Below the pieces are notes generated by a model. It saw nothing but the letters and a program-made list of their open reading frames with translations. It had not been told where the DNA came from and did not search any database. This document shows positions 1 to 64,000 of a stretch of 64,000 bases of DNA, one piece after another. Position 1 is the first letter of the stretch, and each line of letters opens with the position of its first letter. The stretch comes from Actinospineispora acaciae DSM 45401. GTDB lineage: Bacteria; Actinomycetota; Actinomycetes; Mycobacteriales; Pseudonocardiaceae. The position numbers and the translations under genes were made by a program. The DNA is taken from the NCBI RefSeq assembly GCF_000620785.1, contig NZ_JIAI01000001.1, positions 930,001-994,000 on the forward strand, in the 5' to 3' direction.

Positions 1-678
1 GTTCAGCGCGATCGTGATCCGCTTCTCGTTCCCCTGGTACGCCGTGACGTAGTGCGGCAGCGTCGCCGGGAACACCACCATCTTCCCGGGCAGCGGCTCG
101 ACCCGCAGGTCCTCTGCCTCCCGCGCCGGCGCGCAGGTCTGTCCGGACGTCTCCGGCGCCCGCCGGGAGATCGGCCTCGGCGTGCCGCTCATGTCCAGGA
201 AGTGGGTGAACCCGCTGCTGATGGCGTCGGGGCTCTGCCCGCAGTCGACGTAGTACACGGCGGCCCACATGTTGACCCCACCGCCGTGCACGTGGGCCGC
301 GACGTCGTCGCCGAGCTGGTTGACGTTCGCCCAGGCCTCGATGTCCCAGCCGTCGAGCAGCTCCTCCTCGGGGTCGACGACCGTCTCGCGGACCACCGAC
401 CGCAGCATCGCGCGCATCCGGTCGAGCAGCTCGTCGATCGCCGGGTCGCCCCACAGCTGCAGGTCGCGCTCGGACTGCCAGCCGCCGCAGTTGGACTTCT
501 TCAGCCCGGGCGTGACCGCCATCTTGTCCAGCACCACCTGCCGCAGCCGCGCGTTCAGCTCCGCGTGGTCCTCCCAGACGTGGCTGAACACGGGGCTGGT
601 GCCGATCCGGGACCGGCTCAGGCGCAGGCCCGGCTCGGAGGAAGTGAGGTCGTCGATGCTCACCGCGAGGATCCCCAT
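1..678 (-). CDS. 2OG-Fe(II) oxygenase family protein (3' end beyond window)
   Basis: Partial minus-strand gene; 226 codons are visible and the C-terminus lies off the left edge. It reads MGILAVSIDD at the start, then WANVNQLGDDVAAHVHGGGV (residues about 118-137), which supplies an H-x-H-type iron-binding segment, and later FPATLPHYVTAYQGNEKRIT, which supplies the distal His and the 2-oxoglutarate-binding Arg. This pattern is that of the 2OG-FeII_Oxy_5 (TIGR02466-like) group of putative dioxygenases, whose substrates are mostly unknown. It lies 71 bases after the permease gene on the same strand and could be the last gene of the MaoC/hydrolase/permease operon. The first ATG of the frame was chosen; no strong ribosome-binding site is visible, so the start is uncertain. 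Confidence 0.75.
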   Translation of the reverse strand, partial: MGILAVSIDDLTSSEPGLRLSRSRIGTSPVFSHVWEDHAELNARLRQVVLDKMAVTPGLKKSNCGGWQSERDLQLWGDPAIDELLDRMRAMLRSVVRETVVDPEEELLDGWDIEAWANVNQLGDDVAAHVHGGGVNMWAAVYYVDCGQSPDAISSGFTHFLDMSGTPRPISRRAPETSGQTCAPAREAEDLRVEPLPGKMVVFPATLPHYVTAYQGNEKRITIALN

Positions 679-724
679 CTCGTCGAGCCGGGATCCCGGC
701 CGGTTGGTGTTATATCTTTACACC

Positions 725-738
725 GCCCCGGCCGGGGC
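725..738. terminator. Short perfect palindrome between permease and oxygenase genes
   Basis: GCCCCGGCCGGGGC is a perfect 14-base palindrome in the 71-base gap between the permease stop and the oxygenase start. It could form a small hairpin terminator or attenuator, but it has no loop and no U-tract, so the role is weakly supported. An AT-rich stretch (TTATATCTTTACA, 709-721) lies beside it and is the only promoter-like sequence in front of the oxygenase gene. Confidence 0.3.
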
Positions 739-749
739 TCGTCACCGGG

Positions 750-2114
750 CTACCTCGTGCTGGCCAGCGTGTCCGAGGTCAGGTCCACGTCCTTCGTCTC
801 CGGCCCGCGCAGGGCGCCGACCAGCAGCAACAGGCCGCCGATCACGTAGACCACCGCCGTGGTGTACCGCTGTGGCATGAACTCCGCGAGCAGGCCCTCG
901 TAGAACGCGTAGAACGAGGCGACGATCAACGCCATGCTGTAGCCGACGCCGTACCCGGTAGCCCGCAGGTCGGTGCGGAACCGTTCGGACAGGTACGAGG
1001 CGGTGCTGCCGAAACAGCAGATCGCGGACAGGAACAGCCCGGCCGTGAGCAGCACCCGGCCCACGAACGAGGTGGTCAGGTTGGACACCAGCACGCAGTA
1101 GAACGCCGGCGCCACGGTGGCCGCCACGATCCCGCACAGGGACAGGAACCGGCGCCGGCCGATCCGCTGGCTCAGCGCGCCGCACAGCGGGTACGCGGCG
1201 ATCAGCACCACTTCGGCGATCACCAGCACCGCGGTGGCGCTCTCCGGCGTGATGTCGTCCAGTGCGCGCAGCGCGACGGGGTACGACGCCGAGGTGGCGT
1301 TGCCGCACAGCCAGGCCCCGGACATCAGGATGAGCACCTGGCGCAGGCTGCGCGCGGAGTCGCCGCGCAGCAGCTGCGCCAGCGGGCTCGGGCCCTTGCG
1401 CGCGCCGCGCTCGCGCCAGGCCGGGGACTCGTCCACGGTCCGCTGGTAGTAGTAGGCGAACGCGAACGTGACGATCGCGCCGATCAGCACCGGGATGCGC
1501 CAGCCCCACTGCTGGTAGGCGCCCTGCTCGGACAGCCGCGAGTTCAGCGCCTGCACCGAGAACGTGACCGCCGAGACCGTGCAGAACGCGATCGGGAAGC
1601 CCATCGTGATCAGGCCCCCGTACAGCCCGCGCTTGGGTTTCGGGCTGCTCTCCATGGCCAGCGGCACCGCCCCGGTGTACTGGCCGCCCAGGAACACGCC
1701 GGTCACCAGGCGCAGCAGGATCAGCCCGATCATGGCGCCGATGCCGAGCAGCTGGTAGCCGGGCATCAGCGCGAGCGCCAGCGTGCCGACGCCGCTGCCG
1801 TACATCGCGATCAGGGTGGCCCGGCGCCGGCCCAGCGAGTCGGCGATCGAGCCGAAGATCACCGCGCCGAGCGGGCGGCCGAGCAGGGTGGCCGCGAAGA
1901 CCATGCCGTTGAGCAGCGCGACGGTGCCCGGGGACAGCGACGAGGAGGGCATGAAGTACGACAGCGCCGGCCCGACCGCGACGACCGGCAGGTAGATGTC
2001 GTAGCTGTCCACCGCGAAGCCCATCGAGGCGCCTCGGGTGGCCCGCCGGCCCTGCGCGATGGACGGCGTGGGCGGCGACGACGGCTCGGACGACGGCACT
2101 GTCGTTGGGTTCAT
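750..2114 (-). CDS. MFS transporter, metabolite:H+ symporter (MHS-like)
   Basis: 454-residue integral membrane permease, the usual length for a 12-helix MFS protein. The loop 2-3 motif A is seen as GRPLGAVIFGSIADSLGRRR at about residues 79-98, and WGWRIPVLIGAI follows helix 6, as is typical of the MHS (citrate/alpha-ketoglutarate/shikimate) branch. It should import an organic acid or related metabolite with protons. The start ATG at 2114 gives a normal short cytoplasmic N-terminus; the open frame continues upstream into the hydrolase gene but that reading is out of frame with the hydrolase product. It ends 2 bases before the hydrolase stop region, so the two are in one operon. The substrate is not determined by sequence. 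Confidence 0.88.
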   Translation of the reverse strand: MNPTTVPSSEPSSPPTPSIAQGRRATRGASMGFAVDSYDIYLPVVAVGPALSYFMPSSSLSPGTVALLNGMVFAATLLGRPLGAVIFGSIADSLGRRRATLIAMYGSGVGTLALALMPGYQLLGIGAMIGLILLRLVTGVFLGGQYTGAVPLAMESSPKPKRGLYGGLITMGFPIAFCTVSAVTFSVQALNSRLSEQGAYQQWGWRIPVLIGAIVTFAFAYYYQRTVDESPAWRERGARKGPSPLAQLLRGDSARSLRQVLILMSGAWLCGNATSASYPVALRALDDITPESATAVLVIAEVVLIAAYPLCGALSQRIGRRRFLSLCGIVAATVAPAFYCVLVSNLTTSFVGRVLLTAGLFLSAICCFGSTASYLSERFRTDLRATGYGVGYSMALIVASFYAFYEGLLAEFMPQRYTTAVVYVIGGLLLLVGALRGPETKDVDLTSDTLASTR

Positions 2115-2116
2115 GG

Positions 2117-2953
2117 TCAGCCTCCGAGTGGCGTGGGCGAGGTGGGGAGTTCGGACAGCCAGCCGTGCAGCACGGCGGGGAAATCGACGATCTCTTCCAT
2201 CGGGTAGTGGCCGATCCCGTCGAGCACGGTGAACCGGGCGCCGGTGATCCGGTCGGCGGTGGCCTCGGCGGACGCCGGGTTCATCCAGAAGTCGTCGGCG
2301 CCGACCAGCAGGTGCACCGGGCAGGTGATGCCGGTGAGCCGGTCGCGCAGGTCGTGGCGGTTCCAGGCGATGAGGTCCGAGGTGGACACCTGGGGGTCCT
2401 CGCGCCGGTGCATCTCGGCGATGACCTCCCGGCGCGCGGCGTCGACGGACGCGCCGCAGGCCAGCAGCGTCCCGTAGTAGGTGCGGTCGCTGCGGCTGGG
2501 CGACACCGCGTCCTCCATCGCGCGCAGCAGGCCGGCGTCGGACTGGCCGTCGGTGTTGTGGGCGTCCGCGGCCATGGTCACCACGCCGGCCAGCTCGCCC
2601 GGTATCCGGGTGGCGATGTCCAGCGCGATCTTGCCGCCGATCGAGCAGCCCACGACGTACGGCCGCGTCACGGACAGCGTGCGCAGCAGGTCCACGCAGA
2701 AGGCGGCGTAGACACCCAGGTCGGTGACCGGGCCGTCGGCCGGCAGCTCGGAGCGGCCGTGCCCCGGCAGGTCCGGGACGATCACCTGGTAGCCGAGGTC
2801 GGCCAGGCCGGCGATCGAGTGCCGCCACTGCACGCCGCTCTGGCCGGCGGAGTGGATGCACAACAGCGGCCGGCCCTGCCCGTAGGTCTCCACGAACGCC
2901 ATCCGGCCGTTCACGGTGAGGTAGCGGGAGGTTCCGATTACCTGGGCTTTCAT
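2117..2953 (-). CDS. Alpha/beta hydrolase
   Basis: 278-residue alpha/beta-fold hydrolase. The nucleophile elbow GCSIGG puts the catalytic Ser at 104, the acid is in GADDFW (Asp about 220-221) and the base in GIGHYP (His about 249); the oxyanion segment is CIHSAGQSG. This complete triad suggests a carboxylester, lactone or C-C bond hydrolase, similar in layout to meta-cleavage-product and enol-lactone hydrolases. The start ATG overlaps the stop of the upstream MaoC/SCP2-like gene by four bases (ATGA), which indicates translational coupling. Its partners (hydratase-like protein, permease, and the divergent CoA ligase) suggest it opens or trims a substrate before or after CoA activation. Confidence 0.85.
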   Translation of the reverse strand: MKAQVIGTSRYLTVNGRMAFVETYGQGRPLLCIHSAGQSGVQWRHSIAGLADLGYQVIVPDLPGHGRSELPADGPVTDLGVYAAFCVDLLRTLSVTRPYVVGCSIGGKIALDIATRIPGELAGVVTMAADAHNTDGQSDAGLLRAMEDAVSPSRSDRTYYGTLLACGASVDAARREVIAEMHRREDPQVSTSDLIAWNRHDLRDRLTGITCPVHLLVGADDFWMNPASAEATADRITGARFTVLDGIGHYPMEEIVDFPAVLHGWLSELPTSPTPLGG

Positions 2954-3804
2954 TGGCTCCGCTCCTCGGCCACCAGCTCGCGGGCCGCGTCGATCAACAG
3001 GTGCACCGGCTTGGTCAGCTGCAGGTAGACGTAGGCGTCGCCCTGCACCCGGAACTGGCCGCGCAGGGCGCGGACCATCAGGTCGTTGCGCGGGCCGGTG
3101 AACAGCTCGGTCCAGAACAGCTCGTCGCCGCGCAGGGTGAAGCTGGCGCCGCGCGGGGTGCGGGCGGCCACCTCGATGATCTTGCCCCGGTAGATCCGGA
3201 ACTGGACCTCGTCGCGCTCGGTGGCCAGCCCGATGGCGCCGTCGAACAGCTGGGTCGCGCCGGCGAACTCCGTGTTCGCGGCCAGCCGGTCGGCCACCGC
3301 CCGCGCCCAGCGCGGCGTCAACGGCGCGTTGCCGGCGGGATCCTGGTCCGAGGGTTGCCCCTGCCTGGCCCTGACCAGGAAGGCGCTGGTGCCGCGCTGG
3401 AGCAGGTGCCCCTGGTCGTCGCGCAGCTCGATCTGCCGGTTCACCACGCCCTCGGCGCCGTCGGAGCGCCGCCGGCACCCGGTCACGACGGTGCTGAACC
3501 GCAGCTTCATGCCCACCGTGACCGGCGCGAGGTAGCGCCAGTTCGTGTCCAGCAGCGCGATCGCGCTGTCCTCCACCACGCCGCTGTCGAAGAGCAGCCC
3601 GAAATAGCGGGCTATCCCCCACGGGCCGTGCGCGATCGGCCCGTCGAACCGTTCGTCCGCTCCCCCGTCGGCGGTGTGCATCGGATGCCGGTCGCCGGAG
3701 ACCCTGGCGAAGTCGGTGAGGTCGTCCGACGACACCGCGAACTCGGCGCTCTCGAACCGTTGCCCCAGGTAGAAATCTTCGAAGAAGAGTGAATTCGACA
3801 CCAC
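2950..3804 (-). CDS. MaoC-like hot-dog protein with SCP2-like C-terminal domain
   Basis: 284 residues if started at GTG 3804; a GAGG ribosome-binding site lies about 10 bases upstream, whereas the longer open frame to 3996 would run through the operator region. Residues about 5-150 look like a MaoC/FAS1-type hot-dog domain: FEDFYLGQRF, then FARVSGDRHPMH, which carries the Asp and His of hydratase-2 dehydratases, and GPIAHGPWGIARYF. Residues about 185-280 resemble an SCP2/sterol-carrier or ketosteroid-isomerase-like lipid-binding fold (DEVQFRIYRGKIIEV, FTLRGDELFW). It probably hydrates or dehydrates an enoyl-type (CoA) intermediate. It is the first gene of the leftward operon. The second-domain assignment is my inference. 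Confidence 0.7.
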   Translation of the reverse strand: MVSNSLFFEDFYLGQRFESAEFAVSSDDLTDFARVSGDRHPMHTADGGADERFDGPIAHGPWGIARYFGLLFDSGVVEDSAIALLDTNWRYLAPVTVGMKLRFSTVVTGCRRRSDGAEGVVNRQIELRDDQGHLLQRGTSAFLVRARQGQPSDQDPAGNAPLTPRWARAVADRLAANTEFAGATQLFDGAIGLATERDEVQFRIYRGKIIEVAARTPRGASFTLRGDELFWTELFTGPRNDLMVRALRGQFRVQGDAYVYLQLTKPVHLLIDAARELVAEERSQ

Positions 3805-3871
3805 GCATTCCGATCCTCGGCGGGCGGCCGGCGCACGCGCGACCGACGCTTGCCGACTCTCACCGTCCGGT

Positions 3872-3883
3872 GAACGTACGTTC
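3872..3883. promoter_or_regulatory. Probable TetR operator GAACGTACGTTC
   Basis: Perfect 12-base palindrome GAACGTACGTTC in the 176-base space between the leftward MaoC-like operon and the rightward TetR operon. A related imperfect copy, GGACGATCGTTC, lies at 3983-3994 over the TetR start codon. A TTGACA box (3946-3951) lies between the two and may be the -35 of the rightward promoter. The placement is typical of TetR-family autoregulation with joint control of both divergent units. Confidence 0.6.
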
Positions 3884-3980
3884 GTGCCGAGGACCGTAAC
3901 GAGAGGGGCGGGCTTCGTCAACACCGGCTCTTGGCGTGCGAGAACTTGACATCCGGTGCGGTGAGATAGAGCATCACGCC

Positions 3981-4601
3981 ATGGACGATCGTTCACCGAA
4001 GGCTCGCGACAGCGCGCTGGTATCCCGGGACCGGCTGTATATCGGCGCGTTGGAGGCGTTCGCCGAGCGAGGTTTTCACGGCGCCTCGATGCGGGACATC
4101 GCGAGCCGGTCCGGAATGGCGCTGGGCAACCTGTACAACCACACGTCGTCCAAGGCCGAGCTGCTGGTCCAACTGCTCAAGCGCGCCACCTACGACCATC
4201 TGGCCGACACCGAGTGGGCCGTTTCGGCGGCCGGCCCGGATCCCCGCGACCAGTTCGTCGCCGCCGTGCGGGCCTATGTCCGTTTCATCCTGGACCGGCC
4301 GCTCGAATCGATGATCGCGCACAGTGAGGTCCGCTATCTCGGCGAGGACGACCGCAAGCGGCTGGTGATCGCCAGGGACCGGCTGGAGGCGATCTTCGGC
4401 AACATCGTGCACGAGGGCGTCCGCACCGGCGTGTTCACCACCCCGCACCCGGATGAGGTCACCAAGGCTGTGCTGCCGATGTGCTCGGGCATCGCGAACT
4501 GGTACCGGCCGGACGGCCCGCTGAGCAAGGACGAGGTCTGCGAGCGGTTCGCCACCTACGCGGCCGCCGTGGTGCAGCCGGTCGCGAGGAGCGCGTCATG
4601 A
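3981..4601 (+). CDS. TetR/AcrR family regulator
   Basis: 206 residues from ATG 3981. The N-terminal HTH reads ALEAFAERGFHGASMRDIA followed by SGMALGNLYNHTSSKAELL (about residues 20-60), a clear TetR DNA-binding domain; the C-terminal helical domain is about 140 residues and includes a TetR_C-like ligand pocket of unknown specificity. The open frame begins 45 bases earlier, but that would place the start inside the promoter. The stop overlaps the ATG of the ligase fusion (ATGA), so it is co-transcribed with the genes it likely controls. It probably represses both divergent operons through the 3872 palindrome until an acyl-CoA or pathway intermediate binds. Confidence 0.88.
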   Translation: MDDRSPKARDSALVSRDRLYIGALEAFAERGFHGASMRDIASRSGMALGNLYNHTSSKAELLVQLLKRATYDHLADTEWAVSAAGPDPRDQFVAAVRAYVRFILDRPLESMIAHSEVRYLGEDDRKRLVIARDRLEAIFGNIVHEGVRTGVFTTPHPDEVTKAVLPMCSGIANWYRPDGPLSKDEVCERFATYAAAVVQPVARSAS

Positions 4602-7015
4602 CCACCCTCTACGCCTCACTGGCGCGCACCGCCGCCGAGTGGCCCGAGCGGCCGGCGCTGGTCGACTGCGCCGAGCCGGCCAATGGCGCCACCCAGACCT
4701 ACCGTGAGCTGCTCGCCGACGTCGACGCCCTGGCCGGCGGGCTGCGCGAGCTCGGGTTCGACCGGGGTGACGCGATAGCGGTCTGGCTGCCGAACTGCCT
4801 GCCGTGGCCCCGGCTGCTGTTCGCCGCCGCCAAGCTCGGCGTGCTGGTGGTGCCGCTGAACACCCGCTACCGGCCCAAGGAGCTGTACCACCTGCTCGCC
4901 ACCAGCCAGGCGAAGGCGCTGGTCTACGCCCCGAAGTTCGAGACAGTCGACTTCGGCTCGCGGCTGGAGGAGGTGTGGGCCGCCGGCGGCGAGCTGCCCC
5001 TGCGCTGGCTGGTCACCGTGGGCCAGGACAAGCGGGCCGAGCGGGCCGGCGCGCCCGACTGGCTGACCACCGTGCCCCTCACCGAGCTGCACCGGTCCGC
5101 GACGCCCGAGCTGGCCGAGCCCGGCGACCCGCTGGTCGTGTTCGGCACCTCCGGGACCACCTCCGCGCCGAAGCTCGCGGTCCACACCCACGCCTCCATC
5201 GGCGCGCACATGCCCGCCGTGGCGCGGGCGATCGGCCTGGGCCCGGACCAGACCCAGCTGTGCGTGCTGCCGCTGGGCGGCGTGTTCGGGTTCGTCCCGT
5301 TCGTGGCAGGCATCCTCGGCGGCACGCCGTCGGTGCTGTTGCCGGTCTTCGACTCCGCGCGGGTCCGCGACGCGCTCGCCCGGCACCGCGCCACGTTCAT
5401 GACCTGCGCCGAAGGCCCGCTGCGCGAGCTGCTCGCGGACCCGTCGCTGGCCGAGGCGGGCGGGCACCTGGCGAAGACGGTCACCGGCGGGGTCGCGATC
5501 GACGACATCGTCGCGGCGGCCGCCCCGCACGGCATCTCGGCGATGAACGTCTACGGCTCCTCCGAGGTGCTGGCCTACGCCGCGACCTGGTCGTTCGACG
5601 CGTCGCCCGAGCAGCGCACGGTCCCGGGCGGCCGGCTGGTGGCGCCCGGCTTCCAGGTGCGCGTGATGTCCGCCGAGGACCCGTCGCGTCCCTCGGCCGA
5701 GGGCGAGTACGGCGAGCTGCAGTTCCGGGGGCCGACGGTGTTCGCCGGCTACTTGGCCAACGAGGCCGCCACCGCGAAGGCGTTCACCTCGGACGGCTGG
5801 TACCGCAGCGGGGACTTCGGCCTGGAGCTGCCCGACGAGGGTGCCGGCCAGGCCTTCCAGTTCCGGTCACGGCTCGACGACAAGCTGCGGCTGCGCGGCT
5901 ACCTGGTGAACCCCTCGGACATCGAGACGGCGCTGCACGAGCACCCGGCGGTCGACATGGCGCAGCTGGTCGGCGTGCGCGACCAGCACACCGGTGACCA
6001 CCTGCCCGTCGCGTTCGTCCGGCTCGTTCCCGGCGGAAGCGCGACCGCGGACGAGCTGCTGGAGCACTGCCGGGCCCGGCTGGCCAGCTTCAAGGTGCCG
6101 GATCTTGTGGAGATCGTCGCCGCGTTCCCTACCACCCCGAGCGCGAACGGTGACAAGGTTCGTAAGGAAGAGCTACGGAGAAAGGCGGCGACCCTCTTGA
6201 CCGAGAAGGCCCAGACGAGCAAGCCCGCGCCGGAGGTCCGTTCGGACATCGCGCTGGCCACCACCGACCGGGTGTCGGTGCACGGCATCGACCTGCCCAA
6301 CGACATCCTCGGCAAGGTCAACGTGGGCGACTTTGCCTACCTGGAGCTGTTCCGGCGGCTGCCGTCGCAGTCCGAGTCGGTGGTGTTCAACGCGCTCGTG
6401 GTGGCGCTCATCGAGCACGGCCTGACGCCGAACGCGCTGGCCAGCAGGCTGACCTACCAGGGCGCGCCGGAGTCGCTGCAGGGCGCGGTGGCGGCCGGGC
6501 TGCTCGGGCTGGGCAACCGGTTCGTCGGCACCATGGAGGGCGCCGCGCGGCTGTGCCAGGAGCACGCCGACGAGCCCGGCTGGCGCGACGACCCCGCGCA
6601 GCTCGACCAGCTCGCGGAGAAGATCGTGGCCGAGCACGCCGAAGCCGGCCGGTTCGTCCCCGGGATCGGGCACGGCCTGCACAAGCCCGTCGACCCCAGG
6701 GCCGAGCGGCTGTTCGAGATCGCCAACGAGCAGGGCCTCGACCCGGCGAACGAGAAGCTGATCCGGGCCATCTCGGCGGCCGCGCAGCGGCGCAGCGGCA
6801 AGGTGCTTCCGGTCAACGTCACCGGCGCGATCGGCGCCATCGCCAGCACCCTCGGCGTGCCGTGGGCCGTCGTCAGAGGCCTGGGCGTGATGGCGCGCGC
6901 GATCGGCCTGGTCGGGCACCTCCTGGAGGAGCGCGAGCGGCCGCTGGCCCTGAACGTCTGGGCGGAGGCCGAGCGCAAGTCCATGGCGCACCTGCGGCAC
7001 CCCGAACGGCCGTGA
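4598..7015 (+). CDS. Acyl-CoA synthetase fused to citryl-CoA lyase-like (citrate synthase superfamily) domain
   Basis: 805-residue single open frame. Residues about 1-535 are a complete AMP-forming acyl-CoA synthetase: phosphate loop FGTSGTTSAPK (about 183), NVYGSSEVLAYA (about 317), YRSGDFGLE (about 402), hinge SRLDDKLRLRGYLVNPSDIE and the C-terminal catalytic Lys segment SANGDKVRKEEL (about 515). Residues about 546-805 match the citryl-CoA lyase module of ATP-citrate lyase and related stand-alone proteins: LIEHGLTPNAL, GLGNRFVGTMEGAA, VPGIGHGLHKPVDPR (the GxGH His), VNVTGAIGAIAS and IGLVGHLLEER. The Asp of the NVDG motif in ATP-citrate lyase is Thr here. The predicted chemistry is CoA ligation followed by a Claisen-type cleavage or condensation; the substrate is unknown. 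A TTG codon in frame at 6197 behind GGAGAAAGG could also yield the second domain alone. Confidence 0.85.
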   Translation: MTTLYASLARTAAEWPERPALVDCAEPANGATQTYRELLADVDALAGGLRELGFDRGDAIAVWLPNCLPWPRLLFAAAKLGVLVVPLNTRYRPKELYHLLATSQAKALVYAPKFETVDFGSRLEEVWAAGGELPLRWLVTVGQDKRAERAGAPDWLTTVPLTELHRSATPELAEPGDPLVVFGTSGTTSAPKLAVHTHASIGAHMPAVARAIGLGPDQTQLCVLPLGGVFGFVPFVAGILGGTPSVLLPVFDSARVRDALARHRATFMTCAEGPLRELLADPSLAEAGGHLAKTVTGGVAIDDIVAAAAPHGISAMNVYGSSEVLAYAATWSFDASPEQRTVPGGRLVAPGFQVRVMSAEDPSRPSAEGEYGELQFRGPTVFAGYLANEAATAKAFTSDGWYRSGDFGLELPDEGAGQAFQFRSRLDDKLRLRGYLVNPSDIETALHEHPAVDMAQLVGVRDQHTGDHLPVAFVRLVPGGSATADELLEHCRARLASFKVPDLVEIVAAFPTTPSANGDKVRKEELRRKAATLLTEKAQTSKPAPEVRSDIALATTDRVSVHGIDLPNDILGKVNVGDFAYLELFRRLPSQSESVVFNALVVALIEHGLTPNALASRLTYQGAPESLQGAVAAGLLGLGNRFVGTMEGAARLCQEHADEPGWRDDPAQLDQLAEKIVAEHAEAGRFVPGIGHGLHKPVDPRAERLFEIANEQGLDPANEKLIRAISAAAQRRSGKVLPVNVTGAIGAIASTLGVPWAVVRGLGVMARAIGLVGHLLEERERPLALNVWAEAERKSMAHLRHPERP

Positions 7016-8145
7016 CGGCTTCAGGCTGGCGGCGCACGGTCGCCTCGGTGTTCGAAGGGGTGGACACCGGGCTGCGGATCCAGGACGTCGACGTCTCGGC
7101 GCCCGGGCCGGACGAGGTGCTGCTCACCGTCGCGGCCTGCGGCGCCTGCCACAGCGACGTGCACAAGCTGGAGGGCCACGGCACGGTGGCGCCGCCGTGC
7201 GTGCTCGGCCACGAGCTGTCCGGCACGCTCGCCGAGGTGGGCGCCTCGGTCACCGGGCTGCGGCCCGGCGACCGGGTGGCGTGCTCGTTCATGGTGCCGT
7301 GCGGGGGGTGTGCGGCGTGCACTGCCGGCGCGCAGGACGACTGCGGCCCGTTCCGCTCCGCCATGCAGCGCGACGGGCTGCGGTTCGACGGCTCGTACCG
7401 GTACCAGCTCCCCGACGGCACCGGGCTGCGGGCCTCCGGGGTCGGCGGGCTGTCCCGCCAGGTCGTGCTGCCGGCCACCGCGGTGTTCGCCCTCCCCGAC
7501 GGGTGGCCGCGGCGGTGGCCGCTGGCGGACGTCGCGGTGCTCGGCTGCGCGGGGCTGACCGCGTACGGCGCCGTGCACCGGGCCGCGCGCGGCACCGAGG
7601 GCGAGCGGGTGGTGGTGCTCGGCGCCGGCGGGGTCGGGCTGTGCGTGGTCGCGCTGGCGGCCCACGACAAGGCGTCCGGTGTGGTGGCCGTCGACCTGCG
7701 CGCGGACGCCCTGGGCGCCGCCCGAGACTTCGGCGCGGTCGCCGCGCTGGACGGCACCGCGCCCGACCTGGCCGACTCGGTGCGAGACGCGCTGGGCGGC
7801 GACCCGGACGTCGTGTTCGACACCGTCGGCACCCCGGGCAGCCTGTCGCAGGCGCAGCGGCTGCTCGCGGTCGGCGGCCGCGTCGTGGTCACCGGCCTCG
7901 GCGGCACCGGCGGCCCGGGCCTGATCGAGGGGCTGCCGGCGTTCGTGCGCCGCAAGCTGTCGATCATCGGCTCGTACGCGGGGCGGCCGGACGAGGACAT
8001 GCCCCGGTTGCTGGCCGCGGTGCGGGCCGGCGCGCTGGACCCGTCCCGGCTCATCTCCGCCCGCTACCCGTTCGAGGACGCCGCCCAGGCCTACGCGGAC
8101 GTCGCGGCCGGGAAGATCGTCGGGAGGGCGCTCATCGAGTTCTGA
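7012..8145 (+). CDS. Zinc-dependent alcohol dehydrogenase (MDR family)
   Basis: 377-residue medium-chain dehydrogenase. The catalytic zinc ligands are in AACGACHSD (Cys about 43) and LGHELSG (His/Glu about 67-68); the structural zinc lobe is CGGCAACTAGAQDDC. The nucleotide-binding motif is GAGGVGL. It should oxidise an alcohol or reduce an aldehyde with NAD(P). The GTG start at 7012 overlaps the stop of the ligase fusion (GTGA), so it is the third gene of the TetR operon and likely acts on a free or CoA-derived alcohol/aldehyde in the same pathway. Its 3' end overlaps the convergent LacI gene by 14 bases. Confidence 0.88.
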   Translation: MTASGWRRTVASVFEGVDTGLRIQDVDVSAPGPDEVLLTVAACGACHSDVHKLEGHGTVAPPCVLGHELSGTLAEVGASVTGLRPGDRVACSFMVPCGGCAACTAGAQDDCGPFRSAMQRDGLRFDGSYRYQLPDGTGLRASGVGGLSRQVVLPATAVFALPDGWPRRWPLADVAVLGCAGLTAYGAVHRAARGTEGERVVVLGAGGVGLCVVALAAHDKASGVVAVDLRADALGAARDFGAVAALDGTAPDLADSVRDALGGDPDVVFDTVGTPGSLSQAQRLLAVGGRVVVTGLGGTGGPGLIEGLPAFVRRKLSIIGSYAGRPDEDMPRLLAAVRAGALDPSRLISARYPFEDAAQAYADVAAGKIVGRALIEF

Positions 8146-9199
8146 GGCCTGTGGAGGATCGCACGACGAGTTCCCAGGTGTGAAGCGGGACCGGGCCAGC
8201 GGCGGGAGGCCCGAGGGCGATCGTGCCGAGTAGGCGACCTTGGTCGTGCAGGGACTGACGGACAGTGGTCAGTGACGGGGTGGCGCCGGACGCGTGTGGG
8301 TTGTCGTCGAACCCCAGGATGGAGAGGTCCGCCGGCACGGCTCGGCGGAGTTCGGCGGCGGCCTGGAGCGCACCGAAGGCGAGTTCGTCGCTCATCGCGA
8401 GGATTGCGGTAGTTCCGGGATTGTCGCGCAGGACGGCGCGGGCGGCGTCGCGGCCACTCTCGCGGCTGTTCGTCGGGACCTCGTAGACGGGCGTGAGACT
8501 CCAGTCGTGCCCCGCGTCGCGGTATGCGGCCGCGTAGCCGGCCAGACGCTCCCGTGTAACGCGGAAGCTTGCGGCAGCCTGCTGGGAAAGGTCCACCGGA
8601 CGGACGCCGTGACGGGTGCCGCCCAGCGGAAAAGAGATCACCGCCAGATTGCGGTGACCGCGCTCGAGCAGGTGGTATGCCGCCGCCTCGGCGGCTGCGC
8701 GGTCGTCGATGCCGACGAAGATCCGCCCGGGTAGTTGCGGCCCACCGTTCGTGAGTATCGGCAGGTTCCGCCGCAGGCCGGCGTCTACCAGCGGGTGGTC
8801 ATCGGGCAGGGCGAACAACACGAGTGCGTCGACGGCCGCGACCTGGATCAGGGCCGTGTCCGCTGCCGACCCGGTGGTCGGTACCAGGTGCAGCCCGACC
8901 TCGTGTGCGCCGCAGGCATGCGCGAGTCCCTTCAGGAACGCAACCGCGCCGGGGTCGTCGAACGCATAGGCCAGGCTCTCGCCGAGGACGACTCCCAGGG
9001 CGCCGGCCCGCCCGCGACGCAACGACCGGGCGGTGGGATGTGGCCCGGGGTAGCCGAGGCCCTCGGCCGTGGCGAAGATGCGCTCCCGCAGGTCGGAGGA
9101 GAGCTTCTCGGGCCTGTTGTAGGCGTTCGAGACGGTCATCACCGAGACGCCCACGGCCGTGGCCACGGTGGCGAGCGTTGGTCGTGAAGGGCTGGCCAC
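8132..9199 (-). CDS. LacI family transcriptional regulator
   Basis: 355 residues from GTG 9199. The N-terminal HTH reads PTLATVATAVGVSVMTVSNA (about residues 6-25), then the hinge helix and a periplasmic-binding-protein-like effector domain: LGVVLGESLAYAFDD, FVGIDDRAAAEAAA, ILGFDDNPHAS. The much longer upstream open frame was rejected because it runs through the divergent oxidoreductase gene. It is divergent from the Gfo/Idh/MocA gene with a 60-base gap that holds two TATCGATA-type operators, so it most likely represses itself and that gene in response to a sugar or polyol. Confidence 0.88.
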   Translation of the reverse strand: MASPSRPTLATVATAVGVSVMTVSNAYNRPEKLSSDLRERIFATAEGLGYPGPHPTARSLRRGRAGALGVVLGESLAYAFDDPGAVAFLKGLAHACGAHEVGLHLVPTTGSAADTALIQVAAVDALVLFALPDDHPLVDAGLRRNLPILTNGGPQLPGRIFVGIDDRAAAEAAAYHLLERGHRNLAVISFPLGGTRHGVRPVDLSQQAAASFRVTRERLAGYAAAYRDAGHDWSLTPVYEVPTNSRESGRDAARAVLRDNPGTTAILAMSDELAFGALQAAAELRRAVPADLSILGFDDNPHASGATPSLTTVRQSLHDQGRLLGTIALGPPAAGPVPLHTWELVVRSSTGLRTR

Positions 9200-9209
9200 T
9201 GCGGAAGTG

Positions 9210-9239
9210 TATCGATAAACTCTCGCAGAATATCGATAT
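9210..9239. promoter_or_regulatory. Twin LacI operators
   Basis: TATCGATA at 9210-9217 and ATATCGATAT at 9230-9239, both palindromes with the central CG step characteristic of LacI-family operators, with centres 21 bases (two helical turns) apart. They lie between the LacI start at 9199 and the ribosome-binding site of the oxidoreductase gene, so occupancy would block both promoters. Confidence 0.6.
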
Positions 9240-9259
9240 ACCTCATGGAGGAGGACTCC

Positions 9260-10285
9260 ATGTTCCGTGCGGTCGTGGTCGGTGCCGGCATGGCCGCGGA
9301 CTTCTGGCTGCCTCCGCTGTGTGCCCGTGACGATGTCCAGATCACCGCCATCGTCGAGATCGATCCGGCCCGGGGAAGCTCGCTCATCGAGCGGTACGGC
9401 CTGGGCTGCGAACAGTACCCTCAGGTGGCGACGGCCGTCACGGAGACCGATGCCAACCTGGTCGTCAACCTCACGCCTCCGGCGGCGCACCGCGCCGTCG
9501 CCGAGGAGGCCCTGGCCGCCGGGTGCGATGTGTTCGGGGAGAAGCCGGTGGCCGAGTCGCTCGCCGATGCCCGCGCGATCACCGCCTCGGCCCGAGCGGC
9601 CGGCCGACGCTACATCGTGATGCAGAACCGACGATTCGCGCCCGGAATGCGAGCATTGCGGGAGGGCATTGCGGCGGGTTTGATCGGCCGGCCCACCTTC
9701 GTATGTGCCGACATGTTCGTCGCGCCGCACCACTACGGGGGCTTCCGGGAAGAGACGATGGAGCACCCACTGCTGCTCGACATGGCCATTCACACCTTCG
9801 ACCAGGCGCGCTTCCTCATCGGCGCCGACCCGGTTTCGGTGTACTGCCATGAGTTCAACCCTGCCGGCTCGTGGTACCTGGGCAACGCCGCCGCGAGTTG
9901 TGTGTTCGAGTTTGGTGACGGAACGGTGTTCTCCTATCGCGGATCGTGGGTGGGCGAGGGGTGCGCCACCTCCTTTGACGCCACATGGCGCGTGACCGGG
10001 ACGGCAGGCAGCGTGCTCTGGGACGGAGTTGGCGCGCCCCGTGGGGAGGCCGCTCTCCGGTCCGATTCGCGGTATTTCTGGCCCACCGAACGAGTTGGGT
10101 GGCCGAATCCGGAACTGGATCGTGACGCCACGCATCACAGCGAAGCGATCGAGGCCACGCTCAACACCCTCCGTGCGGGTGGTTGTCCAGAAACGGACAG
10201 CGCCGACAACATCCCCAGCTTGGCGATGGCCCTGGCCGCGATCATCAGCGGCCGCGAACGCCGGCTGGTGTCGCTCCCCCGGTGA
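9260..10285 (+). CDS. Gfo/Idh/MocA family NAD(P)-dependent oxidoreductase
   Basis: 341 residues. The N-terminal Rossmann motif is VVVGAGMAADFW, the family EKP motif is FGEKPVAES (about residues 93-101), and the C-terminal substrate domain carries HPLLLDMAIHTFDQARFL with the usual catalytic His. Members oxidise or epimerise sugars, inositols and related polyols. The start ATG 9260 was chosen because GGAGGAGG (9247-9254) lies just upstream; an ATG at 9245 would place the start before that site. It is the only structural gene visible under the divergent LacI regulator, so a transport system for its substrate must be encoded elsewhere. Confidence 0.85.
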   Translation: MFRAVVVGAGMAADFWLPPLCARDDVQITAIVEIDPARGSSLIERYGLGCEQYPQVATAVTETDANLVVNLTPPAAHRAVAEEALAAGCDVFGEKPVAESLADARAITASARAAGRRYIVMQNRRFAPGMRALREGIAAGLIGRPTFVCADMFVAPHHYGGFREETMEHPLLLDMAIHTFDQARFLIGADPVSVYCHEFNPAGSWYLGNAAASCVFEFGDGTVFSYRGSWVGEGCATSFDATWRVTGTAGSVLWDGVGAPRGEAALRSDSRYFWPTERVGWPNPELDRDATHHSEAIEATLNTLRAGGCPETDSADNIPSLAMALAAIISGRERRLVSLPR

Positions 10286-10387
10286 TGCTTCGCACGTCGT
10301 GCGGTGGTGGAGAGGTTCCTGAGCTGCTGGAAGGACTGCCTCCATAGCGTGAGGGCATCGTAGATGCTGTCATGATGCATTAGACGG
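10286..10387. promoter_or_regulatory. Leader region of the sdh operon
   Basis: 102-base gap between the oxidoreductase and sdhC. It contains a small perfect hairpin (GCATC-GTA-GATGC, 10355-10367) shortly before the sdhC start and a GATGCAT stretch just after it. No clear -35/-10 pair or strong ribosome-binding site is visible. It is the only place for the sdh promoter. Confidence 0.3.
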
Positions 10388-11137
10388 ATGCCGAGCCCGG
10401 TGGTCCACTGGATCCCCGTGAGGTCACAGGTCCAGGAGCGACGGAGCGCGGCGCCGGTCGTCGCCGCCGAGCCGAGGCGTCTTCCGTCGGTCGTGCTCAA
10501 GTTCGTCATGGCGGTCAGCGGCGCCGCGATGCTGCTGTTCCTGCTGGGACACATGCTCGGCAACCTGAAGATCTTTCTCGGGGCCGAGGCGCTGAACGCG
10601 TACGGCGCGTGGCTGCGCACGCTGCTGGAGCCGGCGGTGCCCTACGAAGGCACCCTGTGGCTGCTCCGGCTCGGGCTGGTCGCGGCGGTGCTGGCGCACA
10701 TCTGGTCGGCGGTGCTGCTGACGCTGCGCGCGCGGCGGGCACGGCCGGTCAGGTACGCGGTGCGCAACAAGGTGCCGGGCAGCTACGCCGCGCGCACCAT
10801 GCGCTGGGGCGGCGTGATCATCGCGCTGTTCGTGGTCTACCACCTGCTCGACCTGACCACCGGCACGCTGAACCCGCACGGCCAGCACCTGCAGGTGTAC
10901 CAGAACCTGGAGGCCGACTTCGCCCCCGGGCGCTGGTACGTCACGGTGTTCTACGTCCTCGCCGTGGTGGCCGTCGGGTTCCACGTGCGGCACGGCCTGT
11001 GGAGCGCGCTGCAGACCCTGGGCTGGTCCAACGCCGCCCGGCAGCGCTCGCTCAAGCGCGTGTCCACCGGGTTCGCCGCCGTCCTCACCGCCGGCTTCCT
11101 CGTTGTCCCGCTCGCCGTCACCTTCGGATTGGTCTGA
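10388..11137 (+). CDS. sdhC: Succinate dehydrogenase cytochrome b subunit (b558-type)
   Basis: 249-residue membrane anchor with five predicted helices. Haem-ligand candidate histidines lie in [30 protein letters not shown] and [12 protein letters not shown], matching the single-subunit dihaem cytochrome b of Bacillus/actinobacterial type B succinate dehydrogenases; accordingly no separate sdhD is present. It carries electrons from the flavoprotein/iron-sulfur subunits to menaquinone. The start is not secure: ATG 10388 is used, and GTG 10418 in the same frame is an alternative; neither has a strong ribosome-binding site. sdhA follows after 2 bases. Confidence 0.88.
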
Positions 11138-11139
11138 GC

Positions 11140-13079
<1,940 letters not shown>

Positions 13080-13083
<4 letters not shown>

Positions 13084-13826
13084 GACTCACCCTGCGGATC
13101 TGGCGGCAGGCAGCCGGCGACGAGAAGGGCCGGCTAAGGACCTACCAGGTGGACGACGCGTCCGAGGACATGTCGTTCCTGGAGCTGATCGACGTGCTCA
13201 ACGAGACGCTGATCCTGCGCGGCGAGGAGCCGGTGGCGTTCGACCACGACTGCCGGGAGGGCATCTGCGGGGCGTGCAGCATGGTCATCGACGGCGTGCC
13301 GCACGGGCCGGAGAAGGCCACCACGACGTGCCAGCTGCACCTGCGGTCGTTCTCCGACGGCGACACCATCACCGTGGAGCCGTTCCGCGCCGGCGGGTTC
13401 CCGGTGGTCAAGGACCTGGTGGTGGACCGCTCGGCGTTCGACCGGATCATCGCGGCCGGCGGCTACATCACCGCGCCCACCGGGGCCGCCCCGGACGCGC
13501 ACGCCATCCTGGTGCCCAAGGCGGCCGCCGACCGCTCCTTCGCGGCGGCCAACTGCATCGGCTGCGGCGCCTGCGTGGCCGCCTGCCCGAACGGCTCCGC
13601 CTCGCTGTTCCTGGGCGCCAAGATCACCCACCTCGGCGAGCTGCCGCAGGGGCAGCCCGAGCGCGACGAGCGAGTGGTGAAGATGGTCGCCGCGCACGAC
13701 GAGAACGGCTTCGGCGGCTGCACCAACACCGGGGCGTGCACCGAGGTCTGCCCCAAGGAGATCCCGCTGGACGTGATCTCCCAGCTCAACCACGACTACC
13801 TGGCCGCGCGGCGCCGCTCGAAGTAG
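13080..13826 (+). CDS. sdhB: Succinate dehydrogenase/fumarate reductase iron-sulfur subunit
   Basis: 248 residues from GTG 13080. The N-terminal plant-type ferredoxin half has [12 protein letters not shown] plus a downstream Cys for the [2Fe-2S] cluster; the C-terminal half has [15 protein letters not shown] and [19 protein letters not shown] for the [4Fe-4S] and [3Fe-4S] clusters. It transfers electrons from SdhA to the cytochrome b subunit. Its last 31 bases overlap the convergent SDR gene 3' end, an unusually long tail-to-tail overlap for a core gene. Confidence 0.95.
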
Positions 13827-14596
13827 GTGTCGGTGTCGTACCAGCCCAGCAGCGCGCCGCCGTCCACGTCGACGGCCTGCCCGCACAGCATGTCGGCGCG
13901 GTCCGACGCCAGGTAGAGCACCATCTCGGCCTGGTCCTCCGGGGTGGCGAGGCGGCCGCGCGGGACGCTCTTGCGGCGGGCGTTCAGCGTGGCCTCGTCG
14001 GCCATCTCGGCGAGCATCGGGGTGAGCACCGGGCCGGGGCAGACCGCGTTGACGCTGATCCCGTCCGGGGCGGCCTCGTATGCCAGGTGCCGGGTGAACG
14101 CGACCAGGCCGGCCTTGCTCGCGGTGTAGCTTGCGCCGGCGTTGAAGCTGATCCGCTTGGCGGCCACCGACGCGATGTTGACGATCTTGCCGTAGCCCCG
14201 CTCGCGCATGCCGGGAAGCACCGCGCGGGAGCACAGGAACGGCCCCGTCAGGTTGACGTCCAGCACCCGCCGCCACGCCTCGGGGTCGGTCTCCTCGACG
14301 ACCTGGGTGGTGGTGATCGCGGCGTTGTTCACCAGGATGTCGACGGTGCCCGCGTGCGCGACCAGGGCGTCCACCTGCGCCTCGTCGGTGACGTCCACGC
14401 CGAGCGAGCTGGCCTTCCCGCCCACCGAGGTGATCTCCTGGGCCGCGGCGGCGGCCGCTGCCTCGTCCAGGTCGGCGACGACCACCGTGGCGCCGCCGGC
14501 CGCGAAGCCGTGCGCGATGGCGTTGCCGATGCCTCGGGCGGCGCCGGTGACCACGGCGGTCCGCCCGTCGAACCGAAGCGGTGCGGGGTGTGACAC
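13796..14596 (-). CDS. Short-chain dehydrogenase/reductase
   Basis: 266-residue classical SDR. The cofactor motif is TGAARGIG (about residues 17-24), the NAG region is NNAAIT, the catalytic Tyr-Lys is in SYTASKAG, and PGPVLTPML follows, as in NAD(P)-dependent dehydrogenases that act on hydroxyacyl or sugar alcohols. It is the last gene of a leftward group (GntR, SDR, cupin, SDR). Its 3' end overlaps sdhB by 31 bases on the opposite strand. The substrate is unknown; the neighbouring dioxygenase-like cupin suggests an aryl-ketone/alcohol or hydroxy-acid. Confidence 0.85.
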
Positions 14597-14613
14597 GGGG
14601 CCTCCTCGGGGGG

Positions 14614-15135
14614 TCAGCGGACGAACCGGTCGGCGAAGTCGGCGCCCAGGCCCACCCGCTCGTAGTGCCGGCGGGCGTTGTCCAGCTTGCTGAACACGTC
14701 CTCCACCCCGGTCGGGTTGCCGTCCGGGTCGACGTAGATGTACGCGCCGGTGACGTGGAACAGCGTCACCATCTCCGCCACGCCGTCGGGCACCTCCAGG
14801 GTGTGGATGTCACCCGGCGGCTCGAAGGCGTAGCTGCCCTGCTCGGCCCACCAGTCGTGCTCCAGGTAGTGCCAGCGGCCGCGCAACGTGGTGGCGTGCA
14901 CCGGGCCGGCGTGGCGGTGCCGGGACAGGATGCCGGAGCGGCGCACCCGCAGGATGTTCACGAAGTAGCCCTGGCTCACCGCGAACAGCAGCGGCCGGAA
15001 CGACACGTCGGGCGCCTGCGGCACCCACAGCCGCTCGTCACAGTCCAGGTCGAGCGCGTTCAGCTCGACCAGATCCTCGACGGTTCCCGGCAGCAGCGGG
15101 CCTCGGTAGGCGACGGCCTCGTCGGATCGTGTCAC
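14614..15135 (-). CDS. Cupin, 2,4'-dihydroxyacetophenone dioxygenase-like
   Basis: 173-residue cupin started at GTG 15135, behind a strong AAGGAGGT site; the longer open frame is not supported. The core SRHRHAGPVHATTLRGRWHYLEHDWWAEQGSY and EPPGDIHTLEVP gives the two cupin metal motifs with His/Glu ligands. The run RHRHAGPVH and the spacing to DIHTL match the 2,4'-dihydroxyacetophenone dioxygenase group, which cleaves an aliphatic C-C bond next to an aryl ketone using iron. Its start overlaps the stop of the upstream SDR (GTGA). Activity is inferred from family resemblance only; other cupin dioxygenases are possible. Confidence 0.75.
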   Translation of the reverse strand: MTRSDEAVAYRGPLLPGTVEDLVELNALDLDCDERLWVPQAPDVSFRPLLFAVSQGYFVNILRVRRSGILSRHRHAGPVHATTLRGRWHYLEHDWWAEQGSYAFEPPGDIHTLEVPDGVAEMVTLFHVTGAYIYVDPDGNPTGVEDVFSKLDNARRHYERVGLGADFADRFVR

Positions 15136-15962
15136 GGTGACCTCCTTGACGTGTCGGATGGTGGTGGCGAGGACAGCGGCAGCACCGCGCTCAGCCCGGC
15201 GTCCACCGGCAGCACCACGCCGGTGATCCACCTCGCGGCAGGGCTGGCCAGGAAGAGCACGGCGTGCGCCGCGTCCCAGGCGTCGCCCTCGGTGCGCAGC
15301 GGCGCCACCTCGCGGCGGTACCTGCGCATCTCCGCGCTGGGTGCGCGGGCCGCGATCCGGGGCGTGTAGAGCTGGCCGGGGGCCACCGCGTTCACCCGGA
15401 TCCCGTCCGGGCCGTGCTGGCCGGCCATGGCCCGGGTCAGGTTGTTCACCGCGCCCTTGGTGGTCGCGTAGCTCAGGTGCGGGTAGCCGCCGCCGAGCCC
15501 GGACACCGACCCCATGTTCACGATGGACCCGCCGCCGCGCGCCCGCATCAGCGGCACCGCGTGCTTGACAGTCGTCATCATGGCCGTGACGTTCACCCGC
15601 AGCGCCAGCTCCCAGGCCACCGGATCCAGGTCCTCCGCGGTACCGGTCGGCCCCACGATGCCGACGTTGTTGACCAGCACGTCCAGCCCGCCGAGCCGCT
15701 CCGCGCAGTCCCGGATCGCGGCGCCGAGCGCGTCCTGGTCCGCGACGTCGACGCCGACCGCGTGGCCGTCGGCACCCTCGGCGCGCACCAGCGCCAGCGT
15801 CTGCTCCGCCGCCTGCGCTCGTAGGTCGAGCACGGCCACCGACGCGCCGTAGCGGGCGAGCAGCACCGCGCAGGCCCGGCCGATGCCGACCCCCTCCCCC
15901 TCCGAACCGCCGCCGACGACGACCGCCACCCGCCCGCTCAGGTCGAACGCCGACTCACGCAT
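15132..15962 (-). CDS. Short-chain dehydrogenase/reductase
   Basis: 276-residue SDR. The glycine-rich loop is GGGSEGEGVGIG, longer than the standard TGxxxGIG, and the catalytic Tyr-Lys is in SYATTKGAV, preceded by the Ser region NMGSVSGLGGG. It reduces or oxidises a carbonyl/alcohol with NAD(P). Its 5' end overlaps the GntR stop by 8 bases and its 3' end overlaps the cupin start, so all are one operon. The insertion in the cofactor loop is also seen in some SDRs of aromatic and steroid catabolism; the substrate is unknown. Confidence 0.85.
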   Translation of the reverse strand: MRESAFDLSGRVAVVVGGGSEGEGVGIGRACAVLLARYGASVAVLDLRAQAAEQTLALVRAEGADGHAVGVDVADQDALGAAIRDCAERLGGLDVLVNNVGIVGPTGTAEDLDPVAWELALRVNVTAMMTTVKHAVPLMRARGGGSIVNMGSVSGLGGGYPHLSYATTKGAVNNLTRAMAGQHGPDGIRVNAVAPGQLYTPRIAARAPSAEMRRYRREVAPLRTEGDAWDAAHAVLFLASPAARWITGVVLPVDAGLSAVLPLSSPPPSDTSRRSP

Positions 15963-16701
15963 CGGCCACCACCAGCGCCAGCGGGCCGGGAGCCGCTTTG
16001 ATCGCGCCCAGCGCGCTGATCACGATCGACCGGGACAACGCGCCGGCCAGCCGGGCGTCGCGCTCGCGGTAGGCGCGCACCAGCCGGCGGTGGTCCTGCA
16101 GCGACAGCTCCGGGCGGCCGGGCTGGGACAGGCTGTGGTGGCGCAGCCGCAGCACGGCGACGCCCAGCGAGTCCAGGGTGCGCTTGAGCGTGAGGTCGCC
16201 CGCGACGTCGCCGGCGCGCTCGTGGAACGTCACGTTGTGCCAGAAGGACCCGGTCACATCGCCGGCGCGCACCGAGGCGTCCATCCGCGCGACCACGTCG
16301 TCGAGGGCCGCGAGCTGCGCGGCGTCGGCGCGCTCGGCGACCCGCTCGGACACCATCGCGTACAGCTCCCCGCGCAGCCGGTAGACCTCCTCCACCCTGG
16401 CCAGCTCCAGCACCGCCACCCGGGGCCGGCGCCGGGCCGGGATGGTGACCAGGCCCTCCTTCTCCAGCACCATCAGCGCCTCGCGCACCGGGGTGCGGCT
16501 GCTCTCGAAGCGCTTGGCCAACTCCACCGAGTTCAGGTCGGCCCCCGGGGCGAGGCGGCCCTCGATGATGTCCCGCGCCACCTCGGCGACGATCACCCCG
16601 ACCCGCGAGTCGGCCCGGTCGTCCACCCCCAGCAACCGGCCGAGCACGGCGGCGCCGGCCGGTGCCAGGCCGGCCAGGCTGCGTTCGCTTTCTGTCGACA
16701 C
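15955..16701 (-). CDS. GntR family regulator (FadR/FCD subfamily)
   Basis: 248 residues. The winged HTH reads VELAKRFESSRTPVREALMVLEKEGL (about residues 58-83) and the C-terminal helical FCD domain carries the usual metal-binding pattern (HNVTFHERAGD, later QDHRRLVRAY). It should repress its own operon (SDR, cupin, SDR) and the divergent decarboxylase-like gene until a small acid binds. The palindrome TGTCGACA covers codons 1-3 and a second copy lies upstream at 16754. It is the first gene of the leftward operon. Confidence 0.87.
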   Translation of the reverse strand: MSTESERSLAGLAPAGAAVLGRLLGVDDRADSRVGVIVAEVARDIIEGRLAPGADLNSVELAKRFESSRTPVREALMVLEKEGLVTIPARRRPRVAVLELARVEEVYRLRGELYAMVSERVAERADAAQLAALDDVVARMDASVRAGDVTGSFWHNVTFHERAGDVAGDLTLKRTLDSLGVAVLRLRHHSLSQPGRPELSLQDHRRLVRAYRERDARLAGALSRSIVISALGAIKAAPGPLALVVADA

Positions 16702-16765
16702 ATTGCGAAGTATGCCGCACTAGGTTTGACTTCTCTACGGGAGATGCTGTGAGAGTGTCGACACT
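16693..16765. promoter_or_regulatory. Two GntR operators built on TGTCGACA
   Basis: TGTCGACA at 16693-16700 (over the GntR start codon) and the perfect 12-base palindrome AGTGTCGACACT at 16754-16765 (just before the decarboxylase-like gene). Their centres are 63 bases apart, about six helical turns, which would suit looping or joint control of the two divergent promoters. The same core appears at the second FCD-GntR locus (62558). Confidence 0.6.
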
Positions 16766-16775
16766 TAGGAGTGCG

Positions 16776-17147
16776 ATGAACGCCGCCGACCGTTACCGCG
16801 AGGGCCTCGAGGTCCGACGTTCCGTGCTCGGGTCCGAGTACGTGGCCAACGCCCTCGCCGACGCGGAGAACCCGTCCGCGCTGCAGCGGATGGTCACCGA
16901 GTTCGGCTGGGGGTTCGTCTGGGCGCGCGACGAGCTGCCCCGGCAGACGCGCAGCCTGCTCACCGTCGCGCTGCTGACCGCGCTGAACCGGCCGCACGAG
17001 CTGCTCGCCCATGTCCGGGGCGCCGTGCGCAACGGCTGCACGCGCGAACAGATCGAGGAGGCCGTGCTGCACTGCGCGGCCTACTGCGGCCTGCCCGCCG
17101 CCATCGACGCCATGCGGGTGGTCGAGCAGGCGCTCGCGGAGTCGTGA
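16776..17147 (+). CDS. Carboxymuconolactone decarboxylase family protein
   Basis: 123 residues from ATG 16776, with AGGAG (16767-16771) upstream; the longer frame was rejected because it runs through the operators. The single CMD domain reads LPRQTRSLLTVALLTALNRPHELLAHVRGAVRNGCTREQIEE (not all contiguous residues conserved) with HCAAYCG, which carries the active-site His/Cys region. The length and the Tyr-Cys pattern are like 4-carboxymuconolactone decarboxylase (PcaC), which acts in the beta-ketoadipate route, but many CMD proteins have other roles. It is divergent from the GntR operon and likely co-regulated. Confidence 0.8.
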   Translation: MNAADRYREGLEVRRSVLGSEYVANALADAENPSALQRMVTEFGWGFVWARDELPRQTRSLLTVALLTALNRPHELLAHVRGAVRNGCTREQIEEAVLHCAAYCGLPAAIDAMRVVEQALAES

Positions 17148-17165
17148 CGCCGACTACTCCGAGGC

Positions 17166-17813
17166 CTACTCAGAGGCCAGCGCCGCGGCGGCGGCCCGGC
17201 GGATGTGCTCGCCCCACAGCGTGCTGGCGCCGGTCGCGTCGCCGGCCACGATCCGCTCCAGCACCTGCTCGATCTCGGCGATGCTCTCCGCCGGGCGGCC
17301 CGGGCGGGACAGCGAGCGGGCGCGCAGCCGGTACAGCCTGCTCTGCAGCAGCGCGGCCTGGTCGCGCAGCACGTCGTTGCCGGCGCCCGCGTAGAGCACC
17401 CGGTAGAACTCGCGCTTGGTCTCCAGCATGACCACCACCTCGCTGGAGCTGTGCTCCTCGCGCAGCCGGGCGATGGTGTCGGCCAGCCGTTCGACGGTGG
17501 CGGCGTCGGCGCGCTGCACGAACAGGCGCACCGCGAAGCACTCCAGCGCCTCGCGCACCTCGTAGACGGCGCGCGCCTCGTCGTCGGTCATCGCCGTCAC
17601 GATCGGCCCCTTGTGCGGGGTGACGGTGATGAACCCCTCCGCCTCGAGCTGCCGGTACGCCTCCCGCAGGGTGTTGCGGGACACGTCCAGCTCCTCGCGC
17701 AGCTCGCGCTCGATGAGCCGCTGGCCGGGCGCGAGCCCGCCGCTGATGATCTCGGCGCGGATGGCGTCGACGACCTGCTCGCGCACCGGCGCCAGCACGC
17801 GGGTGACCTTCAT
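17166..17813 (-). CDS. GntR family regulator (FCD subfamily)
   Basis: 215 residues. The HTH reads IERELREELDVSRNTLREAYRQLEAEGF (about residues 33-60), followed by an FCD effector domain. It is divergent from the aldehyde dehydrogenase-flavoprotein operon with a 124-base gap that holds a strong inverted repeat (17864-17896), its probable operator. The expected ligand is the organic acid handled by that operon. It is tail-to-tail with the decarboxylase-like gene. Confidence 0.87.
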   Translation of the reverse strand: MKVTRVLAPVREQVVDAIRAEIISGGLAPGQRLIERELREELDVSRNTLREAYRQLEAEGFITVTPHKGPIVTAMTDDEARAVYEVREALECFAVRLFVQRADAATVERLADTIARLREEHSSSEVVVMLETKREFYRVLYAGAGNDVLRDQAALLQSRLYRLRARSLSRPGRPAESIAEIEQVLERIVAGDATGASTLWGEHIRRAAAAALASE

Positions 17814-17863
17814 GCTCTCGCTCCCGTCTCGGATCGTGGCCTGGGAACGCTATCAGCGCTGTA

Positions 17864-17896
17864 CAACTGCCCTATTGACCGATTGTAGGGCAATTG
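17864..17896. promoter_or_regulatory. Inverted repeat, probable GntR operator
   Basis: CAACTGCCCTA (17864-17874) and TAGGGCAATTG (17886-17896) form an inverted repeat with 10 of 11 positions matching and an 11-base spacer. It lies between the GntR start at 17813 and the aldehyde dehydrogenase start at 17938 and is the only symmetric element there. Confidence 0.55.
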
Positions 17897-17937
17897 GTTA
17901 GCGTCGGTCGTCCCCGACGCCGCCAGGAAGGCCAGAC

Positions 17938-19434
17938 ATGTCGAACCCGCTCCCCCGGCACTACGGACTGTTCATCGACAACGAGTTCGTCGAGCCGGCC
18001 GGGGACGACCTGCTGGACGTCGACAACCCGGCGACCGGCGAGGTGTGGGCGCGGGTGCCGGACGCCTCGGCCGAGGACGTGGATCGGGCGGTGCGCAGCG
18101 CGCGGCGGGCGTTCAGCGAGGGCGACTGGCCCGGGTACCGCGCGGCGGACCGGGCGAAGCTGCTCATCCGCATCGGCGAGGCCGTCGCCGAGCACGCCGA
18201 GGAGCTGGCCGACCTGCAGGTGCGGGAGAACGGCAAGCTGCACCGCGAGATGTACGGCCAGGCCAAGCTGATGCCGGAGTACTTCAACTACTACGCCGGC
18301 CTGGCCCAGCAGCCCCTCGGGCACACCAACCCGCTGCACCTGTCCGACATGATCAACTACACCGTGCGGGAGCCGCTCGGGGTGGTCGCCGCGATCACGC
18401 CGTGGAACTCGCCGCTGCTGCTGCTGGCTTGGAAGCTCGGGCCGGCGCTGGCGGCCGGGTGCACGGTGGTGGCCAAGCCGTCCGAGGTCACGCCGGTGTC
18501 CACGCTGCGGTTCGCCGAGATCGCCGCCGGGTGCGGGCTGCCGCCGGGGGTGCTCAACGTGGTCACCGGCCTCGGCCAGCCCAGCGGCGCCGCGCTGACC
18601 GGCCACCCCGACGTGGACAAGATCGCGTTCACCGGCTCGACGGCCACCGGGCAGGCCATCGCCTCGGTCGCCGGCCGCACGCTCAAGCGCGTCTCGCTGG
18701 AGCTGGGTGGCAAGTCGCCGAACATCGTGTTCGAGGACGCGGACCTGGACAGCGCGGTGAACGGCCTGGTCGCGGGCATCTTCGGGGCCAGCGGGCAGAC
18801 CTGCATGGCCGGCTCGCGCATCCTCGTGCAGGACGGCGTCTACGACCGGGTGGTGGACGAGCTGGCGCGGCGTGCCGAGGCCATCGTGGTCGGCGACCCG
18901 ACCGACGCGGCCAGCCAGATGGGCACCATCGCCAGCCGCGCGCAGCTGGAGAAGGTGCTGCACTACATCCAGGTGGCCAAGGACGACGGCGCGCGGCTGG
19001 CCGCCGGCGGCGAACCGGCCACCGTGCCCGGCCTGCCGAACGGGCTGTTCGTCCGGCCCACGGTGTTCGCCGACGTCACGAACGACATGAAGATCGCGCG
19101 CGAGGAGGTGTTCGGGCCGATCGCGTCGGTGCTGCGGTTCGACAGCGAGGACGACGCGGTGCGCATCGCGAACGACACCGAGTTCGGGCTGGCCGCCGGG
19201 GTGTGGACGCAGAACGTGCAGCGCGCGCACCGGGTGTCCGGACGGCTGCGCGCCGGCACGGTGTGGATCAACAACTATCGCAAGTCCGGCTACTCCACGC
19301 CGTTCGGTGGCTACAAGCAGAGCGGCATCGGACGGGAGAACGGCCCCGACGCGCTGCGCGAGTACACCGAGGAGAAGAGCGTCTGGGTGGACACCGGCCA
19401 GGGCGTCAAGGACCCGTTCAACCCGAGGGCCTGA
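17938..19434 (+). CDS. Aldehyde dehydrogenase (NAD(P)+)
   Basis: 498 residues, the standard ALDH length. The general base Glu is in SLELGGKSPNIVF (about 255) and the catalytic Cys in SGQTCMAGSR (about 289); FTGSTATGQ precedes, and the cofactor segment PWNSPLLLLAWKLGPAL is present. It oxidises an aldehyde to an acid. It is the first gene of the operon under the divergent GntR and is followed after 6 bases by the flavoprotein gene. The substrate is probably a semialdehyde of a polycarboxylic acid if the flavoprotein assignment is right, which is inference. Confidence 0.92.
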   Translation: MSNPLPRHYGLFIDNEFVEPAGDDLLDVDNPATGEVWARVPDASAEDVDRAVRSARRAFSEGDWPGYRAADRAKLLIRIGEAVAEHAEELADLQVRENGKLHREMYGQAKLMPEYFNYYAGLAQQPLGHTNPLHLSDMINYTVREPLGVVAAITPWNSPLLLLAWKLGPALAAGCTVVAKPSEVTPVSTLRFAEIAAGCGLPPGVLNVVTGLGQPSGAALTGHPDVDKIAFTGSTATGQAIASVAGRTLKRVSLELGGKSPNIVFEDADLDSAVNGLVAGIFGASGQTCMAGSRILVQDGVYDRVVDELARRAEAIVVGDPTDAASQMGTIASRAQLEKVLHYIQVAKDDGARLAAGGEPATVPGLPNGLFVRPTVFADVTNDMKIAREEVFGPIASVLRFDSEDDAVRIANDTEFGLAAGVWTQNVQRAHRVSGRLRAGTVWINNYRKSGYSTPFGGYKQSGIGRENGPDALREYTEEKSVWVDTGQGVKDPFNPRA

Positions 19435-19440
19435 GCCGAC

Positions 19441-20829
19441 ATGTCCACCGACGTGACAGACGTGCTCGTCATCGGCTCCGGGATCGCCGGGCTGTCCGCC
19501 GCCGTGGCCGCCGCCGAGGAGCTGGGCGGCGCCGGCTCGGTGGTCGTGCTGGACCGCGCGCCCCGGGCCGAGGCCGGCGGCAACACCCGCTGGACGGCCG
19601 CCTACTTCCGGCTCGACGACGTCTACGAGCCGGGGCCGAACTTCGTCGACGACGTGATCGGCTTCTCCGACGGCCGCACGCCGCGTTGGTACGTGGACGC
19701 GCTGCTGGAGCGGCTGCCGGAGACCATGGAGTGGATCCAGGGCCACGGCGCCCGGTTCCGCCGGATGCCCACGTACTTCATCAACAGCACCCGCCCCCGG
19801 CTGCAGCCGGTCGGTGGCGGCGAGGGCCTGCTGTCCGCGCTGCGGCCGGCCGCCGAGCGACTGGGCGTCACCTTCCGCTACGAGACCACCGCGCACCGGC
19901 TGGTCACCGGCGACGGGGCGGTCACCGGGGTCGAGGTCACCGGCCCGGACGGCGGCCGTGCCACGCTGCCGGCGCGGACGGTGGTGATCGCCTCCGGTGG
20001 TTTCGAAGGCGACACCGCGTACCTGGGTGAGCAGTTGGGCGCGGACGCCGGCACGCTGCTGCCGATCGCGCCGAGCGTGCGGCTCAACCGCGGCGAGGGC
20101 ATCCGGATGGCGCTCGCCGCCGGGGCCGCCCGCGCCGGGCAGTGGGACACCTTCCACGCCGAGCCGGTGGACCCGCGCAGCAAGGACGCCGAGGCGCTGG
20201 TCATGGTGTTCCCGTACGGGATTCTGGTGGACCGGGGCGGCGAGCGGTTCATCGACGAGGCCCGGGGCACCGTCGACGAGACCTACGAGAGCACGGCCCG
20301 GGCCATCTGGTCGCGCGACGGCGGCACCGCCTGGTTCATCACCGACCAGTCGCTGCGCCGGGTGGACGACCACGAGCGCGGCCTGCTGACCGGCGTGCCG
20401 CCGGTACGGGCGGACACCGTCTCCGAACTGGCCACCGCACTCGACCTGCCGCCCGAGGTGCTGGCCGACACGATCGACCGGTTCAACGCCGCCACGCCGA
20501 CCGTCGGGTCGTTCGACTGGCGCCGCCCGGACGGGCTGGCCACCGTCGGCCTGGAGCCGGCCAAGAGCAACTGGGCGTTGCCGCTGGTCTCGCCGCCGTT
20601 CCTGGCCTACCCGGTGGCCTGCTCGATCGTGTTCACCTTCGGCGGGCTGGCCACGGACGTGCGCGCCCGGGTGGTCCGCGAGGACGGCGGCGCGATCGAC
20701 GGCCTGTACGCCGCCGGCGAGTGCACCGGCCTCTACCACGGCAAGTACCCGGGCGGGACGTCCGTGCTGCGCGGCATGGTGTACGGCCGGGTCGCCGGCA
20801 CCGACGCCGCCCGGAGCTCCCATGCCTGA
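19441..20829 (+). CDS. FAD-dependent oxidoreductase, tricarballylate dehydrogenase/fumarate reductase-like
   Basis: 462 residues. The dinucleotide-binding motif is VLVIGSGIAGLSAAV and the family signature GGNTRWTAAYFRL follows, as in TcuA-like tricarballylate dehydrogenases and other FAD-binding-2 proteins; the C-terminal FAD region is GLYAAGECTGLYHGKYPGG. It should dehydrogenate a carboxylic acid, removing two hydrogens across a C-C bond. It lies 6 bases after the aldehyde dehydrogenase. Directly downstream are the ruins of an MHS-type permease, the class that imports tricarballylate in tcu loci; no TcuB-like electron carrier is present. Confidence 0.8.
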   Translation: MSTDVTDVLVIGSGIAGLSAAVAAAEELGGAGSVVVLDRAPRAEAGGNTRWTAAYFRLDDVYEPGPNFVDDVIGFSDGRTPRWYVDALLERLPETMEWIQGHGARFRRMPTYFINSTRPRLQPVGGGEGLLSALRPAAERLGVTFRYETTAHRLVTGDGAVTGVEVTGPDGGRATLPARTVVIASGGFEGDTAYLGEQLGADAGTLLPIAPSVRLNRGEGIRMALAAGAARAGQWDTFHAEPVDPRSKDAEALVMVFPYGILVDRGGERFIDEARGTVDETYESTARAIWSRDGGTAWFITDQSLRRVDDHERGLLTGVPPVRADTVSELATALDLPPEVLADTIDRFNAATPTVGSFDWRRPDGLATVGLEPAKSNWALPLVSPPFLAYPVACSIVFTFGGLATDVRARVVREDGGAIDGLYAAGECTGLYHGKYPGGTSVLRGMVYGRVAGTDAARSSHA

Positions 20830-20849
20830 GGTGGCGCTCTGCCGCCGGG

Positions 20850-21365
20850 ACGAGGCGCCGCATCTTACACCTACATCGCCGAGATCGCCGCTCGCGCTCG
20901 GCGAGGGCTGTGGTCCACCAGCCTCTACGTCTCGGTGACCGCCGAATCGTGCTCGCCTCGTTGATCGGCGCCGGAGCCTCCAGCCTGCTCGGCGAGCAGA
21001 CGCCGCGGGACCGGGGCTGGCGGATCCCGTTCCTGGTCGGTGGGCTGCTCGGGTTCGTCGGGCTCTACCTGCGCCGGGGCCTCGCGGAGACCGGTCCGTT
21101 CACCTCCGGGCGGGCCGAGGCGGTCCCTCGCTCGCCGCGCGCATTGTTGCCCGGCCTGGCCGGCAACAACACCGCGCTCGCCCGCATCGTGGGGCTGAGC
21201 CCGGGCGTCACCGTCGTCTACTACGTATGGGCCGTGGGCGTGTCCGCTTTCGCGATCAGCGCCAAGGGCGCGCCCCGGCGACCGTGGTGCTCTGGGCCGG
21301 GCGTGCTCGCCATCGCGATGTTCATGATCACGCTCCCGCCATTGGGAGCGCTCTCCGATACTTGA
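20850..21365 (+). pseudogene. Decayed MHS-type MFS permease
   Basis: No single frame is intact. From about 20854 one frame reads SYTYIAEIAARARRGLW and SLYVSVTA, typical of MHS permease loop 4-5; near 20945 the reading shifts and another frame continues LASLIGAGASSLLGEQTPRD, RGWRIPFLVGGLLGFVGLYL and RRGLAETGPF. Around 21260-21310 further shifts occur, because APATVVLWAG, the expected helix text, is in a different frame. The reading ends at GALSDT plus stop, before the last helices. The N-terminal third is missing. It is the remnant of a transporter that once followed the aldehyde dehydrogenase/flavoprotein operon. Confidence 0.8.
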
Positions 21366-21522
21366 CGAAATCAACCGGCATATTCTCGGCGGCACCACGT
21401 GGACCGCATCCTCGACGAGGCCCCATCGCAGGCTACGTGCGACGCATCCGTGACCTGTTCGGACTGTCCATCGACGGCGCCTCGCTATGCTGGCCGAGCA
21501 TCAAGCTTACGGGAGGCGTGTG
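21366..21522. other. Non-coding gap at edge of lower-GC island
   Basis: 157 bases between the permease remnant and the DUF6236-like gene. One frame reads GYVRRIRDLFGLS near 21430-21470, which looks like a gene remnant, but I cannot assign it. GGGAGG at 21511-21516 is the ribosome-binding site of the next gene. I see no att site, integrase or inverted repeat here. Confidence 0.35.
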
Positions 21523-22731
21523 ATGGATCCGATCGCCTTGTACTATCCATATATTCATGTTCAGGATGACACGTGGCTGAAGTATGCCTCGTTGTACTGG
21601 CCGAAGATGGGGAGGCTGCGACCGGCCGACTACCTTACAGTCGATTCCCGGACCGCGCGCGTCCTGCATGACGAGGCCCGCTGGCTGATTGACGTTCCGC
21701 CACCAAGTTGGGCCGCTCGCGAGGTTGGTGCCCCGTTCTCAGACTTGATTCGCAGGCACCGTCGAGAGCTGAAAGAGCGCTATGGAGTCGGTCAGGCCGA
21801 TGACTGGGAGCGAATGTTTCATCTTGACAGGCTCTCCAGAAAAGAGCTCAGGTCCAAGTTCGGATTCACGTGGGTGGAAGCACGAAGAGCCTCGACAGAT
21901 ATTCACATAGAAAAGCTCTGGCCTCAGTTCGTGGGAGTGGCGCTCGACGCTGGCCTGGCGACCATCTCTCGCGACAGCATGTGGGTCACTATGCACCCAA
22001 AGTTGGCGTCGGTTTACATGTGCGCATTGACTGAGTGCATTGCTACTCAAGACTTCCTGCATCCACTGACTGATCAACTGCTGCCACATGCGGCGCTGTC
22101 TGGGTGGACTTTGGATCGCATTGCTCAGGTTCTCATAGATTTGCCGACCTACGAGTTCGATCGATCGAGTCCCGAACGGAATCTATCGGACGCATTCGTG
22201 TTCATGGCGTTCGAGACTGTGGCGCCAGCCAATCTCGATAAGGTGCCGATCGAGAAGATCATCGAATTTCGCTCTCGGTTCGGTGTTGAGCTGGACACCT
22301 ACCGCAAGTATGTGGGTGAGCAGGCTCAAAAACTTGCCAGGCTTGAGAATGTTCGCGATTTCGGCGTCTTTGAAGAATACTTGCGAAGCGAAGTCCAGCA
22401 TTCTGTTAATGCCCAGCTGGCAGGGCTGCGGGAGCGGATGCGAAGTGTTGGACTGGAAGCGGCACGGGCTGTAATGGACGTCAAGTCGGTGGGCATGCCA
22501 TCGCTTGTGGACATGGTCGCCGAACTCACGGGAATGCCTCGCATAATCAGAGGGCCTGCCGTGTTGGCCGCATGCATAGTCAGCGCACCGAGCCGATGGC
22601 GTCGAAACCGGCGGCAGGACATCCGTGAGTCGCCAGTAGGCTACCTGTTTCGAATCCAGAACGAACTCAATCCAACCACGCTCATCGACCGACTTCGCCA
22701 GGCCTGGCCGAACTTGCGGAGACAACGCTAG
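21523..22731 (+). CDS. DUF6236-like protein in lower-GC island
   Basis: 402 residues from ATG 21523, with GGGAGG six bases before the preceding GTG; an upstream ATG at 21487 is less likely. The N-terminus IALYYPYIHVQDDTWLKYASLYWPKMGRL resembles the start of DUF6236 proteins, a bacterial family without known function. The rest is helical (LRERMRSVGLEAARAVMD) without membrane segments or recognisable catalytic motif. Base use differs sharply from its neighbours: two 60-base lines I counted are 26/60 and 33/60 G+C, and AT-ending codons are frequent, so it was probably acquired by transfer. It is a single-gene island between a permease remnant and an exporter. Confidence 0.7.
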   Translation: MDPIALYYPYIHVQDDTWLKYASLYWPKMGRLRPADYLTVDSRTARVLHDEARWLIDVPPPSWAAREVGAPFSDLIRRHRRELKERYGVGQADDWERMFHLDRLSRKELRSKFGFTWVEARRASTDIHIEKLWPQFVGVALDAGLATISRDSMWVTMHPKLASVYMCALTECIATQDFLHPLTDQLLPHAALSGWTLDRIAQVLIDLPTYEFDRSSPERNLSDAFVFMAFETVAPANLDKVPIEKIIEFRSRFGVELDTYRKYVGEQAQKLARLENVRDFGVFEEYLRSEVQHSVNAQLAGLRERMRSVGLEAARAVMDVKSVGMPSLVDMVAELTGMPRIIRGPAVLAACIVSAPSRWRRNRRQDIRESPVGYLFRIQNELNPTTLIDRLRQAWPNLRRQR

Positions 22732-22735
22732 CCAC

Positions 22736-23980
22736 TCACGGGTCTTGACCTGCGCATTCGATACGGGCGTCGCGGGACCGGGACGCCGCGAGAGCGGCGG
22801 CGACGGCGAGGAAGCCGGCGGCGGCGGTCCACATCATCGTTCGAAACCCGAACGTGTCACCGAGGACACCGCCGACCGGGGCGCCGAGGACGATCATCGC
22901 ACGGTTGATCGAACGCCTGGTGGTGTTCACCCGACCCTGCATCGCATCGGGCGTTGCCACCTGCCAGTAGCCCATCTCGTTCGCGTTCTCCGCGCCCATG
23001 GACAGGCCCAGGAGCAGTTGCCCGGCCCCGAACAGCACGGCACCCGACCAGTCCGCTCCGGCCAGCGGCATCAGCGCCCAGGAGACGCCGGTGGCCGCGC
23101 GGCAGGCGATGATCACCCGGCCGGCGCCGAAGCGGGCACCCAGCCGGGTCGCGGCCAGGCTCCCGGCCAGCCCGCCGATGCCGGCGAAGGCCAGCGCCAC
23201 GCCGAACCCGAATGGCGACAACCCGAGGGTGCGCAGCGCGAACGGCGCCAGCACGGCACCGGCGGCCGCGAAACACAGGAACCAGCCGTGGGTGCTCAGC
23301 GCGAGCGGGCGCAGGTGCGGATGCCGGTACATCCAGCGCATGCCCTCGGCGGCTTCCCGCCCGACGTCCCGAAGCGTCGCCCGCCGCCCGGGCGGTTCGA
23401 CCACCGGGACGCGGAGCAGCAGCAGGCCGGACACGAGGTAGCTGGCCGCGTCGACGAGCACGGCCAGTGGCGCGCCCAGCAGCGAGACAAGCCCGCCGGC
23501 CAGCGCCGGCCCGGAGGTCTGGGCGACGGCATCGCTCTGGTCGAGCCGAGCGTTCGCCGCGGTCAGCAGGTGCCCGGGCACGACACGCGGCAGGAAGGAC
23601 TGCGACGCCCCGTCGCCGAACAGCGACATCAGCCCGAACACCGCCATGAACACCATGAGGGCGCCCATCGACAGCCGACCCACCAGCGCGAGCGCCGGCA
23701 CCGCGACCAACAGCACGGCCCGCCCGAGATCCATCCCGACCAGCAGCGGACGCCGCCGCGCCCGGTCGATCAGCACGCCCGCCACCAGCCCGAACAGCAG
23801 GTAGGGCAGCCACCGCGCCGAGCTGACCAGCCCGACCTCGGCGGCTCCCTCGTGCAGCGTCACCACGATCAGTACCTGGACGGCGAGCGTGGTGATGTAG
23901 GTGCCGAACCCCGAGACGGTCGCCGCGGCCCACACGCGCCCGAAACCGGGACACTCACGCAACCGCCCGGGTGAGCCCAC
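22736..23980 (-). CDS. MFS exporter (enterobactin exporter/MFS_3-like)
   Basis: 414 residues, 12 predicted helices. The N-terminus FGRVWAAATVSGFGTYITTLAV and the loop VLIDRARRRPLLVGMD are typical of the MFS_3 (EntS-like) group of exporters, in contrast to the importer-type MHS permeases elsewhere in the window. It probably exports a drug or siderophore-like compound. It is convergent with the DUF6236-like gene (4-base gap) and stands alone, with no adjacent regulator. Confidence 0.85.
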   Translation of the reverse strand: MGSPGRLRECPGFGRVWAAATVSGFGTYITTLAVQVLIVVTLHEGAAEVGLVSSARWLPYLLFGLVAGVLIDRARRRPLLVGMDLGRAVLLVAVPALALVGRLSMGALMVFMAVFGLMSLFGDGASQSFLPRVVPGHLLTAANARLDQSDAVAQTSGPALAGGLVSLLGAPLAVLVDAASYLVSGLLLLRVPVVEPPGRRATLRDVGREAAEGMRWMYRHPHLRPLALSTHGWFLCFAAAGAVLAPFALRTLGLSPFGFGVALAFAGIGGLAGSLAATRLGARFGAGRVIIACRAATGVSWALMPLAGADWSGAVLFGAGQLLLGLSMGAENANEMGYWQVATPDAMQGRVNTTRRSINRAMIVLGAPVGGVLGDTFGFRTMMWTAAAGFLAVAAALAASRSRDARIECAGQDP

Positions 23981-24017
23981 CCCGAAGTTCTACCAACCGG
24001 TGACGGTGCCTACGCGG

Positions 24018-24599
24018 CTATTCGTACTCCTGGCCGCAGATGAGGAAGTCTGTCATGTCTGGCCAGGTCAGGAGCGGTAGGGGGCCGATGGTATCTGGCT
24101 CTGGATAGATGTGGAAAGTGGGCACTGAGACCGGCTTGCGGATGCCGTCGTTGATGTCCCAGCCGCCCAGGGTGCCGGCCATGGCGCATTCCAGGTAGCC
24201 CGGCACGGAGTGGTTGTACCAAATGGGTCCGTTTGCGCGAGTGCCGGCGTCGGGGCGGCGCGGTGCCTCCACGCCGAGCTCCAGATAGTCCTGCTTGGGT
24301 CCTTCGGCGAAGTCGCGGAGATCGGCAATCTGGGACAAGATCGTCCGTTCCCAGGCGTCGAACCCGCTTTCGCTGCCGGACAGCCCCAGCTCGGCGGTGC
24401 GCCACGAGTCGTCGAACGCCGGAACCGGCGCGCTGACCGCCCGGGTCAGCAGCATGGCGAACCGCTCGGGTGGCAATGAGTCACGGTCCCGTTCGGCTCG
24501 ACCGAGGACCCACAGCGCAAGCAGATACTCCTCCAGCGTCCGAGAGGTGCCATCGGCGGCCCGCAGCACGGCGTGGTAGACCTCGCGGTTGGTGAGCAT
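24018..24599 (-). CDS. Conserved hypothetical protein
   Basis: 193 residues, no signal peptide or membrane segment. It has readable blocks: NREVYHAVLRAADGTSRTLEEYL at the start, ILSQIADLRDF in the middle, WYNHSVPGYLECAMAGTLGGWD and a C-terminal WPDMTDFLICGQEYE. These look like a conserved family of uncharacterised proteins from high-GC bacteria, but I cannot name a domain. It stands alone between an exporter and the aldolase operon; the following 100 bases (24600-24699) hold nothing I can identify. Confidence 0.6.
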   Translation of the reverse strand: MLTNREVYHAVLRAADGTSRTLEEYLLALWVLGRAERDRDSLPPERFAMLLTRAVSAPVPAFDDSWRTAELGLSGSESGFDAWERTILSQIADLRDFAEGPKQDYLELGVEAPRRPDAGTRANGPIWYNHSVPGYLECAMAGTLGGWDINDGIRKPVSVPTFHIYPEPDTIGPLPLLTWPDMTDFLICGQEYE

Positions 24600-24699
24600 G
24601 GCACCTAACCTCGATCGTCGCGTATCTACCTGGGCTGTCGCACACCCCGCACCGTGCGCGATGCCCCAACAACCTACGCGACGGCCAACGGTCGAGCGG

Positions 24700-25461
24700 T
24701 CACCGTGCGCAGGAGCGGACCAGGTCGATCGCGGCGGACGCGAGCATCGACGTGTCGTTGCTGAGCATGACGAAACCGCAGCCGGCGGCGACCGCGTCGG
24801 CGGCCCGTTCGGGCACAGCGCCGAAGGCGAGCCCGCACGGTTTGCCGGCTTTGCGGGCGGACTCGATCGCGTGCGCGACCAGCTCCTCGACGGCCGGGTC
24901 GGTGGGGGTCAGGCCCATCGACATGGACAGGTCGGCGGTTCCGACGAACACCGCGTCCACGTCCTCCAGAGCCACGATCGCCTCGACGTTGCGTACCGCC
25001 CGCTCGCTTTCCAGCTGCGGGATGCACAGGGCCCGGTTGCCCTGTTCGACGTACTCGGAGCCGGGCAGGGTGCCCCAGCGCCCGGCCCGGCTGGTGCCGC
25101 CCGCTCCCCGCTCGCCCCGGGGCGGGAACCGGCAGGCCCTGGCCACCAGGCGGGCCTGATCCTCGGTGTCCACGTGCGGGACCAGCACGCCGTGCGCACC
25201 GGCGTCGAGGATCTTCTGGATCGTCGACGGGGTGTGGTCGGGCACCCGGACCAGCGGCGTGACGCCCAGCGCGGCACAGGTGCTGACCAGCCGGTACGCG
25301 GTCTCGAGGTTGAGCGGGGCGTGTTCGAGGTCGATGACCGCGAAGTCGAACCCCGCGTGGGCGATGATCTCCGCGGACTCGACGGCGGGCAGCTTCAGCC
25401 AGGTGCCGAGCGGGACGCCGGAGGGGCCGGCGCCGGCGCGGCCGAACAGCGGGGCGGTCAC
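24700..25461 (-). CDS. HpcH/HpaI family aldolase
   Basis: 253 residues. The catalytic His is in IDLEHAPLN, the Arg in LVRVPD, the metal-binding Glu in IPQLESERAV and Asp in FVGTADLSMSMG, all as in the class II HpaI (2-keto-3-deoxy acid) aldolase fold. It should cleave a 2-keto-4-hydroxy acid to pyruvate plus an aldehyde, or the reverse. Its start overlaps the cupin stop (ATGA). It is the last gene of the leftward IclR-linked operon (DUF6282-like, cupin, aldolase). The real substrate is unknown. Confidence 0.87.
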   Translation of the reverse strand: MTAPLFGRAGAGPSGVPLGTWLKLPAVESAEIIAHAGFDFAVIDLEHAPLNLETAYRLVSTCAALGVTPLVRVPDHTPSTIQKILDAGAHGVLVPHVDTEDQARLVARACRFPPRGERGAGGTSRAGRWGTLPGSEYVEQGNRALCIPQLESERAVRNVEAIVALEDVDAVFVGTADLSMSMGLTPTDPAVEELVAHAIESARKAGKPCGLAFGAVPERAADAVAAGCGFVMLSNDTSMLASAAIDLVRSCAR

Positions 25462-26360
25462 GGCGCCGGGTAGTCGTCGGCGTTAAGCACCCACCCTGGC
25501 TGCGCGGAGAAGTCCGCGCGCGGCGGGGAGAAGATGTCGATCAGGCGGTTCGTCCCGGCGCCGGTGGCCCGGGTGGTGTGCACGGTCGGCGGCGGGATCA
25601 CGGTGACCGACGGGCTGGCGACCTGAGTGTGCTCGTCGTCGCGCCACGCGGTCATGTCCGTCGACCAGGGCGTGCGGATGTGGTGGGAGAACTCGCCGCC
25701 GACGGCCAGCGAGAGCTGCTCGAAGTCGTCGTGGTGGTGCGGCGACATCTTCCTCGGGTCGCGCGGCCCGTCCCAGTCGGGCAAGAAGTTGACCATGAAC
25801 GCGCGGGTGCGGAAGATGCGGCCGAAGCGGCCGGGCTGGTCGGGGATGTCGGCCAGCGGGTAGACCCGGATCCGCTCCCCGCCCACCGGCGCGGGCCAGG
25901 CCTCCAACAGGGCGACGCGAGGGTGCGGCGCCGCGTAGGAGGCGGCGTTGCGGGCGCGAGCGGCCAGCGCGGTGTCCACCTGCACCAGCCGAACCAGGTC
26001 ACCGCCACCGGTGGGCACGATCTCGCTACGACCGGGCGGCACCACGACCAGGGCCTGGCCGGACACCGTGCGCGTCTCGCCCGCCGCCGCGATCCGTACC
26101 GAAGACGAGTCGTGCACCAGGAGCAGCACGTACTCGCTGGCCTGCTCGACAGGCTCGAAGGCGTCGTCGGGCACCGGGCTGGTGTGGGCGAGCGCGACGT
26201 TCTGGCCGCGCGCGATCCAGGTCCGCGAGCCGGCCGCGCTGACCTCGTCCGGCTCCAGCTCGGTGAAGTCGTAGTACTCCGGGGCGGCGATGCCGTCGGA
26301 CCCGGTCGCCGCCGGGGCGGACGCCGACAGGGCGGAGCGGGGGTCTGTGCTGTCGTACAC
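25458..26360 (-). CDS. Bicupin-like protein of unknown activity
   Basis: 300 residues with two cupin-like halves. The N-terminal half has GQALVVVPPGRSEIVP; the C-terminal half has MSPHHHDDFEQLSLAVGGEFSHH, a His/Glu-rich metal motif, and VIPPPTVHTTR with the final His. A metal-dependent isomerase or dioxygenase is plausible, but no known enzyme is recognised. It lies 14 bases after the DUF6282-like gene and overlaps the aldolase start by 4 bases, so it acts in the same pathway, perhaps shaping the keto-acid that the aldolase cleaves. Confidence 0.65.
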   Translation of the reverse strand: MYDSTDPRSALSASAPAATGSDGIAAPEYYDFTELEPDEVSAAGSRTWIARGQNVALAHTSPVPDDAFEPVEQASEYVLLLVHDSSSVRIAAAGETRTVSGQALVVVPPGRSEIVPTGGGDLVRLVQVDTALAARARNAASYAAPHPRVALLEAWPAPVGGERIRVYPLADIPDQPGRFGRIFRTRAFMVNFLPDWDGPRDPRKMSPHHHDDFEQLSLAVGGEFSHHIRTPWSTDMTAWRDDEHTQVASPSVTVIPPPTVHTTRATGAGTNRLIDIFSPPRADFSAQPGWVLNADDYPAP

Positions 26361-26374
26361 GGTTGCCTCCCGGT

Positions 26375-27256
26375 TCAGTCGAGGCCCAGCAGGAAGCTCG
26401 GGTTGTCGCGCACCATCATGCGCAGGTCCTTCTCGGGCAGGCCGAGGTCGAGCAGCGCCGACCCGACGCCCAGGAACGCGTCCACCGGCTTAGGCGTGTT
26501 GTGCTGGCCCAGGTCGGAGGCGATCACGGTGTGCTCGGGGCCGATCTGCTCGATCCAGTTCATCAGCTGCTTGGGGTCCCAGCCGAAGATCCCGTCCGGG
26601 TCGTACATGCCCAGCTCGTGCTCCACGTACGCGCCCAGCGCGACCAGCTCGCGGCACTTGGCCGGGTCCGCGTCGATCACGAAGTCCGGGTGGTTGATCG
26701 CCATCCGGCGGATGCCCTTCTCCCGGGCCGCCTCGAAGAGCTGCTGGATGTACTCCGGGTACATGTGCCCGCCGGAGAGCACCGCGCCGGTCTCCAGGAT
26801 CACGTCCAGGATCTCGTGCACCTCGGGCTTGAGCTCGCCGCGCTCGTCGCGGATGTCGACCCGCTCCATGGTCAGCTTGACGGTGGCGGTCGGGAAGCCG
26901 GCGCCCTCGGGGTGGCACTCGATGTGGCGGCCGGAGGAGATGGTCGGGAACCAGACCACCTTGCCGCCCATCCGCAGCGACATCCGCACCGCGTGCGGGT
27001 TCAGCCCGCCGACCATGCTGTTCAGCGCGATCCCGCCGAACACCTGGGTGTCCAGCTCGGCCAGCCGCCCGCGCATCGCGAGCAGGTCCATGACCGTGTT
27101 GTGGTGGTGCGACTTGGCCACCATGGCGCGCATCTGAAGCCGCTCCTGGCCGTCCCTGGCGGCCTCGACGTGGTCGAAGCGGCGCGGGAACGGGCTGGGC
27201 CCGGAGTGGCAGTGCATGTCCACCAGGCCGCTCAGCACCTTGGTGATCGCGCTCAT
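26375..27256 (-). CDS. DUF6282-like metal-dependent hydrolase (amidohydrolase-like)
   Basis: 293 residues. It starts LVDMHCHSGPSPFPRRFD, the HxH metal motif of the PHP/amidohydrolase-like TIM barrel, and later has VAKSHHHNT, SGGHMYPEYIQ, MAINHPDFVIDAD and VIASDLGQ, giving the additional His/Asp ligands. The pattern matches DUF6282, which is uncharacterised. It probably hydrolyses or decarboxylates a small ring or carboxylate. It is the first gene of the leftward operon, divergent from IclR across a 172-base regulatory region. Confidence 0.72.
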   Translation of the reverse strand: MSAITKVLSGLVDMHCHSGPSPFPRRFDHVEAARDGQERLQMRAMVAKSHHHNTVMDLLAMRGRLAELDTQVFGGIALNSMVGGLNPHAVRMSLRMGGKVVWFPTISSGRHIECHPEGAGFPTATVKLTMERVDIRDERGELKPEVHEILDVILETGAVLSGGHMYPEYIQQLFEAAREKGIRRMAINHPDFVIDADPAKCRELVALGAYVEHELGMYDPDGIFGWDPKQLMNWIEQIGPEHTVIASDLGQHNTPKPVDAFLGVGSALLDLGLPEKDLRMMVRDNPSFLLGLD

Positions 27257-27305
27257 CGTATGTGCTCCCTTGCGACGGCTCGTGCGTTCGCAATACAGAC
27301 TGCGA

Positions 27306-27390
27306 GTTCACATTGCAGACGTCAAGTCCGGGCACAGAGCTTGACAGCGGGTGCGGTGCACGTGCACCGTGTCGCCGGTGTTCACATTGC
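27306..27390. promoter_or_regulatory. IclR-type control region with 16-base palindrome and repeated GTTCACATTGC
   Basis: Between the divergent DUF6282-like gene and IclR: CGGTGCACGTGCACCG at 27354-27369 is a perfect 16-base palindrome, and it begins 8 bases after a TTGACA box (27341-27346), so it would sit in the promoter spacer. The 11-mer GTTCACATTGC occurs twice in the same orientation, at 27306-27316 and 27380-27390. Upstream, TTCGCAATACAGACTGCGAGTTC has partial symmetry. These are candidate IclR and promoter sites for both units. Confidence 0.5.
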
Positions 27391-27428
27391 GGTAACCATG
27401 ACTGCAATCCGAACGGAGGCCTTACGAG

Positions 27429-28190
27429 ATGAGCGACGACGAGCAGCCGGCCGAGATCCAGGCGGTGAGCCGGGCGGCGCAGATCCTCGCGCTGTTCGCC
27501 CCGGACACCCCGGAGATCACGCCGGCGTTCGCGGCCGCGCGCCTGGGCCTCAACCGGTCCACGGCGCACCGGTACTGCACGTCGCTGGCCGCCGCCGGCC
27601 TGCTCGAACGCGGGCACGAGCAGGGCACCTGGGCGCCCGGCGGGCTTCTGCTCCAGCTCGGAGCGTACGCGCTGGGCCGCCGGCGGGTGCTCGACCTGGC
27701 GCCGCCGCACATGCGCGCGCTGGCCGCCGGGTCGCACATGACCACCGTGCTCAGCCTGTGGGGCTCGGGCGGGCCGGTGGTGTTCCGGGTTGAGGAGGAC
27801 ATCACCAGGACGGTGCTGGTCACCGTGCGGGTGGGCACCCACCTGCCGCTGGACAGCGCCCAGGCCGCCGCGTTCCTGGCCTTCCACGGCGACCAGCTGA
27901 TGGTCTCGCGGCTGCTCTCCGGGCTGCCCCGCGACGAGCGCGAGCGGATCGTCGCCGGGGCCGACCGGGTGCGCGAGACGGGCTCCTCGGTCGCGGTGAC
28001 GACGGACGGGGTGGTCGCGATCGGGGCTCCGGTGTTCGACGAGTACGGCATCTGCGCGACGTTGGCCCTGATCGGCACCGACAACACGCTGTCCGCGCAC
28101 AACGACGGTCCGGAGAAGGCGATGCTGCTGTCCACGGCACGGGGGCTGACCAAGGAGATGGGCGGCCAGTACCGGCCGGACGACGACTGA
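27429..28190 (+). CDS. IclR family transcriptional regulator
   Basis: 253 residues. N-terminal winged HTH: VSRAAQILALFAPDTPEITPAFAAARLGLNRSTAHRYCTSL (quoted in part), then the effector domain with GAPVFDEYGICATLALIG near the C-terminus, where IclR proteins bind aromatic or organic acids. It precedes two permeases and a flavoprotein on the same strand and is divergent from the DUF6282-like/cupin/aldolase operon, so it likely controls both units. The start ATG 27429 lies behind GGAGG. Confidence 0.88.
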   Translation: MSDDEQPAEIQAVSRAAQILALFAPDTPEITPAFAAARLGLNRSTAHRYCTSLAAAGLLERGHEQGTWAPGGLLLQLGAYALGRRRVLDLAPPHMRALAAGSHMTTVLSLWGSGGPVVFRVEEDITRTVLVTVRVGTHLPLDSAQAAAFLAFHGDQLMVSRLLSGLPRDERERIVAGADRVRETGSSVAVTTDGVVAIGAPVFDEYGICATLALIGTDNTLSAHNDGPEKAMLLSTARGLTKEMGGQYRPDDD

Positions 28191-28231
28191 GCCCGCCTCG
28201 GGAACCAACGACGATTCCTTACGGAGACCCG

Positions 28232-29569
28232 ATGGGTGCTGAACAGAACACCGACGACCGCAAGGCGCGCGCGGCGGTGCGGGCCGGGGCGCTGGCGTAC
28301 TTCGTCGACCAGTTCGACATCTACCTGCCGATCGTCACGCTCGCCCCGGCCACCGCCTACTTCCAGTCCCGCGACCTGGATCCCGCCACCACCGCCATCC
28401 TGGACGCGCTGGTGTTCGTCTCCACGCTGATCGCCCGCCCGATCGGCGCCGCGGTGTTCGGGCACTTCGCCGACCGCACCGGGCGCAAGAACACCACGCT
28501 GGTGGCGGTCGCCGGGTTCGGCGTGACCACGCTGCTGATCGCGCTGCTGCCCGGCTACCAGAGCATCGGCATGTGGTCGGTGGGGCTGCTGATCGCGTTG
28601 CGTTTCGTGGACGGGTTCTTCCTCGGCGGCGAGTACACCACCGCGGTGCCGCTGGCCATGGAGTGGAGCTCGAAGCGCCGGCGCGGGCTGAACAGCGGGC
28701 TGATCACCGCCACCTCCCCCGGCGCCTACTCGGTGATCGCGCTGATCACGCTCGGGCTGCTGGCGGTGCTGCCCTCGGCCGGGGTGGACTCGGCGTACGC
28801 GCAGTGGGGCTGGCGGATCCCGTTCGTCATCGGGTCGGTGCTCGCGGCGCTGCTGTTCGTCTCGTACTGGCGCACCGTCGAGGAGTCCCGCCCCGGCGGT
28901 GGTGGTGGTGAGACGACCAGCCCGCTGGTGGCGCTGTTCACCGGGGCGCACCGCCGCGACCTCGCCCAGGTGTTCGTGCTCATGACCGGCGTCTGGCTGG
29001 CCAACAACATGGCGAACGCGGTCATGCCCGGCCTGCTCAAGAGCCACCTCGGGCTCACCAGCAGCCAGGTCACGGTGACCATGGTGGTGGCCACGGCGGC
29101 CTCGGCGCTGAGCTACCCGCTGTTCGGGCACCTGTCCCAGGTCGTCGGCCGGCGCCGGTTCTACCTGGGCATCGGCCTGGCCATGGCGGTCGGCTGCTCG
29201 GCGGCCTACGCCGCGCTGGTCACCGTCGGCACCTCGCTGGGCCCCTCCCTGGGCGCAGCGCTGCCACTGGCGGTCGTCGTCGAGGTGCTGGGCATCGGGA
29301 CGTTCGGGCCGATCGCGGCGTACCTGACCGAGCGCTTCCCCGTCGAGATCCGCGCCAGCGGGTACGGGGTGGGCTACAGCCTGGCGCTGATCGTGCCCGC
29401 GTTCTACGCCTTCTACCTCAACGGCCTCGGCGCCGTCATGCCGTCGTACTTCGGCCCGGTGGCGCTGGTCGTGCTCGCCGGGCTGTTCGTCCTGGTCGGC
29501 GCCGTCATCGGGCCGGAGACCAAGGACAACGAGATGGGCGTGAGCCCGGCGCTCCCCGAGCGTGTGTGA
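28232..29569 (+). CDS. MFS transporter (MHS-like)
   Basis: 445 residues. N-terminal helix 1 region YFVDQFDIYLPIVTLAPA, motif A GAAVFGHFADRTGRKN, FVDGFFLGGEYTTAVPLAMEW and YAQWGWRIPFVIGSV place it in the metabolite:H+ symporter group. It has the same layout as the permeases at 750-2114 and 58136-59455. It should import the substrate of the IclR-linked pathway. It follows IclR by 41 bases. A run of glycines (RPGGGGGETT) replaces the usual central loop residues. Confidence 0.87.
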   Translation: MGAEQNTDDRKARAAVRAGALAYFVDQFDIYLPIVTLAPATAYFQSRDLDPATTAILDALVFVSTLIARPIGAAVFGHFADRTGRKNTTLVAVAGFGVTTLLIALLPGYQSIGMWSVGLLIALRFVDGFFLGGEYTTAVPLAMEWSSKRRRGLNSGLITATSPGAYSVIALITLGLLAVLPSAGVDSAYAQWGWRIPFVIGSVLAALLFVSYWRTVEESRPGGGGGETTSPLVALFTGAHRRDLAQVFVLMTGVWLANNMANAVMPGLLKSHLGLTSSQVTVTMVVATAASALSYPLFGHLSQVVGRRRFYLGIGLAMAVGCSAAYAALVTVGTSLGPSLGAALPLAVVVEVLGIGTFGPIAAYLTERFPVEIRASGYGVGYSLALIVPAFYAFYLNGLGAVMPSYFGPVALVVLAGLFVLVGAVIGPETKDNEMGVSPALPERV

Positions 29570-29579
29570 AGGGATACGA

Positions 29580-30893
29580 ATGTCCGAACCCGCCACCCCC
29601 ACCCAGTTACGCCGCGTCGCCGCGGCCTCGCTGGTCGGGACGATGGTCGAGTGGTACGACTTCTACATCTACGGCGTGGCCGCCGCGCTGGTGCTGGGCA
29701 AGCAGTTCTTCCCCGGGCTGGACTCCACGGCGCAGACGCTGTCCGCGTTCGCCACGTTCGCGGTGGGGTTCCTGGCCCGGCCGATCGGCGGGGTGATCTT
29801 CGGGCACCTCGGTGACCGGGTCGGCCGCAAGTACGTGCTGGTGCTGACCCTGCTGTTGATGGGCGGGTCCACGTTCGCGGTCGGGCTGCTGCCGAACTAC
29901 GCGCAGATCGGGATCGCGGCGCCGATCCTGCTGGTGTTCCTGCGGTTCGTGCAGGGCATCGCGGTCGGCGGCGAGTGGGGCGGCGCGGTGCTGCTCGGGG
30001 TGGAGCGGGCGCCGCGCAACCGCAAGGCGTTCTACGGCTCGTTCGCCCAGGTCGGCTCGCCGCTCGGGCTGCTGCTGGCGTCCGGGGTGTTCGCCGCGGT
30101 GGAGGCGCTGCCCAAGGAGGCGCTGCACGGCTGGGGCTGGCGGATCCCGTTCCTGATCTCCGTGGTGCTGATCGTCATCGGCCAGGTGATCCGGTCCCGG
30201 GTGGAGGAGAGCCCCGTCGTCAGCGACCGGCGGAAGCCGGCGCGGCTGCCGCTGGGCACGGTGCTGGGCGAGCACTGGCTGGCGGTGCTGCTGGGCACCG
30301 GCGCCATGATCGTCACGCTGACCGGCTTCTACATCTCCACCACGTTCCTGACCAGCTACGGAACCACGCACCTCGGGTTCAACGCGGGCCAGTTGCTGAC
30401 CGGCACCATGCTGGTCGCCGTGGTGCAGATCGTGGCGCTGCCGATCGCCGCGATCCTGGCCGACCGGCGCGGGCGCCTGCCGGTGGTCACGGTGGGCACG
30501 CTGGTCAGCGCGGTGATGGCGTTCCCGTTGTTCTGGCTGGCGGACTCCGGCGTGGTCGGTCTGCTCTGGCTCGGCATGATCCTCTTCAACATCGGCCGCT
30601 CGCTGGTGTACGGGCCGCTGCCGGCGCTGGTGTCGGCGATGTTCCCGGCGAACGTGCGGTTCACCGGCATCTCGCTGTGCTACCAGCTGGCCGGCATCCT
30701 CGGCGGCGGGATCGCGCCGCTGGTCGCGGTCGCGCTGGTCGGCAAGGGCGGCGGGTACCTTCCGGTGGCCGCATACCTGGCCGCGACCGGCCTGCTCAGC
30801 GCCGCGTGCCTGGTGGCCATCGCGCGGCGGGTCCGCTCCGGGGCGGACGCCGACCACCTCGCGGACCCCGAGACCGCCGAGCAGCGGGCATGA
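29580..30893 (+). CDS. MFS transporter (MHS/shikimate-like)
   Basis: 437 residues from ATG 29580, with GAAGGGA five bases upstream; an earlier in-frame start at 29562 is inside the preceding gene. VEWYDFYIYGVAAALVLG and GVIFGHLGDRVGRKYVLV give the classic MHS family helix 1 and motif A, and VGGEWGGAVLLGVE the helix 4-5 loop. It is a second importer in the same operon, more similar to shikimate/alpha-ketoglutarate permeases than its neighbour, so the operon may take up two related compounds. Its stop overlaps the next start (ATGA). Confidence 0.88.
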   Translation: MSEPATPTQLRRVAAASLVGTMVEWYDFYIYGVAAALVLGKQFFPGLDSTAQTLSAFATFAVGFLARPIGGVIFGHLGDRVGRKYVLVLTLLLMGGSTFAVGLLPNYAQIGIAAPILLVFLRFVQGIAVGGEWGGAVLLGVERAPRNRKAFYGSFAQVGSPLGLLLASGVFAAVEALPKEALHGWGWRIPFLISVVLIVIGQVIRSRVEESPVVSDRRKPARLPLGTVLGEHWLAVLLGTGAMIVTLTGFYISTTFLTSYGTTHLGFNAGQLLTGTMLVAVVQIVALPIAAILADRRGRLPVVTVGTLVSAVMAFPLFWLADSGVVGLLWLGMILFNIGRSLVYGPLPALVSAMFPANVRFTGISLCYQLAGILGGGIAPLVAVALVGKGGGYLPVAAYLAATGLLSAACLVAIARRVRSGADADHLADPETAEQRA

Positions 30894-31945
30894 CGTCCGT
30901 GGACCCGGTCGACCTGGCCACCGAGGTCGGGCCGCTGCGGCTGAAGAACCCGGTCATGGCCGCGTCCTGCGAGGCCACCATGACCGAGCGGGACATCGTG
31001 GCCTGCCTGGACGCCGGCGCGGGCGCGGTGGTCGCCAAGTCGGTGAACGAGTCGGAGGCGGCCGCCCGCCAGCTCAACATCGCCGAGTACGTGCTGCTGG
31101 ACGGCGCCGGCGACCAGGTGGACTGGCCGGACCGGGTGGGCGACGAGACGCTGCTGTGCCGCTCCGGGCTGGCCCAGTCCTCGCTGGACGACTGGCTGGC
31201 GATGCTGGAGCGGGCCGGCCGGCACGCGCGCGGGCTGGACGCGCACGTGATCGGCAGCATCACCGTGGCCGAGCCCGGCCCGGCCGCTCAGATCGCGCGC
31301 CGGATGGCCGAGGTGGTGTCCGCCGTCGAGCTGAACGTCGGCGCCCCGCATGGCCGGGAGGCGGCCGCCGTGCGCCAACTCACCGGCCCGGACATGGTCG
31401 CCGAGTACACCCGGGTGGTCCGCGCCGGGCTGGACGTCCCGCTGATCGTCAAGCTGCCGGCGCAGGCGGACAGCCCGGCCGAGCTGGCCCACGCCGCGCG
31501 CCGGGCCGGGGCCGACGCGGTGGCCATGATCGGGCGGTTCAACGGGTTCTGGCCGGACGTGCGCACCGGCGCCCCGCTGCTCGGCTCGTGGGGCGCGGTC
31601 GGCAGCGGTGCCATGCTTCCGACCAGCCTGTACTGGGTGTCCAAGACCGTCGCCGCCGACCCGGACCTGTCGGTGGTCGGCACCAACGGGGCGCGCTCCG
31701 GCACGGACGTGGCGCGGTTCCTGCTCAGCGGCGCCCGCGCGGTCGAGCTGGCCACCGCCGTGATGTTGCGCGGCCCGGCCGTGCTCGGCGAGTGCGTCCG
31801 CGAGCTGGCCGCCGTGCTCGCCGACGCCGGCCACCGGCGGGCCGCCGACGCCATCGGGGTGGCCCTCGCCAAGGCCGCCCGGTACGCCGACATCCCCGAG
31901 CGCGAGCGGCCGGCGCAGCCGTGGCGGGTGCCGCCCAGGGGGTGA
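30890..31945 (+). CDS. Dihydroorotate dehydrogenase-like flavoprotein
   Basis: 351 residues. It begins with LATEVGPLRLKNPVMAASC, the hallmark N-terminus of class 1 DHOD/PreA-type TIM-barrel flavoproteins, and continues VSAVELNVGAP, DVPLIVKLPAQ and VVGTNGARSGTDVARFLLSGARAVELATAVM, the FMN phosphate-binding end. It is not a normal pyrD: it sits in a catabolic operon and its active-site segment is unlike the SxNCPN of DHOD. A dehydrogenation or reduction of a ring compound is likely. Last gene of the IclR operon. Confidence 0.75.
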   Translation: MTSVDPVDLATEVGPLRLKNPVMAASCEATMTERDIVACLDAGAGAVVAKSVNESEAAARQLNIAEYVLLDGAGDQVDWPDRVGDETLLCRSGLAQSSLDDWLAMLERAGRHARGLDAHVIGSITVAEPGPAAQIARRMAEVVSAVELNVGAPHGREAAAVRQLTGPDMVAEYTRVVRAGLDVPLIVKLPAQADSPAELAHAARRAGADAVAMIGRFNGFWPDVRTGAPLLGSWGAVGSGAMLPTSLYWVSKTVAADPDLSVVGTNGARSGTDVARFLLSGARAVELATAVMLRGPAVLGECVRELAAVLADAGHRRAADAIGVALAKAARYADIPERERPAQPWRVPPRG

Positions 31946-31965
31946 CCGCCCGCCACGGCCGCCGG

Positions 31966-32440
31966 TCACCACGGATCGGGCAGGCCCTCCCCCGTGGTGA
32001 TCAGGCTTCGCAGGCTGCCGTTGATGTAGTGCAGCCAGGCCGTGGAGCACGCGTCGAAGCATTCGACGCCCGGCACCAGGCCGACGTGGGTGAACCGCGG
32101 TTCGGTGCCGCCGGGCGCGGGAACGATGTCGAACACGATCTCGCTGCCGGTCCACTCCTCCGGCTCCGAGACGCCGGGCGAGTGGCTGTCGGTGACCCGC
32201 CAGGCCACGCGCCGGCGCGGCTCGAGCTCCACCACGCGCTGGAGGCTGTAGTGCTGGGCGTGGCGCTCGCGCCGGGGCGGGTGCCGGTAGGTGAACTCGG
32301 CGTCCACCTCGGCTGCGCTGCCCTCGATCTCACCTGTCCCACCATGCGCGGACGTCCAGGATGGCGGCGAAGACCTCCTCCGGTGACCGCTCGACCGTGT
32401 ACGACGTCGAGTAGCCACGCCCGGTGCGCGCCGTGCTCAT
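31966..32440 (-). pseudogene. SRPBCC (AHSA1-like) protein with single-base frameshift
   Basis: The gene starts at ATG 32440 (AGGAGGTGG upstream; ATGA overlap with ArsR) and reads RGYSTSYTVERSPEEVFAAI and LDVRAWWDR plus stop at 32330. Dropping one base from the CCC run at 32338-32340 restores the family text WWTGEIEGSAAEVDAEFTYRH, which then runs to 31966 (GLPDPW plus stop). The frame is therefore broken by one extra base in a homopolymer. Either it is a recent inactivation or a sequencing error; programmed shifting seems unlikely. Proteins of this family bind hydrophobic ligands. Confidence 0.8.
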
Positions 32441-32811
32441 GTCGTTTCCACCTCCTCGGTGTCGCCCGGCTTGCCGCTCTGGATCCGCTCGGCGATCCGC
32501 TTGATCCGCCGCAGCCGGGCGTCCCAGGCCGCGCCGACCGAGGACAGCTGGGCGACCGCACGCGCGAGCTGGGCCTCGTCCACCTCGTAGCGGCGCGCCC
32601 GCCCCGCCGGCTTCACATGCACCAGGCCGACGCGGTCCAGCACACCGAGGTGCTTCGCGACCGCCTGCCGGGTCACGGGCAGCCGCTCGCTGAGCGTGGT
32701 CGCCGTACCGCCCCCGTCGGCGAGGAGCCAGTCGAGCATCCGCCGGCGGGTCGGGTCGCCGACCGCGGACCAGAGGTCGTCGTCGATCGCGGTGCTCATG
32801 GCCGTGCTCAT
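32437..32811 (-). CDS. ArsR family transcriptional regulator
   Basis: 124 residues from ATG 32811. The winged HTH reads GDPTRRRMLDWLLADGGGTATTLSERLPVTRQAVAKHLGVL (shown in part), the form typical of ArsR-type regulators paired with SRPBCC genes; no metal-binding Cys box is visible, so it is not a metal sensor. It overlaps the upstream SRPBCC gene by 4 bases (ATGA) and the downstream one likewise, making a three-gene operon. It probably autoregulates through the repeat at 33337-33353. Confidence 0.87.
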   Translation of the reverse strand: MSTAMSTAIDDDLWSAVGDPTRRRMLDWLLADGGGTATTLSERLPVTRQAVAKHLGVLDRVGLVHVKPAGRARRYEVDEAQLARAVAQLSSVGAAWDARLRRIKRIAERIQSGKPGDTEEVETT

Positions 32812-33272
32812 GGCCGGGTGACCAGCCTGTTGGCGTACGTGACCAGGCGCGGGAGGAAGAGGTTCCAGCCGTCGACGTGGGCGAGGTAGGTCTCCTCCAG
32901 CACGGCGGCCTCCCACCCGTGCTCCCGGAAGCCGGTCTCCTCGAAGCGCAGCAGCGTGCCCTCGCCGGACGCAACGAGGTCGAAGGTGACCAGCAGGGAG
33001 TTGCCCGGGGCGGCCGACTCGCCCTTGTCGTACACCCAGCGGAACGCGAACCGGCGCGGCGGGTCGGCCTCCACGACGGTGAACCGCTCGACCTTCGCCT
33101 CCGGCGCGGCCGGGTCGCCGAAGCTGATCGTGCCGGTGGCGCCGGGGACCGGCTCGAACTCGGCCTCGTCGGGCCACCACTCGCGCACGTGCTCCGGAGA
33201 GCTGATCACCTCGTAGACCACCTCGGGGGTGGCGTCGATGCGCAGCTCCCGCTCGATTCGTCCGTACTCCAT
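32808..33272 (-). CDS. SRPBCC domain-containing protein (AHSA1-like)
   Basis: 154 residues. YGRIERELRIDATPEVVYEVIS, EHVREWWPDEAEFEPVPGATG and HVDGWNLFLPRLVTYANRLV are characteristic of the AHSA1/CalC-like START superfamily. It binds a hydrophobic ligand; many are paired with ArsR regulators and their function is not known. First gene of the SRPBCC-ArsR-SRPBCC operon, with TTGCG-type repeats just upstream. Confidence 0.85.
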   Translation of the reverse strand: MEYGRIERELRIDATPEVVYEVISSPEHVREWWPDEAEFEPVPGATGTISFGDPAAPEAKVERFTVVEADPPRRFAFRWVYDKGESAAPGNSLLVTFDLVASGEGTLLRFEETGFREHGWEAAVLEETYLAHVDGWNLFLPRLVTYANRLVTRP

Positions 33273-33336
33273 GTGCCCCTCCCGGCTTCAATGCAGCCAA
33301 CGGTTGCGTTTCACCGTATCGAGCGCGCCTCGCCAA

Positions 33337-33353
33337 CGCAACCTTTTGTTGCG
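33337..33353. promoter_or_regulatory. Inverted repeat CGCAAC-N5-GTTGCG, probable ArsR operator
   Basis: CGCAAC (33337-33342) and GTTGCG (33348-33353) form a perfect inverted repeat with a 5-base spacer, about 65 bases upstream of the SRPBCC start. A half-site GGTTGCG lies nearer the gene (about 33302-33308). It lies between the SRPBCC operon promoter and the 3' end of the ABC permease gene. Confidence 0.5.
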
Positions 33354-33358
33354 CGAGG

Positions 33359-34147
33359 TCAGGAGGTGCGGGCGGACAGCGCCCAGCGGGCGAGTGCGTC
33401 CAGCAGGTAGCCGAGCAGCCCGATCACCAGGATGACGGCCATCACCTGGTCGTAGGCGAGCTGGTCGCGGGCGTTGAGGATCTCGTAGCCGAGCCCGGAG
33501 GTGACGCCGAGCATCTCCGCCGGCACCAGCACCACCCAGCCGATGCCCAGCGCCAGCCGCAGGCCGGTGAGCAGGTGCGGCCGCACCGCCGGCAGCACGA
33601 TGCTGGTCAGCACCTCCCGCCTGGTCGCCCCCAGCGACCGGGCCACCAGCCGGAAACCCGGGTCCACCGCCCGCACCCCGGCCGCCGTGTTCAGCACCAC
33701 CGGCCAGATCGCTGCGGCCGCGACCAGGAAGAACACCGGCCGGTGGCCGATGCCGAACAGCCCGATCGCCACCGGCGCCCAGGACAGCGGCGAGACCATC
33801 CGCAGGAACTGGAACACCGGCCCGCTGGCCCGCTCCAGCACCGGGACCGAGCCGACGGCCAGCCCGACCGCCAGGCCCAGCACGGCGGCGATGAGCAGGC
33901 CGACCAGCAGCCGCCACAGGCTGGTCAGGATGTCGTCGAACAGCACCCCTCGGGCGAACAGGTGGCCGATCGCGGGCACCGCGCGCTGCGGCGCGAACGC
34001 GGCGAGCAGCGACCTGGGTGCGGTCAGCGCGGTGGTGACGAACCACCACAGCGCCACCGCCACCAGCACCCCGGCGGCGGGGACCAGCACGCCGCGCCGC
34101 CGCGTCGCGGCCTGGCGGGTGACCCGCTCGGTGGCCTGGACGGTCAT
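33359..34147 (-). CDS. ABC transporter permease (SsuC/TauC-type)
   Basis: 262 residues, six predicted helices. The EAA loop is seen as RSLGATRREVLTSIVLPAVRPHLLTGLRLALG, typical of permeases of the nitrate/sulfonate/taurine family. It forms the membrane channel for the adjacent binding protein and ATPase. Start ATG 34147 overlaps the stop of the binding-protein gene (ATGA). The order binding protein, permease follows the ATPase gene on the same strand, last in the operon. The substrate class is inferred from family and context. Confidence 0.88.
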   Translation of the reverse strand: MTVQATERVTRQAATRRRGVLVPAAGVLVAVALWWFVTTALTAPRSLLAAFAPQRAVPAIGHLFARGVLFDDILTSLWRLLVGLLIAAVLGLAVGLAVGSVPVLERASGPVFQFLRMVSPLSWAPVAIGLFGIGHRPVFFLVAAAAIWPVVLNTAAGVRAVDPGFRLVARSLGATRREVLTSIVLPAVRPHLLTGLRLALGIGWVVLVPAEMLGVTSGLGYEILNARDQLAYDQVMAVILVIGLLGYLLDALARWALSARTS

Positions 34148-35310
34148 GGTCGTTGAACCTCCTCGGTCCGGGTCAGCGAGGCCGGCAGGCCGAACGCGCC
34201 GGGGCCGCCGAGCGCGCCCAGGCTGCGCAGCACGAACCTGTCGTCCACCAGCTCGCGGTGCACGCCCGCCGGCGAAAGCCCGTCCAGGAACCGGCGGTCG
34301 CCGTCCACCACGGTGTCGCGCATGGCGTGCACAAGCGCCTCGGTGTAACCGGGGAACGGGTACGGGCCGAAGCCGATCCGCTCGCCGTGCCAGCCGGGGT
34401 TGCCCACCTCCAGGGCGGGGTCGGTGGCCGCCCGGCTCAGCGCCCTGGTCACGGCGGGCAGCGGCTGCGGCAGGTAGCGGCCGGAGGTGAGCAGGCCGGC
34501 GGTGTCGCGGCGGTGGGCGCCGATCCAGAGCTGGGCGCCGGCGACCGCGTCGGTGACCGCCTGCACCGCGTGCGGCGCGGAGTCGATGAGGTCCTGGCGC
34601 ACCACGACGACGCAGCAGGCGTGGTCGCGCCAGGCGTCGCCGACGAACCGCGCGATCCGCCCCACCGAACGCAGCTCGGCCGCCGCGTTGAACGGGTCGG
34701 CGACGATGTAGCCGGCGATGGTGCCGGTGTCCAGCGCGGGCAGCATGTCGGCCGGGCTCATCACCACCAGCCGAACCGTGCCGGCCTCGGCGGACGGTTC
34801 CTGCCGGACCACCGCGGTCAGCCCGGCCGCGCGCAGCATCCGCTGCAGCACCACGTTGTGGATCGACCACCAGAACGGGATGGCCACGCTGTGCCCGGCC
34901 AGGTCGCCGAGCCCGCGCACCCACGGCCCGACGGTGAGCGCGGAGCCGTTGGTGTGGTTCCAGGCCACGATCCGCAGCGGGGCGCCCAGCGCGTAGCGCA
35001 GCTGCACGGCGAACGGCATGAGCAGGTGCGCGACGTCCAGCTCGCCGGCCAGGAAGGCCTGGGCGAGCGACTCCCAGCCCCGGAACAGCACCGGCCGCCC
35101 GGCCGGCACCCCCGCCGAGGCGAACCCGCCGTGCGCGTGCGCCACCAGCAGCGGCGACGCGTCGGTGATCGGCAGGTAGCCGACCCGCAGCCCTCCGGCC
35201 GCCGCGGCCGGGGGACGCCCGATGCTCGCCAGTCCCCCGCCGGCGGCGGCGACCGCCGCGGCGCCCACCCCGGCGCGCAGCAGCGCGCGCCTGCCCACCC
35301 CGGGCATCAA
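34144..35310 (-). CDS. ABC transporter substrate-binding protein (SsuA/TauA-type, Tat signal)
   Basis: 388 residues. The N-terminus [20 protein letters not shown] is a twin-arginine signal, so it is exported folded and acts outside the membrane. The mature part starts LRVGYLPITDASPLLVAHAHGGF, as in NMT1/SsuA-like binding proteins of the nitrate, sulfonate, taurine and thiamine-precursor groups. It delivers the ligand to the permease downstream. It overlaps the ATPase stop and permease start by four bases each. Confidence 0.87.
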   Translation of the reverse strand: MMPGVGRRALLRAGVGAAAVAAAGGGLASIGRPPAAAAGGLRVGYLPITDASPLLVAHAHGGFASAGVPAGRPVLFRGWESLAQAFLAGELDVAHLLMPFAVQLRYALGAPLRIVAWNHTNGSALTVGPWVRGLGDLAGHSVAIPFWWSIHNVVLQRMLRAAGLTAVVRQEPSAEAGTVRLVVMSPADMLPALDTGTIAGYIVADPFNAAAELRSVGRIARFVGDAWRDHACCVVVVRQDLIDSAPHAVQAVTDAVAGAQLWIGAHRRDTAGLLTSGRYLPQPLPAVTRALSRAATDPALEVGNPGWHGERIGFGPYPFPGYTEALVHAMRDTVVDGDRRFLDGLSPAGVHRELVDDRFVLRSLGALGGPGAFGLPASLTRTEEVQRP

Positions 35311-36047
35311 CCAGCCCTGACCGCATCGGCCCGAGGCGTCCGGTAGCTGGCCAGCAGCGGCGCGCGCAGCGGGTGGTCGGCCAGTTCGTCGTGCTCTACC
35401 GGTTCCGGGTTGGACCAGGTGCCGCCCAGCCCGCCCTCGCCGTCCAGCGCGGTGATCGTCTGGCCCAGGTAGAGCGCCTCGTCCACGTCGTGGGTGACCA
35501 GCACCAGCGTGAGCCCCAGCCGGGTCGCCGTGTCGCGCAACCAGCCGCGCAGGTCACGGCGGGTGGCCGGGTCCAGCGCGCTGAACGGCTCGTCCAGCAG
35601 CAGCACCTTCGGCCGCACCGCCATCGCCCGCGCGATGGCCACCCGCTGCGCCTGCCCGCCGGACAGTTGCGGCGGCCTGGCGTCGGCCAGCTCGGCCAGC
35701 CCGAACCTGTCCAACAGCTCCGCCGCCCGGTCGGTCGCGTACCGGGTCCGGTTGGCCCGGTACCGCCCGCCCAGCGCCACGTTGTCCCGGACGCTCAGCC
35801 AGGGCAGCAGCAGCGGCTGCTGGAACACCATGGCGGTGGTCGAGGCCCCACCGGGGCGGGTCAGCTCGCCGCCGTCCAGCGGCTCCAGCCCGGCCAGCAC
35901 CCGCAGCAGGGTCGACTTGCCGCCGCCGCTGGGGCCGAGCACCACCAGCCGGGCGCCCAGCTCCACGTCGAGGTCGAGGCCGCGCAGCACGGTGTGGTGC
36001 CCGTACCGCTTCACGGCGTTGGTCAGGCGCAACGCGACAGTTCCCAC
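35307..36047 (-). CDS. ABC transporter ATP-binding protein (SsuB/TauB-type)
   Basis: 246 residues from GTG 36047. Walker A GPSGGGKST, Q-loop MVFQQPLLLPW, signature LSGGQAQRVAIARAM, Walker B VLLLDEPFSALD and switch His in LVTHDVDEAL are all intact, so it should be an active ATPase. It energises the adjacent permease. The start overlaps the 3' end of the acyl-CoA-dehydrogenase-like gene by 25 bases; a shorter start is possible. Confidence 0.92.
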   Translation of the reverse strand: MGTVALRLTNAVKRYGHHTVLRGLDLDVELGARLVVLGPSGGGKSTLLRVLAGLEPLDGGELTRPGGASTTAMVFQQPLLLPWLSVRDNVALGGRYRANRTRYATDRAAELLDRFGLAELADARPPQLSGGQAQRVAIARAMAVRPKVLLLDEPFSALDPATRRDLRGWLRDTATRLGLTLVLVTHDVDEALYLGQTITALDGEGGLGGTWSNPEPVEHDELADHPLRAPLLASYRTPRADAVRAG

Positions 36048-37063
36048 CGAAGCTGTCCTTCCGTCGGGGCCTGGATGGGCAGGAACGCGCCCTCGCGCAG
36101 CCGCCGGCCCACCTCGCTGCGGGCCAGGTAGCCGGCGCCGCCGCGCACGGTGGCCTCCAGCCGGGTCGCGGTGGTGGCCACGCTCGCGGCGTCCAGCCGC
36201 AGCCGCAGCAGATCGGCTGTGCCCAGCGAGCCCAGCGAGACCGGCGCCTCGGCGGCGTCGTGCAGCCGCCGGCACACCTCGTCGGCCCGCCGCGCCGCCG
36301 CCCGGACGTCCTCGGCCAGCTCGGCGTTCGGCCCGGCGTTCGGCCCGGTGGCGTGCTCGGCCGCCTCCCGTACCGAGCGCAGCGCCAGGCCCACGCAGAA
36401 CGCGCTCTGGATCAGCAGGAACGCCGGCCGCACCCGGCCGACGAAGCCGGGCAGGTCCTCGGACAGCACCGCATCGGCCGGGACCGACACGTCCTCCAGG
36501 CGCACCGAGGACGACGCGGTGCCGTTCAGCGCCAGCAGCTCGGGGCGGCGCGCCACCGTCGTCCCCGGGTCGGACGCGCGTATCCGGACCACCGCCCGCC
36601 CGCCGGTGTCGAGCCGCACCGGCAGCACCACGACCGCGTCGGGAAAGAGGTTGGACGCCCACCTGATCGGCCCGGACAGCCGCAGCCCGGTGGGGGTGCG
36701 GGTGGCCAGCACCGGGACCGGCTCCAGCCCGGCCACATCGCGCAGCGCGGGCGCCATCGCGGTCGCCCCCACCACGCGCCCGGCCCGCAGCTCGTCGCGC
36801 GGCCCGTCGCCGTCGTTCAGGTACTCGATCACCATCAGGTGTGCCCACAGCGAGAACGCCGAGCTCAGGCACTCGCCCGCGATCCGCTCGACCAGCCGGA
36901 CCCGGTAGCCCAGGCCGCCGCCGGGCGGGGCGATGAGGTCCCGCTCGCCCAGCCAGCGGATCCCGTCCCGCACGTCGCACTCGCCCCTGTCCAGCGGCCC
37001 CGCCCGGTCGGAGAACCAGGACGCGACCTCCTCGAAGGGCACCGGGGGCGCCTGCACGCTCAC
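36023..37063 (-). CDS. Acyl-CoA dehydrogenase-like flavoprotein (possible DszC/SfnC-type monooxygenase)
   Basis: 346 residues from GTG 37063. AFSLWAHLMVIEYLN and the middle beta domain GLRLSGPIRWASNLFPDAVVVLPVR match the acyl-CoA dehydrogenase fold; the C-terminal helical domain has RLEATVRGGAGYLARSEVGRRLREG. It lies between an SsuABC-type importer and a DUF4242 gene, a setting in which relatives (SfnC, DszC) act as FMNH2-dependent monooxygenases on organosulfur compounds rather than as dehydrogenases. Its start overlaps the DUF4242 stop (GTGA). No dedicated flavin reductase is visible in the operon. Confidence 0.75.
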   Translation of the reverse strand: MSVQAPPVPFEEVASWFSDRAGPLDRGECDVRDGIRWLGERDLIAPPGGGLGYRVRLVERIAGECLSSAFSLWAHLMVIEYLNDGDGPRDELRAGRVVGATAMAPALRDVAGLEPVPVLATRTPTGLRLSGPIRWASNLFPDAVVVLPVRLDTGGRAVVRIRASDPGTTVARRPELLALNGTASSSVRLEDVSVPADAVLSEDLPGFVGRVRPAFLLIQSAFCVGLALRSVREAAEHATGPNAGPNAELAEDVRAAARRADEVCRRLHDAAEAPVSLGSLGTADLLRLRLDAASVATTATRLEATVRGGAGYLARSEVGRRLREGAFLPIQAPTEGQLRWELSRCA

Positions 37064-37605
37064 CGGTCGGTGACCGAGGGGTCGAGGGCGTGCAGCCGGT
37101 CGATCGGGGTGTCCACGGCGGCCCTGCCCCGGCGCACGGTGTCCTCGTCGGGGGCGTCGTAGAAGCACAGGCACTTCACCATGTCCTCGCGCACGTAGGT
37201 GCGCAGGAAGCTCACCTCGGGCACGTCCGCGTAGCGCGGCGCCTTGGCCTTCTTGCGCGCCAGGTAGGTGTCCATGTCCAGCTCGGCGGGCAGGTCCCAC
37301 TCCACCAGGTAGCCGGCGCGCGGCCGGGCCGCCCGCAGCTGCTCCAGCTCGGCGCCGACCAGCCGCACCGGGTCCGGCCCGGTGACCGAGGCGGCCTCGG
37401 CGAGGCGGGCGGCGGTCAGCTCGGCGAGCGACTCCGCGCGGTCCGCCGAGAGCACGGCGTAGACCCGGTCGTGCGCCCCGGTCACCTGCGACTCGATCAG
37501 CTCGCCGCCGGTGCCGGCCGCCGCCTTGTCGATCTCCACGAGCAGCGCGGCCACGCCGTCCCGGTCGGTGCGGGCGGGGACGAACTCGTACAGGTACAGC
37601 GACAC
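37060..37605 (-). CDS. DUF4242 (SCO4226-like) protein with N-terminal extension
   Basis: 181 residues from GTG 37605, with GGAGG seven bases upstream. The C-terminal half (about residues 97-175: YLVEWDLPAELDMDTYLARK and KCLCFYDAPDEDTVRRG) is a DUF4242/nickel-binding-like ferredoxin-fold domain; the N-terminal half SLYLYEFVPARTDRD looks like a divergent second copy of the same fold. The function is unknown; the family includes a reported nickel-binding member. It is the first structural gene after the leader peptide/attenuator and before the flavoprotein and ABC genes. Confidence 0.75.
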   Translation of the reverse strand: MSLYLYEFVPARTDRDGVAALLVEIDKAAAGTGGELIESQVTGAHDRVYAVLSADRAESLAELTAARLAEAASVTGPDPVRLVGAELEQLRAARPRAGYLVEWDLPAELDMDTYLARKKAKAPRYADVPEVSFLRTYVREDMVKCLCFYDAPDEDTVRRGRAAVDTPIDRLHALDPSVTDR

Positions 37606-37630
37606 GGTCTGCCTCCAAGACAGGTCAGAT

Positions 37631-37662
37631 CGCACCCGCCGGGCGACACGGCCCGGGGTGCG
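37631..37662 (-). terminator. Attenuator-like hairpin before the DUF4242 operon
   Basis: In the 90 bases between the leader peptide stop and the DUF4242 start, CGCACCC plus CGGGC pair with GCCCG plus GGGTGCG: 12 base pairs in all, with a two-base bulge and a six-base loop. It has no U-tract. Its position directly after a small cysteine-containing ORF suggests it responds to ribosome stalling on that ORF. Confidence 0.55.
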
Positions 37663-37694
37663 GGGAGGGAATCCGAGAGAGGGGGTTGCGGGGC

Positions 37695-37787
37695 TCAGCG
37701 CGCCCGGAACGGTGAGCCGGGACACGCCGCCGCGATGACGCGCAGCAGGTCGATGTGGCGACGCTGCACCAACGGTCGGGGGCTCAC
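37695..37787 (-). CDS. Leader peptide, sulfur-linked RRHIDL type
   Basis: 30-codon ORF from GTG 37787 (GGTGGG a few bases upstream). The product contains RRHIDLLRVIAAAC with a single Cys near residue 22 and a short arginine-rich tail. The R-R/L-H-I/V-D-L-x-R core followed by Cys is the pattern of the putative leader peptides found in actinomycetes ahead of sulfur and cysteine metabolism genes. It lies between the TetR operator and the DUF4242 operon, with a strong hairpin after it. I infer cysteine-dependent attenuation; no experiment supports this here. It is too short for routine gene callers. Confidence 0.65.
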   Translation of the reverse strand: MSPRPLVQRRHIDLLRVIAAACPGSPFRAR

Positions 37788-37803
37788 GCGACCCACCGTA
37801 CCG

Positions 37804-37819
37804 GACAGACCCATCTGTC
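37804..37819. promoter_or_regulatory. TetR operator GACAGA-N4-TCTGTC
   Basis: GACAGA (37804-37809) and TCTGTC (37814-37819) form a perfect inverted repeat with spacer CCCA. It lies 17-30 bases before the two possible TetR starts and upstream of the leader ORF on the other strand, so one repressor could cover both divergent promoters. Confidence 0.58.
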
Positions 37820-37848
37820 TGGAAGAGATTCCATCTATGCTGGTCGTC

Positions 37849-38436
37849 ATGCCCGTGACCACCCGCCAACCGAACCCGGCCGACCGCCTCCTGGAGGCCG
37901 CGTCCGCGTTGTTCGACGCCGAGGGCATCCGCGCCGTCGGCATCGACCGGCTGCTCGCCAGGGCCGGGGTCGCCAAGGCCAGCCTCTACCAGCACTTCGA
38001 GTCCAAGGACGAGCTGGTGCTGGCCTACCTGCGCCGCGCCGACCGCCGTGACCGGGCCGGCTACGCGCACGCGGTCCGGGCCATGGCCGACCGCCCGCTG
38101 GACCGGATCCGGGCGGTGTTCGCGCTGGCCGAGGCCGCCGCCCGCCGGCGCGGGTTCCGCGGCTGCCTCTACATCAACGCGGTCACCGAGTTCCCGGCGG
38201 CCAGGCACCCGGTGCGCGCGGTGGTCAGCGAGCACCGGGCCTGGCTGGCCGCCGAGCTGACCACCGCGCTCGCCCAGGCCGGAGCGCCGGACCCGACCCG
38301 GCTGGCCGGCCGGATCCAGCTGCTCTACGACGGCGCCCTGGTCGGGTCGAAGGCCGCCCACTCGGTGCGGCCGATCAGGGAGGCCGCCGAGCTGGTCGAC
38401 GAGCTCATCGGGGCCGCGGTGGCCGCGGTTCGGTGA
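37849..38436 (+). CDS. TetR/AcrR family regulator
   Basis: 195 residues from ATG 37849 (ATG 37837 is also in frame; sequence TATGCT there may instead be a -10 box). HTH: EAASALFDAEGIRAVGIDRLLARAGVAKASLYQHFESKDEL (shown in part), then a TetR_C domain with AARRRGFRGCLYINA, which is common in TetR proteins of the YxaF/LmrA-like kind. It is divergent from the leader peptide and DUF4242/flavoprotein/ABC operon, with its operator between them, and likely represses that operon. The inducer is unknown. Confidence 0.86.
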   Translation: MPVTTRQPNPADRLLEAASALFDAEGIRAVGIDRLLARAGVAKASLYQHFESKDELVLAYLRRADRRDRAGYAHAVRAMADRPLDRIRAVFALAEAAARRRGFRGCLYINAVTEFPAARHPVRAVVSEHRAWLAAELTTALAQAGAPDPTRLAGRIQLLYDGALVGSKAAHSVRPIREAAELVDELIGAAVAAVR

Positions 38437-38443
38437 TCCGGGC

Positions 38444-38851
38444 TCAGCCCGGTCGGTAGGTTCCCAGCGTCCACTCGATCCCCTCGGGGTCGATGACCCG
38501 GCAGCGGTAGTTGCCCCACTGGTTCGATCCCGGCTCCCAGACGCCGGTACCGCCGGAGTCGAGTGCCCTCGGGTACGCCGCGTCCACCTGGGTCGGGTCC
38601 GCGACGTTCAGGTAGTAGCCGTGCCCCGTGGTCTCGCCCCTGAGCGGCGGTCGCCGGTAGCCGTCGTGGTCGCTGAACACGACGATCGCCGCATCGCCGA
38701 CGCGCAGCTCGGCGTGGGCGATGCCGCCGCGCTCGTCCGGGAACGACGACGTCGCGCGGAACCCGAACGCGTGCTCGAGCCACCCGATGGCGGCGGGAGC
38801 GTCTTGGTAGCCGATGTAGGCGTGCAGGTGAACCTGGTTCGTCTCGGTCAT
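38444..38851 (-). CDS. VOC (glyoxalase/bleomycin resistance-like) protein
   Basis: 135 residues. HAYIGYQDAPAAIGWLEHAFGFR at the start and YRCRVIDPEGIEWTLGTY at the end are the paired beta-alpha-beta-beta-beta modules of the vicinal oxygen chelate fold. This YybH/PhnB-like sort of VOC protein has a variable metal site and no assignable substrate. It is convergent with TetR (7-base gap) and is not part of an obvious operon. Confidence 0.8.
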   Translation of the reverse strand: MTETNQVHLHAYIGYQDAPAAIGWLEHAFGFRATSSFPDERGGIAHAELRVGDAAIVVFSDHDGYRRPPLRGETTGHGYYLNVADPTQVDAAYPRALDSGGTGVWEPGSNQWGNYRCRVIDPEGIEWTLGTYRPG

Positions 38852-39135
38852 GTCCCGACGGTGTCCGGCGCGGGTGTCACGTTCTGTCCTGAATCGCCCG
38901 GTCGGGTGTCGACGCCGTGGGCGTGATGCACCTCACTCCGTACCCATATCCAGCGACAACGATGAACCATCTGTCACATGCGACGCAGCAACCACCATCG
39001 TCGGCGACCTGTGACACAAAATCCGGCCCGGACCGCAACCTCCGGGCCTGTCGCGCGTCAAACCGTGTAGATGTCGGATCGATACCCCGTAGAGTCCGGC
39101 GGCGAGCACGCGCTGATGGGGCGGAAAGGCAACGG
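38852..39135. other. Intergenic region upstream of the L,D-transpeptidase
   Basis: 284 bases between two divergently read genes. It is less GC-rich than its surroundings, with CCATATCC, TCACATGC and GTGACACAAAATCC stretches that may contain promoters, but I see no convincing -35/-10 pair, large hairpin or riboswitch. The open frame that crosses it is judged non-coding because the downstream ATG at 39136 begins a proper signal peptide. Confidence 0.4.
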
Positions 39136-39834
39136 ATGACCAGCAATCGGCAGGTCGGCAAGCGTCGACTCGCGGTAGTGGCGGCGGCCACCCTGGCCCT
39201 CACCACACTGGGCGGCGTTTACTTCACCGGTTCTGCCTTCGCGGCGGACAGTGAGCAGTCCGACGTGGCGGCCGAAGCGCACCGCACCCCCCTGGTGCCG
39301 GGCACGCCGTGCACCATCAGCGCCAGGTCCTGCGTCGACCTGGAGTCGCAGAAGGCCTGGTTGTTCAACGACGGCAAGATCGTCCGTGGCCCGGTCAAGA
39401 TCTCGTCGGGCGGCAACGGCAAGGAGACTCCGATCGGTCACTCGCTGCGGGTGTACCGCAAGGACAAGGACTTCAAGAGCACCGAGTCGCTGATGCCGAA
39501 CGGGCAGCCCGCGCCGATGCCCTGGGCGGTGTTCTTCGAGGACGGCGGGATCGCCTTCCACGGCGGCGACCCCCGCCGGTCCTCCGCCGGCTGCATCCAC
39601 CTGGCCGCGCCCGACGCCCCGGTCTGGTTCAACCACCTGCAGATCGGTGACCAGGTCCAGGTGGTCAAGGGCAGCGTCGAGATGGCGGCGCGCAAGGCCG
39701 CCGCGGGCACCCCCGGCCCCAACAACGGCAACGCCGACAACAACAACGGCGACGACAACGGCAACAGCCGCGACCACGGCCGGGGCAAGCACAAGAACGA
39801 CGACGGCGACGACGACCGCAGCCGCGACGACTAG
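39136..39834 (+). CDS. L,D-transpeptidase (YkuD domain), secreted
   Basis: 232 residues from ATG 39136. Residues 1-36 form a Sec signal peptide (KRRLAVVAAATLALTTLGG, cleavage after SAFA). The YkuD catalytic motif is HGGDPRRSSAGCIHLA with the active-site Cys, preceded by IGHSLRVYRKDK. It cross-links peptidoglycan (3-3 bonds) or attaches proteins outside the membrane. The C-terminal 45 residues are a low-complexity Asn/Asp/Arg tail (GNADNNNGDDNGNS), perhaps a disordered wall-spanning or cation-binding segment. It stands alone. Confidence 0.88.
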   Translation: MTSNRQVGKRRLAVVAAATLALTTLGGVYFTGSAFAADSEQSDVAAEAHRTPLVPGTPCTISARSCVDLESQKAWLFNDGKIVRGPVKISSGGNGKETPIGHSLRVYRKDKDFKSTESLMPNGQPAPMPWAVFFEDGGIAFHGGDPRRSSAGCIHLAAPDAPVWFNHLQIGDQVQVVKGSVEMAARKAAAGTPGPNNGNADNNNGDDNGNSRDHGRGKHKNDDGDDDRSRDD

Positions 39835-39841
39835 ACCGCGT

Positions 39842-40765
39842 ATGACCCTGGTCCGCACGCCGTTCGGCTTCACCAGCACCGCCGCCGAGGTCGCCGACGG
39901 CGTCGATCTGGGCGGGCGCCGGGCGGTGGTCACCGGTGCCGCCTCCGGCATCGGCGTGGAGACGGCGCGCGCGCTCGCCGGCGCGGGCGCCGAGGTGACC
40001 CTCGCCGTGCGGGATGCCGCCGCCGGCGAACGCACCGCCGAGGACATCGCCGCCAGCACCGGCAACGACGCGATCCGGGTCGCGGCGCTGGACCTGTCCG
40101 ACCCGGCGTCGGTGGCGGCGTTCGTGGCGTCGTGGGCCGGGCCGTTGCATGTGCTGGTCAACAACGCCGGGGTGATGGCCTGCCCCGAGTCGCGGACGCC
40201 GGCGGGCTGGGAGCTCCAGTTCGCCACCAACCACCTCGGCCACTTCGCGCTGGCCACCGGCCTGCACGCCGCGCTCGCCTCGGCGGGCGGCGCGCGGGTC
40301 GTGTCGGTCAGCTCCAGCGGGCACCAGGTGTCGCCGGTGATCTTCGACGACCTCCATTTCGTGTTCCGTCCCTACGATCCGTGGCTGGCCTACGGGCAGT
40401 CCAAGACGGCGAACGTGCTGTTCGCGGTGGAGGCGACCCGGCGCTGGGCCGGCGACGGCATCACCGCCAACGCCGTGATGCCCGGCGCCATCTACACCAA
40501 CCTGCAGCGGCACACCGGCGGCGTGGGCACCGGGCGCACCCCGGCGGACCAGTTCAAGTCGGTCCAGCAGGGCGCGGCGACGTCGGTGCTGGTCGCCGCC
40601 TCGCCGCTGCTGGAGGGCGTGGGCGGGCGCTACTTCGCGGACTGCAACGAGGCCGAGACCGTCGACCGCCGCACCGGCACCCTGGGCGGCGTGGCCCGCT
40701 ACGCGCTCGACCCGGCCAACGCCGAGCGGCTGTGGGCGGTCTCGGAGGAGCTGCTCGCCGGCTGA
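39842..40765 (+). CDS. Short-chain dehydrogenase (retinol dehydrogenase/oxidoreductase-like)
   Basis: 307 residues. TGAASGIGVETARALAGAGAEVTLAVRD, NNAGVMACPESRTPAGWELQF and the catalytic YGQSKTANVLF are the signatures of the long-tailed WWOX/retinol dehydrogenase-like SDRs. It lies 7 bases downstream of the transpeptidase but is functionally unrelated, so the two may simply be read together. The substrate is unknown. Confidence 0.87.
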   Translation: MTLVRTPFGFTSTAAEVADGVDLGGRRAVVTGAASGIGVETARALAGAGAEVTLAVRDAAAGERTAEDIAASTGNDAIRVAALDLSDPASVAAFVASWAGPLHVLVNNAGVMACPESRTPAGWELQFATNHLGHFALATGLHAALASAGGARVVSVSSSGHQVSPVIFDDLHFVFRPYDPWLAYGQSKTANVLFAVEATRRWAGDGITANAVMPGAIYTNLQRHTGGVGTGRTPADQFKSVQQGAATSVLVAASPLLEGVGGRYFADCNEAETVDRRTGTLGGVARYALDPANAERLWAVSEELLAG

Positions 40766-40783
40766 GGGCCGTCAGGCGTTTTC

Positions 40784-40811
40784 TTGACGGGTGTCACGGC
40801 GAGGCCATATC
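40784..40811 (+). promoter_or_regulatory. Candidate promoter for the cupin/SDR pair
   Basis: TTGACG at 40784-40789 and CATATC at 40806-40811 with a 16-base spacer, about 40 bases upstream of the cupin start. It resembles a housekeeping sigma promoter and lies in the only gap before this gene. Confidence 0.4.
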
Positions 40812-40849
40812 TTGCCAGCACCGACGTGATCGAGCCCAGGAGCGTTTAA

Positions 40850-41326
40850 ATGACCGGTGACGAAATCATTCTCGGCCCACTTCCCAAGGGCATCACGTTG
40901 GCCGGAGAAGGAATAGAGAAGAAGGTGTGGAACATTCTCGGCCACACCTACTACATGAAGGCCTCGAGCGACACGAGCTTTGCGTTCGAGACGTTCGACC
41001 CCCCGGGCACCGGCGTTCCACCGCACGTCCACCCGCATCAGGACGAGCACATCTACGTGCTGGAAGGCGTTTTTACGCTCTATCTCGACGGCGCCTGGGA
41101 GAAGGCGGGCCCCGGCGACACCGTGCGAATGCCGATGGGTCTTCCGCACGCCTACTACAACCGCACGCAGAACAACAGCCGTGCCTTGTTCTGGGTGAGC
41201 CCGGCCGGGCGCCTGGCCGAACTGTTCGACCAGTTGCACGACCTCGAGGACCCGGAGGAGGTAGTTCGCCGGTCGGCCCGGTGCGGCGTGGACTTCCTCC
41301 CGGCCGGACAGATCGAGGGCGCCTGA
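40850..41326 (+). CDS. Cupin domain protein
   Basis: 158 residues, one cupin domain. PPHVHPHQDEHIYVLEGVFTLYLDG gives the first metal motif (three His and one Glu) and MPMGLPHAYYNR the second; the arrangement is like quercetin-type dioxygenases and small oxygenases or isomerases. Start ATG 40850 follows CAGGAG. It is followed by an SDR after 2 bases and the two likely act together on the same compound. Codon use near its start is slightly less GC-biased than its neighbours. Confidence 0.82.
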   Translation: MTGDEIILGPLPKGITLAGEGIEKKVWNILGHTYYMKASSDTSFAFETFDPPGTGVPPHVHPHQDEHIYVLEGVFTLYLDGAWEKAGPGDTVRMPMGLPHAYYNRTQNNSRALFWVSPAGRLAELFDQLHDLEDPEEVVRRSARCGVDFLPAGQIEGA

Positions 41327-41328
41327 CC

Positions 41329-42069
41329 GTGGCGGACGCCGCCCCGACGGCCGTCATCACCGGCGCGAACTCCGGCATCGGGCTCGAATGTGGCCGCCAG
41401 CTGGTCGAGGCGGGGTGGACGGTTCACGGCCTGGACGTGCGCACCGACGAGCTGGCCGCACAGCGGGGCGTGCACCCGGTCGAGTGCGACGTCACCAGCG
41501 AGGACAGCGTCGCCGATGCGTTCTCCCTGGTCGGCGATCGGCTCGATGCCCTGGTCTGTTCGGCCGGGGTGTTGCGCACGGGCGCCCTGATGGAGATGCC
41601 GACGGCGGACTTCGACACCGTCTTCCAGGTCAACACGCGCGGGCCGTGGCTGTGCGCCAGGGCGGCGCTGCCCCTGCTGACCCGAGACCGGACGGAGAGC
41701 ACGCCGCCGGGGCGGATCGTGATGGTCGGCTCGATCTCGGCGGTACGCCCCAAGGCCGGCGGCGGCGCGTACTCGGCGTCGAAGGCGTCGCTCGCGCAGC
41801 TGGTCAGGGTCATGGGCGTGGAGCTCGCGCCCCGGCACCTGCGGGTCAACGCGGTCGCCCCGGCCACCGTGGACACCCCCATGATCCGCCGGGTGCAGCG
41901 GGGCGAGCCGTCGGCCTACCGGCCGTCCGGGCCGTCGCCGCTGGGGCGGGTGTCCACGCCGGCGGACATCGTGGCGGTCATCCGTTTCCTGCTCAGCCCG
42001 GCCTCGGACTACATCACCGGGGCCACGCTCCCCGTCGACGGCGGCACCTCGGCGGCGATCCCCGGTTAG
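41329..42069 (+). CDS. Short-chain dehydrogenase/reductase
   Basis: 246-residue classical SDR from GTG 41329. TGANSGIGLECGRQL, CSAGVLRTGALME and YSASKASLAQL give cofactor, NAG-region and catalytic motifs; the end ITGATLPVDGGTSAAIPG is canonical. It follows the cupin by 2 bases. It is convergent with the transporter/zinc-finger gene (2-base gap). The substrate is unknown. Confidence 0.87.
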   Translation: MADAAPTAVITGANSGIGLECGRQLVEAGWTVHGLDVRTDELAAQRGVHPVECDVTSEDSVADAFSLVGDRLDALVCSAGVLRTGALMEMPTADFDTVFQVNTRGPWLCARAALPLLTRDRTESTPPGRIVMVGSISAVRPKAGGGAYSASKASLAQLVRVMGVELAPRHLRVNAVAPATVDTPMIRRVQRGEPSAYRPSGPSPLGRVSTPADIVAVIRFLLSPASDYITGATLPVDGGTSAAIPG

Positions 42070-42071
42070 GT

Positions 42072-44033
42072 CTACGGCTTGCGGGCGGCCGGGGTGAGCA
42101 GCAGCTCGTCCGGGAAGCACCATGCCCAGTCCTCGCCGGGCTGGAACGACGCGACCACCGGGTGCGTGCTGGCGTGCCAGTGGGCGGTGGCGTGGCGGCC
42201 CGGCGAGTCGTCACAGCAGCCGACGTGGCCGCAGGACAGGCATTTGCGCAGGTGGACCCACTGGGTGCCGTCGCGCAGGCACTCCTCGCAGCCGTCGGGG
42301 GTGCCCGGCGGCGGGTCGCCGATCTGGTCGAGGTGCCCGCAGCTGGCGTCGCCCGTCACCACGTAGGCCCCGGCGCCACGGTCCTCGGCGGCGGGGGGTG
42401 CGGCCGCGGCCGGCGAGGACCGGATCAGCGCGAGCACCACGATGCCACCGAGCACGATGATCCCGATGCCGATCAGGAAGACGTCGGTCAGCGCGTGGCC
42501 GAACGAGTCGTTGTAGGCGGACGCCAGCGTGCCGCCGGCGGCACCGAGCGCCCTGGCCGCCGCGGCGGTGTCGCCGGACGCGACCAGGTGCCCGGCGGCG
42601 TCCGCGGCCGGCGCCGGGACTCCCCCGCCGACCAGCGTGGACGTCACCCCGCTGGACAGCCGCGCCTCGAGCACCGACCCGAGCCCGGCGATGCCCGCCG
42701 CGATGCCGATCTGGCGGGCGGTGTTGTTGACCCCGGAGGCCATGCCGCTGTGCGCGGCGTCCACCGTGCTCAACGCGGCCACCGTCATGGTCGGGTTCAC
42801 CATGCCGCCGCCGATGCCGAACAGCACCAGCCCCGGCAGCAGCCGCAGGCTCCCCGAACCGGGGGTGAGCCCGAGCATCAGGGCGAGCCCCGCCCCGCAC
42901 AGCAGCAGGCCCAGCACCAGCGACGCGCGCACCCCGACCACCGCGGTGATCCGCGCCGCGAGCAGCGAGACCACCAGCGAGGCCACCGCGAACGGGGCGA
43001 TCTGCAACCCCGCCAGCACCGGGCTCGAACCGGCCACCCGCAGCAGGAACAGCGTGAGGTAGACCAGCGGCGCGAACCCGGCCGCCGCGAACACGACGGC
43101 CACCAGGGTGGCGCCGATGAAGGTCGGGTTGCGCATCAGCGCCGGCGAGATCAGCGGGTTGGCGACCCGGAACTCCGCGAGCAGGAACGCGCCGAAGAAC
43201 AGCGCCGACCCACCGGCCATGACCAGCGTGAACACGCTGAGCCAGCCGGCCGAGTTGCCCAGCTGGATGAGCACGATGAGCAGCACCAGCGACACCGTCA
43301 GCAGCCCGGCGCCCAGCCAGTCCAGGCCCTCGGCCGACGCGTCGCGGCTCTCCCGCAGGTGACGCAGCCCGACCGCGGCGGTGGGGATCACCAGGACGAC
43401 GGCAAGGCCGAACTCGGAGCGCCAGCCGGCGGTCTGCACCAGGACGCCGCCCAGCAGCGGGCCGAGCGCGATCGCCGCCGACACGCTCGCGCCCCACACG
43501 CCGATCGCCCGCGCCCGCGCCGGCCCGGCGAACTCGGCGGCGATCAGCGCCAGGCCGCTCGGGAACAGGATCGCGGCGCCCAACCCCTGCAGCACCCGCC
43601 CCGCCACCAGCAGCCCGGCCGTCGGGGCCAGCGCACACAGCAGCGACGCCGCGCCGAACACTGCCAGGCCCACCAGGAACAGCCGCCGCCGGCCGTACCG
43701 GTCACCGAGCGCGCCGCCGGTGAGCAGGAACGAGGCCAGCACCAGCGCGTACGCGGACAGCACCCACTGCTGCGCGGTGAACCCGGCCGCCAGGTCGTCG
43801 GCGATCGCCGGCAGCGCCACGTTCGGCGCCGTCACGTTGAACAGCAGCAGCGACGAGGCCAGGCACACCACCGTCAGCGTCCACCGCTGGCAGCGCCGCG
43901 CGCCCTCGACGGTCTCGCCGGGCGGCCTCGGCGCGGCCGGGGTGTCCGGATGCGCCGGGCACGCCCCCATCCCCGCCGCCGGCACCAGCCAGGACAGGCC
44001 GCGGCCTCCAGAAACCAGCCCAGGTGCATTCAT
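42072..44033 (-). CDS. DHA2-type MFS transporter fused to UBP-type zinc finger
   Basis: 653 residues in one uninterrupted frame. Residues about 45-545 form a 14-helix DHA2 drug/proton antiporter: LFNVTAPNVALPAIADDL, GALGDRYGRRRLFLVG (motif A), GRVLQGLGAAILFPSGLALI and LGPLLGGVLVQTAGWR (motif C region). After a proline/alanine linker, residues about 565-645 form a UBP-type zinc finger: CGHLDQIG, GCEECLRDG, CLSCGHVGCCDDSPGRHATAH and STHPVVASF. In eukaryotes this fold binds the ubiquitin C-terminus; actinobacteria carry it as small stand-alone proteins. It likely lies in the cytoplasm. An efflux role is inferred. No TetR repressor is adjacent; the response regulator gene follows upstream. Confidence 0.85.
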   Translation of the reverse strand: MNAPGLVSGGRGLSWLVPAAGMGACPAHPDTPAAPRPPGETVEGARRCQRWTLTVVCLASSLLLFNVTAPNVALPAIADDLAAGFTAQQWVLSAYALVLASFLLTGGALGDRYGRRRLFLVGLAVFGAASLLCALAPTAGLLVAGRVLQGLGAAILFPSGLALIAAEFAGPARARAIGVWGASVSAAIALGPLLGGVLVQTAGWRSEFGLAVVLVIPTAAVGLRHLRESRDASAEGLDWLGAGLLTVSLVLLIVLIQLGNSAGWLSVFTLVMAGGSALFFGAFLLAEFRVANPLISPALMRNPTFIGATLVAVVFAAAGFAPLVYLTLFLLRVAGSSPVLAGLQIAPFAVASLVVSLLAARITAVVGVRASLVLGLLLCGAGLALMLGLTPGSGSLRLLPGLVLFGIGGGMVNPTMTVAALSTVDAAHSGMASGVNNTARQIGIAAGIAGLGSVLEARLSSGVTSTLVGGGVPAPAADAAGHLVASGDTAAAARALGAAGGTLASAYNDSFGHALTDVFLIGIGIIVLGGIVVLALIRSSPAAAAPPAAEDRGAGAYVVTGDASCGHLDQIGDPPPGTPDGCEECLRDGTQWVHLRKCLSCGHVGCCDDSPGRHATAHWHASTHPVVASFQPGEDWAWCFPDELLLTPAARKP

Positions 44034-44063
44034 GCCGTCCCCTGCCCTCGCCCAGGCGAACGA

Positions 44064-44765
44064 TTACACTCTTGCGTCGCCGTCCACCGCAAGCGTCGGC
44101 GTCCCGCGTACCAGCAGCGCGGCCTGCACCCGGTTGCTCACGTTCAGCCGGCCCATCGCGCGGTTGATGCTGCTCTTGACGCTGGACTCGGACACGCCGA
44201 GGCGCCGGGCGATCTGCCTGTTGGACAGGCCGGTCGCGACCAGCAGGAGCACCTCGCGCTCGCGGGGCGTGAGCGCCTCGATGGACGGATCGTCGTCGGC
44301 GCGCGCCGGCGGCGGTGGCGGCGGGAGCGTGGCCACCGTGGCCACCAGCCGGCGGGTCACCGAGGGCGACAGCGCGGCGTGGCCGGCGGCGAGATCGTGG
44401 ATGGCGCCGGCGAGCTGCTCGGTCGACGCGTTCTTCAGGATGAACCCGGTGGCCCCGGCACGGAGTGCGGCATGCACGTACTCGTCGAGGTCGAACGTGG
44501 TCAGCATGAGTATGTGCGGTGCCGGTGACGGGTGCGGCCACTCGCCGAGGATGCGGGCGGTCGCCTCGACCCCGGTCATGACCGGCATGCGCACGTCCAT
44601 CAGCACCACGTCGGGGCGCAGCTCCACGGCCGACCTGACGGCCTGCTCGCCGTCGCCGGCCTCGCCGATGACCCCCACGTCGGCTCGCCGGCTCAGCGTC
44701 GCGTGCAGCGCCTCCCGCACCATCCGCTGGTCGTCGGCGATCACCACCCGCACCGGAGCTGTCAC
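44064..44765 (-). CDS. NarL/LuxR-type response regulator
   Basis: 233 residues from GTG 44765. Receiver domain: VVIADDQRMVREAL (acidic pocket), phospho-acceptor Asp in VVLMDVRMPVMTG, conserved Thr in LMLTTFDLD and Lys in FILKNAS. The C-terminal LuxR HTH is LTPREREVLLLVATGLSNRQIARRLGVS. A proline run (LPPPPPP) forms the linker. The start overlaps the kinase stop (GTGA). It pairs with that kinase and probably activates the transporter/zinc-finger gene or the DUF4097 lipoprotein. Confidence 0.92.
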   Translation of the reverse strand: MTAPVRVVIADDQRMVREALHATLSRRADVGVIGEAGDGEQAVRSAVELRPDVVLMDVRMPVMTGVEATARILGEWPHPSPAPHILMLTTFDLDEYVHAALRAGATGFILKNASTEQLAGAIHDLAAGHAALSPSVTRRLVATVATLPPPPPPARADDDPSIEALTPREREVLLLVATGLSNRQIARRLGVSESSVKSSINRAMGRLNVSNRVQAALLVRGTPTLAVDGDARV

Positions 44766-45964
44766 GTCGGCTCCGCGAAACGCAGCCGGGTGGCAACCCG
44801 CCAGCCTCCGTCCGGGGTGGGCCCGGCGTGCAGGGCGGCGTCGAACAGCTCGGCCCGCTGCCGCATGCCGACCAGCCCGAGCCCGGAGCCGGGACGCGGG
44901 CCGTGCCCGGCCACCGGAGGCCCGTTCTCGACCGTGATCGCCAGCTCTCCCCCGGTTCGCCGCAGCTCGATGCGGACCTCGGTGGCGCCGGCGTGGTGCA
45001 CCACGTTGGTCAGGGCTTCCTGGACGATCCGGTACGCGCACAGGCTCACCCCCGGCGGCACCGGCGTGGCGAGGCCCTCGGCGGTGACCTCCAGCCGGCA
45101 GCCGGCCGCCTCGACGCGGCCCAGGAGCCGGTCGAGGTGCTCCAGTGACGGCTCCGGGGCGGGCTCGGCGGTGGCCGGCCGCTCGTCGGTGAGCAGCCGC
45201 AGCACCCGGCGCATCTCGGTCAGGGCGGTGTCGGCGGTGCGTTCGATGTCGCCGATGTTGGTACGGACGGTCTCCGGGTCGTCGGCGTACACCTGCGAGG
45301 TGGCCCTGGCGTGCAGGGCGATCGCGCTGACGTGGTGCGCGACCAGGTCGTGCAGCTCGTGCGCGAGGCGGGTGCGTTCGGCCGCCACCGCGTGCCTGGC
45401 GTTGATCTCCCGCTCCGCCGCCAGCCGCTCGGCCAGCTCACGCAGCCGGTCCCGGTCCCGGCTCATCCGCCCCAGCGACGCGCCGAGCAGCCACACGCAG
45501 CAGGCCATCGCGCCGACCCCGAGCACCGCGGTGGGCTCCAGCCCGATCCCCCGGTACGGCAGGCCGAACGCCAATGCGACCGCGTCCGGGACGAACAGCA
45601 CGCCGGTGGCGACGCCGACCGCTCCCAGGCTGGCGGGCGCCGGCGAGTACCGCGCCACCGCGTAGCAGGCGAACCCCAGCGCCAGGCCCCGCACGTGCAG
45701 CTCCGGGTCGTTCAGCTCGGCCGGCAGGTAGGCGGCCGCGACCGCGAGCAGCACCGTCCACGGCCGGGACCGCCGCCAGAACAGCGGCGCCGACTCCAGC
45801 AGCGGCACCACCAGCACGGCGATCGCCGCGAGGGTCGGGGCGGGGAGGGGATCGGCCAGGCGCGGCAGCGGCAGCGCGACGGCGATCACCACGTCGATCG
45901 CCCTGGCGGGGATGGCGGGCAGGCCTCGGGTGACCCGGGTCGCTCGGAAGCTCGATGCCGTCAT
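44762..45964 (-). CDS. Sensor histidine kinase (HisKA_3 type)
   Basis: 400 residues from ATG 45964. Several hydrophobic segments in the first 200 residues form the membrane domain. The phospho-acceptor His lies in RLAHELHDLVAHHVSAIA, and the ATPase part has QEALTNVVHHAGA (N box) and GSGLGLVGMRQRAE (G box). It autophosphorylates and passes phosphate to the response regulator encoded in the overlapping downstream gene. The stimulus is unknown; lack of a large extracellular loop suggests sensing within the membrane. Divergent from the DUF4097 lipoprotein. Confidence 0.9.
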   Translation of the reverse strand: MTASSFRATRVTRGLPAIPARAIDVVIAVALPLPRLADPLPAPTLAAIAVLVVPLLESAPLFWRRSRPWTVLLAVAAAYLPAELNDPELHVRGLALGFACYAVARYSPAPASLGAVGVATGVLFVPDAVALAFGLPYRGIGLEPTAVLGVGAMACCVWLLGASLGRMSRDRDRLRELAERLAAEREINARHAVAAERTRLAHELHDLVAHHVSAIALHARATSQVYADDPETVRTNIGDIERTADTALTEMRRVLRLLTDERPATAEPAPEPSLEHLDRLLGRVEAAGCRLEVTAEGLATPVPPGVSLCAYRIVQEALTNVVHHAGATEVRIELRRTGGELAITVENGPPVAGHGPRPGSGLGLVGMRQRAELFDAALHAGPTPDGGWRVATRLRFAEPT

Positions 45965-46106
45965 CTGTCTTTCGCCGCAGCCGTGAACCGCCTGACGCGG
46001 CCAGACTACGGGCGCACCGAAAGTTGTTCGCGACCGCGACCGGAGGGTGATGTGCCGGCCGGGTCGCCGGCCTAGCGTCTGTTGTGGATCACGACGAGGA
46101 GGATGA

Positions 46107-46844
46107 ATGCGCAAGCCGCGACCGGGGAGTCGCACCGCCGGAACATTGGTCACCGGCGCCGTCTGCCTCACGTTGCTGAGCGGATGCGGCCTGAGCTGGC
46201 CCAGCAGCAAGACGCTCGTCGACGACGCGACCGTGGCGTCGGTGCGGTCGGTCACCCTGGACAACGGCTCGGGGAACGTCACCGTCCGCGTCGAGGCCGC
46301 CGCGCGCGATGTCGCGGTCCACCGCACCGTCACCTACCGAGGCGACCAGCCCGGGCCGAGCTACCGGGTCGACGGCGACTCGCTGCGGATCGGCGACTGC
46401 GGGCGGTTGTGCTCGGTCGACTACGTGCTCGTCGTCCCGGCCGGCACGGCCGTGACCGGTGGCGTCGACTCCGGGGACGCCGAGTTCGCCGGGGTCTCCT
46501 CGGTCACGGTGTCGGTCGGGTCCGGGAACGTCACCGCGCGCGACGTAGCGGGTCCGGTGGACGTCAAGGTCGACTCCGGCGACCTGCGGGGCACCGGGCT
46601 GGGCGGGAAGGTGGCCGTCCGGTCCGGCTCCGGTGACGTGCGGCTCGACGTCATCCAGCCGAGGGACGTCCACGTGACCGCGGACAGCGGCGACATCGAC
46701 CTGGTGGTGCCGAGGGGTCAGTACCGGGTCAACGCGACCAGCGACAGCGGCAGGGTGAAGACCGACATGGCCAACGACCCCGCCGCGGCCCAGCTGCTGG
46801 AGCTGCGCACCGGGTCCGGCGACGTGACCGCCCGGTTCCGCTGA
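46107..46844 (+). CDS. DUF4097-type lipoprotein
   Basis: 245 residues. The signal peptide ends in the lipobox LTLLSGC, so the mature protein is anchored outside the membrane. The body is a series of repeating beta-turn units (DNGSGNVTV, DSGDAEF, GSGNVTARD, DSGDLRG, GSGDVRLD, DSGDIDLV, GSGDVTARF), the adhesin-like beta-solenoid of DUF4097. GAGGAGG lies just before the start. It is divergent from a two-component system (142-base gap) and may be a target or an envelope-stress accessory; function unknown. Confidence 0.8.
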   Translation: MRKPRPGSRTAGTLVTGAVCLTLLSGCGLSWPSSKTLVDDATVASVRSVTLDNGSGNVTVRVEAAARDVAVHRTVTYRGDQPGPSYRVDGDSLRIGDCGRLCSVDYVLVVPAGTAVTGGVDSGDAEFAGVSSVTVSVGSGNVTARDVAGPVDVKVDSGDLRGTGLGGKVAVRSGSGDVRLDVIQPRDVHVTADSGDIDLVVPRGQYRVNATSDSGRVKTDMANDPAAAQLLELRTGSGDVTARFR

Positions 46845-46854
46845 GCCGGGCGCG

Positions 46855-48009
46855 TCAGATGATCGGCAGGTGCGGCTCGGCCCTGGTGGTGAGCAGCTCG
46901 GCGCCGCCGTCGCGCACCACGATGTCCTCCTCGTGCACCATCATCAGCCCGGGGGCGAACTCCATGCCCGGCTCGACGGTCAGCACGGTGCCCGCCTGCA
47001 GCACCGTCCGGTCGTCGGGGTGGTTGCTCGGCGGCTCGGTGAGCTGCAGGCCCAGGCCGTGGCCCAACCGGCCCACGTTGTTGCCCGAGGAGCCGGCGCC
47101 GGTCAGTTCGGTGGCCATCGCGTGCCACACCTCGCAGGCCCGCACCCCCGGCCGGGCGGCGTTGATGCCGACCTCGGTGGCCCGCCACACCGCGTCGTAG
47201 GCCCGGCGCACCGCGTCGTCGGCGCGCCCGATGGCCCAGTTGCGGTTGAAGTCGCAGAAGTAGCCGTCGAACACCGTGCCGGTGTCGATGATCAGCACGT
47301 CGCCGGTGCCCAGCGGGCGGTCCGTCGGGCCCATGATGATGTTGTCGTAGCCGCCCTGCCCGGCCACGCCGATGAGGTACGGGCTGGCGTCCGCGCCGCC
47401 GGTGACCAGCTCGGCGCGCAGCCGCTGCACCAGGTCGCGCTCGGTGTCCCCGGCGCGCAGCAGGCCGGGGACACGGGCGTAGGCGTCCGAGGTCAGCCGG
47501 CAGGCGTGCCGGATCTTGTCGATCTCCAGCTCGGACTTCACGTGCCGGCAGCTCCGGATCGCCGCCGAGCCGTCCACCACCGTCACGCGCGCCCGCGACG
47601 CCACCTCCCGCAGCTCCACCACCGGCATCCGCAGCTGCAGCTCGCGGCCCAGCTCGGCGCCCACCGTGCCGCCCGGCCCGGCCAGCTCGCGCAGGGTGGC
47701 GGCCAGCAGGCTGACCCCGTCGTCGCTCGGGTTGGGCGCCGGCCAGGTCCGCACGTCGGTGACCCAGGTGGCCCGCATGCCGGGCTCGCCGATCTCCGGG
47801 ATCACCGCGACCGGCGCACCGCCGCCGGGCACCACCACGTACCAGGGCCGGGTCGGGCTCTCCCAGAACTGGGTGTCGAAGCCGGTGAAGTAGCGCACCT
47901 GCTGCGGCGAGGTCACCAGCAGCGCGTCCAGCCCGTCCCGGCGCAGGTAGCGCTGGGCGCGGGCCACCCGGTCCTCGAACTCGGCGGCCGGAAACCCCCG
48001 GACGGTCAC
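46855..48009 (-). CDS. M24 family peptidase (Xaa-Pro aminopeptidase-like)
   Basis: 384 residues from GTG 48009. The pita-bread catalytic domain keeps all five metal ligands: the Asp pair in LIIDTGTVFDGYFCDFNRNW, the His in RLGHGLGLQL, and the two Glu in TVEPGMEF and HEEDIVV. It should be an active metal-dependent hydrolase of an Xaa-Pro dipeptide or a related amide such as an ectoine or creatine analogue. The GTG overlaps the permease stop (GTGA); the two are one operon divergent from GntR/DUF1989. Confidence 0.88.
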   Translation of the reverse strand: MTVRGFPAAEFEDRVARAQRYLRRDGLDALLVTSPQQVRYFTGFDTQFWESPTRPWYVVVPGGGAPVAVIPEIGEPGMRATWVTDVRTWPAPNPSDDGVSLLAATLRELAGPGGTVGAELGRELQLRMPVVELREVASRARVTVVDGSAAIRSCRHVKSELEIDKIRHACRLTSDAYARVPGLLRAGDTERDLVQRLRAELVTGGADASPYLIGVAGQGGYDNIIMGPTDRPLGTGDVLIIDTGTVFDGYFCDFNRNWAIGRADDAVRRAYDAVWRATEVGINAARPGVRACEVWHAMATELTGAGSSGNNVGRLGHGLGLQLTEPPSNHPDDRTVLQAGTVLTVEPGMEFAPGLMMVHEEDIVVRDGGAELLTTRAEPHLPII

Positions 48010-49370
48010 CTCGGCAGCCCGTGCGGCCCGACCGCGCTGGCCTGGTGCAGGTCGCGGTCGCGGGTCTCCGGGGCCATCAGTGCCGACACCACCAGGCCGA
48101 CCGCGCAGACCAGGCCGGCGATGAGCATGGTCGCCCCGGCGCCGGCGCGCTCCAGCAGGATCGGCGTGACGAAGGTGCCCAGCCCGGCGCCGATCCGGCT
48201 CACGGTGGTGCCCAGCCCGACCGCCGTGGCCCTGATCGCGGTCGGGAACAGCTCGTTGGGGTAGATCCACTGCATGATCGTCGGACCGCCGATGGCGACC
48301 GCGTAGACGGCGAAGAGCACCGCGAGCACCCCTACCGGCGCGGTCGGGGCCACGCCGAGCACCAGCAGCGCCGCGGTGGCCACCGCGAACGGCCAGACCA
48401 GCAGCGAGCGCCGCCGCACCCGGTTGGCGACCAGGGTGGCCAGCACGCAGCCGCCCAGGAAGAACATGCCGATCGCGGCGGAGCCGATGTTCGCCTGGGC
48501 GTCGTCGTCCAGGTCGAGCGCGCGCAGCAGGGCGGGGCCGAACGCGTAGATGGCGTAGACCGGCCACAGCGAGCACGCCCAGAACACCGCGACGAAGATC
48601 GTCCGCGACAGGTAGCCCTTGGCCACCAGGCCGCGCAGGCTGGTGTGCCCGGGCTCGACGGGCAGGTCGCCCAGCTCGGCGGCCGGCCCCAGCGCCTTGC
48701 GCAGGGCGGCGCGCGCGTCCTCGGTGCGGCCCTTGGACAGCAGCCAGCGCGGGGACTCCGGGGTGCCGATCCTGGCCAGCATGAGCGCGGCCGCCGGCAC
48801 CGCCGGGGACAGCAGCATCCAGCGCCACGCGTCCGGGCCGAGCGACGCGAGCGCGTCACCGACCAGGTAGGCGACCGTGTTGCCGGCCGCCCACATGGTG
48901 GTCAGCCAGCCCAGCATGCTCCCCCGGTGGCGGCGCGGGGTGAACTCGGCGAGCAGCGAGGTGGCGATCGGGTAGTCCGCGCCGATCGCCAGCCCGACCA
49001 GGAACCGCAGTACCAGCAGCCAGACCGGTCCCTCGACGAAGAACTGCGCCACCGAGCCGACGGCGATCAGGCCCAGGTCGATCGTGTACATGGCCTGCCG
49101 GCCGATCAGGTCGGTGAGGTAGCCGAAGACCAGCCCGCCCACGAACATCCCGACCAGCGCCGAGGCCGCGAGCATCCCCTGCCAGACCGCGCTGAGCTGC
49201 CACAGCGGCACGACCTGGGTCAACGCCAGGCCGATGATCCCCAGCACGTACCCGTCCAGGAACGGGCCGCCCGCCGAGTAGAACGTCAGGCGGCGATGGA
49301 ACCAGGTCAGCGGCGCCTCGTCCATGCCGGTGCCGGTGCCGGTGCCGGTGCTGTCCGCCCGCTGCCGCAT
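48006..49370 (-). CDS. MFS transporter (sugar porter/SV2-like)
   Basis: 454 residues. YSAGGPFLDGYVLGIIGLAL at helix 1, GLVFGYLTDLIGRQAMYTIDL (motif A) and FLVGLAIGADYPIATSLLAEFTPRRHRGSMLG at helix 4-5 place it with the sugar-porter-like/MHS permeases. It should import the substrate of the adjacent M24 hydrolase. The N-terminus has four TGCCGG repeats that encode TGTGTGTG between two in-frame Met codons; the first Met has a GAGAGG site and was chosen. It is divergent from GntR across twin operators. Confidence 0.87.
   Translation of the reverse strand: MRQRADSTGTGTGTGMDEAPLTWFHRRLTFYSAGGPFLDGYVLGIIGLALTQVVPLWQLSAVWQGMLAASALVGMFVGGLVFGYLTDLIGRQAMYTIDLGLIAVGSVAQFFVEGPVWLLVLRFLVGLAIGADYPIATSLLAEFTPRRHRGSMLGWLTTMWAAGNTVAYLVGDALASLGPDAWRWMLLSPAVPAAALMLARIGTPESPRWLLSKGRTEDARAALRKALGPAAELGDLPVEPGHTSLRGLVAKGYLSRTIFVAVFWACSLWPVYAIYAFGPALLRALDLDDDAQANIGSAAIGMFFLGGCVLATLVANRVRRRSLLVWPFAVATAALLVLGVAPTAPVGVLAVLFAVYAVAIGGPTIMQWIYPNELFPTAIRATAVGLGTTVSRIGAGLGTFVTPILLERAGAGATMLIAGLVCAVGLVVSALMAPETRDRDLHQASAVGPHGLPR
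49325..49348. repeat. (TGCCGG)4 hexanucleotide tandem repeat
   Basis: Four exact tandem copies of TGCCGG inside codons about 8-15 of the permease, followed by a further TGC. The repeat is a multiple of three, so copy-number change would lengthen or shorten the protein without a frameshift. It separates the first Met from Met 16. Confidence 0.8.
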
Positions 49371-49409
49371 GACGCCGCCCTCTCACCAGGTGATGCAGGG
49401 CACAGTAAA

Positions 49410-49474
49410 TTTGTTCAACAACTACTGTCAAGAGATTCGTTCAAGTGGTCGATGCTTGGTGTTTGTTGAACAAA
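49410..49474. promoter_or_regulatory. Twin GntR operators of the TTTGTTGAACAAA type
   Basis: TTTGTTCAACAA at 49410-49421 and TTTGTTGAACAAA at 49462-49474 are near-perfect palindromes, with centres about 52 bases apart (five helical turns), in the 121-base space between the permease and GntR starts. They are almost the same sequence, and one lies near each divergent promoter. This is the pattern of an autoregulated GntR that also represses the M24/permease operon. Confidence 0.65.
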
Positions 49475-49491
49475 GCTCCTAGGATGCCGGC

Positions 49492-50184
49492 ATGACCGGT
49501 TCTCTGGACGTGGCGGTGGCGACCGCCGAACGCGCCGCCGATGAGCTCCGCGACGGCATCGTGACCGGGGCACTCCCACCCGGGACCCCGCTGCGCGAGG
49601 TCACCCTGGCCGCCGAGCTCGGAGTGTCGCGCAACACGCTGCGGGAGGCGCTGCGCCTGCTCGCCACCGAGGGCCTGGTCAGCCAGCGACTGCACAAGGG
49701 CGCGGTGGTCAACACCATGTCGTCCGAGCGGATCCGGGACATCTACGCGGTGCGGCGGACGATCGAGCTGCGGGCCGTGGAGGAGAGCGGCGCCGCGTCG
49801 GCCGCCGCGCTCGCGGCCATCGAGGCAGCGGTCGGCGCGACCGAGCGGGCGGCCGCCGCCGGGGACTGGCGCGAGGTGGGCACCGCGAGCCTGCGCTTCC
49901 ACTGCGCGGTGGTGGCCACCCTGGGCAGCCCCATGCTGGACGCGTTCTTCCGTGGCGTGACCGCCCAGCAGCGGCTGGCGTTCGCGGTGGTGGCCGACGA
50001 GCGGCGGGTCCAGCAGCGGTGGGTGGCGCTGGACAGGGAGATCTGCGACCTCATCCACGCCGGCTACCGGGCGGCGGCCGGCCGGGCGCTGCGCGACTAC
50101 CTCGACGCCTCGGAGCGGATGGTGCACGGGCTGGTCGCCGAGGGCGCCGGCGCCGGAGCCACCCCGATCGTGCGGGGCGCGTGA
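49492..50184 (+). CDS. GntR family regulator (FCD subfamily)
   Basis: 230 residues. HTH: VTLAAELGVSRNTLREALRLLATEGLV (about residues 38-64), then the FCD domain with IRDIYAVRRTIELRAVEE and a metal-site His pattern (LRFHCAVVATLG, LIHAGYRAA). Its stop overlaps the DUF1989 start (TGATG region). It very likely controls itself, DUF1989, and the divergent permease/M24 peptidase through the twin operators. Confidence 0.88.
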   Translation: MTGSLDVAVATAERAADELRDGIVTGALPPGTPLREVTLAAELGVSRNTLREALRLLATEGLVSQRLHKGAVVNTMSSERIRDIYAVRRTIELRAVEESGAASAAALAAIEAAVGATERAAAAGDWREVGTASLRFHCAVVATLGSPMLDAFFRGVTAQQRLAFAVVADERRVQQRWVALDREICDLIHAGYRAAAGRALRDYLDASERMVHGLVAEGAGAGATPIVRGA

Positions 50185-51017
50185 TGGGCTCCTACCCCGC
50201 CGCCTACCAGCCCGGCGCCGGCGGCGCGCTCACGGTTGACAGATCGTTCTACCGGCGGATCGCCAGCGCCCAGGACCGGCGCCGGCAGGTCGAGTCGTTC
50301 GTCATCCCGCCCCGCTCCGGGCGGGCCTGGGAGGTGCCGGCCGGCTCGGTCTGCCGGATCGTCACCGTGGACGGCCCGCAGGTCGGCGACCTGAACGTGT
50401 GGAACCGGCACAACCCGCGCGAGCGGATGTGGGCCTCGCGCACCCGCCAGCTGCAGCGCGCGCACGTGTCCACCCACGACCGCATCTGGTCAACGCTGCC
50501 CTACCTGCGCCCGCTGCTGACCATCACCGAGGACACCCTGGCCGGCTACGGTCCCGACGAGCACGGCGGCCGGGTGCACGACCTGCTCGGCACCCGCTGC
50601 GACCCCTATGTCAACCGGCTGCTGACCGGCGAGGACTTCGACTTCCACTGCCACTCGAACCTGACCCGCGCCGTGCTCCCGTACGGGCTCACCGAGCTGG
50701 ACGTGCACGACGTGCTCAACGTCTTCCAGTGCACCGGCCTCAACGACGAGGACCGCTACTTCATGAAGGCCTGCCCCGCGAAGCGCGGCGACTTCCTGGA
50801 GTTCTTCGCCGAGATCGACCTGCTGTGCGCGCTGTCCACCTGTCCGGGCGGCGACCTGAGCATCCCCCTCTGGGGGCCGGACGCCGGCGACCCCAGCGAG
50901 GTGTGCCGCCCGCTCGGCGTCGAGGTCCACCGGGTGGACGAGGCGCTGCTCGCCGGCTGGACGCCACCGGAGCCGGCGCCGTACCGCAACGTGCACGGGA
51001 TGCGGATGCCGGACTAG
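50184..51017 (+). CDS. DUF1989 (urea carboxylase-associated family) protein
   Basis: 277 residues from ATG 50184 (GTG 50181 is an adjacent alternative). PPRSGRAWEVPAGSVCRIV, GPQVGDLNVWNRHNP, FHCHSNLTRAV and a C-terminal LGVEVHRVDEALL match the DUF1989 family, which accompanies urea carboxylase and amine/allantoate-type catabolic genes, with a conserved Cys/His metal site (FDFHCHSN). The exact role is unclear. It is co-transcribed with GntR and divergent from an M24 hydrolase, consistent with breakdown of a nitrogen-rich metabolite. Confidence 0.8.
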   Translation: MGSYPAAYQPGAGGALTVDRSFYRRIASAQDRRRQVESFVIPPRSGRAWEVPAGSVCRIVTVDGPQVGDLNVWNRHNPRERMWASRTRQLQRAHVSTHDRIWSTLPYLRPLLTITEDTLAGYGPDEHGGRVHDLLGTRCDPYVNRLLTGEDFDFHCHSNLTRAVLPYGLTELDVHDVLNVFQCTGLNDEDRYFMKACPAKRGDFLEFFAEIDLLCALSTCPGGDLSIPLWGPDAGDPSEVCRPLGVEVHRVDEALLAGWTPPEPAPYRNVHGMRMPD

Positions 51018-51814
51018 GCCGGACCAGGTAGGTGCTTGATCGGCACGCTGATGCGGGTAGCGGGCCGAGCGCCGTACCGGGCGGGGAGGTAGTCCTCGAT
51101 GACGGGCTCGGCGGGCCGCTGTCCACTGTGGTGGGCCGCGGTGAGGGCGCGGTCATAGGCGAACGCGAGTTGGTCGTGTGCGCCGTGGTGGGTCGTTTCG
51201 ACCGCTGGGCCGGCAGGCAGCGAAACCGAGGTGAGCCTGGGGTCCGGCACGATCGTGCTGGTGCGCGCGAACACGTAGCCGGCGACTTCGTCGTCGAGAT
51301 CGAGAGGAAGAAGGGCGCCCCAGGTCGGTCTCGGGGGCAGGACCTGGTGGTGCCGCAGCCGGGATCGCAGGATGGCGATGCCGCGGGTGATGGCCGACGC
51401 GAGCCCTCGGGCGGGCGCGGTGAATCCCAGGGCCGGAACCGTTCGCGCCGGCAGGTCCAGATGCCGTGGAGCGTCGGTGCCGCACGGCTCGGCGAGGTAC
51501 AGCTGGGCGAGGGCGTGGGCGCGCTCGGTGATTTCGTCGGTGAGGCGACGGCGCTCGGCGGCGAGCGCGGAGGTGGCCGACTCGCCCCCGCGCAGGATGC
51601 GGGCGATGTCGTCGGGCGCGGTGCCGATCGCGCGGAATCGGGCGATGGTCACCGCCGTGGGCAGTTGGTTGCGGTGGTAACGGCGGTAGCCGCTGTCGGG
51701 GTCCACGGCGGCCGGTCGCAGCAGCCCGACGCGGTCGTAGTAGCGCAGGGTCGAGACCGGCAGCCGACAGCGCCGGGCGAACTCCGCGATCAGCAGCCAC
51801 TCGTCGTCGGTCAC
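51014..51814 (-). CDS. MerR family regulator with C-terminal effector domain
   Basis: 266 residues from GTG 51814. LLIAEFARRCRLPVSTLRYYDRVGLLRPAAVDPDSGYRRY (shown in part) is the MerR winged HTH, followed by a coiled coil (AAERRRLTDEITERAHAL) and a long C-terminal part with GyrI/SRPBCC-like character (ETTHHGAHDQLAFAY, IEDYLPARYGARPATRISVPI). It likely senses a hydrophobic or cationic small molecule. It ends convergent with DUF1989 (4-base overlap) and its start overlaps the SnoaL-like stop (GTGA). Confidence 0.85.
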   Translation of the reverse strand: MTDDEWLLIAEFARRCRLPVSTLRYYDRVGLLRPAAVDPDSGYRRYHRNQLPTAVTIARFRAIGTAPDDIARILRGGESATSALAAERRRLTDEITERAHALAQLYLAEPCGTDAPRHLDLPARTVPALGFTAPARGLASAITRGIAILRSRLRHHQVLPPRPTWGALLPLDLDDEVAGYVFARTSTIVPDPRLTSVSLPAGPAVETTHHGAHDQLAFAYDRALTAAHHSGQRPAEPVIEDYLPARYGARPATRISVPIKHLPGPA

Positions 51815-52287
51815 CGCACCAGGGTCCCCGACTCGGGCATCGCCACCTCGATGGTGGGCCGGCGGCGCACGATGCCGGCCACGGAGCCCGGGGCGATGCC
51901 GACCGCGAGCAGGGCGGCGGTGCGATCGAAGTACTCGCGGTAGGTGTGACAGCGGTCCCCTCGGGTCTCGAACACCGAGACTCCGGGGAAGCGCAGGGTG
52001 CGGCCGGCGCCATGCGGGACGGCGTCGCTGAGGGTGAACTCGAAGCGCCACTCACCGATCGTGCTGTGCTCGCCGGTGGCAACCCTGGTCATGGTCCATT
52101 CGTGGTGGGTGCCTTCGGCGTACATGCGCGTGAACAGCTCCCGCAGGCCGGCGTGGCCTTCGAAGACCCCGTAGAACAGGTCGTGGTACGCGATGTCAGG
52201 GGTGAAGACCTTGACGAGCCGCTCGACGTCGCGGGTGTTGAAGGCCGTCGCGAAGCGATGGGCAACCGTGGGTGGGGTGGTGGTCAT
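51811..52287 (-). CDS. SnoaL-like polyketide cyclase family protein
   Basis: 158 residues from ATG 52287. FATAFNTRDVERLVKVFTPDIAYHD, the NTF2-like start, and EWRFEFTLSD place it in the SnoaL/ester cyclase-like NTF2 superfamily. It is a small cone-shaped domain that binds a ring compound; no polyketide genes are near. It overlaps the MerR start, so it may be an accessory protein of that regulator or a simple hydrolase/isomerase. Confidence 0.75.
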   Translation of the reverse strand: MTTTPPTVAHRFATAFNTRDVERLVKVFTPDIAYHDLFYGVFEGHAGLRELFTRMYAEGTHHEWTMTRVATGEHSTIGEWRFEFTLSDAVPHGAGRTLRFPGVSVFETRGDRCHTYREYFDRTAALLAVGIAPGSVAGIVRRRPTIEVAMPESGTLVR

Positions 52288-52321
52288 GGCAGCGATCGTG
52301 AGGCCTCGAGTCGGTTGAGGG

Positions 52322-53212
52322 TCAAGGCCTGCGGCCGGGCTGGGCCAGGAAGTCGAGCAGCCGCCGGGTGGTCTCCTCGGGCGCCTCCTCCGGGATGAAG
52401 TGCCCGGCCGCGACCGGCCCGCCGCGCACCTCGTCGGCCCAGCCCTTCCACACCTCCAGCGGCTCGTACCAGCTCGCCACGGCACCGTCGCGTGCCCACA
52501 GGGCCAGGACCGGGCAGGCGATGCGGCGCCGCCCCCGGTCCGCCTCGTCGTGCGCGCAGTCGAGGGTGGCCGCCGCGCGGTACTGCTCGCAGATGGCGTG
52601 GACGGTGTCCGGGTGGGAGAACCGCGCGATGTACTCCGCGCGGACCTGGGCCGGGAACACGTCCGGAACCTCCGACCAGGTGTCGAGCATGTGGTCGACC
52701 AGCACGTCCGCCGCGCCCGCGATCAGCCGCTCCGGCACCGGCTCCGGCGCGGCCAGGAACGACCAGACCCAGAAGCCGAGGCTGAAGTCCTTGTCCGCGC
52801 GGCCGAACGCGTCGCCGGTCGGGACGATGTCGAGCACCGCGAGCCGGTCGACGGCGCCCGGGTGGTCCAGCGCCATCCGGTAGCCGCAGCGCGCGCCCCT
52901 GTCGTGCCCGACCACGGCGAACCTGTCGTACCCGAGCGCGGCCATCACCTCGACCTGGTCGCGGGCCAGCTCGCGCATGCTGTACGGCGCGTGGTCCGGG
53001 GTGCTCGCCGGCTTGCCGCTCGCGCCGAAACCCCGCAGGTCGGTGGCCACCACGGTGTGCCGCTGGGCGAGCCGGGCCGCCACCCGGTGCCACATGAGGT
53101 GGGTCTGCGGGATGCCGTGCAGCAGCAGGACGGGCGGTCCGGCGCCGCCGCGCAGGCCGTGGATCGTGGTTCCGGCCGTCTCGATGTCGAACTCGTCGAA
53201 CCCCTCGAACAC
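52322..53212 (-). CDS. Alpha/beta hydrolase (haloacetate dehalogenase/epoxide hydrolase-like)
   Basis: 296 residues from GTG 53212, with GGAAGG eight bases upstream; longer starts at 53266/53284 overlap the divergent ferredoxin start. LLLHGIPQTHLMWHRVA (oxyanion HGxP), nucleophile VVGHDRGARCGYRMALDHP with Asp as nucleophile in HDRG, and the base His in GHFIPEEAPEE. This HDRGxR pattern is that of fluoroacetate dehalogenase and related epoxide hydrolases. The substrate is probably a halo-acid or epoxide; not proven. It lies alone, divergent from a ferredoxin. Confidence 0.85.
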   Translation of the reverse strand: MFEGFDEFDIETAGTTIHGLRGGAGPPVLLLHGIPQTHLMWHRVAARLAQRHTVVATDLRGFGASGKPASTPDHAPYSMRELARDQVEVMAALGYDRFAVVGHDRGARCGYRMALDHPGAVDRLAVLDIVPTGDAFGRADKDFSLGFWVWSFLAAPEPVPERLIAGAADVLVDHMLDTWSEVPDVFPAQVRAEYIARFSHPDTVHAICEQYRAAATLDCAHDEADRGRRRIACPVLALWARDGAVASWYEPLEVWKGWADEVRGGPVAAGHFIPEEAPEETTRRLLDFLAQPGRRP

Positions 53213-53264
53213 GTAGAGTTCCTTCCTGTCAGGCGCGGTCCGACACACGAGAGCCGGTGAGGAC

Positions 53265-53456
53265 ATGCGAGTCAGCGTCGACAACCAGGTGTGTGAAGCG
53301 CACGGTCAGTGCAACACGGTCGATCCGGATTTATTCACCCTCGACGACGACGGGTACAGCGACATCGGCGTCGGCAAGGAGGTGCCGCCGGGCAAGGAGG
53401 TCGCCGCCGAACAGGGCGTGGACGTCTGCCCCGTTCAGGCGCTGCGGCTGGAGTGA
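53265..53456 (+). CDS. 3Fe-4S ferredoxin (P450-type), orphan
   Basis: 63 residues, the size of actinomycete single-cluster ferredoxins. The Cys pattern C-x5-C (CEAHGQC) and a later CPVQAL leaves three Cys for a [3Fe-4S] cluster, as in ferredoxins that donate electrons to cytochromes P450. No P450 or ferredoxin reductase is in the window, so its partner must be elsewhere. The last 22 bases overlap the convergent permease gene. Confidence 0.87.
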   Translation: MRVSVDNQVCEAHGQCNTVDPDLFTLDDDGYSDIGVGKEVPPGKEVAAEQGVDVCPVQALRLE

Positions 53457-54733
53457 CGGGTCACCGTCTCGGTGATCCTGGCCAGCGGCACGAACCCGAG
53501 CAGGCAGACGGCGGCGAGCACGACGTAGTGGGCGGTGAAGCCCCAGCCGTCGATGATCCACCCCGCCACCGCCGAGGCGAACAGCCCGGAGACGCCGAGC
53601 GCGACGCCGATCATGATGCCCATCGCGGTGCCGGCCGTCCTCGGCACCGAGTCGATCAACAGCGCGTAGACCACCGGGAACGGCGCGTTGCGGAACAGCC
53701 CCCAGAACAGCAGCACGATCCAGGCGCTGGTCGGGTCGGTGATGACGATCATGGCAAGCAGCGAGACCGCCCAGCCGACGATCAGGAAGCGCAGCGCGAA
53801 CTTCCGCCCGGTGTGGTCGGACAGCGTGCCCCAGACCACCTGGCCGACCCACCCGGTCAGCCCGGACGCGCCGGCCAGCAGCGCGGCCTGCCCGGCCGAC
53901 ATGCCGTGCTGGACGAACTGGGTGGTCAGGAACGTCACGGCACCCGCCTCGCCCCACAGGAACAGGAAGATCAACAGCACCGACCACCTGACGTTCGGGC
54001 TGCGCATCGCCTCCCGGACCGGCGCCCAGAACCCGCTGGGCGGGCGGGTGGACAGCTCGGGCAGCGGCCGGGTCAGCCCCCGGTCGTCGATCCAGCGGTA
54101 GACCCGCTCCTGGTTGCGCCGGGTACCGACAAAGGCCTGCCCGATGATGATCGGGATGCCGAGCAGCGGGATGAGCAGGAACGCCTCCCGCCAGCCCGCC
54201 ACGCCGAGCACGGCGGCGATCAGGGCGCCGGTGGCGAACTGGCCGAGCGGGAAGCCGGTGTGGTGCACCCCGACGGCGAAGCCCCGGTACTCCTTGGGCC
54301 ACCACTCCCCCACCAGCGCCACGTTGATCGGCTCCGAGCCGCCCCGGCTCAGGCCCATCGGGATCCGCAGCAGCAGGAACGCCAGGAAGCCGCCGCTGAA
54401 CCCGAAGGTCAGCGCGCCGCCGATGATGCCGATCAGCATCGCCACGTTCCAGGTCCAGGTCCGCCGGTAGCCGGTGCCGATCCGGTCCGAGATCCAGCCG
54501 GCCGCGATCCCGCCGACGATCAGCCCGGCGAAGAACACCGAGTTGATCAACCCGCCCTGCGCGGCGTTCAGGCCGAACTCCTCGGAGATGGCCGGGAGCA
54601 CGGCGGGCAGGATGCCGCCGTCGATCGAGGTCATCAGGATCGCGCCGGTGGTGATCAGCAACGTCCACCAGGAGATCGGATGACCTCGCGGTATCCAGGA
54701 CGACCGGGTGCGCGAGTCGACGGGGTCGGGCAT
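53435..54733 (-). CDS. MFS transporter (ACS/D-galactonate-like)
   Basis: 432 residues from ATG 54733 (GGAG upstream). ISWWTLLITTGAILMTSIDGGILPAVLPAIS and GGIAAGWISDRIG are MFS helix 1 and motif A; LRIPMGLSRGGSEPINVALVGEWWPKEYRGFA matches the anion:cation symporter branch that carries sugar acids and aromatic acids. It probably imports an organic anion. It is convergent with the ferredoxin and has no adjacent enzyme of its own; the LysR unit lies upstream. Confidence 0.86.
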   Translation of the reverse strand: MPDPVDSRTRSSWIPRGHPISWWTLLITTGAILMTSIDGGILPAVLPAISEEFGLNAAQGGLINSVFFAGLIVGGIAAGWISDRIGTGYRRTWTWNVAMLIGIIGGALTFGFSGGFLAFLLLRIPMGLSRGGSEPINVALVGEWWPKEYRGFAVGVHHTGFPLGQFATGALIAAVLGVAGWREAFLLIPLLGIPIIIGQAFVGTRRNQERVYRWIDDRGLTRPLPELSTRPPSGFWAPVREAMRSPNVRWSVLLIFLFLWGEAGAVTFLTTQFVQHGMSAGQAALLAGASGLTGWVGQVVWGTLSDHTGRKFALRFLIVGWAVSLLAMIVITDPTSAWIVLLFWGLFRNAPFPVVYALLIDSVPRTAGTAMGIMIGVALGVSGLFASAVAGWIIDGWGFTAHYVVLAAVCLLGFVPLARITETVTRHSSRSA

Positions 54734-54806
54734 GTCTTTCTCCTCCAACGCGACGCTGGGCTGGATGAGTCGAGGGCGTCACCCTGTCCAATTCATCGGA
54801 CGAATG

Positions 54807-55712
54807 TCAATGGTTCAGCCGGGCGACCGCTTCCTGGAGCGCGGCGGTCAGGGTCGCGACGTTCGGTGCCTGCTCGGTACCGGCCCGGGCGGCGACCGAC
54901 ACGATCCGGGTCAGCCGGGGTTCGTCCAGCCGGTGCATCCGCACGCCGGTGGTGAGCCCCTCGGTGGCCAGCCGCGGGACCAGCGAGACGCCCAGGCCGG
55001 CGCGGACCAGCGCGAGGATCACCGTGTAGTCGTCGCTGACGTAGTCCAGCCTCGGCGCGAACCCGCTCATGCCGAAGGCCCGCTCCACGGTGGCGCGCAG
55101 CGCGCCGTCGCTGCGCGGGACGATCCACGGCTGGTCGCGCAGCGTCGCCAGCGAGAGCGGGCCGCGCGGCAGCTCCAGCGCCTCGGGCGCCGCCACCAGC
55201 AGCGACTCGGTCACCAGCCGGGTCAGCGTGACGCCGGGGTCGGCGATCCTGGCCAGCAGGTCGAACTCGTAGACCAGCAGCATGTCCAGCCGGCCGGACC
55301 GCAGCGCCGGGAGGCCGTCGGCGGTCTCCCACTCCTCCAGCCGCACGTCGAGGTCGGGGTGCGCGGCGCGGCAGGCCGCGATCGCTCCGGGCACGATCGA
55401 GCTGGCGGCGGTGGGGAACGCACCCAGCCGGAGCACTCCCCCGATGCCGCCGGCGATCCTGGCGACGCCGGCCCGCGCGGCCTCCAGCTCGGCCAGGATC
55501 CGCTCGGTGTGCTCGACCAGCACCCGGGCCGCCTCGGTCAGCACCAGCGCCCGGCCGTCCCGGGTGAACAGCGGGGCGCCCACCTCCCGCCGCAGCAGGG
55601 TGAGCTGCTGGGACACCGCGGACGGGGTCAGCGCGCAGGCCCGGGCGGTGGCCGCGATGGTGCCTCGGGCGGCGAGCTCGCGCAGCAGGCGGAGGCGGTG
55701 CACGTCCAGCAT
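54807..55712 (-). CDS. LysR family transcriptional regulator
   Basis: 301 residues. HTH: MLDVHRLRLLRELAARGTIAATARACALTPSAVSQQLTLL (shown in part), then a periplasmic-binding-like effector domain (GVLRLGAFPTAASSIVPGAIA). It is divergent from the M24/enolase-superfamily genes with a 72-base gap. GCTAAC occurs as a direct repeat at 55721-55726 and 55753-55758, so this gap probably holds its sites. It should activate the divergent catabolic genes when an inducer binds. Confidence 0.88.
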   Translation of the reverse strand: MLDVHRLRLLRELAARGTIAATARACALTPSAVSQQLTLLRREVGAPLFTRDGRALVLTEAARVLVEHTERILAELEAARAGVARIAGGIGGVLRLGAFPTAASSIVPGAIAACRAAHPDLDVRLEEWETADGLPALRSGRLDMLLVYEFDLLARIADPGVTLTRLVTESLLVAAPEALELPRGPLSLATLRDQPWIVPRSDGALRATVERAFGMSGFAPRLDYVSDDYTVILALVRAGLGVSLVPRLATEGLTTGVRMHRLDEPRLTRIVSVAARAGTEQAPNVATLTAALQEAVARLNH

Positions 55713-55784
55713 TCAGCCAGGCTAACGGTACTCGTCAGAAACATTTGGTTGTGCTAACTGTCATCTCGACGCGACCCTGGGCGG

Positions 55785-56948
55785 GTGACGGTCGGCGCGC
55801 TGAACCTCGACGACACCGCGGCGGAGCACACCGAGCGGATCCGGGCGCTTCGGGCGAGCATGCGTCGGCTGGGGCTCGCGGCGGTGGCGGTGGCCAGCCC
55901 GGAGAACGTCTACTACCTGACCGGCCTGGACCATCTGGGCTACTTCGCGTTCACCCTGCTCGTGGTGCCGCGCGAGGGTGCGCCGACGCTGGTCACCCGC
56001 GCGATGGAGCGCCCGACCGTGCGCGCGCAGGTGCCCTGGTGCCGGCACGTGGTGTTCGGCGAGGACGAGCCCGCCGCGCCGGCCGCCGCCTCCGTGCTCG
56101 CCGAGGTGGTCGAGGCCGGCGCCACCGTCGCGCTGGACGAGGACTCGATGTTCTTCCCGCCCTCGACGGCCGCCCGACTCGTCGCGCTGCTGCCCGGGCT
56201 GCGGTGGACGAACGGATCGGGCCTGCTCGCCGGGCAGCGCGCGGTGAAGTCCGGCGGCGAGATCGACCACGTCCGGCGGGCGGCGAGGCTGTCGGACCGG
56301 GCCATGGCGGCCGGTCTCGCGGCGTTGCGGCCCGGCGTGCCGCAGCGGCGGGTGGCCGCCGGGGTGTACCGGACGATGATCGCGGACGGTGGCCAGCCGC
56401 CCGGGTTCGCCCCGCTGATCCGGCCCACCTCGATGCTCGACCAGGAGCACGTGTCGTGGTCCGACGGCCCGGTCCGGCCCGGTCAGGGGTGGTTCTTCGA
56501 GCTGTCCGCCAGCGTGCGCCGCTACCACGCGCCGCTGAGCCGCACGGTGTACGTCGGGCACGCCCCGGACGGCGCCGACCAGGCCGCCGCCGCGGCGCTC
56601 GCCGGCCTGGTCGCCGCCCGCGACGCGCTGCGCCCCGGTGTTCGTACCGGTGAGGTGTACGCGGCCTGGGAGCGCGCGGTGGCCGGGCATCCGTCGCCGG
56701 CCTGGCCGCTGCGCCACCACTGCGGGTACCTGGTGGGGATCGGGTTCCCGCCCAGCTGGGTCGGCGGCGGGCAGGTGCTGGGCATCCGCCCGGGTGGTGA
56801 GGTGGCGGTCGCGGCGGGCATGACGTTCCACCTGATGTCGTGGGTGACCCGGCCGGTCGGGCACGTCGTCTCGGACACCGCGCTGGTCACGCCGGCCGGA
56901 GCCGAGCTGCTCACCACGGTGCCCCGGGGACTCACGGTGGTCGGCTGA
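55785..56948 (+). CDS. M24 family hydrolase lacking canonical metal ligands (ectoine hydrolase/DoeA-like)
   Basis: 387 residues from GTG 55785. It has the creatinase-type N-domain (SPENVYYLTGLDHLGYFAFTLLVVP) and pita-bread domain, but the metal positions are changed: the usual Asp pair region reads WFFELSASVRRYHAPLSRTV, and the two C-terminal Glu positions read TFHLMSWV and SDTALVT. The text ELSASVRRYHAPLSRTV is like ectoine hydrolase DoeA/EutD, so it may open an ectoine-like or other cyclic amidine ring rather than act as an aminopeptidase. It is followed after one base by an enolase-superfamily gene. Confidence 0.8.
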   Translation: MTVGALNLDDTAAEHTERIRALRASMRRLGLAAVAVASPENVYYLTGLDHLGYFAFTLLVVPREGAPTLVTRAMERPTVRAQVPWCRHVVFGEDEPAAPAAASVLAEVVEAGATVALDEDSMFFPPSTAARLVALLPGLRWTNGSGLLAGQRAVKSGGEIDHVRRAARLSDRAMAAGLAALRPGVPQRRVAAGVYRTMIADGGQPPGFAPLIRPTSMLDQEHVSWSDGPVRPGQGWFFELSASVRRYHAPLSRTVYVGHAPDGADQAAAAALAGLVAARDALRPGVRTGEVYAAWERAVAGHPSPAWPLRHHCGYLVGIGFPPSWVGGGQVLGIRPGGEVAVAAGMTFHLMSWVTRPVGHVVSDTALVTPAGAELLTTVPRGLTVVG

Positions 56949-56949
56949 G

Positions 56950-58131
56950 ATGCGGATCAGCAAGCTGCGCACCACCACCGTCGCGGTGCCCTACCGCGTC
57001 GACGAGGCGTGGGCGTTCGGCCGGCGGTCCGGGCAGGTCAGCGTGCTGCTGGAGATGCAAACCGACGAGGGCGTGGTGGGGCTCGGGGAGGCCGCCGCCT
57101 ACCCCAGCGCCGACGTCGTGAACGCGGTCTTCCGCACCCTGGAGCCGCTGGTGGTCGGCGAGGACCCGCTGGCGATCGAGCGGATGATCCACCGCATCGA
57201 CCTGGTCGGCACCTGGCACCACGTGCGGGCCAGCAGCCCGGCCATCGCGGCCGTCGAGATGGCCTGCTGGGACGTGCTCGGCAAGGTGTGCGGGCAGCCG
57301 CTGGTGAACCTGCTCGGCGGCCGGTTCCGGGACCGGGTGGAGTACTTCTACTACGTCGCCCGCGTGTCGCCGGCGGAGGTGGCGGCCGAGGGACGCCGGG
57401 CCACCGAGGCCGGGTTCGGCACCTGCTACCTCAAGGCCGTGCACGACGACCCGGCCGCCGACGTCGAGCGGGTCGCCGCGCTGCGCGACGGCGCCGGCCC
57501 GCACGCGCGCATCCGGGTCGACGCCAACGAGGCCTGGTCGCCCGGCACCGCCGTCCGCACCGTCCGCGCGATGCAGCCGTACGGCCTGGAGCTGGTCGAG
57601 CAGCCGGTGTCCGGCCGCAACCTCGCCGAGATGGCCTACGTCCGCGGCCGGGTGGACACCCCGCTGCTGGCCAACGAGGCGAGCTGGACCAGGCACGACC
57701 AGCTCGCGGTGATCCGCGCCGGGGCCGCCGACGCGATCTCGGTCGACAACCAGGCCGACGGCGGGCTGCTCAACCTCAAGCGCTCCGCCGGCCTGTGCGA
57801 GGCGGCCGGCCTGCCCGTGGTCAAGCACAGCCTGGGCGAGCTCGGGGTCGCGCTGGCCGCCGCCACCCACGTCATCGCCGCCACCCCGACCTTCCGGTAC
57901 GCCAACCAGGCCTACGGCGCGCTGCTCTCCGACGACGTCACCGCCGGCTTCGGCGGACCGGCGGCCGCCTACCGCGACGGGTGCCTGGACGTCCCGACCG
58001 GCCCCGGCCTCGGCGTCGAGCTCGATCCCGACAAGGTCGCGCGGTACGCCGAGCTCTACCGTTGCGGGGCCGACCGGTTCGCCTTCACCGACCGGGACAG
58101 CGCGACGGCCCCGGCGTTGCCCAAGGCATGA
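56950..58131 (+). CDS. Mandelate racemase/muconate lactonizing enzyme family (enolase superfamily)
   Basis: 393 residues. The metal ligands are in IRVDANEAW (Asp), LELVEQPV (Glu) and PLLANEASW (Glu); an Asp-x-Gln/His region and the acid/base Lys in VVKHSLGELG are present. It abstracts an alpha proton from a carboxylate and may be a racemase, dehydratase or cycloisomerase; family members cannot be told apart by sequence alone. It is in one unit with the M24-like gene, and is convergent with a permease/nitrilase operon (4-base gap). Confidence 0.87.
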   Translation: MRISKLRTTTVAVPYRVDEAWAFGRRSGQVSVLLEMQTDEGVVGLGEAAAYPSADVVNAVFRTLEPLVVGEDPLAIERMIHRIDLVGTWHHVRASSPAIAAVEMACWDVLGKVCGQPLVNLLGGRFRDRVEYFYYVARVSPAEVAAEGRRATEAGFGTCYLKAVHDDPAADVERVAALRDGAGPHARIRVDANEAWSPGTAVRTVRAMQPYGLELVEQPVSGRNLAEMAYVRGRVDTPLLANEASWTRHDQLAVIRAGAADAISVDNQADGGLLNLKRSAGLCEAAGLPVVKHSLGELGVALAAATHVIAATPTFRYANQAYGALLSDDVTAGFGGPAAAYRDGCLDVPTGPGLGVELDPDKVARYAELYRCGADRFAFTDRDSATAPALPKA

Positions 58132-58135
58132 GCGT

Positions 58136-59455
58136 TTACGCGTCGTCCAGCTCGACGTGCCGCAGGTCGCTGCTCAGCCACGATCCGACGATCAGGAACA
58201 GCCCGCCGAGCGCGAGCAGCACCACCGGGGTGTAGCCGTACGGCATGAAGGCCGAGAGCCCGAGCATGTAGTACGGGTAGAACGCCGGGATCACGCTGGG
58301 CAGGCTGTAGGCGATGCCGTAGCCGGACGAGCGCACCTGGGTCGGGAACATCTCCATGATGTACGCGGAGATCATCGACCACACCGCCAGCGTCGCGACC
58401 AGCGCGAGCCCACCGCACACCAGCAGCGTCACGGTGCCGCGCGGCCGGGCGATCGCAGCGGCCAGCAAGAGTGGGGCGACGACCAGGTTGAGCACGCCGA
58501 TCACCAGGAACACCCGCCGGCGTCCGTGCCGCTGCCCCGCCGCCCCGATCAGCGGGAACAGCACCACCCCGATGATCGCGGCGGCCAGGATCGCGGAGTT
58601 GATCACCGCCGGGCTGCCGCCGAGGCCCTTGAAGTGGCTGGCGAACACCCCGACCGTGGCGTCCAGGGTCAGCCAGGCGCCGGTGCCCACCACGAACGCC
58701 AGCCCGAGCGAGCGCAGGTGCCGGCCGGAGAACAGCGTCCGCAGCGGGCGCTCCGGCTTGGGGATCTTCGTCCAGAGCTCCGACTCCGGGACCGACCGCA
58801 GGTAGTACACGAAGATCGCGGCCGAGAGCACGAAGCCGATCGCGAACGGGATCCGCCATCCCCAGACCGCGTACGCCGACTGCGGCCCGTCCGAGGGCAT
58901 CACCTGGAGCAGGATCATGGTCAGCACCGTGATCACGCCGAGCGCGGCCGGGTAGCCGACGTTGAGCAGCGAGCCGTACACCCCGCGCTTCTCCCGGGGC
59001 GCGTACTCCATGGCCAGCGGGTTGGCCGCGGTGTACTCGCCGCCGAGGAAGACGCCGTCCAGCAGCCGCAACGCCACCAGCAGCACCGGCGCCATCACGC
59101 CGATCGTGGCGTAGCCGGGCAGCAGCGCGATCAGCCCGGTACACACGCTGAACCCGGCCGCGACCACGATGGTGGTCCGCCGCCGCCCGAGCCGGTCGCC
59201 CATCGCGCCGAAGATCACCGAGCCCAGCGGCCGGCCCACCAGCGAGGCCGCGAAGATCGCCGCGCTCATGGTGGTCATCTGGACGGCGCTGGCCCCGCTG
59301 GCGGTGAAGTAGGTGATCGCCGGCGCGAGCGCGATGACCGGCAGGTAGACGTCGTACATGTCCACGAAGAAGCCGAACATCGCCGCCCGCAGCGCCCGCC
59401 GGCGGGCCTGCCGCTCGGCCGGGCCGGCGGACGCGACGGCCGTTGTCTCACTCAT
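58136..59455 (-). CDS. MFS transporter (MHS-like)
   Basis: 439 residues. FFVDMYDVYLPVIALAPAITYF, GSVIFGAMGDRLGRRRTTIV (motif A), LLDGVFLGGEYTAANPLAMEYAPREKRGVYG and AYAVWGWRIPFAIGFV place it with the MHS group, and it is close in layout to those at 750 and 28232. Its start overlaps the nitrilase stop by 8 bases, so import of a nitrile or amide (or its acid) is plausible. Last gene of the nitrilase operon. Confidence 0.87.
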   Translation of the reverse strand: MSETTAVASAGPAERQARRRALRAAMFGFFVDMYDVYLPVIALAPAITYFTASGASAVQMTTMSAAIFAASLVGRPLGSVIFGAMGDRLGRRRTTIVVAAGFSVCTGLIALLPGYATIGVMAPVLLVALRLLDGVFLGGEYTAANPLAMEYAPREKRGVYGSLLNVGYPAALGVITVLTMILLQVMPSDGPQSAYAVWGWRIPFAIGFVLSAAIFVYYLRSVPESELWTKIPKPERPLRTLFSGRHLRSLGLAFVVGTGAWLTLDATVGVFASHFKGLGGSPAVINSAILAAAIIGVVLFPLIGAAGQRHGRRRVFLVIGVLNLVVAPLLLAAAIARPRGTVTLLVCGGLALVATLAVWSMISAYIMEMFPTQVRSSGYGIAYSLPSVIPAFYPYYMLGLSAFMPYGYTPVVLLALGGLFLIVGSWLSSDLRHVELDDA

Positions 59456-60488
59456 CGCCGGAGCCGCCTTCCGGGTCGGCGTCGGTGAGCCGCAATGAGC
59501 CGGAAGGGCCGGTGTGCCGCGCCAGCGGGGTGTGCCGGCGGGTGTCCACCGTGAGCTGGAAGATGTCGGCGCGGTTGTAGGTGCCCACGATGTCGTGCGC
59601 CTGCTTCGCGGTGATCTCGTCGGCGAGGTTCACCCGCGCGTGCAGGATCCCCTCGTCCCCGTGCAGTGGCCCGGCGACCGCGCGCCCGTCCGGCCCGATC
59701 ACCATCGAGGCGGTCGGGTGCGCGCGGAGCATCTTCTCGATCCGCGCGTCGCCGGCGGCCACCTCGGCGACCGCCCGGTCGTCCAGCGCGGTGGCCGCGA
59801 CCACGGTGAAGACCTTGCCCTCGAAGGAGTGCGCGGCGGCGCGCAGCCGGATGGTCTCCGGCAGGTCGTAGTCGCCGCCCTCGGTCCTGCCGTCGAACGG
59901 CCAGGACGGCGGGTAGGTGGCGATGTGCAGCCGCTCGCCCTGCGCGAGCAGCGTGAACCTGGCGAGGGTGTTCGTGTTCTCGCCGCAGATCAGCGCGCCG
60001 AGGTGCCAGCCGCCGAGCGGCACCGGCGCCAGGTCGTGGGCGTCGCCGTGCGACCAGGTCAGCCGCTCGTACCAGGTGGCCACCAGCTTGCGGCGGTGGT
60101 TGACCAGCCGGCCGGTGGGGTCGAAGACCAGGTTGGAGTTCCAGAGCTGGCCCAGGCTGGCCTCGTTGCGCTCGTTGACCCCGACGGACAGCGTGACCCC
60201 GAACCGCGCCGCGAGCCGCCCCAGCCGCTCGGTCTCCGGGCCGGGCACCGTGATCGACTCCCTGACCAGCCGCTCGTGAAAGTCGTGCTGGTCCACCGGC
60301 GCGAGCACGCCGTTCCAGATCGGGAACCCCGGCAGGAAGCTCTCGCCGAAGACGACCAGCTCGGCGCCCTGGCCGGCGGCCTCGGCGACGAGCGCCTCCA
60401 GCTTGTCCAGCGTGGCGGCGAGGTCCAGGAAGACGGGCGCCGCCTGCACCGCCGCGACTGACACCGTGGGCAGTTCGATCGTTGACAT
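59448..60488 (-). CDS. Carbon-nitrogen hydrolase (nitrilase family)
   Basis: 346 residues from ATG 60488 (GGAGG upstream). The nitrilase triad is complete: Glu 49 in VVFGESFLPGFP, Lys 134 in NHRRKLVAT and Cys 168 in ALICGENTN. The CGEN text at the nucleophile is that of true nitrilases and aliphatic amidases. It should convert a nitrile or amide to the acid and ammonia. It is first in an operon with an MHS permease. A GTTGTCG-N8-CGACAAC repeat lies just upstream. It is convergent with the M24/enolase-superfamily unit. Confidence 0.88.
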   Translation of the reverse strand: MSTIELPTVSVAAVQAAPVFLDLAATLDKLEALVAEAAGQGAELVVFGESFLPGFPIWNGVLAPVDQHDFHERLVRESITVPGPETERLGRLAARFGVTLSVGVNERNEASLGQLWNSNLVFDPTGRLVNHRRKLVATWYERLTWSHGDAHDLAPVPLGGWHLGALICGENTNTLARFTLLAQGERLHIATYPPSWPFDGRTEGGDYDLPETIRLRAAAHSFEGKVFTVVAATALDDRAVAEVAAGDARIEKMLRAHPTASMVIGPDGRAVAGPLHGDEGILHARVNLADEITAKQAHDIVGTYNRADIFQLTVDTRRHTPLARHTGPSGSLRLTDADPEGGSGDE

Positions 60489-60522
60489 CACGCCTCCGTC
60501 GGGTCCGTGAGCGTCGTGACAA

Positions 60523-60544
60523 GTTGTCGACGGATCCCGACAAC
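60523..60544. promoter_or_regulatory. Inverted repeat GTTGTCG-N8-CGACAAC upstream of nitrilase
   Basis: GTTGTCG (60523-60529) and CGACAAC (60538-60544) match perfectly with an 8-base spacer, 35-56 bases upstream of the nitrilase start. It is a good operator candidate for the nitrilase/permease operon. The cognate regulator is not obvious; the next TetR gene has a different operator of its own. Confidence 0.5.
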
Positions 60545-60658
60545 AATGTCCCGATCGCCCGTAGGGTGCGCGGAGGGTAAAGACCGAACAGCACGACGTC
60601 AATGGCCCGACACCGACGCCCAATGTCGACCCTTCTCGACACCGACCGGCCCTGAAAC

Positions 60659-60728
60659 CCCTGCTCACGACCCGTGAGTGGTTAGCGGTGCTATAGCCCC
60701 GCTAACCACTCACGGCCGCTGAGCAGGG
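60659..60728. repeat. 70-base bipartite hairpin (terminator or dispersed repeat)
   Basis: Two nested inverted repeats: outer CCCTGCTCA/TGAGCAGGG (9 pairs) and inner CGTGAGTGGTTAGCGG/CCGCTAACCACTCACG (16 pairs, 60673-60688 and 60699-60714), loop TGCTATAGCC. The right arm is the last codons of the TetR gene. It may be a strong terminator for TetR or a shared intergenic repeat element. No U-tract follows on the minus strand; CTTTT follows on the plus strand. Confidence 0.7.
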
Positions 60729-61266
60729 CTTTTGCGGCGGTGCGGGCGTGGTGGGCGGCGGTGGGGTCGGCGGTCACGGCGGCTACGGAGATGGCGCCGT
60801 CGATGAGGACGAGCAGTTGGGCGGCCAGTGCGGCGGGGTCGGGGGTGCCGGTGTCGCGGGCGAGCCCGGTCAGGTACCGCTGGAGCAGGTGCTTGTGGTC
60901 GCGGGCGGCCTCGGCGACGGCCGGCGCGGTGGCCCCGAGCTCGCCGAACGAGTTGAGGAACGCGCACCCCCGGAACCCCGGCCGGGAGAACCACTCGTAC
61001 AGCCAGTCGAACACCGCCAGCACCCGTTCGTCCGGCCGCCCGCATTGCTCGACGAAGCCGGCCAGGTCCTCCCGCCACCGCAGGTCACGGCGCCGCAGGT
61101 AGGCGACGACGAGCCGTTCCTTGGACGGAAAGCACCGGTACAGGCGTTTGAGCGAGACGCCGGACGCGGCGCGGATCTCGTCCATCCCGACCGCCTGGAT
61201 GCCCCGGTCGTAGAACAGCGCGTCGGCGGCGTCGAGCAGCCGCGAGGTGGCCTCGGCGTGATCCAC
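60691..61266 (-). CDS. TetR/AcrR family regulator
   Basis: 191 residues. HTH: AADALFYDRGIQAVGMDEIRAASGVSLKRLYRCFPSKERL (shown in part); the C-terminal part is compact, with FRGCAFLNSFGELGA. It is divergent from the DUF1348 gene with twin perfect operators between them. The last codons lie within the 60659-60728 hairpin. It most likely represses the DUF1348 gene and itself. Confidence 0.88.
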   Translation of the reverse strand: MDHAEATSRLLDAADALFYDRGIQAVGMDEIRAASGVSLKRLYRCFPSKERLVVAYLRRRDLRWREDLAGFVEQCGRPDERVLAVFDWLYEWFSRPGFRGCAFLNSFGELGATAPAVAEAARDHKHLLQRYLTGLARDTGTPDPAALAAQLLVLIDGAISVAAVTADPTAAHHARTAAKALLSGREWLAGL

Positions 61267-61287
61267 GGCAGTCTCCCTCTGGCGTCG

Positions 61288-61327
61288 GAGAACGGGCGTT
61301 CTCTAGGATACGAGAACGACCGTTCTC
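61288..61327. promoter_or_regulatory. Twin perfect TetR operators GAGAACG-N2-CGTTCTC
   Basis: GAGAACGGGCGTTCTC at 61288-61303 and GAGAACGACCGTTCTC at 61312-61327, both perfect inverted repeats with 7-base arms, centres 24 bases apart. They fill the 81-base gap between the TetR and DUF1348 genes and each is followed by TAG, so longer matches extend beyond the arms. Confidence 0.72.
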
Positions 61328-61347
61328 TAGAGTAGGGAGTTGACGCG

Positions 61348-61806
61348 ATGAGCCCGCGACCGCCGTTCCCCCCGTTCGACGAGCAGACCGCCCGGCAGAA
61401 GGTGCAGGCCGCCGAGGACGCCTGGAACACCCGCGACCCGGAGAAGGTCGCGCTGGCCTACACCGAGGACTCCGTGTGGCGCAACCGCGACCGGTTCGTC
61501 GAGGGCCGGGCACAGATCGTGGAGTTCCTGCGCCAGAAGTGGGACCGCGAGCTGGACTACGCGCTGCGCAAGGAGCTGTGGGGGTTCCGGAACAACCGCA
61601 TCGCCGTGCGCTTCCAGTACGAGTGCCACGACCGGGACGGCCGGTACTGGCGCAGCTACGGCAACGAGCTCTGGGAGTTCACCCCCGAGGGGCTGATGAG
61701 CCGGCGCGAGGCGAGCATCAACGACGTCCGCATCGAGGCCGCCGACCGGCGCATCCACGGCCCCCGTCCCGCCGAGGAGCACGGCCTGCTGCTGCCGATC
61801 CAGTAA
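61348..61806 (+). CDS. DUF1348 (NTF2-like) protein
   Basis: 152 residues. [30 protein letters not shown], the NTF2-like core, and [32 protein letters not shown] are typical of DUF1348/nuclear transport factor 2-like proteins. It is often next to TetR or AraC regulators and its function is not known; a SnoaL-type ligand pocket is likely. It begins 20 bases after the second TetR operator. Confidence 0.85.
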
Positions 61807-61812
61807 AAGCTA

Positions 61813-62566
61813 GTGGCGACTGTCGACACTTGACGGTCGAATCTGTCATCCTGACCCCACCGCGCGCCCGACCACGCGAACGGAGCCGGGATTGGAACCG
61901 TCAGAACAGCCCAGCGCAGTCCATGCCGTCCAGGATGTGCCGCTCGAACCGGGCGACCACCTCGGTCGCGTCCCGGGAGGTGATCGCCTCGGCGAGCAGC
62001 GCCGCCAGCTCGACGTGCCGTTCCACCAGCCCGACATGGCCGCGCGCCGGGGCGTCCGTGCTCAGCATGGCCAGCACGATCTGGTCCCGCAGCCCGTCGT
62101 AACTGCTGGTCAGCCGGCTGTTTCCGGCCGCGTCCACCACCGCGCGGTGGAACCGGCGGTCGGCGCGCACGATCGTCGAGGCCTCGCCGCCGTCGACGGC
62201 GCGGCGCAGGGCGTCGAGCTCGTCGCCGAACCCGGAGGTCGGCTCGCCCCGGTGGACGATCAGGCGGACCGCGAGCGTCTCCAACGCGGTGCGCATGCCC
62301 GCCAGCTCGCGCACGTCGTTGGCGTCGAACTCGACCACGACATAGGGCTTGTTCGGCTCCTTCGTGACCAGCCCGGACTGCTCCAGCATCCGCAGCGCCT
62401 CGCGGACCGGCGAGCGGCTGACCCGCATCTGCTCGGCGACCGTGGAGTCGCGCAGCGCCTGGCCGGGGGCGACCCGGCCGGTGAGGATGGCCTCCCGTAT
62501 CCGCGCGTGGATGTCGCTGACCAGCAGGCCGGCGCGCACCGGGGCGAAGGTGGCGACTGTCGACAC
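61813..62566 (+). repeat. 17-base direct repeat around the GntR gene, with TGTCGACA core
   Basis: GTGGCGACTGTCGACAC occurs at 61813-61829, after the DUF1348 stop, and again at 62550-62566, over the first codons of the GntR gene. The core TGTCGACA is a palindrome and is the same as at the GntR/decarboxylase locus (16693, 16754). The second copy is a probable operator for the GntR and the divergent permease, which start only 29 bases apart; the first has no gene to control in front of it. Confidence 0.6.
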
Positions 62567-62578
62567 GGAGCGGGGCAC
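61901..62578 (-). CDS. GntR family regulator (FCD subfamily)
   Basis: 225 residues. HTH: STVAEQMRVSRSPVREALRMLEQSGLV (about residues 44-70), then FCD (LAGMRTALETLAVRLIVH, DRRFHRAVVDAAGNSRL). The start is uncertain: ATG 62578 or GTG 62566, which would put the TGTCGACA site at the start codon, just as in the GntR gene at 15955. It is divergent from the permease by 29 bases and should repress both it and the aldolase downstream. Confidence 0.87.
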   Translation of the reverse strand: MPRSVSTVATFAPVRAGLLVSDIHARIREAILTGRVAPGQALRDSTVAEQMRVSRSPVREALRMLEQSGLVTKEPNKPYVVVEFDANDVRELAGMRTALETLAVRLIVHRGEPTSGFGDELDALRRAVDGGEASTIVRADRRFHRAVVDAAGNSRLTSSYDGLRDQIVLAMLSTDAPARGHVGLVERHVELAALLAEAITSRDATEVVARFERHILDGMDCAGLF

Positions 62579-62607
62579 CGCACCGAGGGTAGTCCGGTGG
62601 GTGCCTG

Positions 62608-63864
62608 ATGTACTCCGCCGCGGTGACCAGGGCCGTTCGCAGGCTGGTGCCCCTGCTGGGCGTCTGCTTCTTCGTCAGCATCATCGACCGCACGAACGTC
62701 AGCGTCGCCGCGCTGACCATGAACGCCGAGCTGGGCCTCTCGGCCGCGGCCTACGGGTTCGGGGCGGGGATCTTCTTCGTCGCGTACTTCCTGTTCGAGC
62801 TGCCCAGCAACCTCGCGCTGGAGCGGTTCGGGGCCCGGCGATGGCTGGCCAGGATCATGGTGACCTGGGGCGTCATCTCGGTCGGGATGGCGTTCATCCA
62901 GAACGACGTCACGTTCTACCTGGCGCGGTTCCTGCTGGGCGCGGCCGAGGCCGGGTTCTTTCCCGGCGTGGTCTATTACCTGTACCAGTGGTTCGACGGG
63001 CGGAACATCGCGCGGGTGCTCGCGCTGTTCTCCGCGTTCGGGCCGCTGGCGAACGCGGTCGGCGCCCCGCTGGCCACCTCGATCATGCAGGCCTGGGGCT
63101 GGCGCTGGGTGTACGTGATCGAGGGCATCCCGGCGGTGCTGCTGGCGTTCGTGCTGCTCCGGGCGCTGCCGGACAGCATCGAGGACGCCCGTTGGCTGAG
63201 CGCGACCGATCGGCGCGCGCTGCGCGAGGGCCTCGGCGCCGGGCCGGCACGGCCGGTCTCCTGGCGCACCGCGCTGCGAGATCCGCAGTCCGTGCTGATG
63301 TGCCTGCAGTACCTGCTGATCATGACCAGCAGCTACGCGCTGGTGCTGTGGCTGCCGCAGATCATCCGCTCGTTCGACGTCGGCATCGGGCTGACCGGCT
63401 GGCTCACCGCTGTTCCGTTCGCGGTGGCCACCGTGGGGCTGCTGGCCTGGGGGCGCAGCTCGGCCCGCAGCGGTGAGACGCTGTGGCACGCCGTGCTCCC
63501 CTGCCTGGTCGCCGCCGCCGCGTTCGTGGCCGGCGCGTTCACCAGGCAGCCGGCGGCGGCGCTGGTGCTGCTCTCGGTCGGCGCGGCGGCCATCTACTGC
63601 GCGCCCGTCGGGTTCTGGTCGCTGCCGCGCACGTTCGTCAGCGGCGCGGCGGCGGCCACCGCGACCGCGATGGCGAACTCGTTCGGGAACCTCGGCGGCT
63701 TCGTCGGCCCGTACCTCAACGGCTGGATCCGGGACGCCACTGGGAGCTTCGAGCTCGGGCTCGCGCTGTTCGGCCTCCCGGTCCTGCTGGGCGGGCTGCT
63801 CACGTTCGTCACCATCCGAATGGCCCGGCCCGTGGCGGCGCTCGCGAAGGGAGGTCGGCGTTGA
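62608..63864 (+). CDS. MFS transporter (anion:cation symporter type)
   Basis: 418 residues. VCFFVSIIDRTNVSVAALTMNAELGLSAAAYGFGAGIFFVAYFLFELPSNLALERFGARRWLAR (read in part) is the ACS family start, as in tartrate, phthalate and glucarate permeases. AAEAGFFPGVVYYLYQWF is the helix 4-5 loop. It should import a sugar acid or dicarboxylate. Its stop overlaps the aldolase ATG (TGATG), so the two are one operon under the divergent GntR. Confidence 0.87.
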   Translation: MYSAAVTRAVRRLVPLLGVCFFVSIIDRTNVSVAALTMNAELGLSAAAYGFGAGIFFVAYFLFELPSNLALERFGARRWLARIMVTWGVISVGMAFIQNDVTFYLARFLLGAAEAGFFPGVVYYLYQWFDGRNIARVLALFSAFGPLANAVGAPLATSIMQAWGWRWVYVIEGIPAVLLAFVLLRALPDSIEDARWLSATDRRALREGLGAGPARPVSWRTALRDPQSVLMCLQYLLIMTSSYALVLWLPQIIRSFDVGIGLTGWLTAVPFAVATVGLLAWGRSSARSGETLWHAVLPCLVAAAAFVAGAFTRQPAAALVLLSVGAAAIYCAPVGFWSLPRTFVSGAAAATATAMANSFGNLGGFVGPYLNGWIRDATGSFELGLALFGLPVLLGGLLTFVTIRMARPVAALAKGGRR

Positions 63865-64000
63865 TGTCGTTGCGTGCCCGGCTGGCGGCGGGACCGGTGC
63901 TCGGGACGTTCGCGGGCGTGAACGCGGCCTCGGCGGTGGAGACGCTGGGCTGGGCGGGGTTCGACGCGGTCTGCCTGGACGCCGAGCACGGCGCGCTGGG
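63864..64000 (+). CDS. HpcH/HpaI family aldolase (5' part only)
   Basis: 45 codons are visible, then the window ends. ATG 63864 follows GGGAGG. The start LGTFAGVNAASAVETLGWAGFDAVCLDAEHGAL (read in part) is the HpaI-type aldolase N-terminus, with the catalytic His in DAEHG. With the ACS permease upstream it probably cleaves a 2-keto-3-deoxy sugar acid. It is a second aldolase of the type already seen at 24700. Confidence 0.8.
   Translation, partial: MSLRARLAAGPVLGTFAGVNAASAVETLGWAGFDAVCLDAEHGAL

Follow-up and report, generated by a model that had tools for sequence, protein, structure and literature searches.

A rare fusion of an AMP-forming acyl-CoA synthetase and a citryl-CoA-lyase-type domain in Actinospineispora acaciae

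Introduction

ATP-citrate lyase (ACLY) joins a ligase to a C-terminal citrate-synthase-fold domain of the citryl-CoA lyase (CCL) type. The ligase is ATP-grasp/succinyl-CoA-synthetase-like with a phosphohistidine, and the CCL module carries an aspartate in an NVDG motif; the need for this Asp in cleavage is debated (PMC10115795). A second point of reference is the Hydrogenobacter citryl-CoA lyase (pdb 6hxp; family model NF004868, PRK06224.1-5), which is not fused to a ligase. In the itaconate/methylsuccinate cluster (Ict-Ich-Ccl-Mcd-Msi), an acid is activated, hydrated and cleaved to acetyl-CoA by a lyase that is a CitE-type TIM barrel; the CoA transferase of this pathway is presumably of the CaiB type. 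Tricarballylate is utilised by TcuABC, which is not known to include an acyl-CoA synthetase–CCL pair.

The gene examined here, P0001, lies in a window of 64,000 nucleotides from A. acaciae DSM 45401 (NZ_JIAI01000001.1, positions 930,001 to 994,000); all coordinates are those of the window. Like ACLY, P0001 encodes a ligase followed by a CCL-type domain, but the ligase is of the AMP-forming ANL type, and the NVDG Asp is replaced by Thr. P0001 is not a member of the ATP-citrate lyase family. The pathway proposed below shares its logic with the itaconate/methylsuccinate route, but combines a citrate-synthase-fold lyase with an ATP-driven ligase.

The fused gene and its domains

P0001 (805 amino acids, plus strand) extends from the ATG at 4598 to the TGA at 7015 without an internal stop. 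Its start codon overlaps the stop codon of a TetR gene (ATGA), and its own stop overlaps the GTG start of an alcohol dehydrogenase gene (GTGA). Residues 1-538 (4598..6211) constitute an AMP-forming acyl-CoA synthetase (ACS), and residues 541-805 (6218..7012) the CCL-type domain. The Pfam scan gave AMP-binding (PF00501, residues 9-386, E 2.4e-58), AMP-binding_C (PF13193, residues 442-516, E 3.5e-15) and Citrate_synt (PF00285, residues 584-780, E 1.7e-17), all above cut-off, and no other family, ATP-grasp/succinyl-CoA-synthetase-like ligases included.

With an AMP-binding domain, a C-terminal domain and the core motifs, the ACS part has the features of ANL AMP-forming synthetases. The ANL-type motifs lie at residues 183, 319, 400, 423 and 517, which we take to have their usual roles. 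The top NCBIfam model for this part, PRK06164 acyl-CoA synthetase, reaches 440.7 bits, under its cut-off of 677. The citryl-CoA lyase subfamily model NF004868 matches residues 545-799 with 307 bits against a cut-off of 193. The Hydrogenobacter enzyme, similar in fold and length, is the top match of the CCL domain both by sequence (E 4.7e-30) and by structure; a Foldseek search with a model of the domain (mean pLDDT 83) ranked 6hxp first and the CCL modules of ATP-citrate lyase next. A single-sequence fold of the whole protein had a pLDDT of 39.8 and was not usable. The first-pass annotation, which had read a complete ANL synthetase and a complete CCL domain in one frame, the ligase being unrelated to that of ACLY, is thus confirmed on both points.

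Putative catalytic residues of the CCL domain

In the CCL alignment, the NVDG-Asp column is occupied in P0001 by Thr742 (codon 6821..6823, plus strand), as had been proposed from the first reading. An acidic residue is absent at this column in 118 of the 126 rows; these form a single clade (support 100/100) that includes the P0001 domain. The change from Asp to Thr is a trait of the clade, and the idea that Thr is peculiar to the fusion was dropped. The earlier statement that both His regions remain holds only in part: the columns of H607 and H692 are invariant, whereas the column that we take, by analogy with citrate synthase, to be that of His274 contains Phe642. Phe is also found there in Chlorobium ATP-citrate lyase, while 6hxp has His. 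The columns of R701 and R767 are invariant (126/126 rows); presumably these residues bind carboxylate, as in citrate synthase.

The ACLY variant D1026A, altered in the same column as Thr742, stalls at citryl-CoA according to PMC10115795, so that absence of the Asp could mean absence of cleavage. A literature search found no activity described for any member of the Asp-less clade.

Paired relatives and gene neighbourhoods

Adjacent ACS and CCL were found in 15 fetched loci, and the pair occurs in both Actinomycetota and Pseudomonadota. The P0001 CCL domain falls into a clade of ten rows (support 100/98), nine of them ACS-paired. On the starred branches of the ligase tree, the paired label must change at least three times, and partners are swapped between the CCL and ligase trees (L046; L047, L052 and L053).

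P0001 is preceded by the TetR-family regulator (3981..4601, plus strand; PF00440, PF17932; 59.7% identity to its Actinomadura macra counterpart) and followed by a zinc alcohol dehydrogenase (ADH; 7012..8145, plus strand; 61.6% to that of the same A. macra locus, L090). A divergent operon contains a MaoC-like protein, a putative hydratase (2950..3804, minus strand; PF01575, E 9.5e-13; family alignment A3). Also on the minus strand are an alpha/beta hydrolase (2117..2953), with a distant PcaD-type lactonase match and all NCBIfam models under their cut-offs, and an MFS metabolite/H+ symporter (750..2057, start approximate), whose matches, tricarballylate TcuC included, are all under cut-off. No CitE-type lyase gene was found among the six window neighbour proteins scanned.

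The neighbours of close relatives are MFS, alpha/beta hydrolase, MaoC, ADH, aldehyde dehydrogenase (ALDH) and tricarballylate-dehydrogenase-like genes. An MFS-hydrolase-MaoC-TetR-ACS-CCL cluster with ADH, ALDH and TcuA is present at L090, L091 and L093, and in rearranged form at L096. TcuA, and in Salinicola also TcuB, score above their NCBIfam cut-offs in related clusters. The TcuABC genes are not adjacent to P0001, and neither an ALDH nor a TcuA gene adjoins it; ALDH and TcuA-like genes lie 11-14 kb away and are 47% and 32% identical to their L090 counterparts. All six core loci, that of P0001 included, have a MaoC-family gene. No MaoC gene of the window kind turned up around the pairs L038, L039, L040, L041, L046, L047, L052, L053 and L056; L038 has an annotated enoyl-CoA hydratase, and L046 comprises ACS, CCL, a small MaoC-like ORF, MFS, ADH and ALDH (identified by eye, with BLAST agreeing for ADH and ALDH).

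Among 80 CCL loci at large, the neighbours include MmgE/PrpD (50 loci), acyl-CoA dehydrogenase (39), enoyl-CoA hydratase (37), CaiB CoA-transferase (35), HpcH/HpaI (CitE-type) lyase (31), thiolase (19) and the itaconyl-CoA-hydratase family (Ich-type; 17). Many unfused CCL genes of the Asp-less clade adjoin itaconate/methylsuccinate-type genes; PMC12290011 gives these gene types for that pathway. Since a CitE-type gene is also present in 31 of the 80, CCL there is not simply a citramalyl-CoA lyase, and two tested CitE genes scored 153 and 140 bits, under the RipC cut-off of 375. The window MaoC was considered as an itaconyl-CoA hydratase; comparison with that family, with shallow profiles, gave no support (hhalign probability 4%, E 0.0098). 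In Cupriavidus N-1, CCL stands with CoA transferase and isopropylmalate-dehydratase-type genes, a set that could make and activate a hydroxy-acid.

Proposed function

The chances are about even that P0001 is a catabolic ligase and C–C lyase for branched or polycarboxylic acyl-CoA, resembling ATP-citrate lyase in action. It would have arisen by fusion of two enzymes that belong to a conserved operon of catabolic function. Its N-terminal part would adenylate a carboxylic acid with ATP and load it onto CoA; likely substrates would be substituted succinates or itaconate-, aconitate- or citramalate-like acids. The presence of MaoC at the core loci suggests that the acid activated by the ligase may be unsaturated and may be hydrated by another enzyme before CCL acts, and that the fused domains may therefore not catalyse consecutive steps: the MaoC enzyme would hydrate the enoyl-CoA between the ligase and lyase reactions. 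The C-terminal lyase, of the citrate-synthase fold and without the usual Asp, may then cleave a CoA thioester from this pathway into acetyl-CoA, or another acyl-CoA, and an oxo-acid, ketone or aldehyde. ADH, ALDH and TcuA-like enzymes could prepare or finish the carbon skeleton.

A true one-protein analogue of ATP-citrate lyase, with direct activation of a hydroxy-acid by the ligase and immediate cleavage of the thioester by its own CCL domain, seems rather unlikely. Its logic would be that of ACLY; the proximity of the fold to citryl-CoA lyase and the ACLY modules, the nine pairs near which the window-kind MaoC went undetected, and the Cupriavidus N-1 gene set are all consistent with it, but the enoyl-CoA intermediate suggested by MaoC at the six core loci and the missing NVDG Asp argue against it.

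Clearly less probable is a CCL domain that does not cleave, but binds CoA esters and organises or regulates the ligase, or has another activity such as that of a thioesterase. Loss of the Asp throughout the clade would fit this, as would the D1026A data and an allosteric model for the citrate-synthase-homology part of ACLY, both from PMC10115795. Against it stand the invariant His and Arg columns, the retention of the domain beside C5-dicarboxylate-type genes, and the finding that an ACS match lies immediately upstream of CCL in just 5 of the 80 loci, so that the domain mostly works without such a neighbouring ligase.

An alkylcitrate-synthase-like role, in which the domain condenses and builds a carbon chain, is highly improbable with importers and catabolic-type enzymes as neighbours, even though the citrate synthase fold also serves condensing enzymes.

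Occurrence of the fusion and integrity of the reading frame

Recurrence of the fusion next to TetR in another actinomycete, which the first-pass annotation had said would count in its favour, was observed in Actinomadura macra (58% identity, with a junction unlike that of P0001). Not all homologues are two separate genes: the pair is split in 13 of the 15 fetched loci, and that of A. macra is fused. Otherwise the two genes of the pair are neighbours, and a fusion such as P0001 is rare. No fused full-length match beyond P0001 was found among 120 relatives at 1e-60 (eight candidates scored per genome). Apart from P0001, none of 394 class genomes had a fusion at 1e-100, a search in which the listed rows carry two scored candidates per genome, so that some fusions may have been missed; among 65 genomes of the A. 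macra genus (1e-90), A. macra alone was fused. In the plasmid collection, 56 records match, and in five of them a match at one location spans 80% or more of the query, always split into two pieces; three of these five were fetched, along with others. A direct scan of genome contigs with P0001 returned no relative, and the CCL alignment was used in its place. A literature search found no description of an ACS-CCL fusion or of an ACS and CCL pair.

At the junction (residues 532-546, 6191..6235, plus strand), both the stop and the CCL start of split relatives are missing, and P0001 is 8-9 codons shorter than Actinomadura. ATG and GTG codons are absent from codon 515 up to where the CCL part begins; the sole candidate is a TTG (6197..6199, plus strand), a possible internal CCL start by sequence, with a weak GGAGAAAGG upstream. 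The earliest GTGs, at 6272 and 6278, lie about 19 codons into the CCL part. GC3 is high in a single frame across both domains, dipping to 0.86 in the 70-codon block that contains the junction. The assembly is rated 7.34% contaminated, and the contig extends to base 994,000 or beyond. It is barely credible that the open frame is owed solely to a mistake in sequencing or assembly: full-length fused matches are absent from 119 other relatives (1e-60) and 393 other class genomes (1e-100), but the joint loss of stop, start and codons, the one-frame GC3 pattern and a second fusion with a different junction all speak against it.

Implications

Tentatively, AMP-driven counterparts of ATP-citrate lyase may have arisen more than once, with different AMP-forming ligases paired or, in the two known fusions, fused with citrate-synthase-fold lyases of one clade that would cleave although they lack the Asp held essential in ACLY. 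In that case, the fused protein would couple hydrolysis of ATP to AMP with breakage of a C–C bond in a branched or polycarboxylic substrate. Many genes named citryl-CoA lyase have no NVDG Asp, and their substrates may be different ones. Should the ACS-CCL pair indeed cleave its thioester, its design would be ATP-citrate-lyase-like by convergence, and it would offer a natural way to test whether cleavage needs the NVDG Asp.

The fused gene and its frequency

The 805-residue product (P0001) of the open reading frame at 4598-7015 on the forward strand joins an AMP-forming acyl-CoA synthetase (ACS) to a citryl-CoA-lyase-type (CCL) domain. In a Pfam scan of this frame, AMP-binding, AMP-binding_C and Citrate_synt all score above their own cut-offs; the ACS model ends at residue 538 and the CCL model begins at 545, so that the two almost abut. 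The C-terminal part belongs to the NCBIfam citryl-CoA lyase subfamily NF004868 (307 bits; cut-off 193), and among the best 25 of 108 NCBIfam matches to P0001 no ligase model exceeds its cut-off. In a single frame, GC3 is high across both domains, dipping to 0.86 in the junction block. In ten split relatives (L038, L039, L040, L046, L047, L056, L091, L092, L093, L096), a stop and a start separate or overlap the ACS and CCL parts; both are missing at that point in the window, whose junction is 8-9 codons shorter than that of Actinomadura.

Among 80 CCL loci (the best 80 of 510 relatives, from named genomes), one holds both parts in a single frame, namely Actinomadura macra L090, whose fused protein matches the window protein at 58% identity over residues 3-799. 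In its sister, A. rubrisoli L091, a TGA stands at the corresponding position; apart from that the two sisters are similar, sharing 711 of 810 aligned residues. The A. macra gene retains an internal ATG, and its junction is therefore unlike that of the window; two independent fusions and a single fusion altered later both fit this difference. Searches of 120 relatives at 1e-60 and of 394 genomes of the class at 1e-100 gave no further full-length fused match, and in 65 genomes of A. macra's genus (1e-90) the matches came from A. macra (fused) and A. rubrisoli (split) alone. The fused form makes up two of the 15 fetched loci with adjacent ACS and CCL genes on the same strand (window, L038, L039, L040, L041, L046, L047, L052, L053, L056, L090, L091, L092, L093, L096). 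At L041 (Caballeronia NK8 pNK84), the annotation breaks up both the ligase gene and the aldehyde dehydrogenase gene beside the CCL, as though they were frameshifted.

Active site and fold of the CCL domain

The active-site alignment has 126 rows (some identical), 124 of them CCL-like and two from citrate synthase of the window's own genome, which may represent a single gene present in both of the loci sampled. At the position of the NVDG Asp of ATP-citrate lyase (ACLY), Thr742 in P0001, 98 rows have Thr, 17 Ala, six Asp, two Gly, two Glu (the citrate synthase rows) and one Ser, in a sample drawn mostly with a Thr-type query, so that these figures do not reflect natural proportions. The column that we take, by analogy with citrate synthase, to be that of His274 (other columns are named likewise) holds Phe in 113 rows and His in eight; those of H607, H692, R701 and R767 are invariant (126/126). 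The 118 rows in which the Asp column has no acidic residue form one group (support 100/100). NF004868 labels proteins lacking the Asp as citryl-CoA lyases, a name of activity that may be wrong for them.

ACLY D1026 occupies the same column. According to PMC10115795, the D1026A variant accumulates citryl-CoA and forms no acetyl-CoA, and its authors favour an allosteric role for that domain. Set beside the Asp-less column, this implies that the window domain is either a lyase that works without the Asp, perhaps on another substrate, or no lyase. By its predicted fold (pLDDT 83, from a 34-row alignment), the domain is nearest to citryl-CoA lyase 6hxp (TM 0.73), followed by the CCL modules of ACLY.

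The same genome carries a second Asp-less (Thr) CCL on contig C13 (L055 9030-9920). No ACS match was found near it; a TcuA gene (16209-17729; 590 bits, above cut-off) lies about 6.4 kb downstream.

Gene neighbourhood

A TetR gene (3981-4601) overlaps the start of the fused gene by ATGA and a zinc ADH gene (7012-8145) overlaps its end by GTGA, so that the three look translationally coupled. MaoC, alpha/beta hydrolase and MFS genes lie on the opposite strand. In L090, L091 and L093, TcuA, ADH, ALDH, MFS, alpha/beta hydrolase and MaoC occupy one strand and TetR, ACS and CCL the other; Salinicola L096 has ACS, CCL, ADH, ALDH, MaoC, hydrolase and MFS in a single run, with TcuB and TcuA opposite. 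TcuA exceeds the NF006130 cut-off in all three loci tested (L090, L093, L096), as does TcuB of L096 that of TIGR02484. MaoC of the window's kind is present in all six core loci (window, L090, L091, L092, L093, L096); none was detected close to the remaining nine ACS-CCL pairs.

The window ADH is 61.6% identical to that of L090. Some 11-14 kb from the fused gene lie an ALDH gene (17938-19434; 47% identity to L090) and a TcuA-like flavoprotein gene (19441-20829; 32%), the latter scoring 356 bits, slightly below the tricarballylate dehydrogenase cut-off of 369; this adjoining pair (17938-20829) may be part of the same pathway or of a sister one. Also nearby (10388-13826) is an operon that, judged by eye on its translations, is of the succinate dehydrogenase/fumarate reductase type. 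Elsewhere, an Ala-type ACS-CCL pair on a Rhodococcus rhodochrous BX2 plasmid (L040 7606-13469) adjoins enol-lactonase and enolase-like genes in an annotated aromatic ring-cleavage cluster.

Pairing of ligase and CCL

The CCL tree has 128 rows, 121 of them different, and places the window within a ten-row clade (100/98), nine rows of which are ACS-paired; its tie to L090 and L091 is weaker (96/52). In the ligase tree (14 paired rows and 27 hand-picked unpaired ones, 41 in all), the window groups with the same two loci (97/89), and the paired label must change three times or more to fit the starred branches; one gain and two losses would also account for three changes. With some long branches, CCLs of the window's clade adjoin distant ligases in L047, L052 and L053, and a ligase of the window's group adjoins a distant CCL in L046. 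As the trees disagree, partners have probably been exchanged between loci, which argues for a common pathway.

In the portions of the open papers searched (including PMC2864759, PMC10115795 and PMC12290011), neither an ACS-CCL fusion nor such a gene pair is described. The combination and the tie of the Asp-less clade to AMP-forming ligases are new; the component families were already known.

Proposed function

Judged from architecture, pairing, context and residues, the ligase part would most likely make an acyl-CoA, spending ATP to AMP; MaoC would hydrate an enoyl-CoA; and the CCL domain would free acetyl-CoA through retro-aldol or retro-Claisen cleavage. Enzymes of the TcuA, ADH and ALDH types would work before or after. 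That P0001 alone forms an analogue of ATP-citrate lyase, as the first-pass annotation proposed, is doubtful, mainly because a hydration is presumed to come between the two fused activities.

Neighbours within 8.5 kb of the CCL were counted at the best 80 of 510 relatives (some contigs end sooner) as BLAST matches to one representative per family, with no background rate: MmgE/PrpD at 50 loci, acyl-CoA dehydrogenase at 39, enoyl-CoA hydratase at 37, CaiB-type CoA transferase at 35, SDR and HpcH/HpaI lyase at 31 each, two-domain MaoC at 21, thiolase at 19, and ACS and the itaconyl-CoA-hydratase family (matching solved 8khg, E 4e-91) at 17 each. Paraburkholderia L113 has the order SDR, thiolase, enoyl-CoA hydratase, MaoC, CCL, itaconyl-CoA-hydratase type, acyl-CoA dehydrogenase, CaiB, PrpD, CitE type. 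Where both are present, the CCL is no replacement for the CitE-type lyase; the two CitE-type neighbours tested fall below the RipC cut-off.

The order acyl-CoA dehydrogenase, CaiB, MmgE/PrpD, HpcH/HpaI, Asp-less CCL recurs at 18 of these best 80 loci (L123, L133, L135-L137, L140, L141, L150, L151, L153, L156, L158, L159, L163-L166, L169), which puts C-C lyase genes of two unrelated kinds next to each other. In Cupriavidus necator N-1 pBB2 (L044 7989-12031), an Asp-less CCL, a CaiB CoA-transferase and both isopropylmalate-dehydratase-type subunits follow in succession, possibly a set for hydroxy-acid activation and cleavage.

The itaconate/methylsuccinate pathway, as outlined in PMC12290011, comprises a CoA transferase, a hydratase, (S)-citramalyl-CoA lyase, an acyl-CoA dehydrogenase and an MmgE/PrpD isomerase. 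Genes of these types occur among the CCL neighbours, and the CCL clade is therefore tied to branched dicarboxylates.
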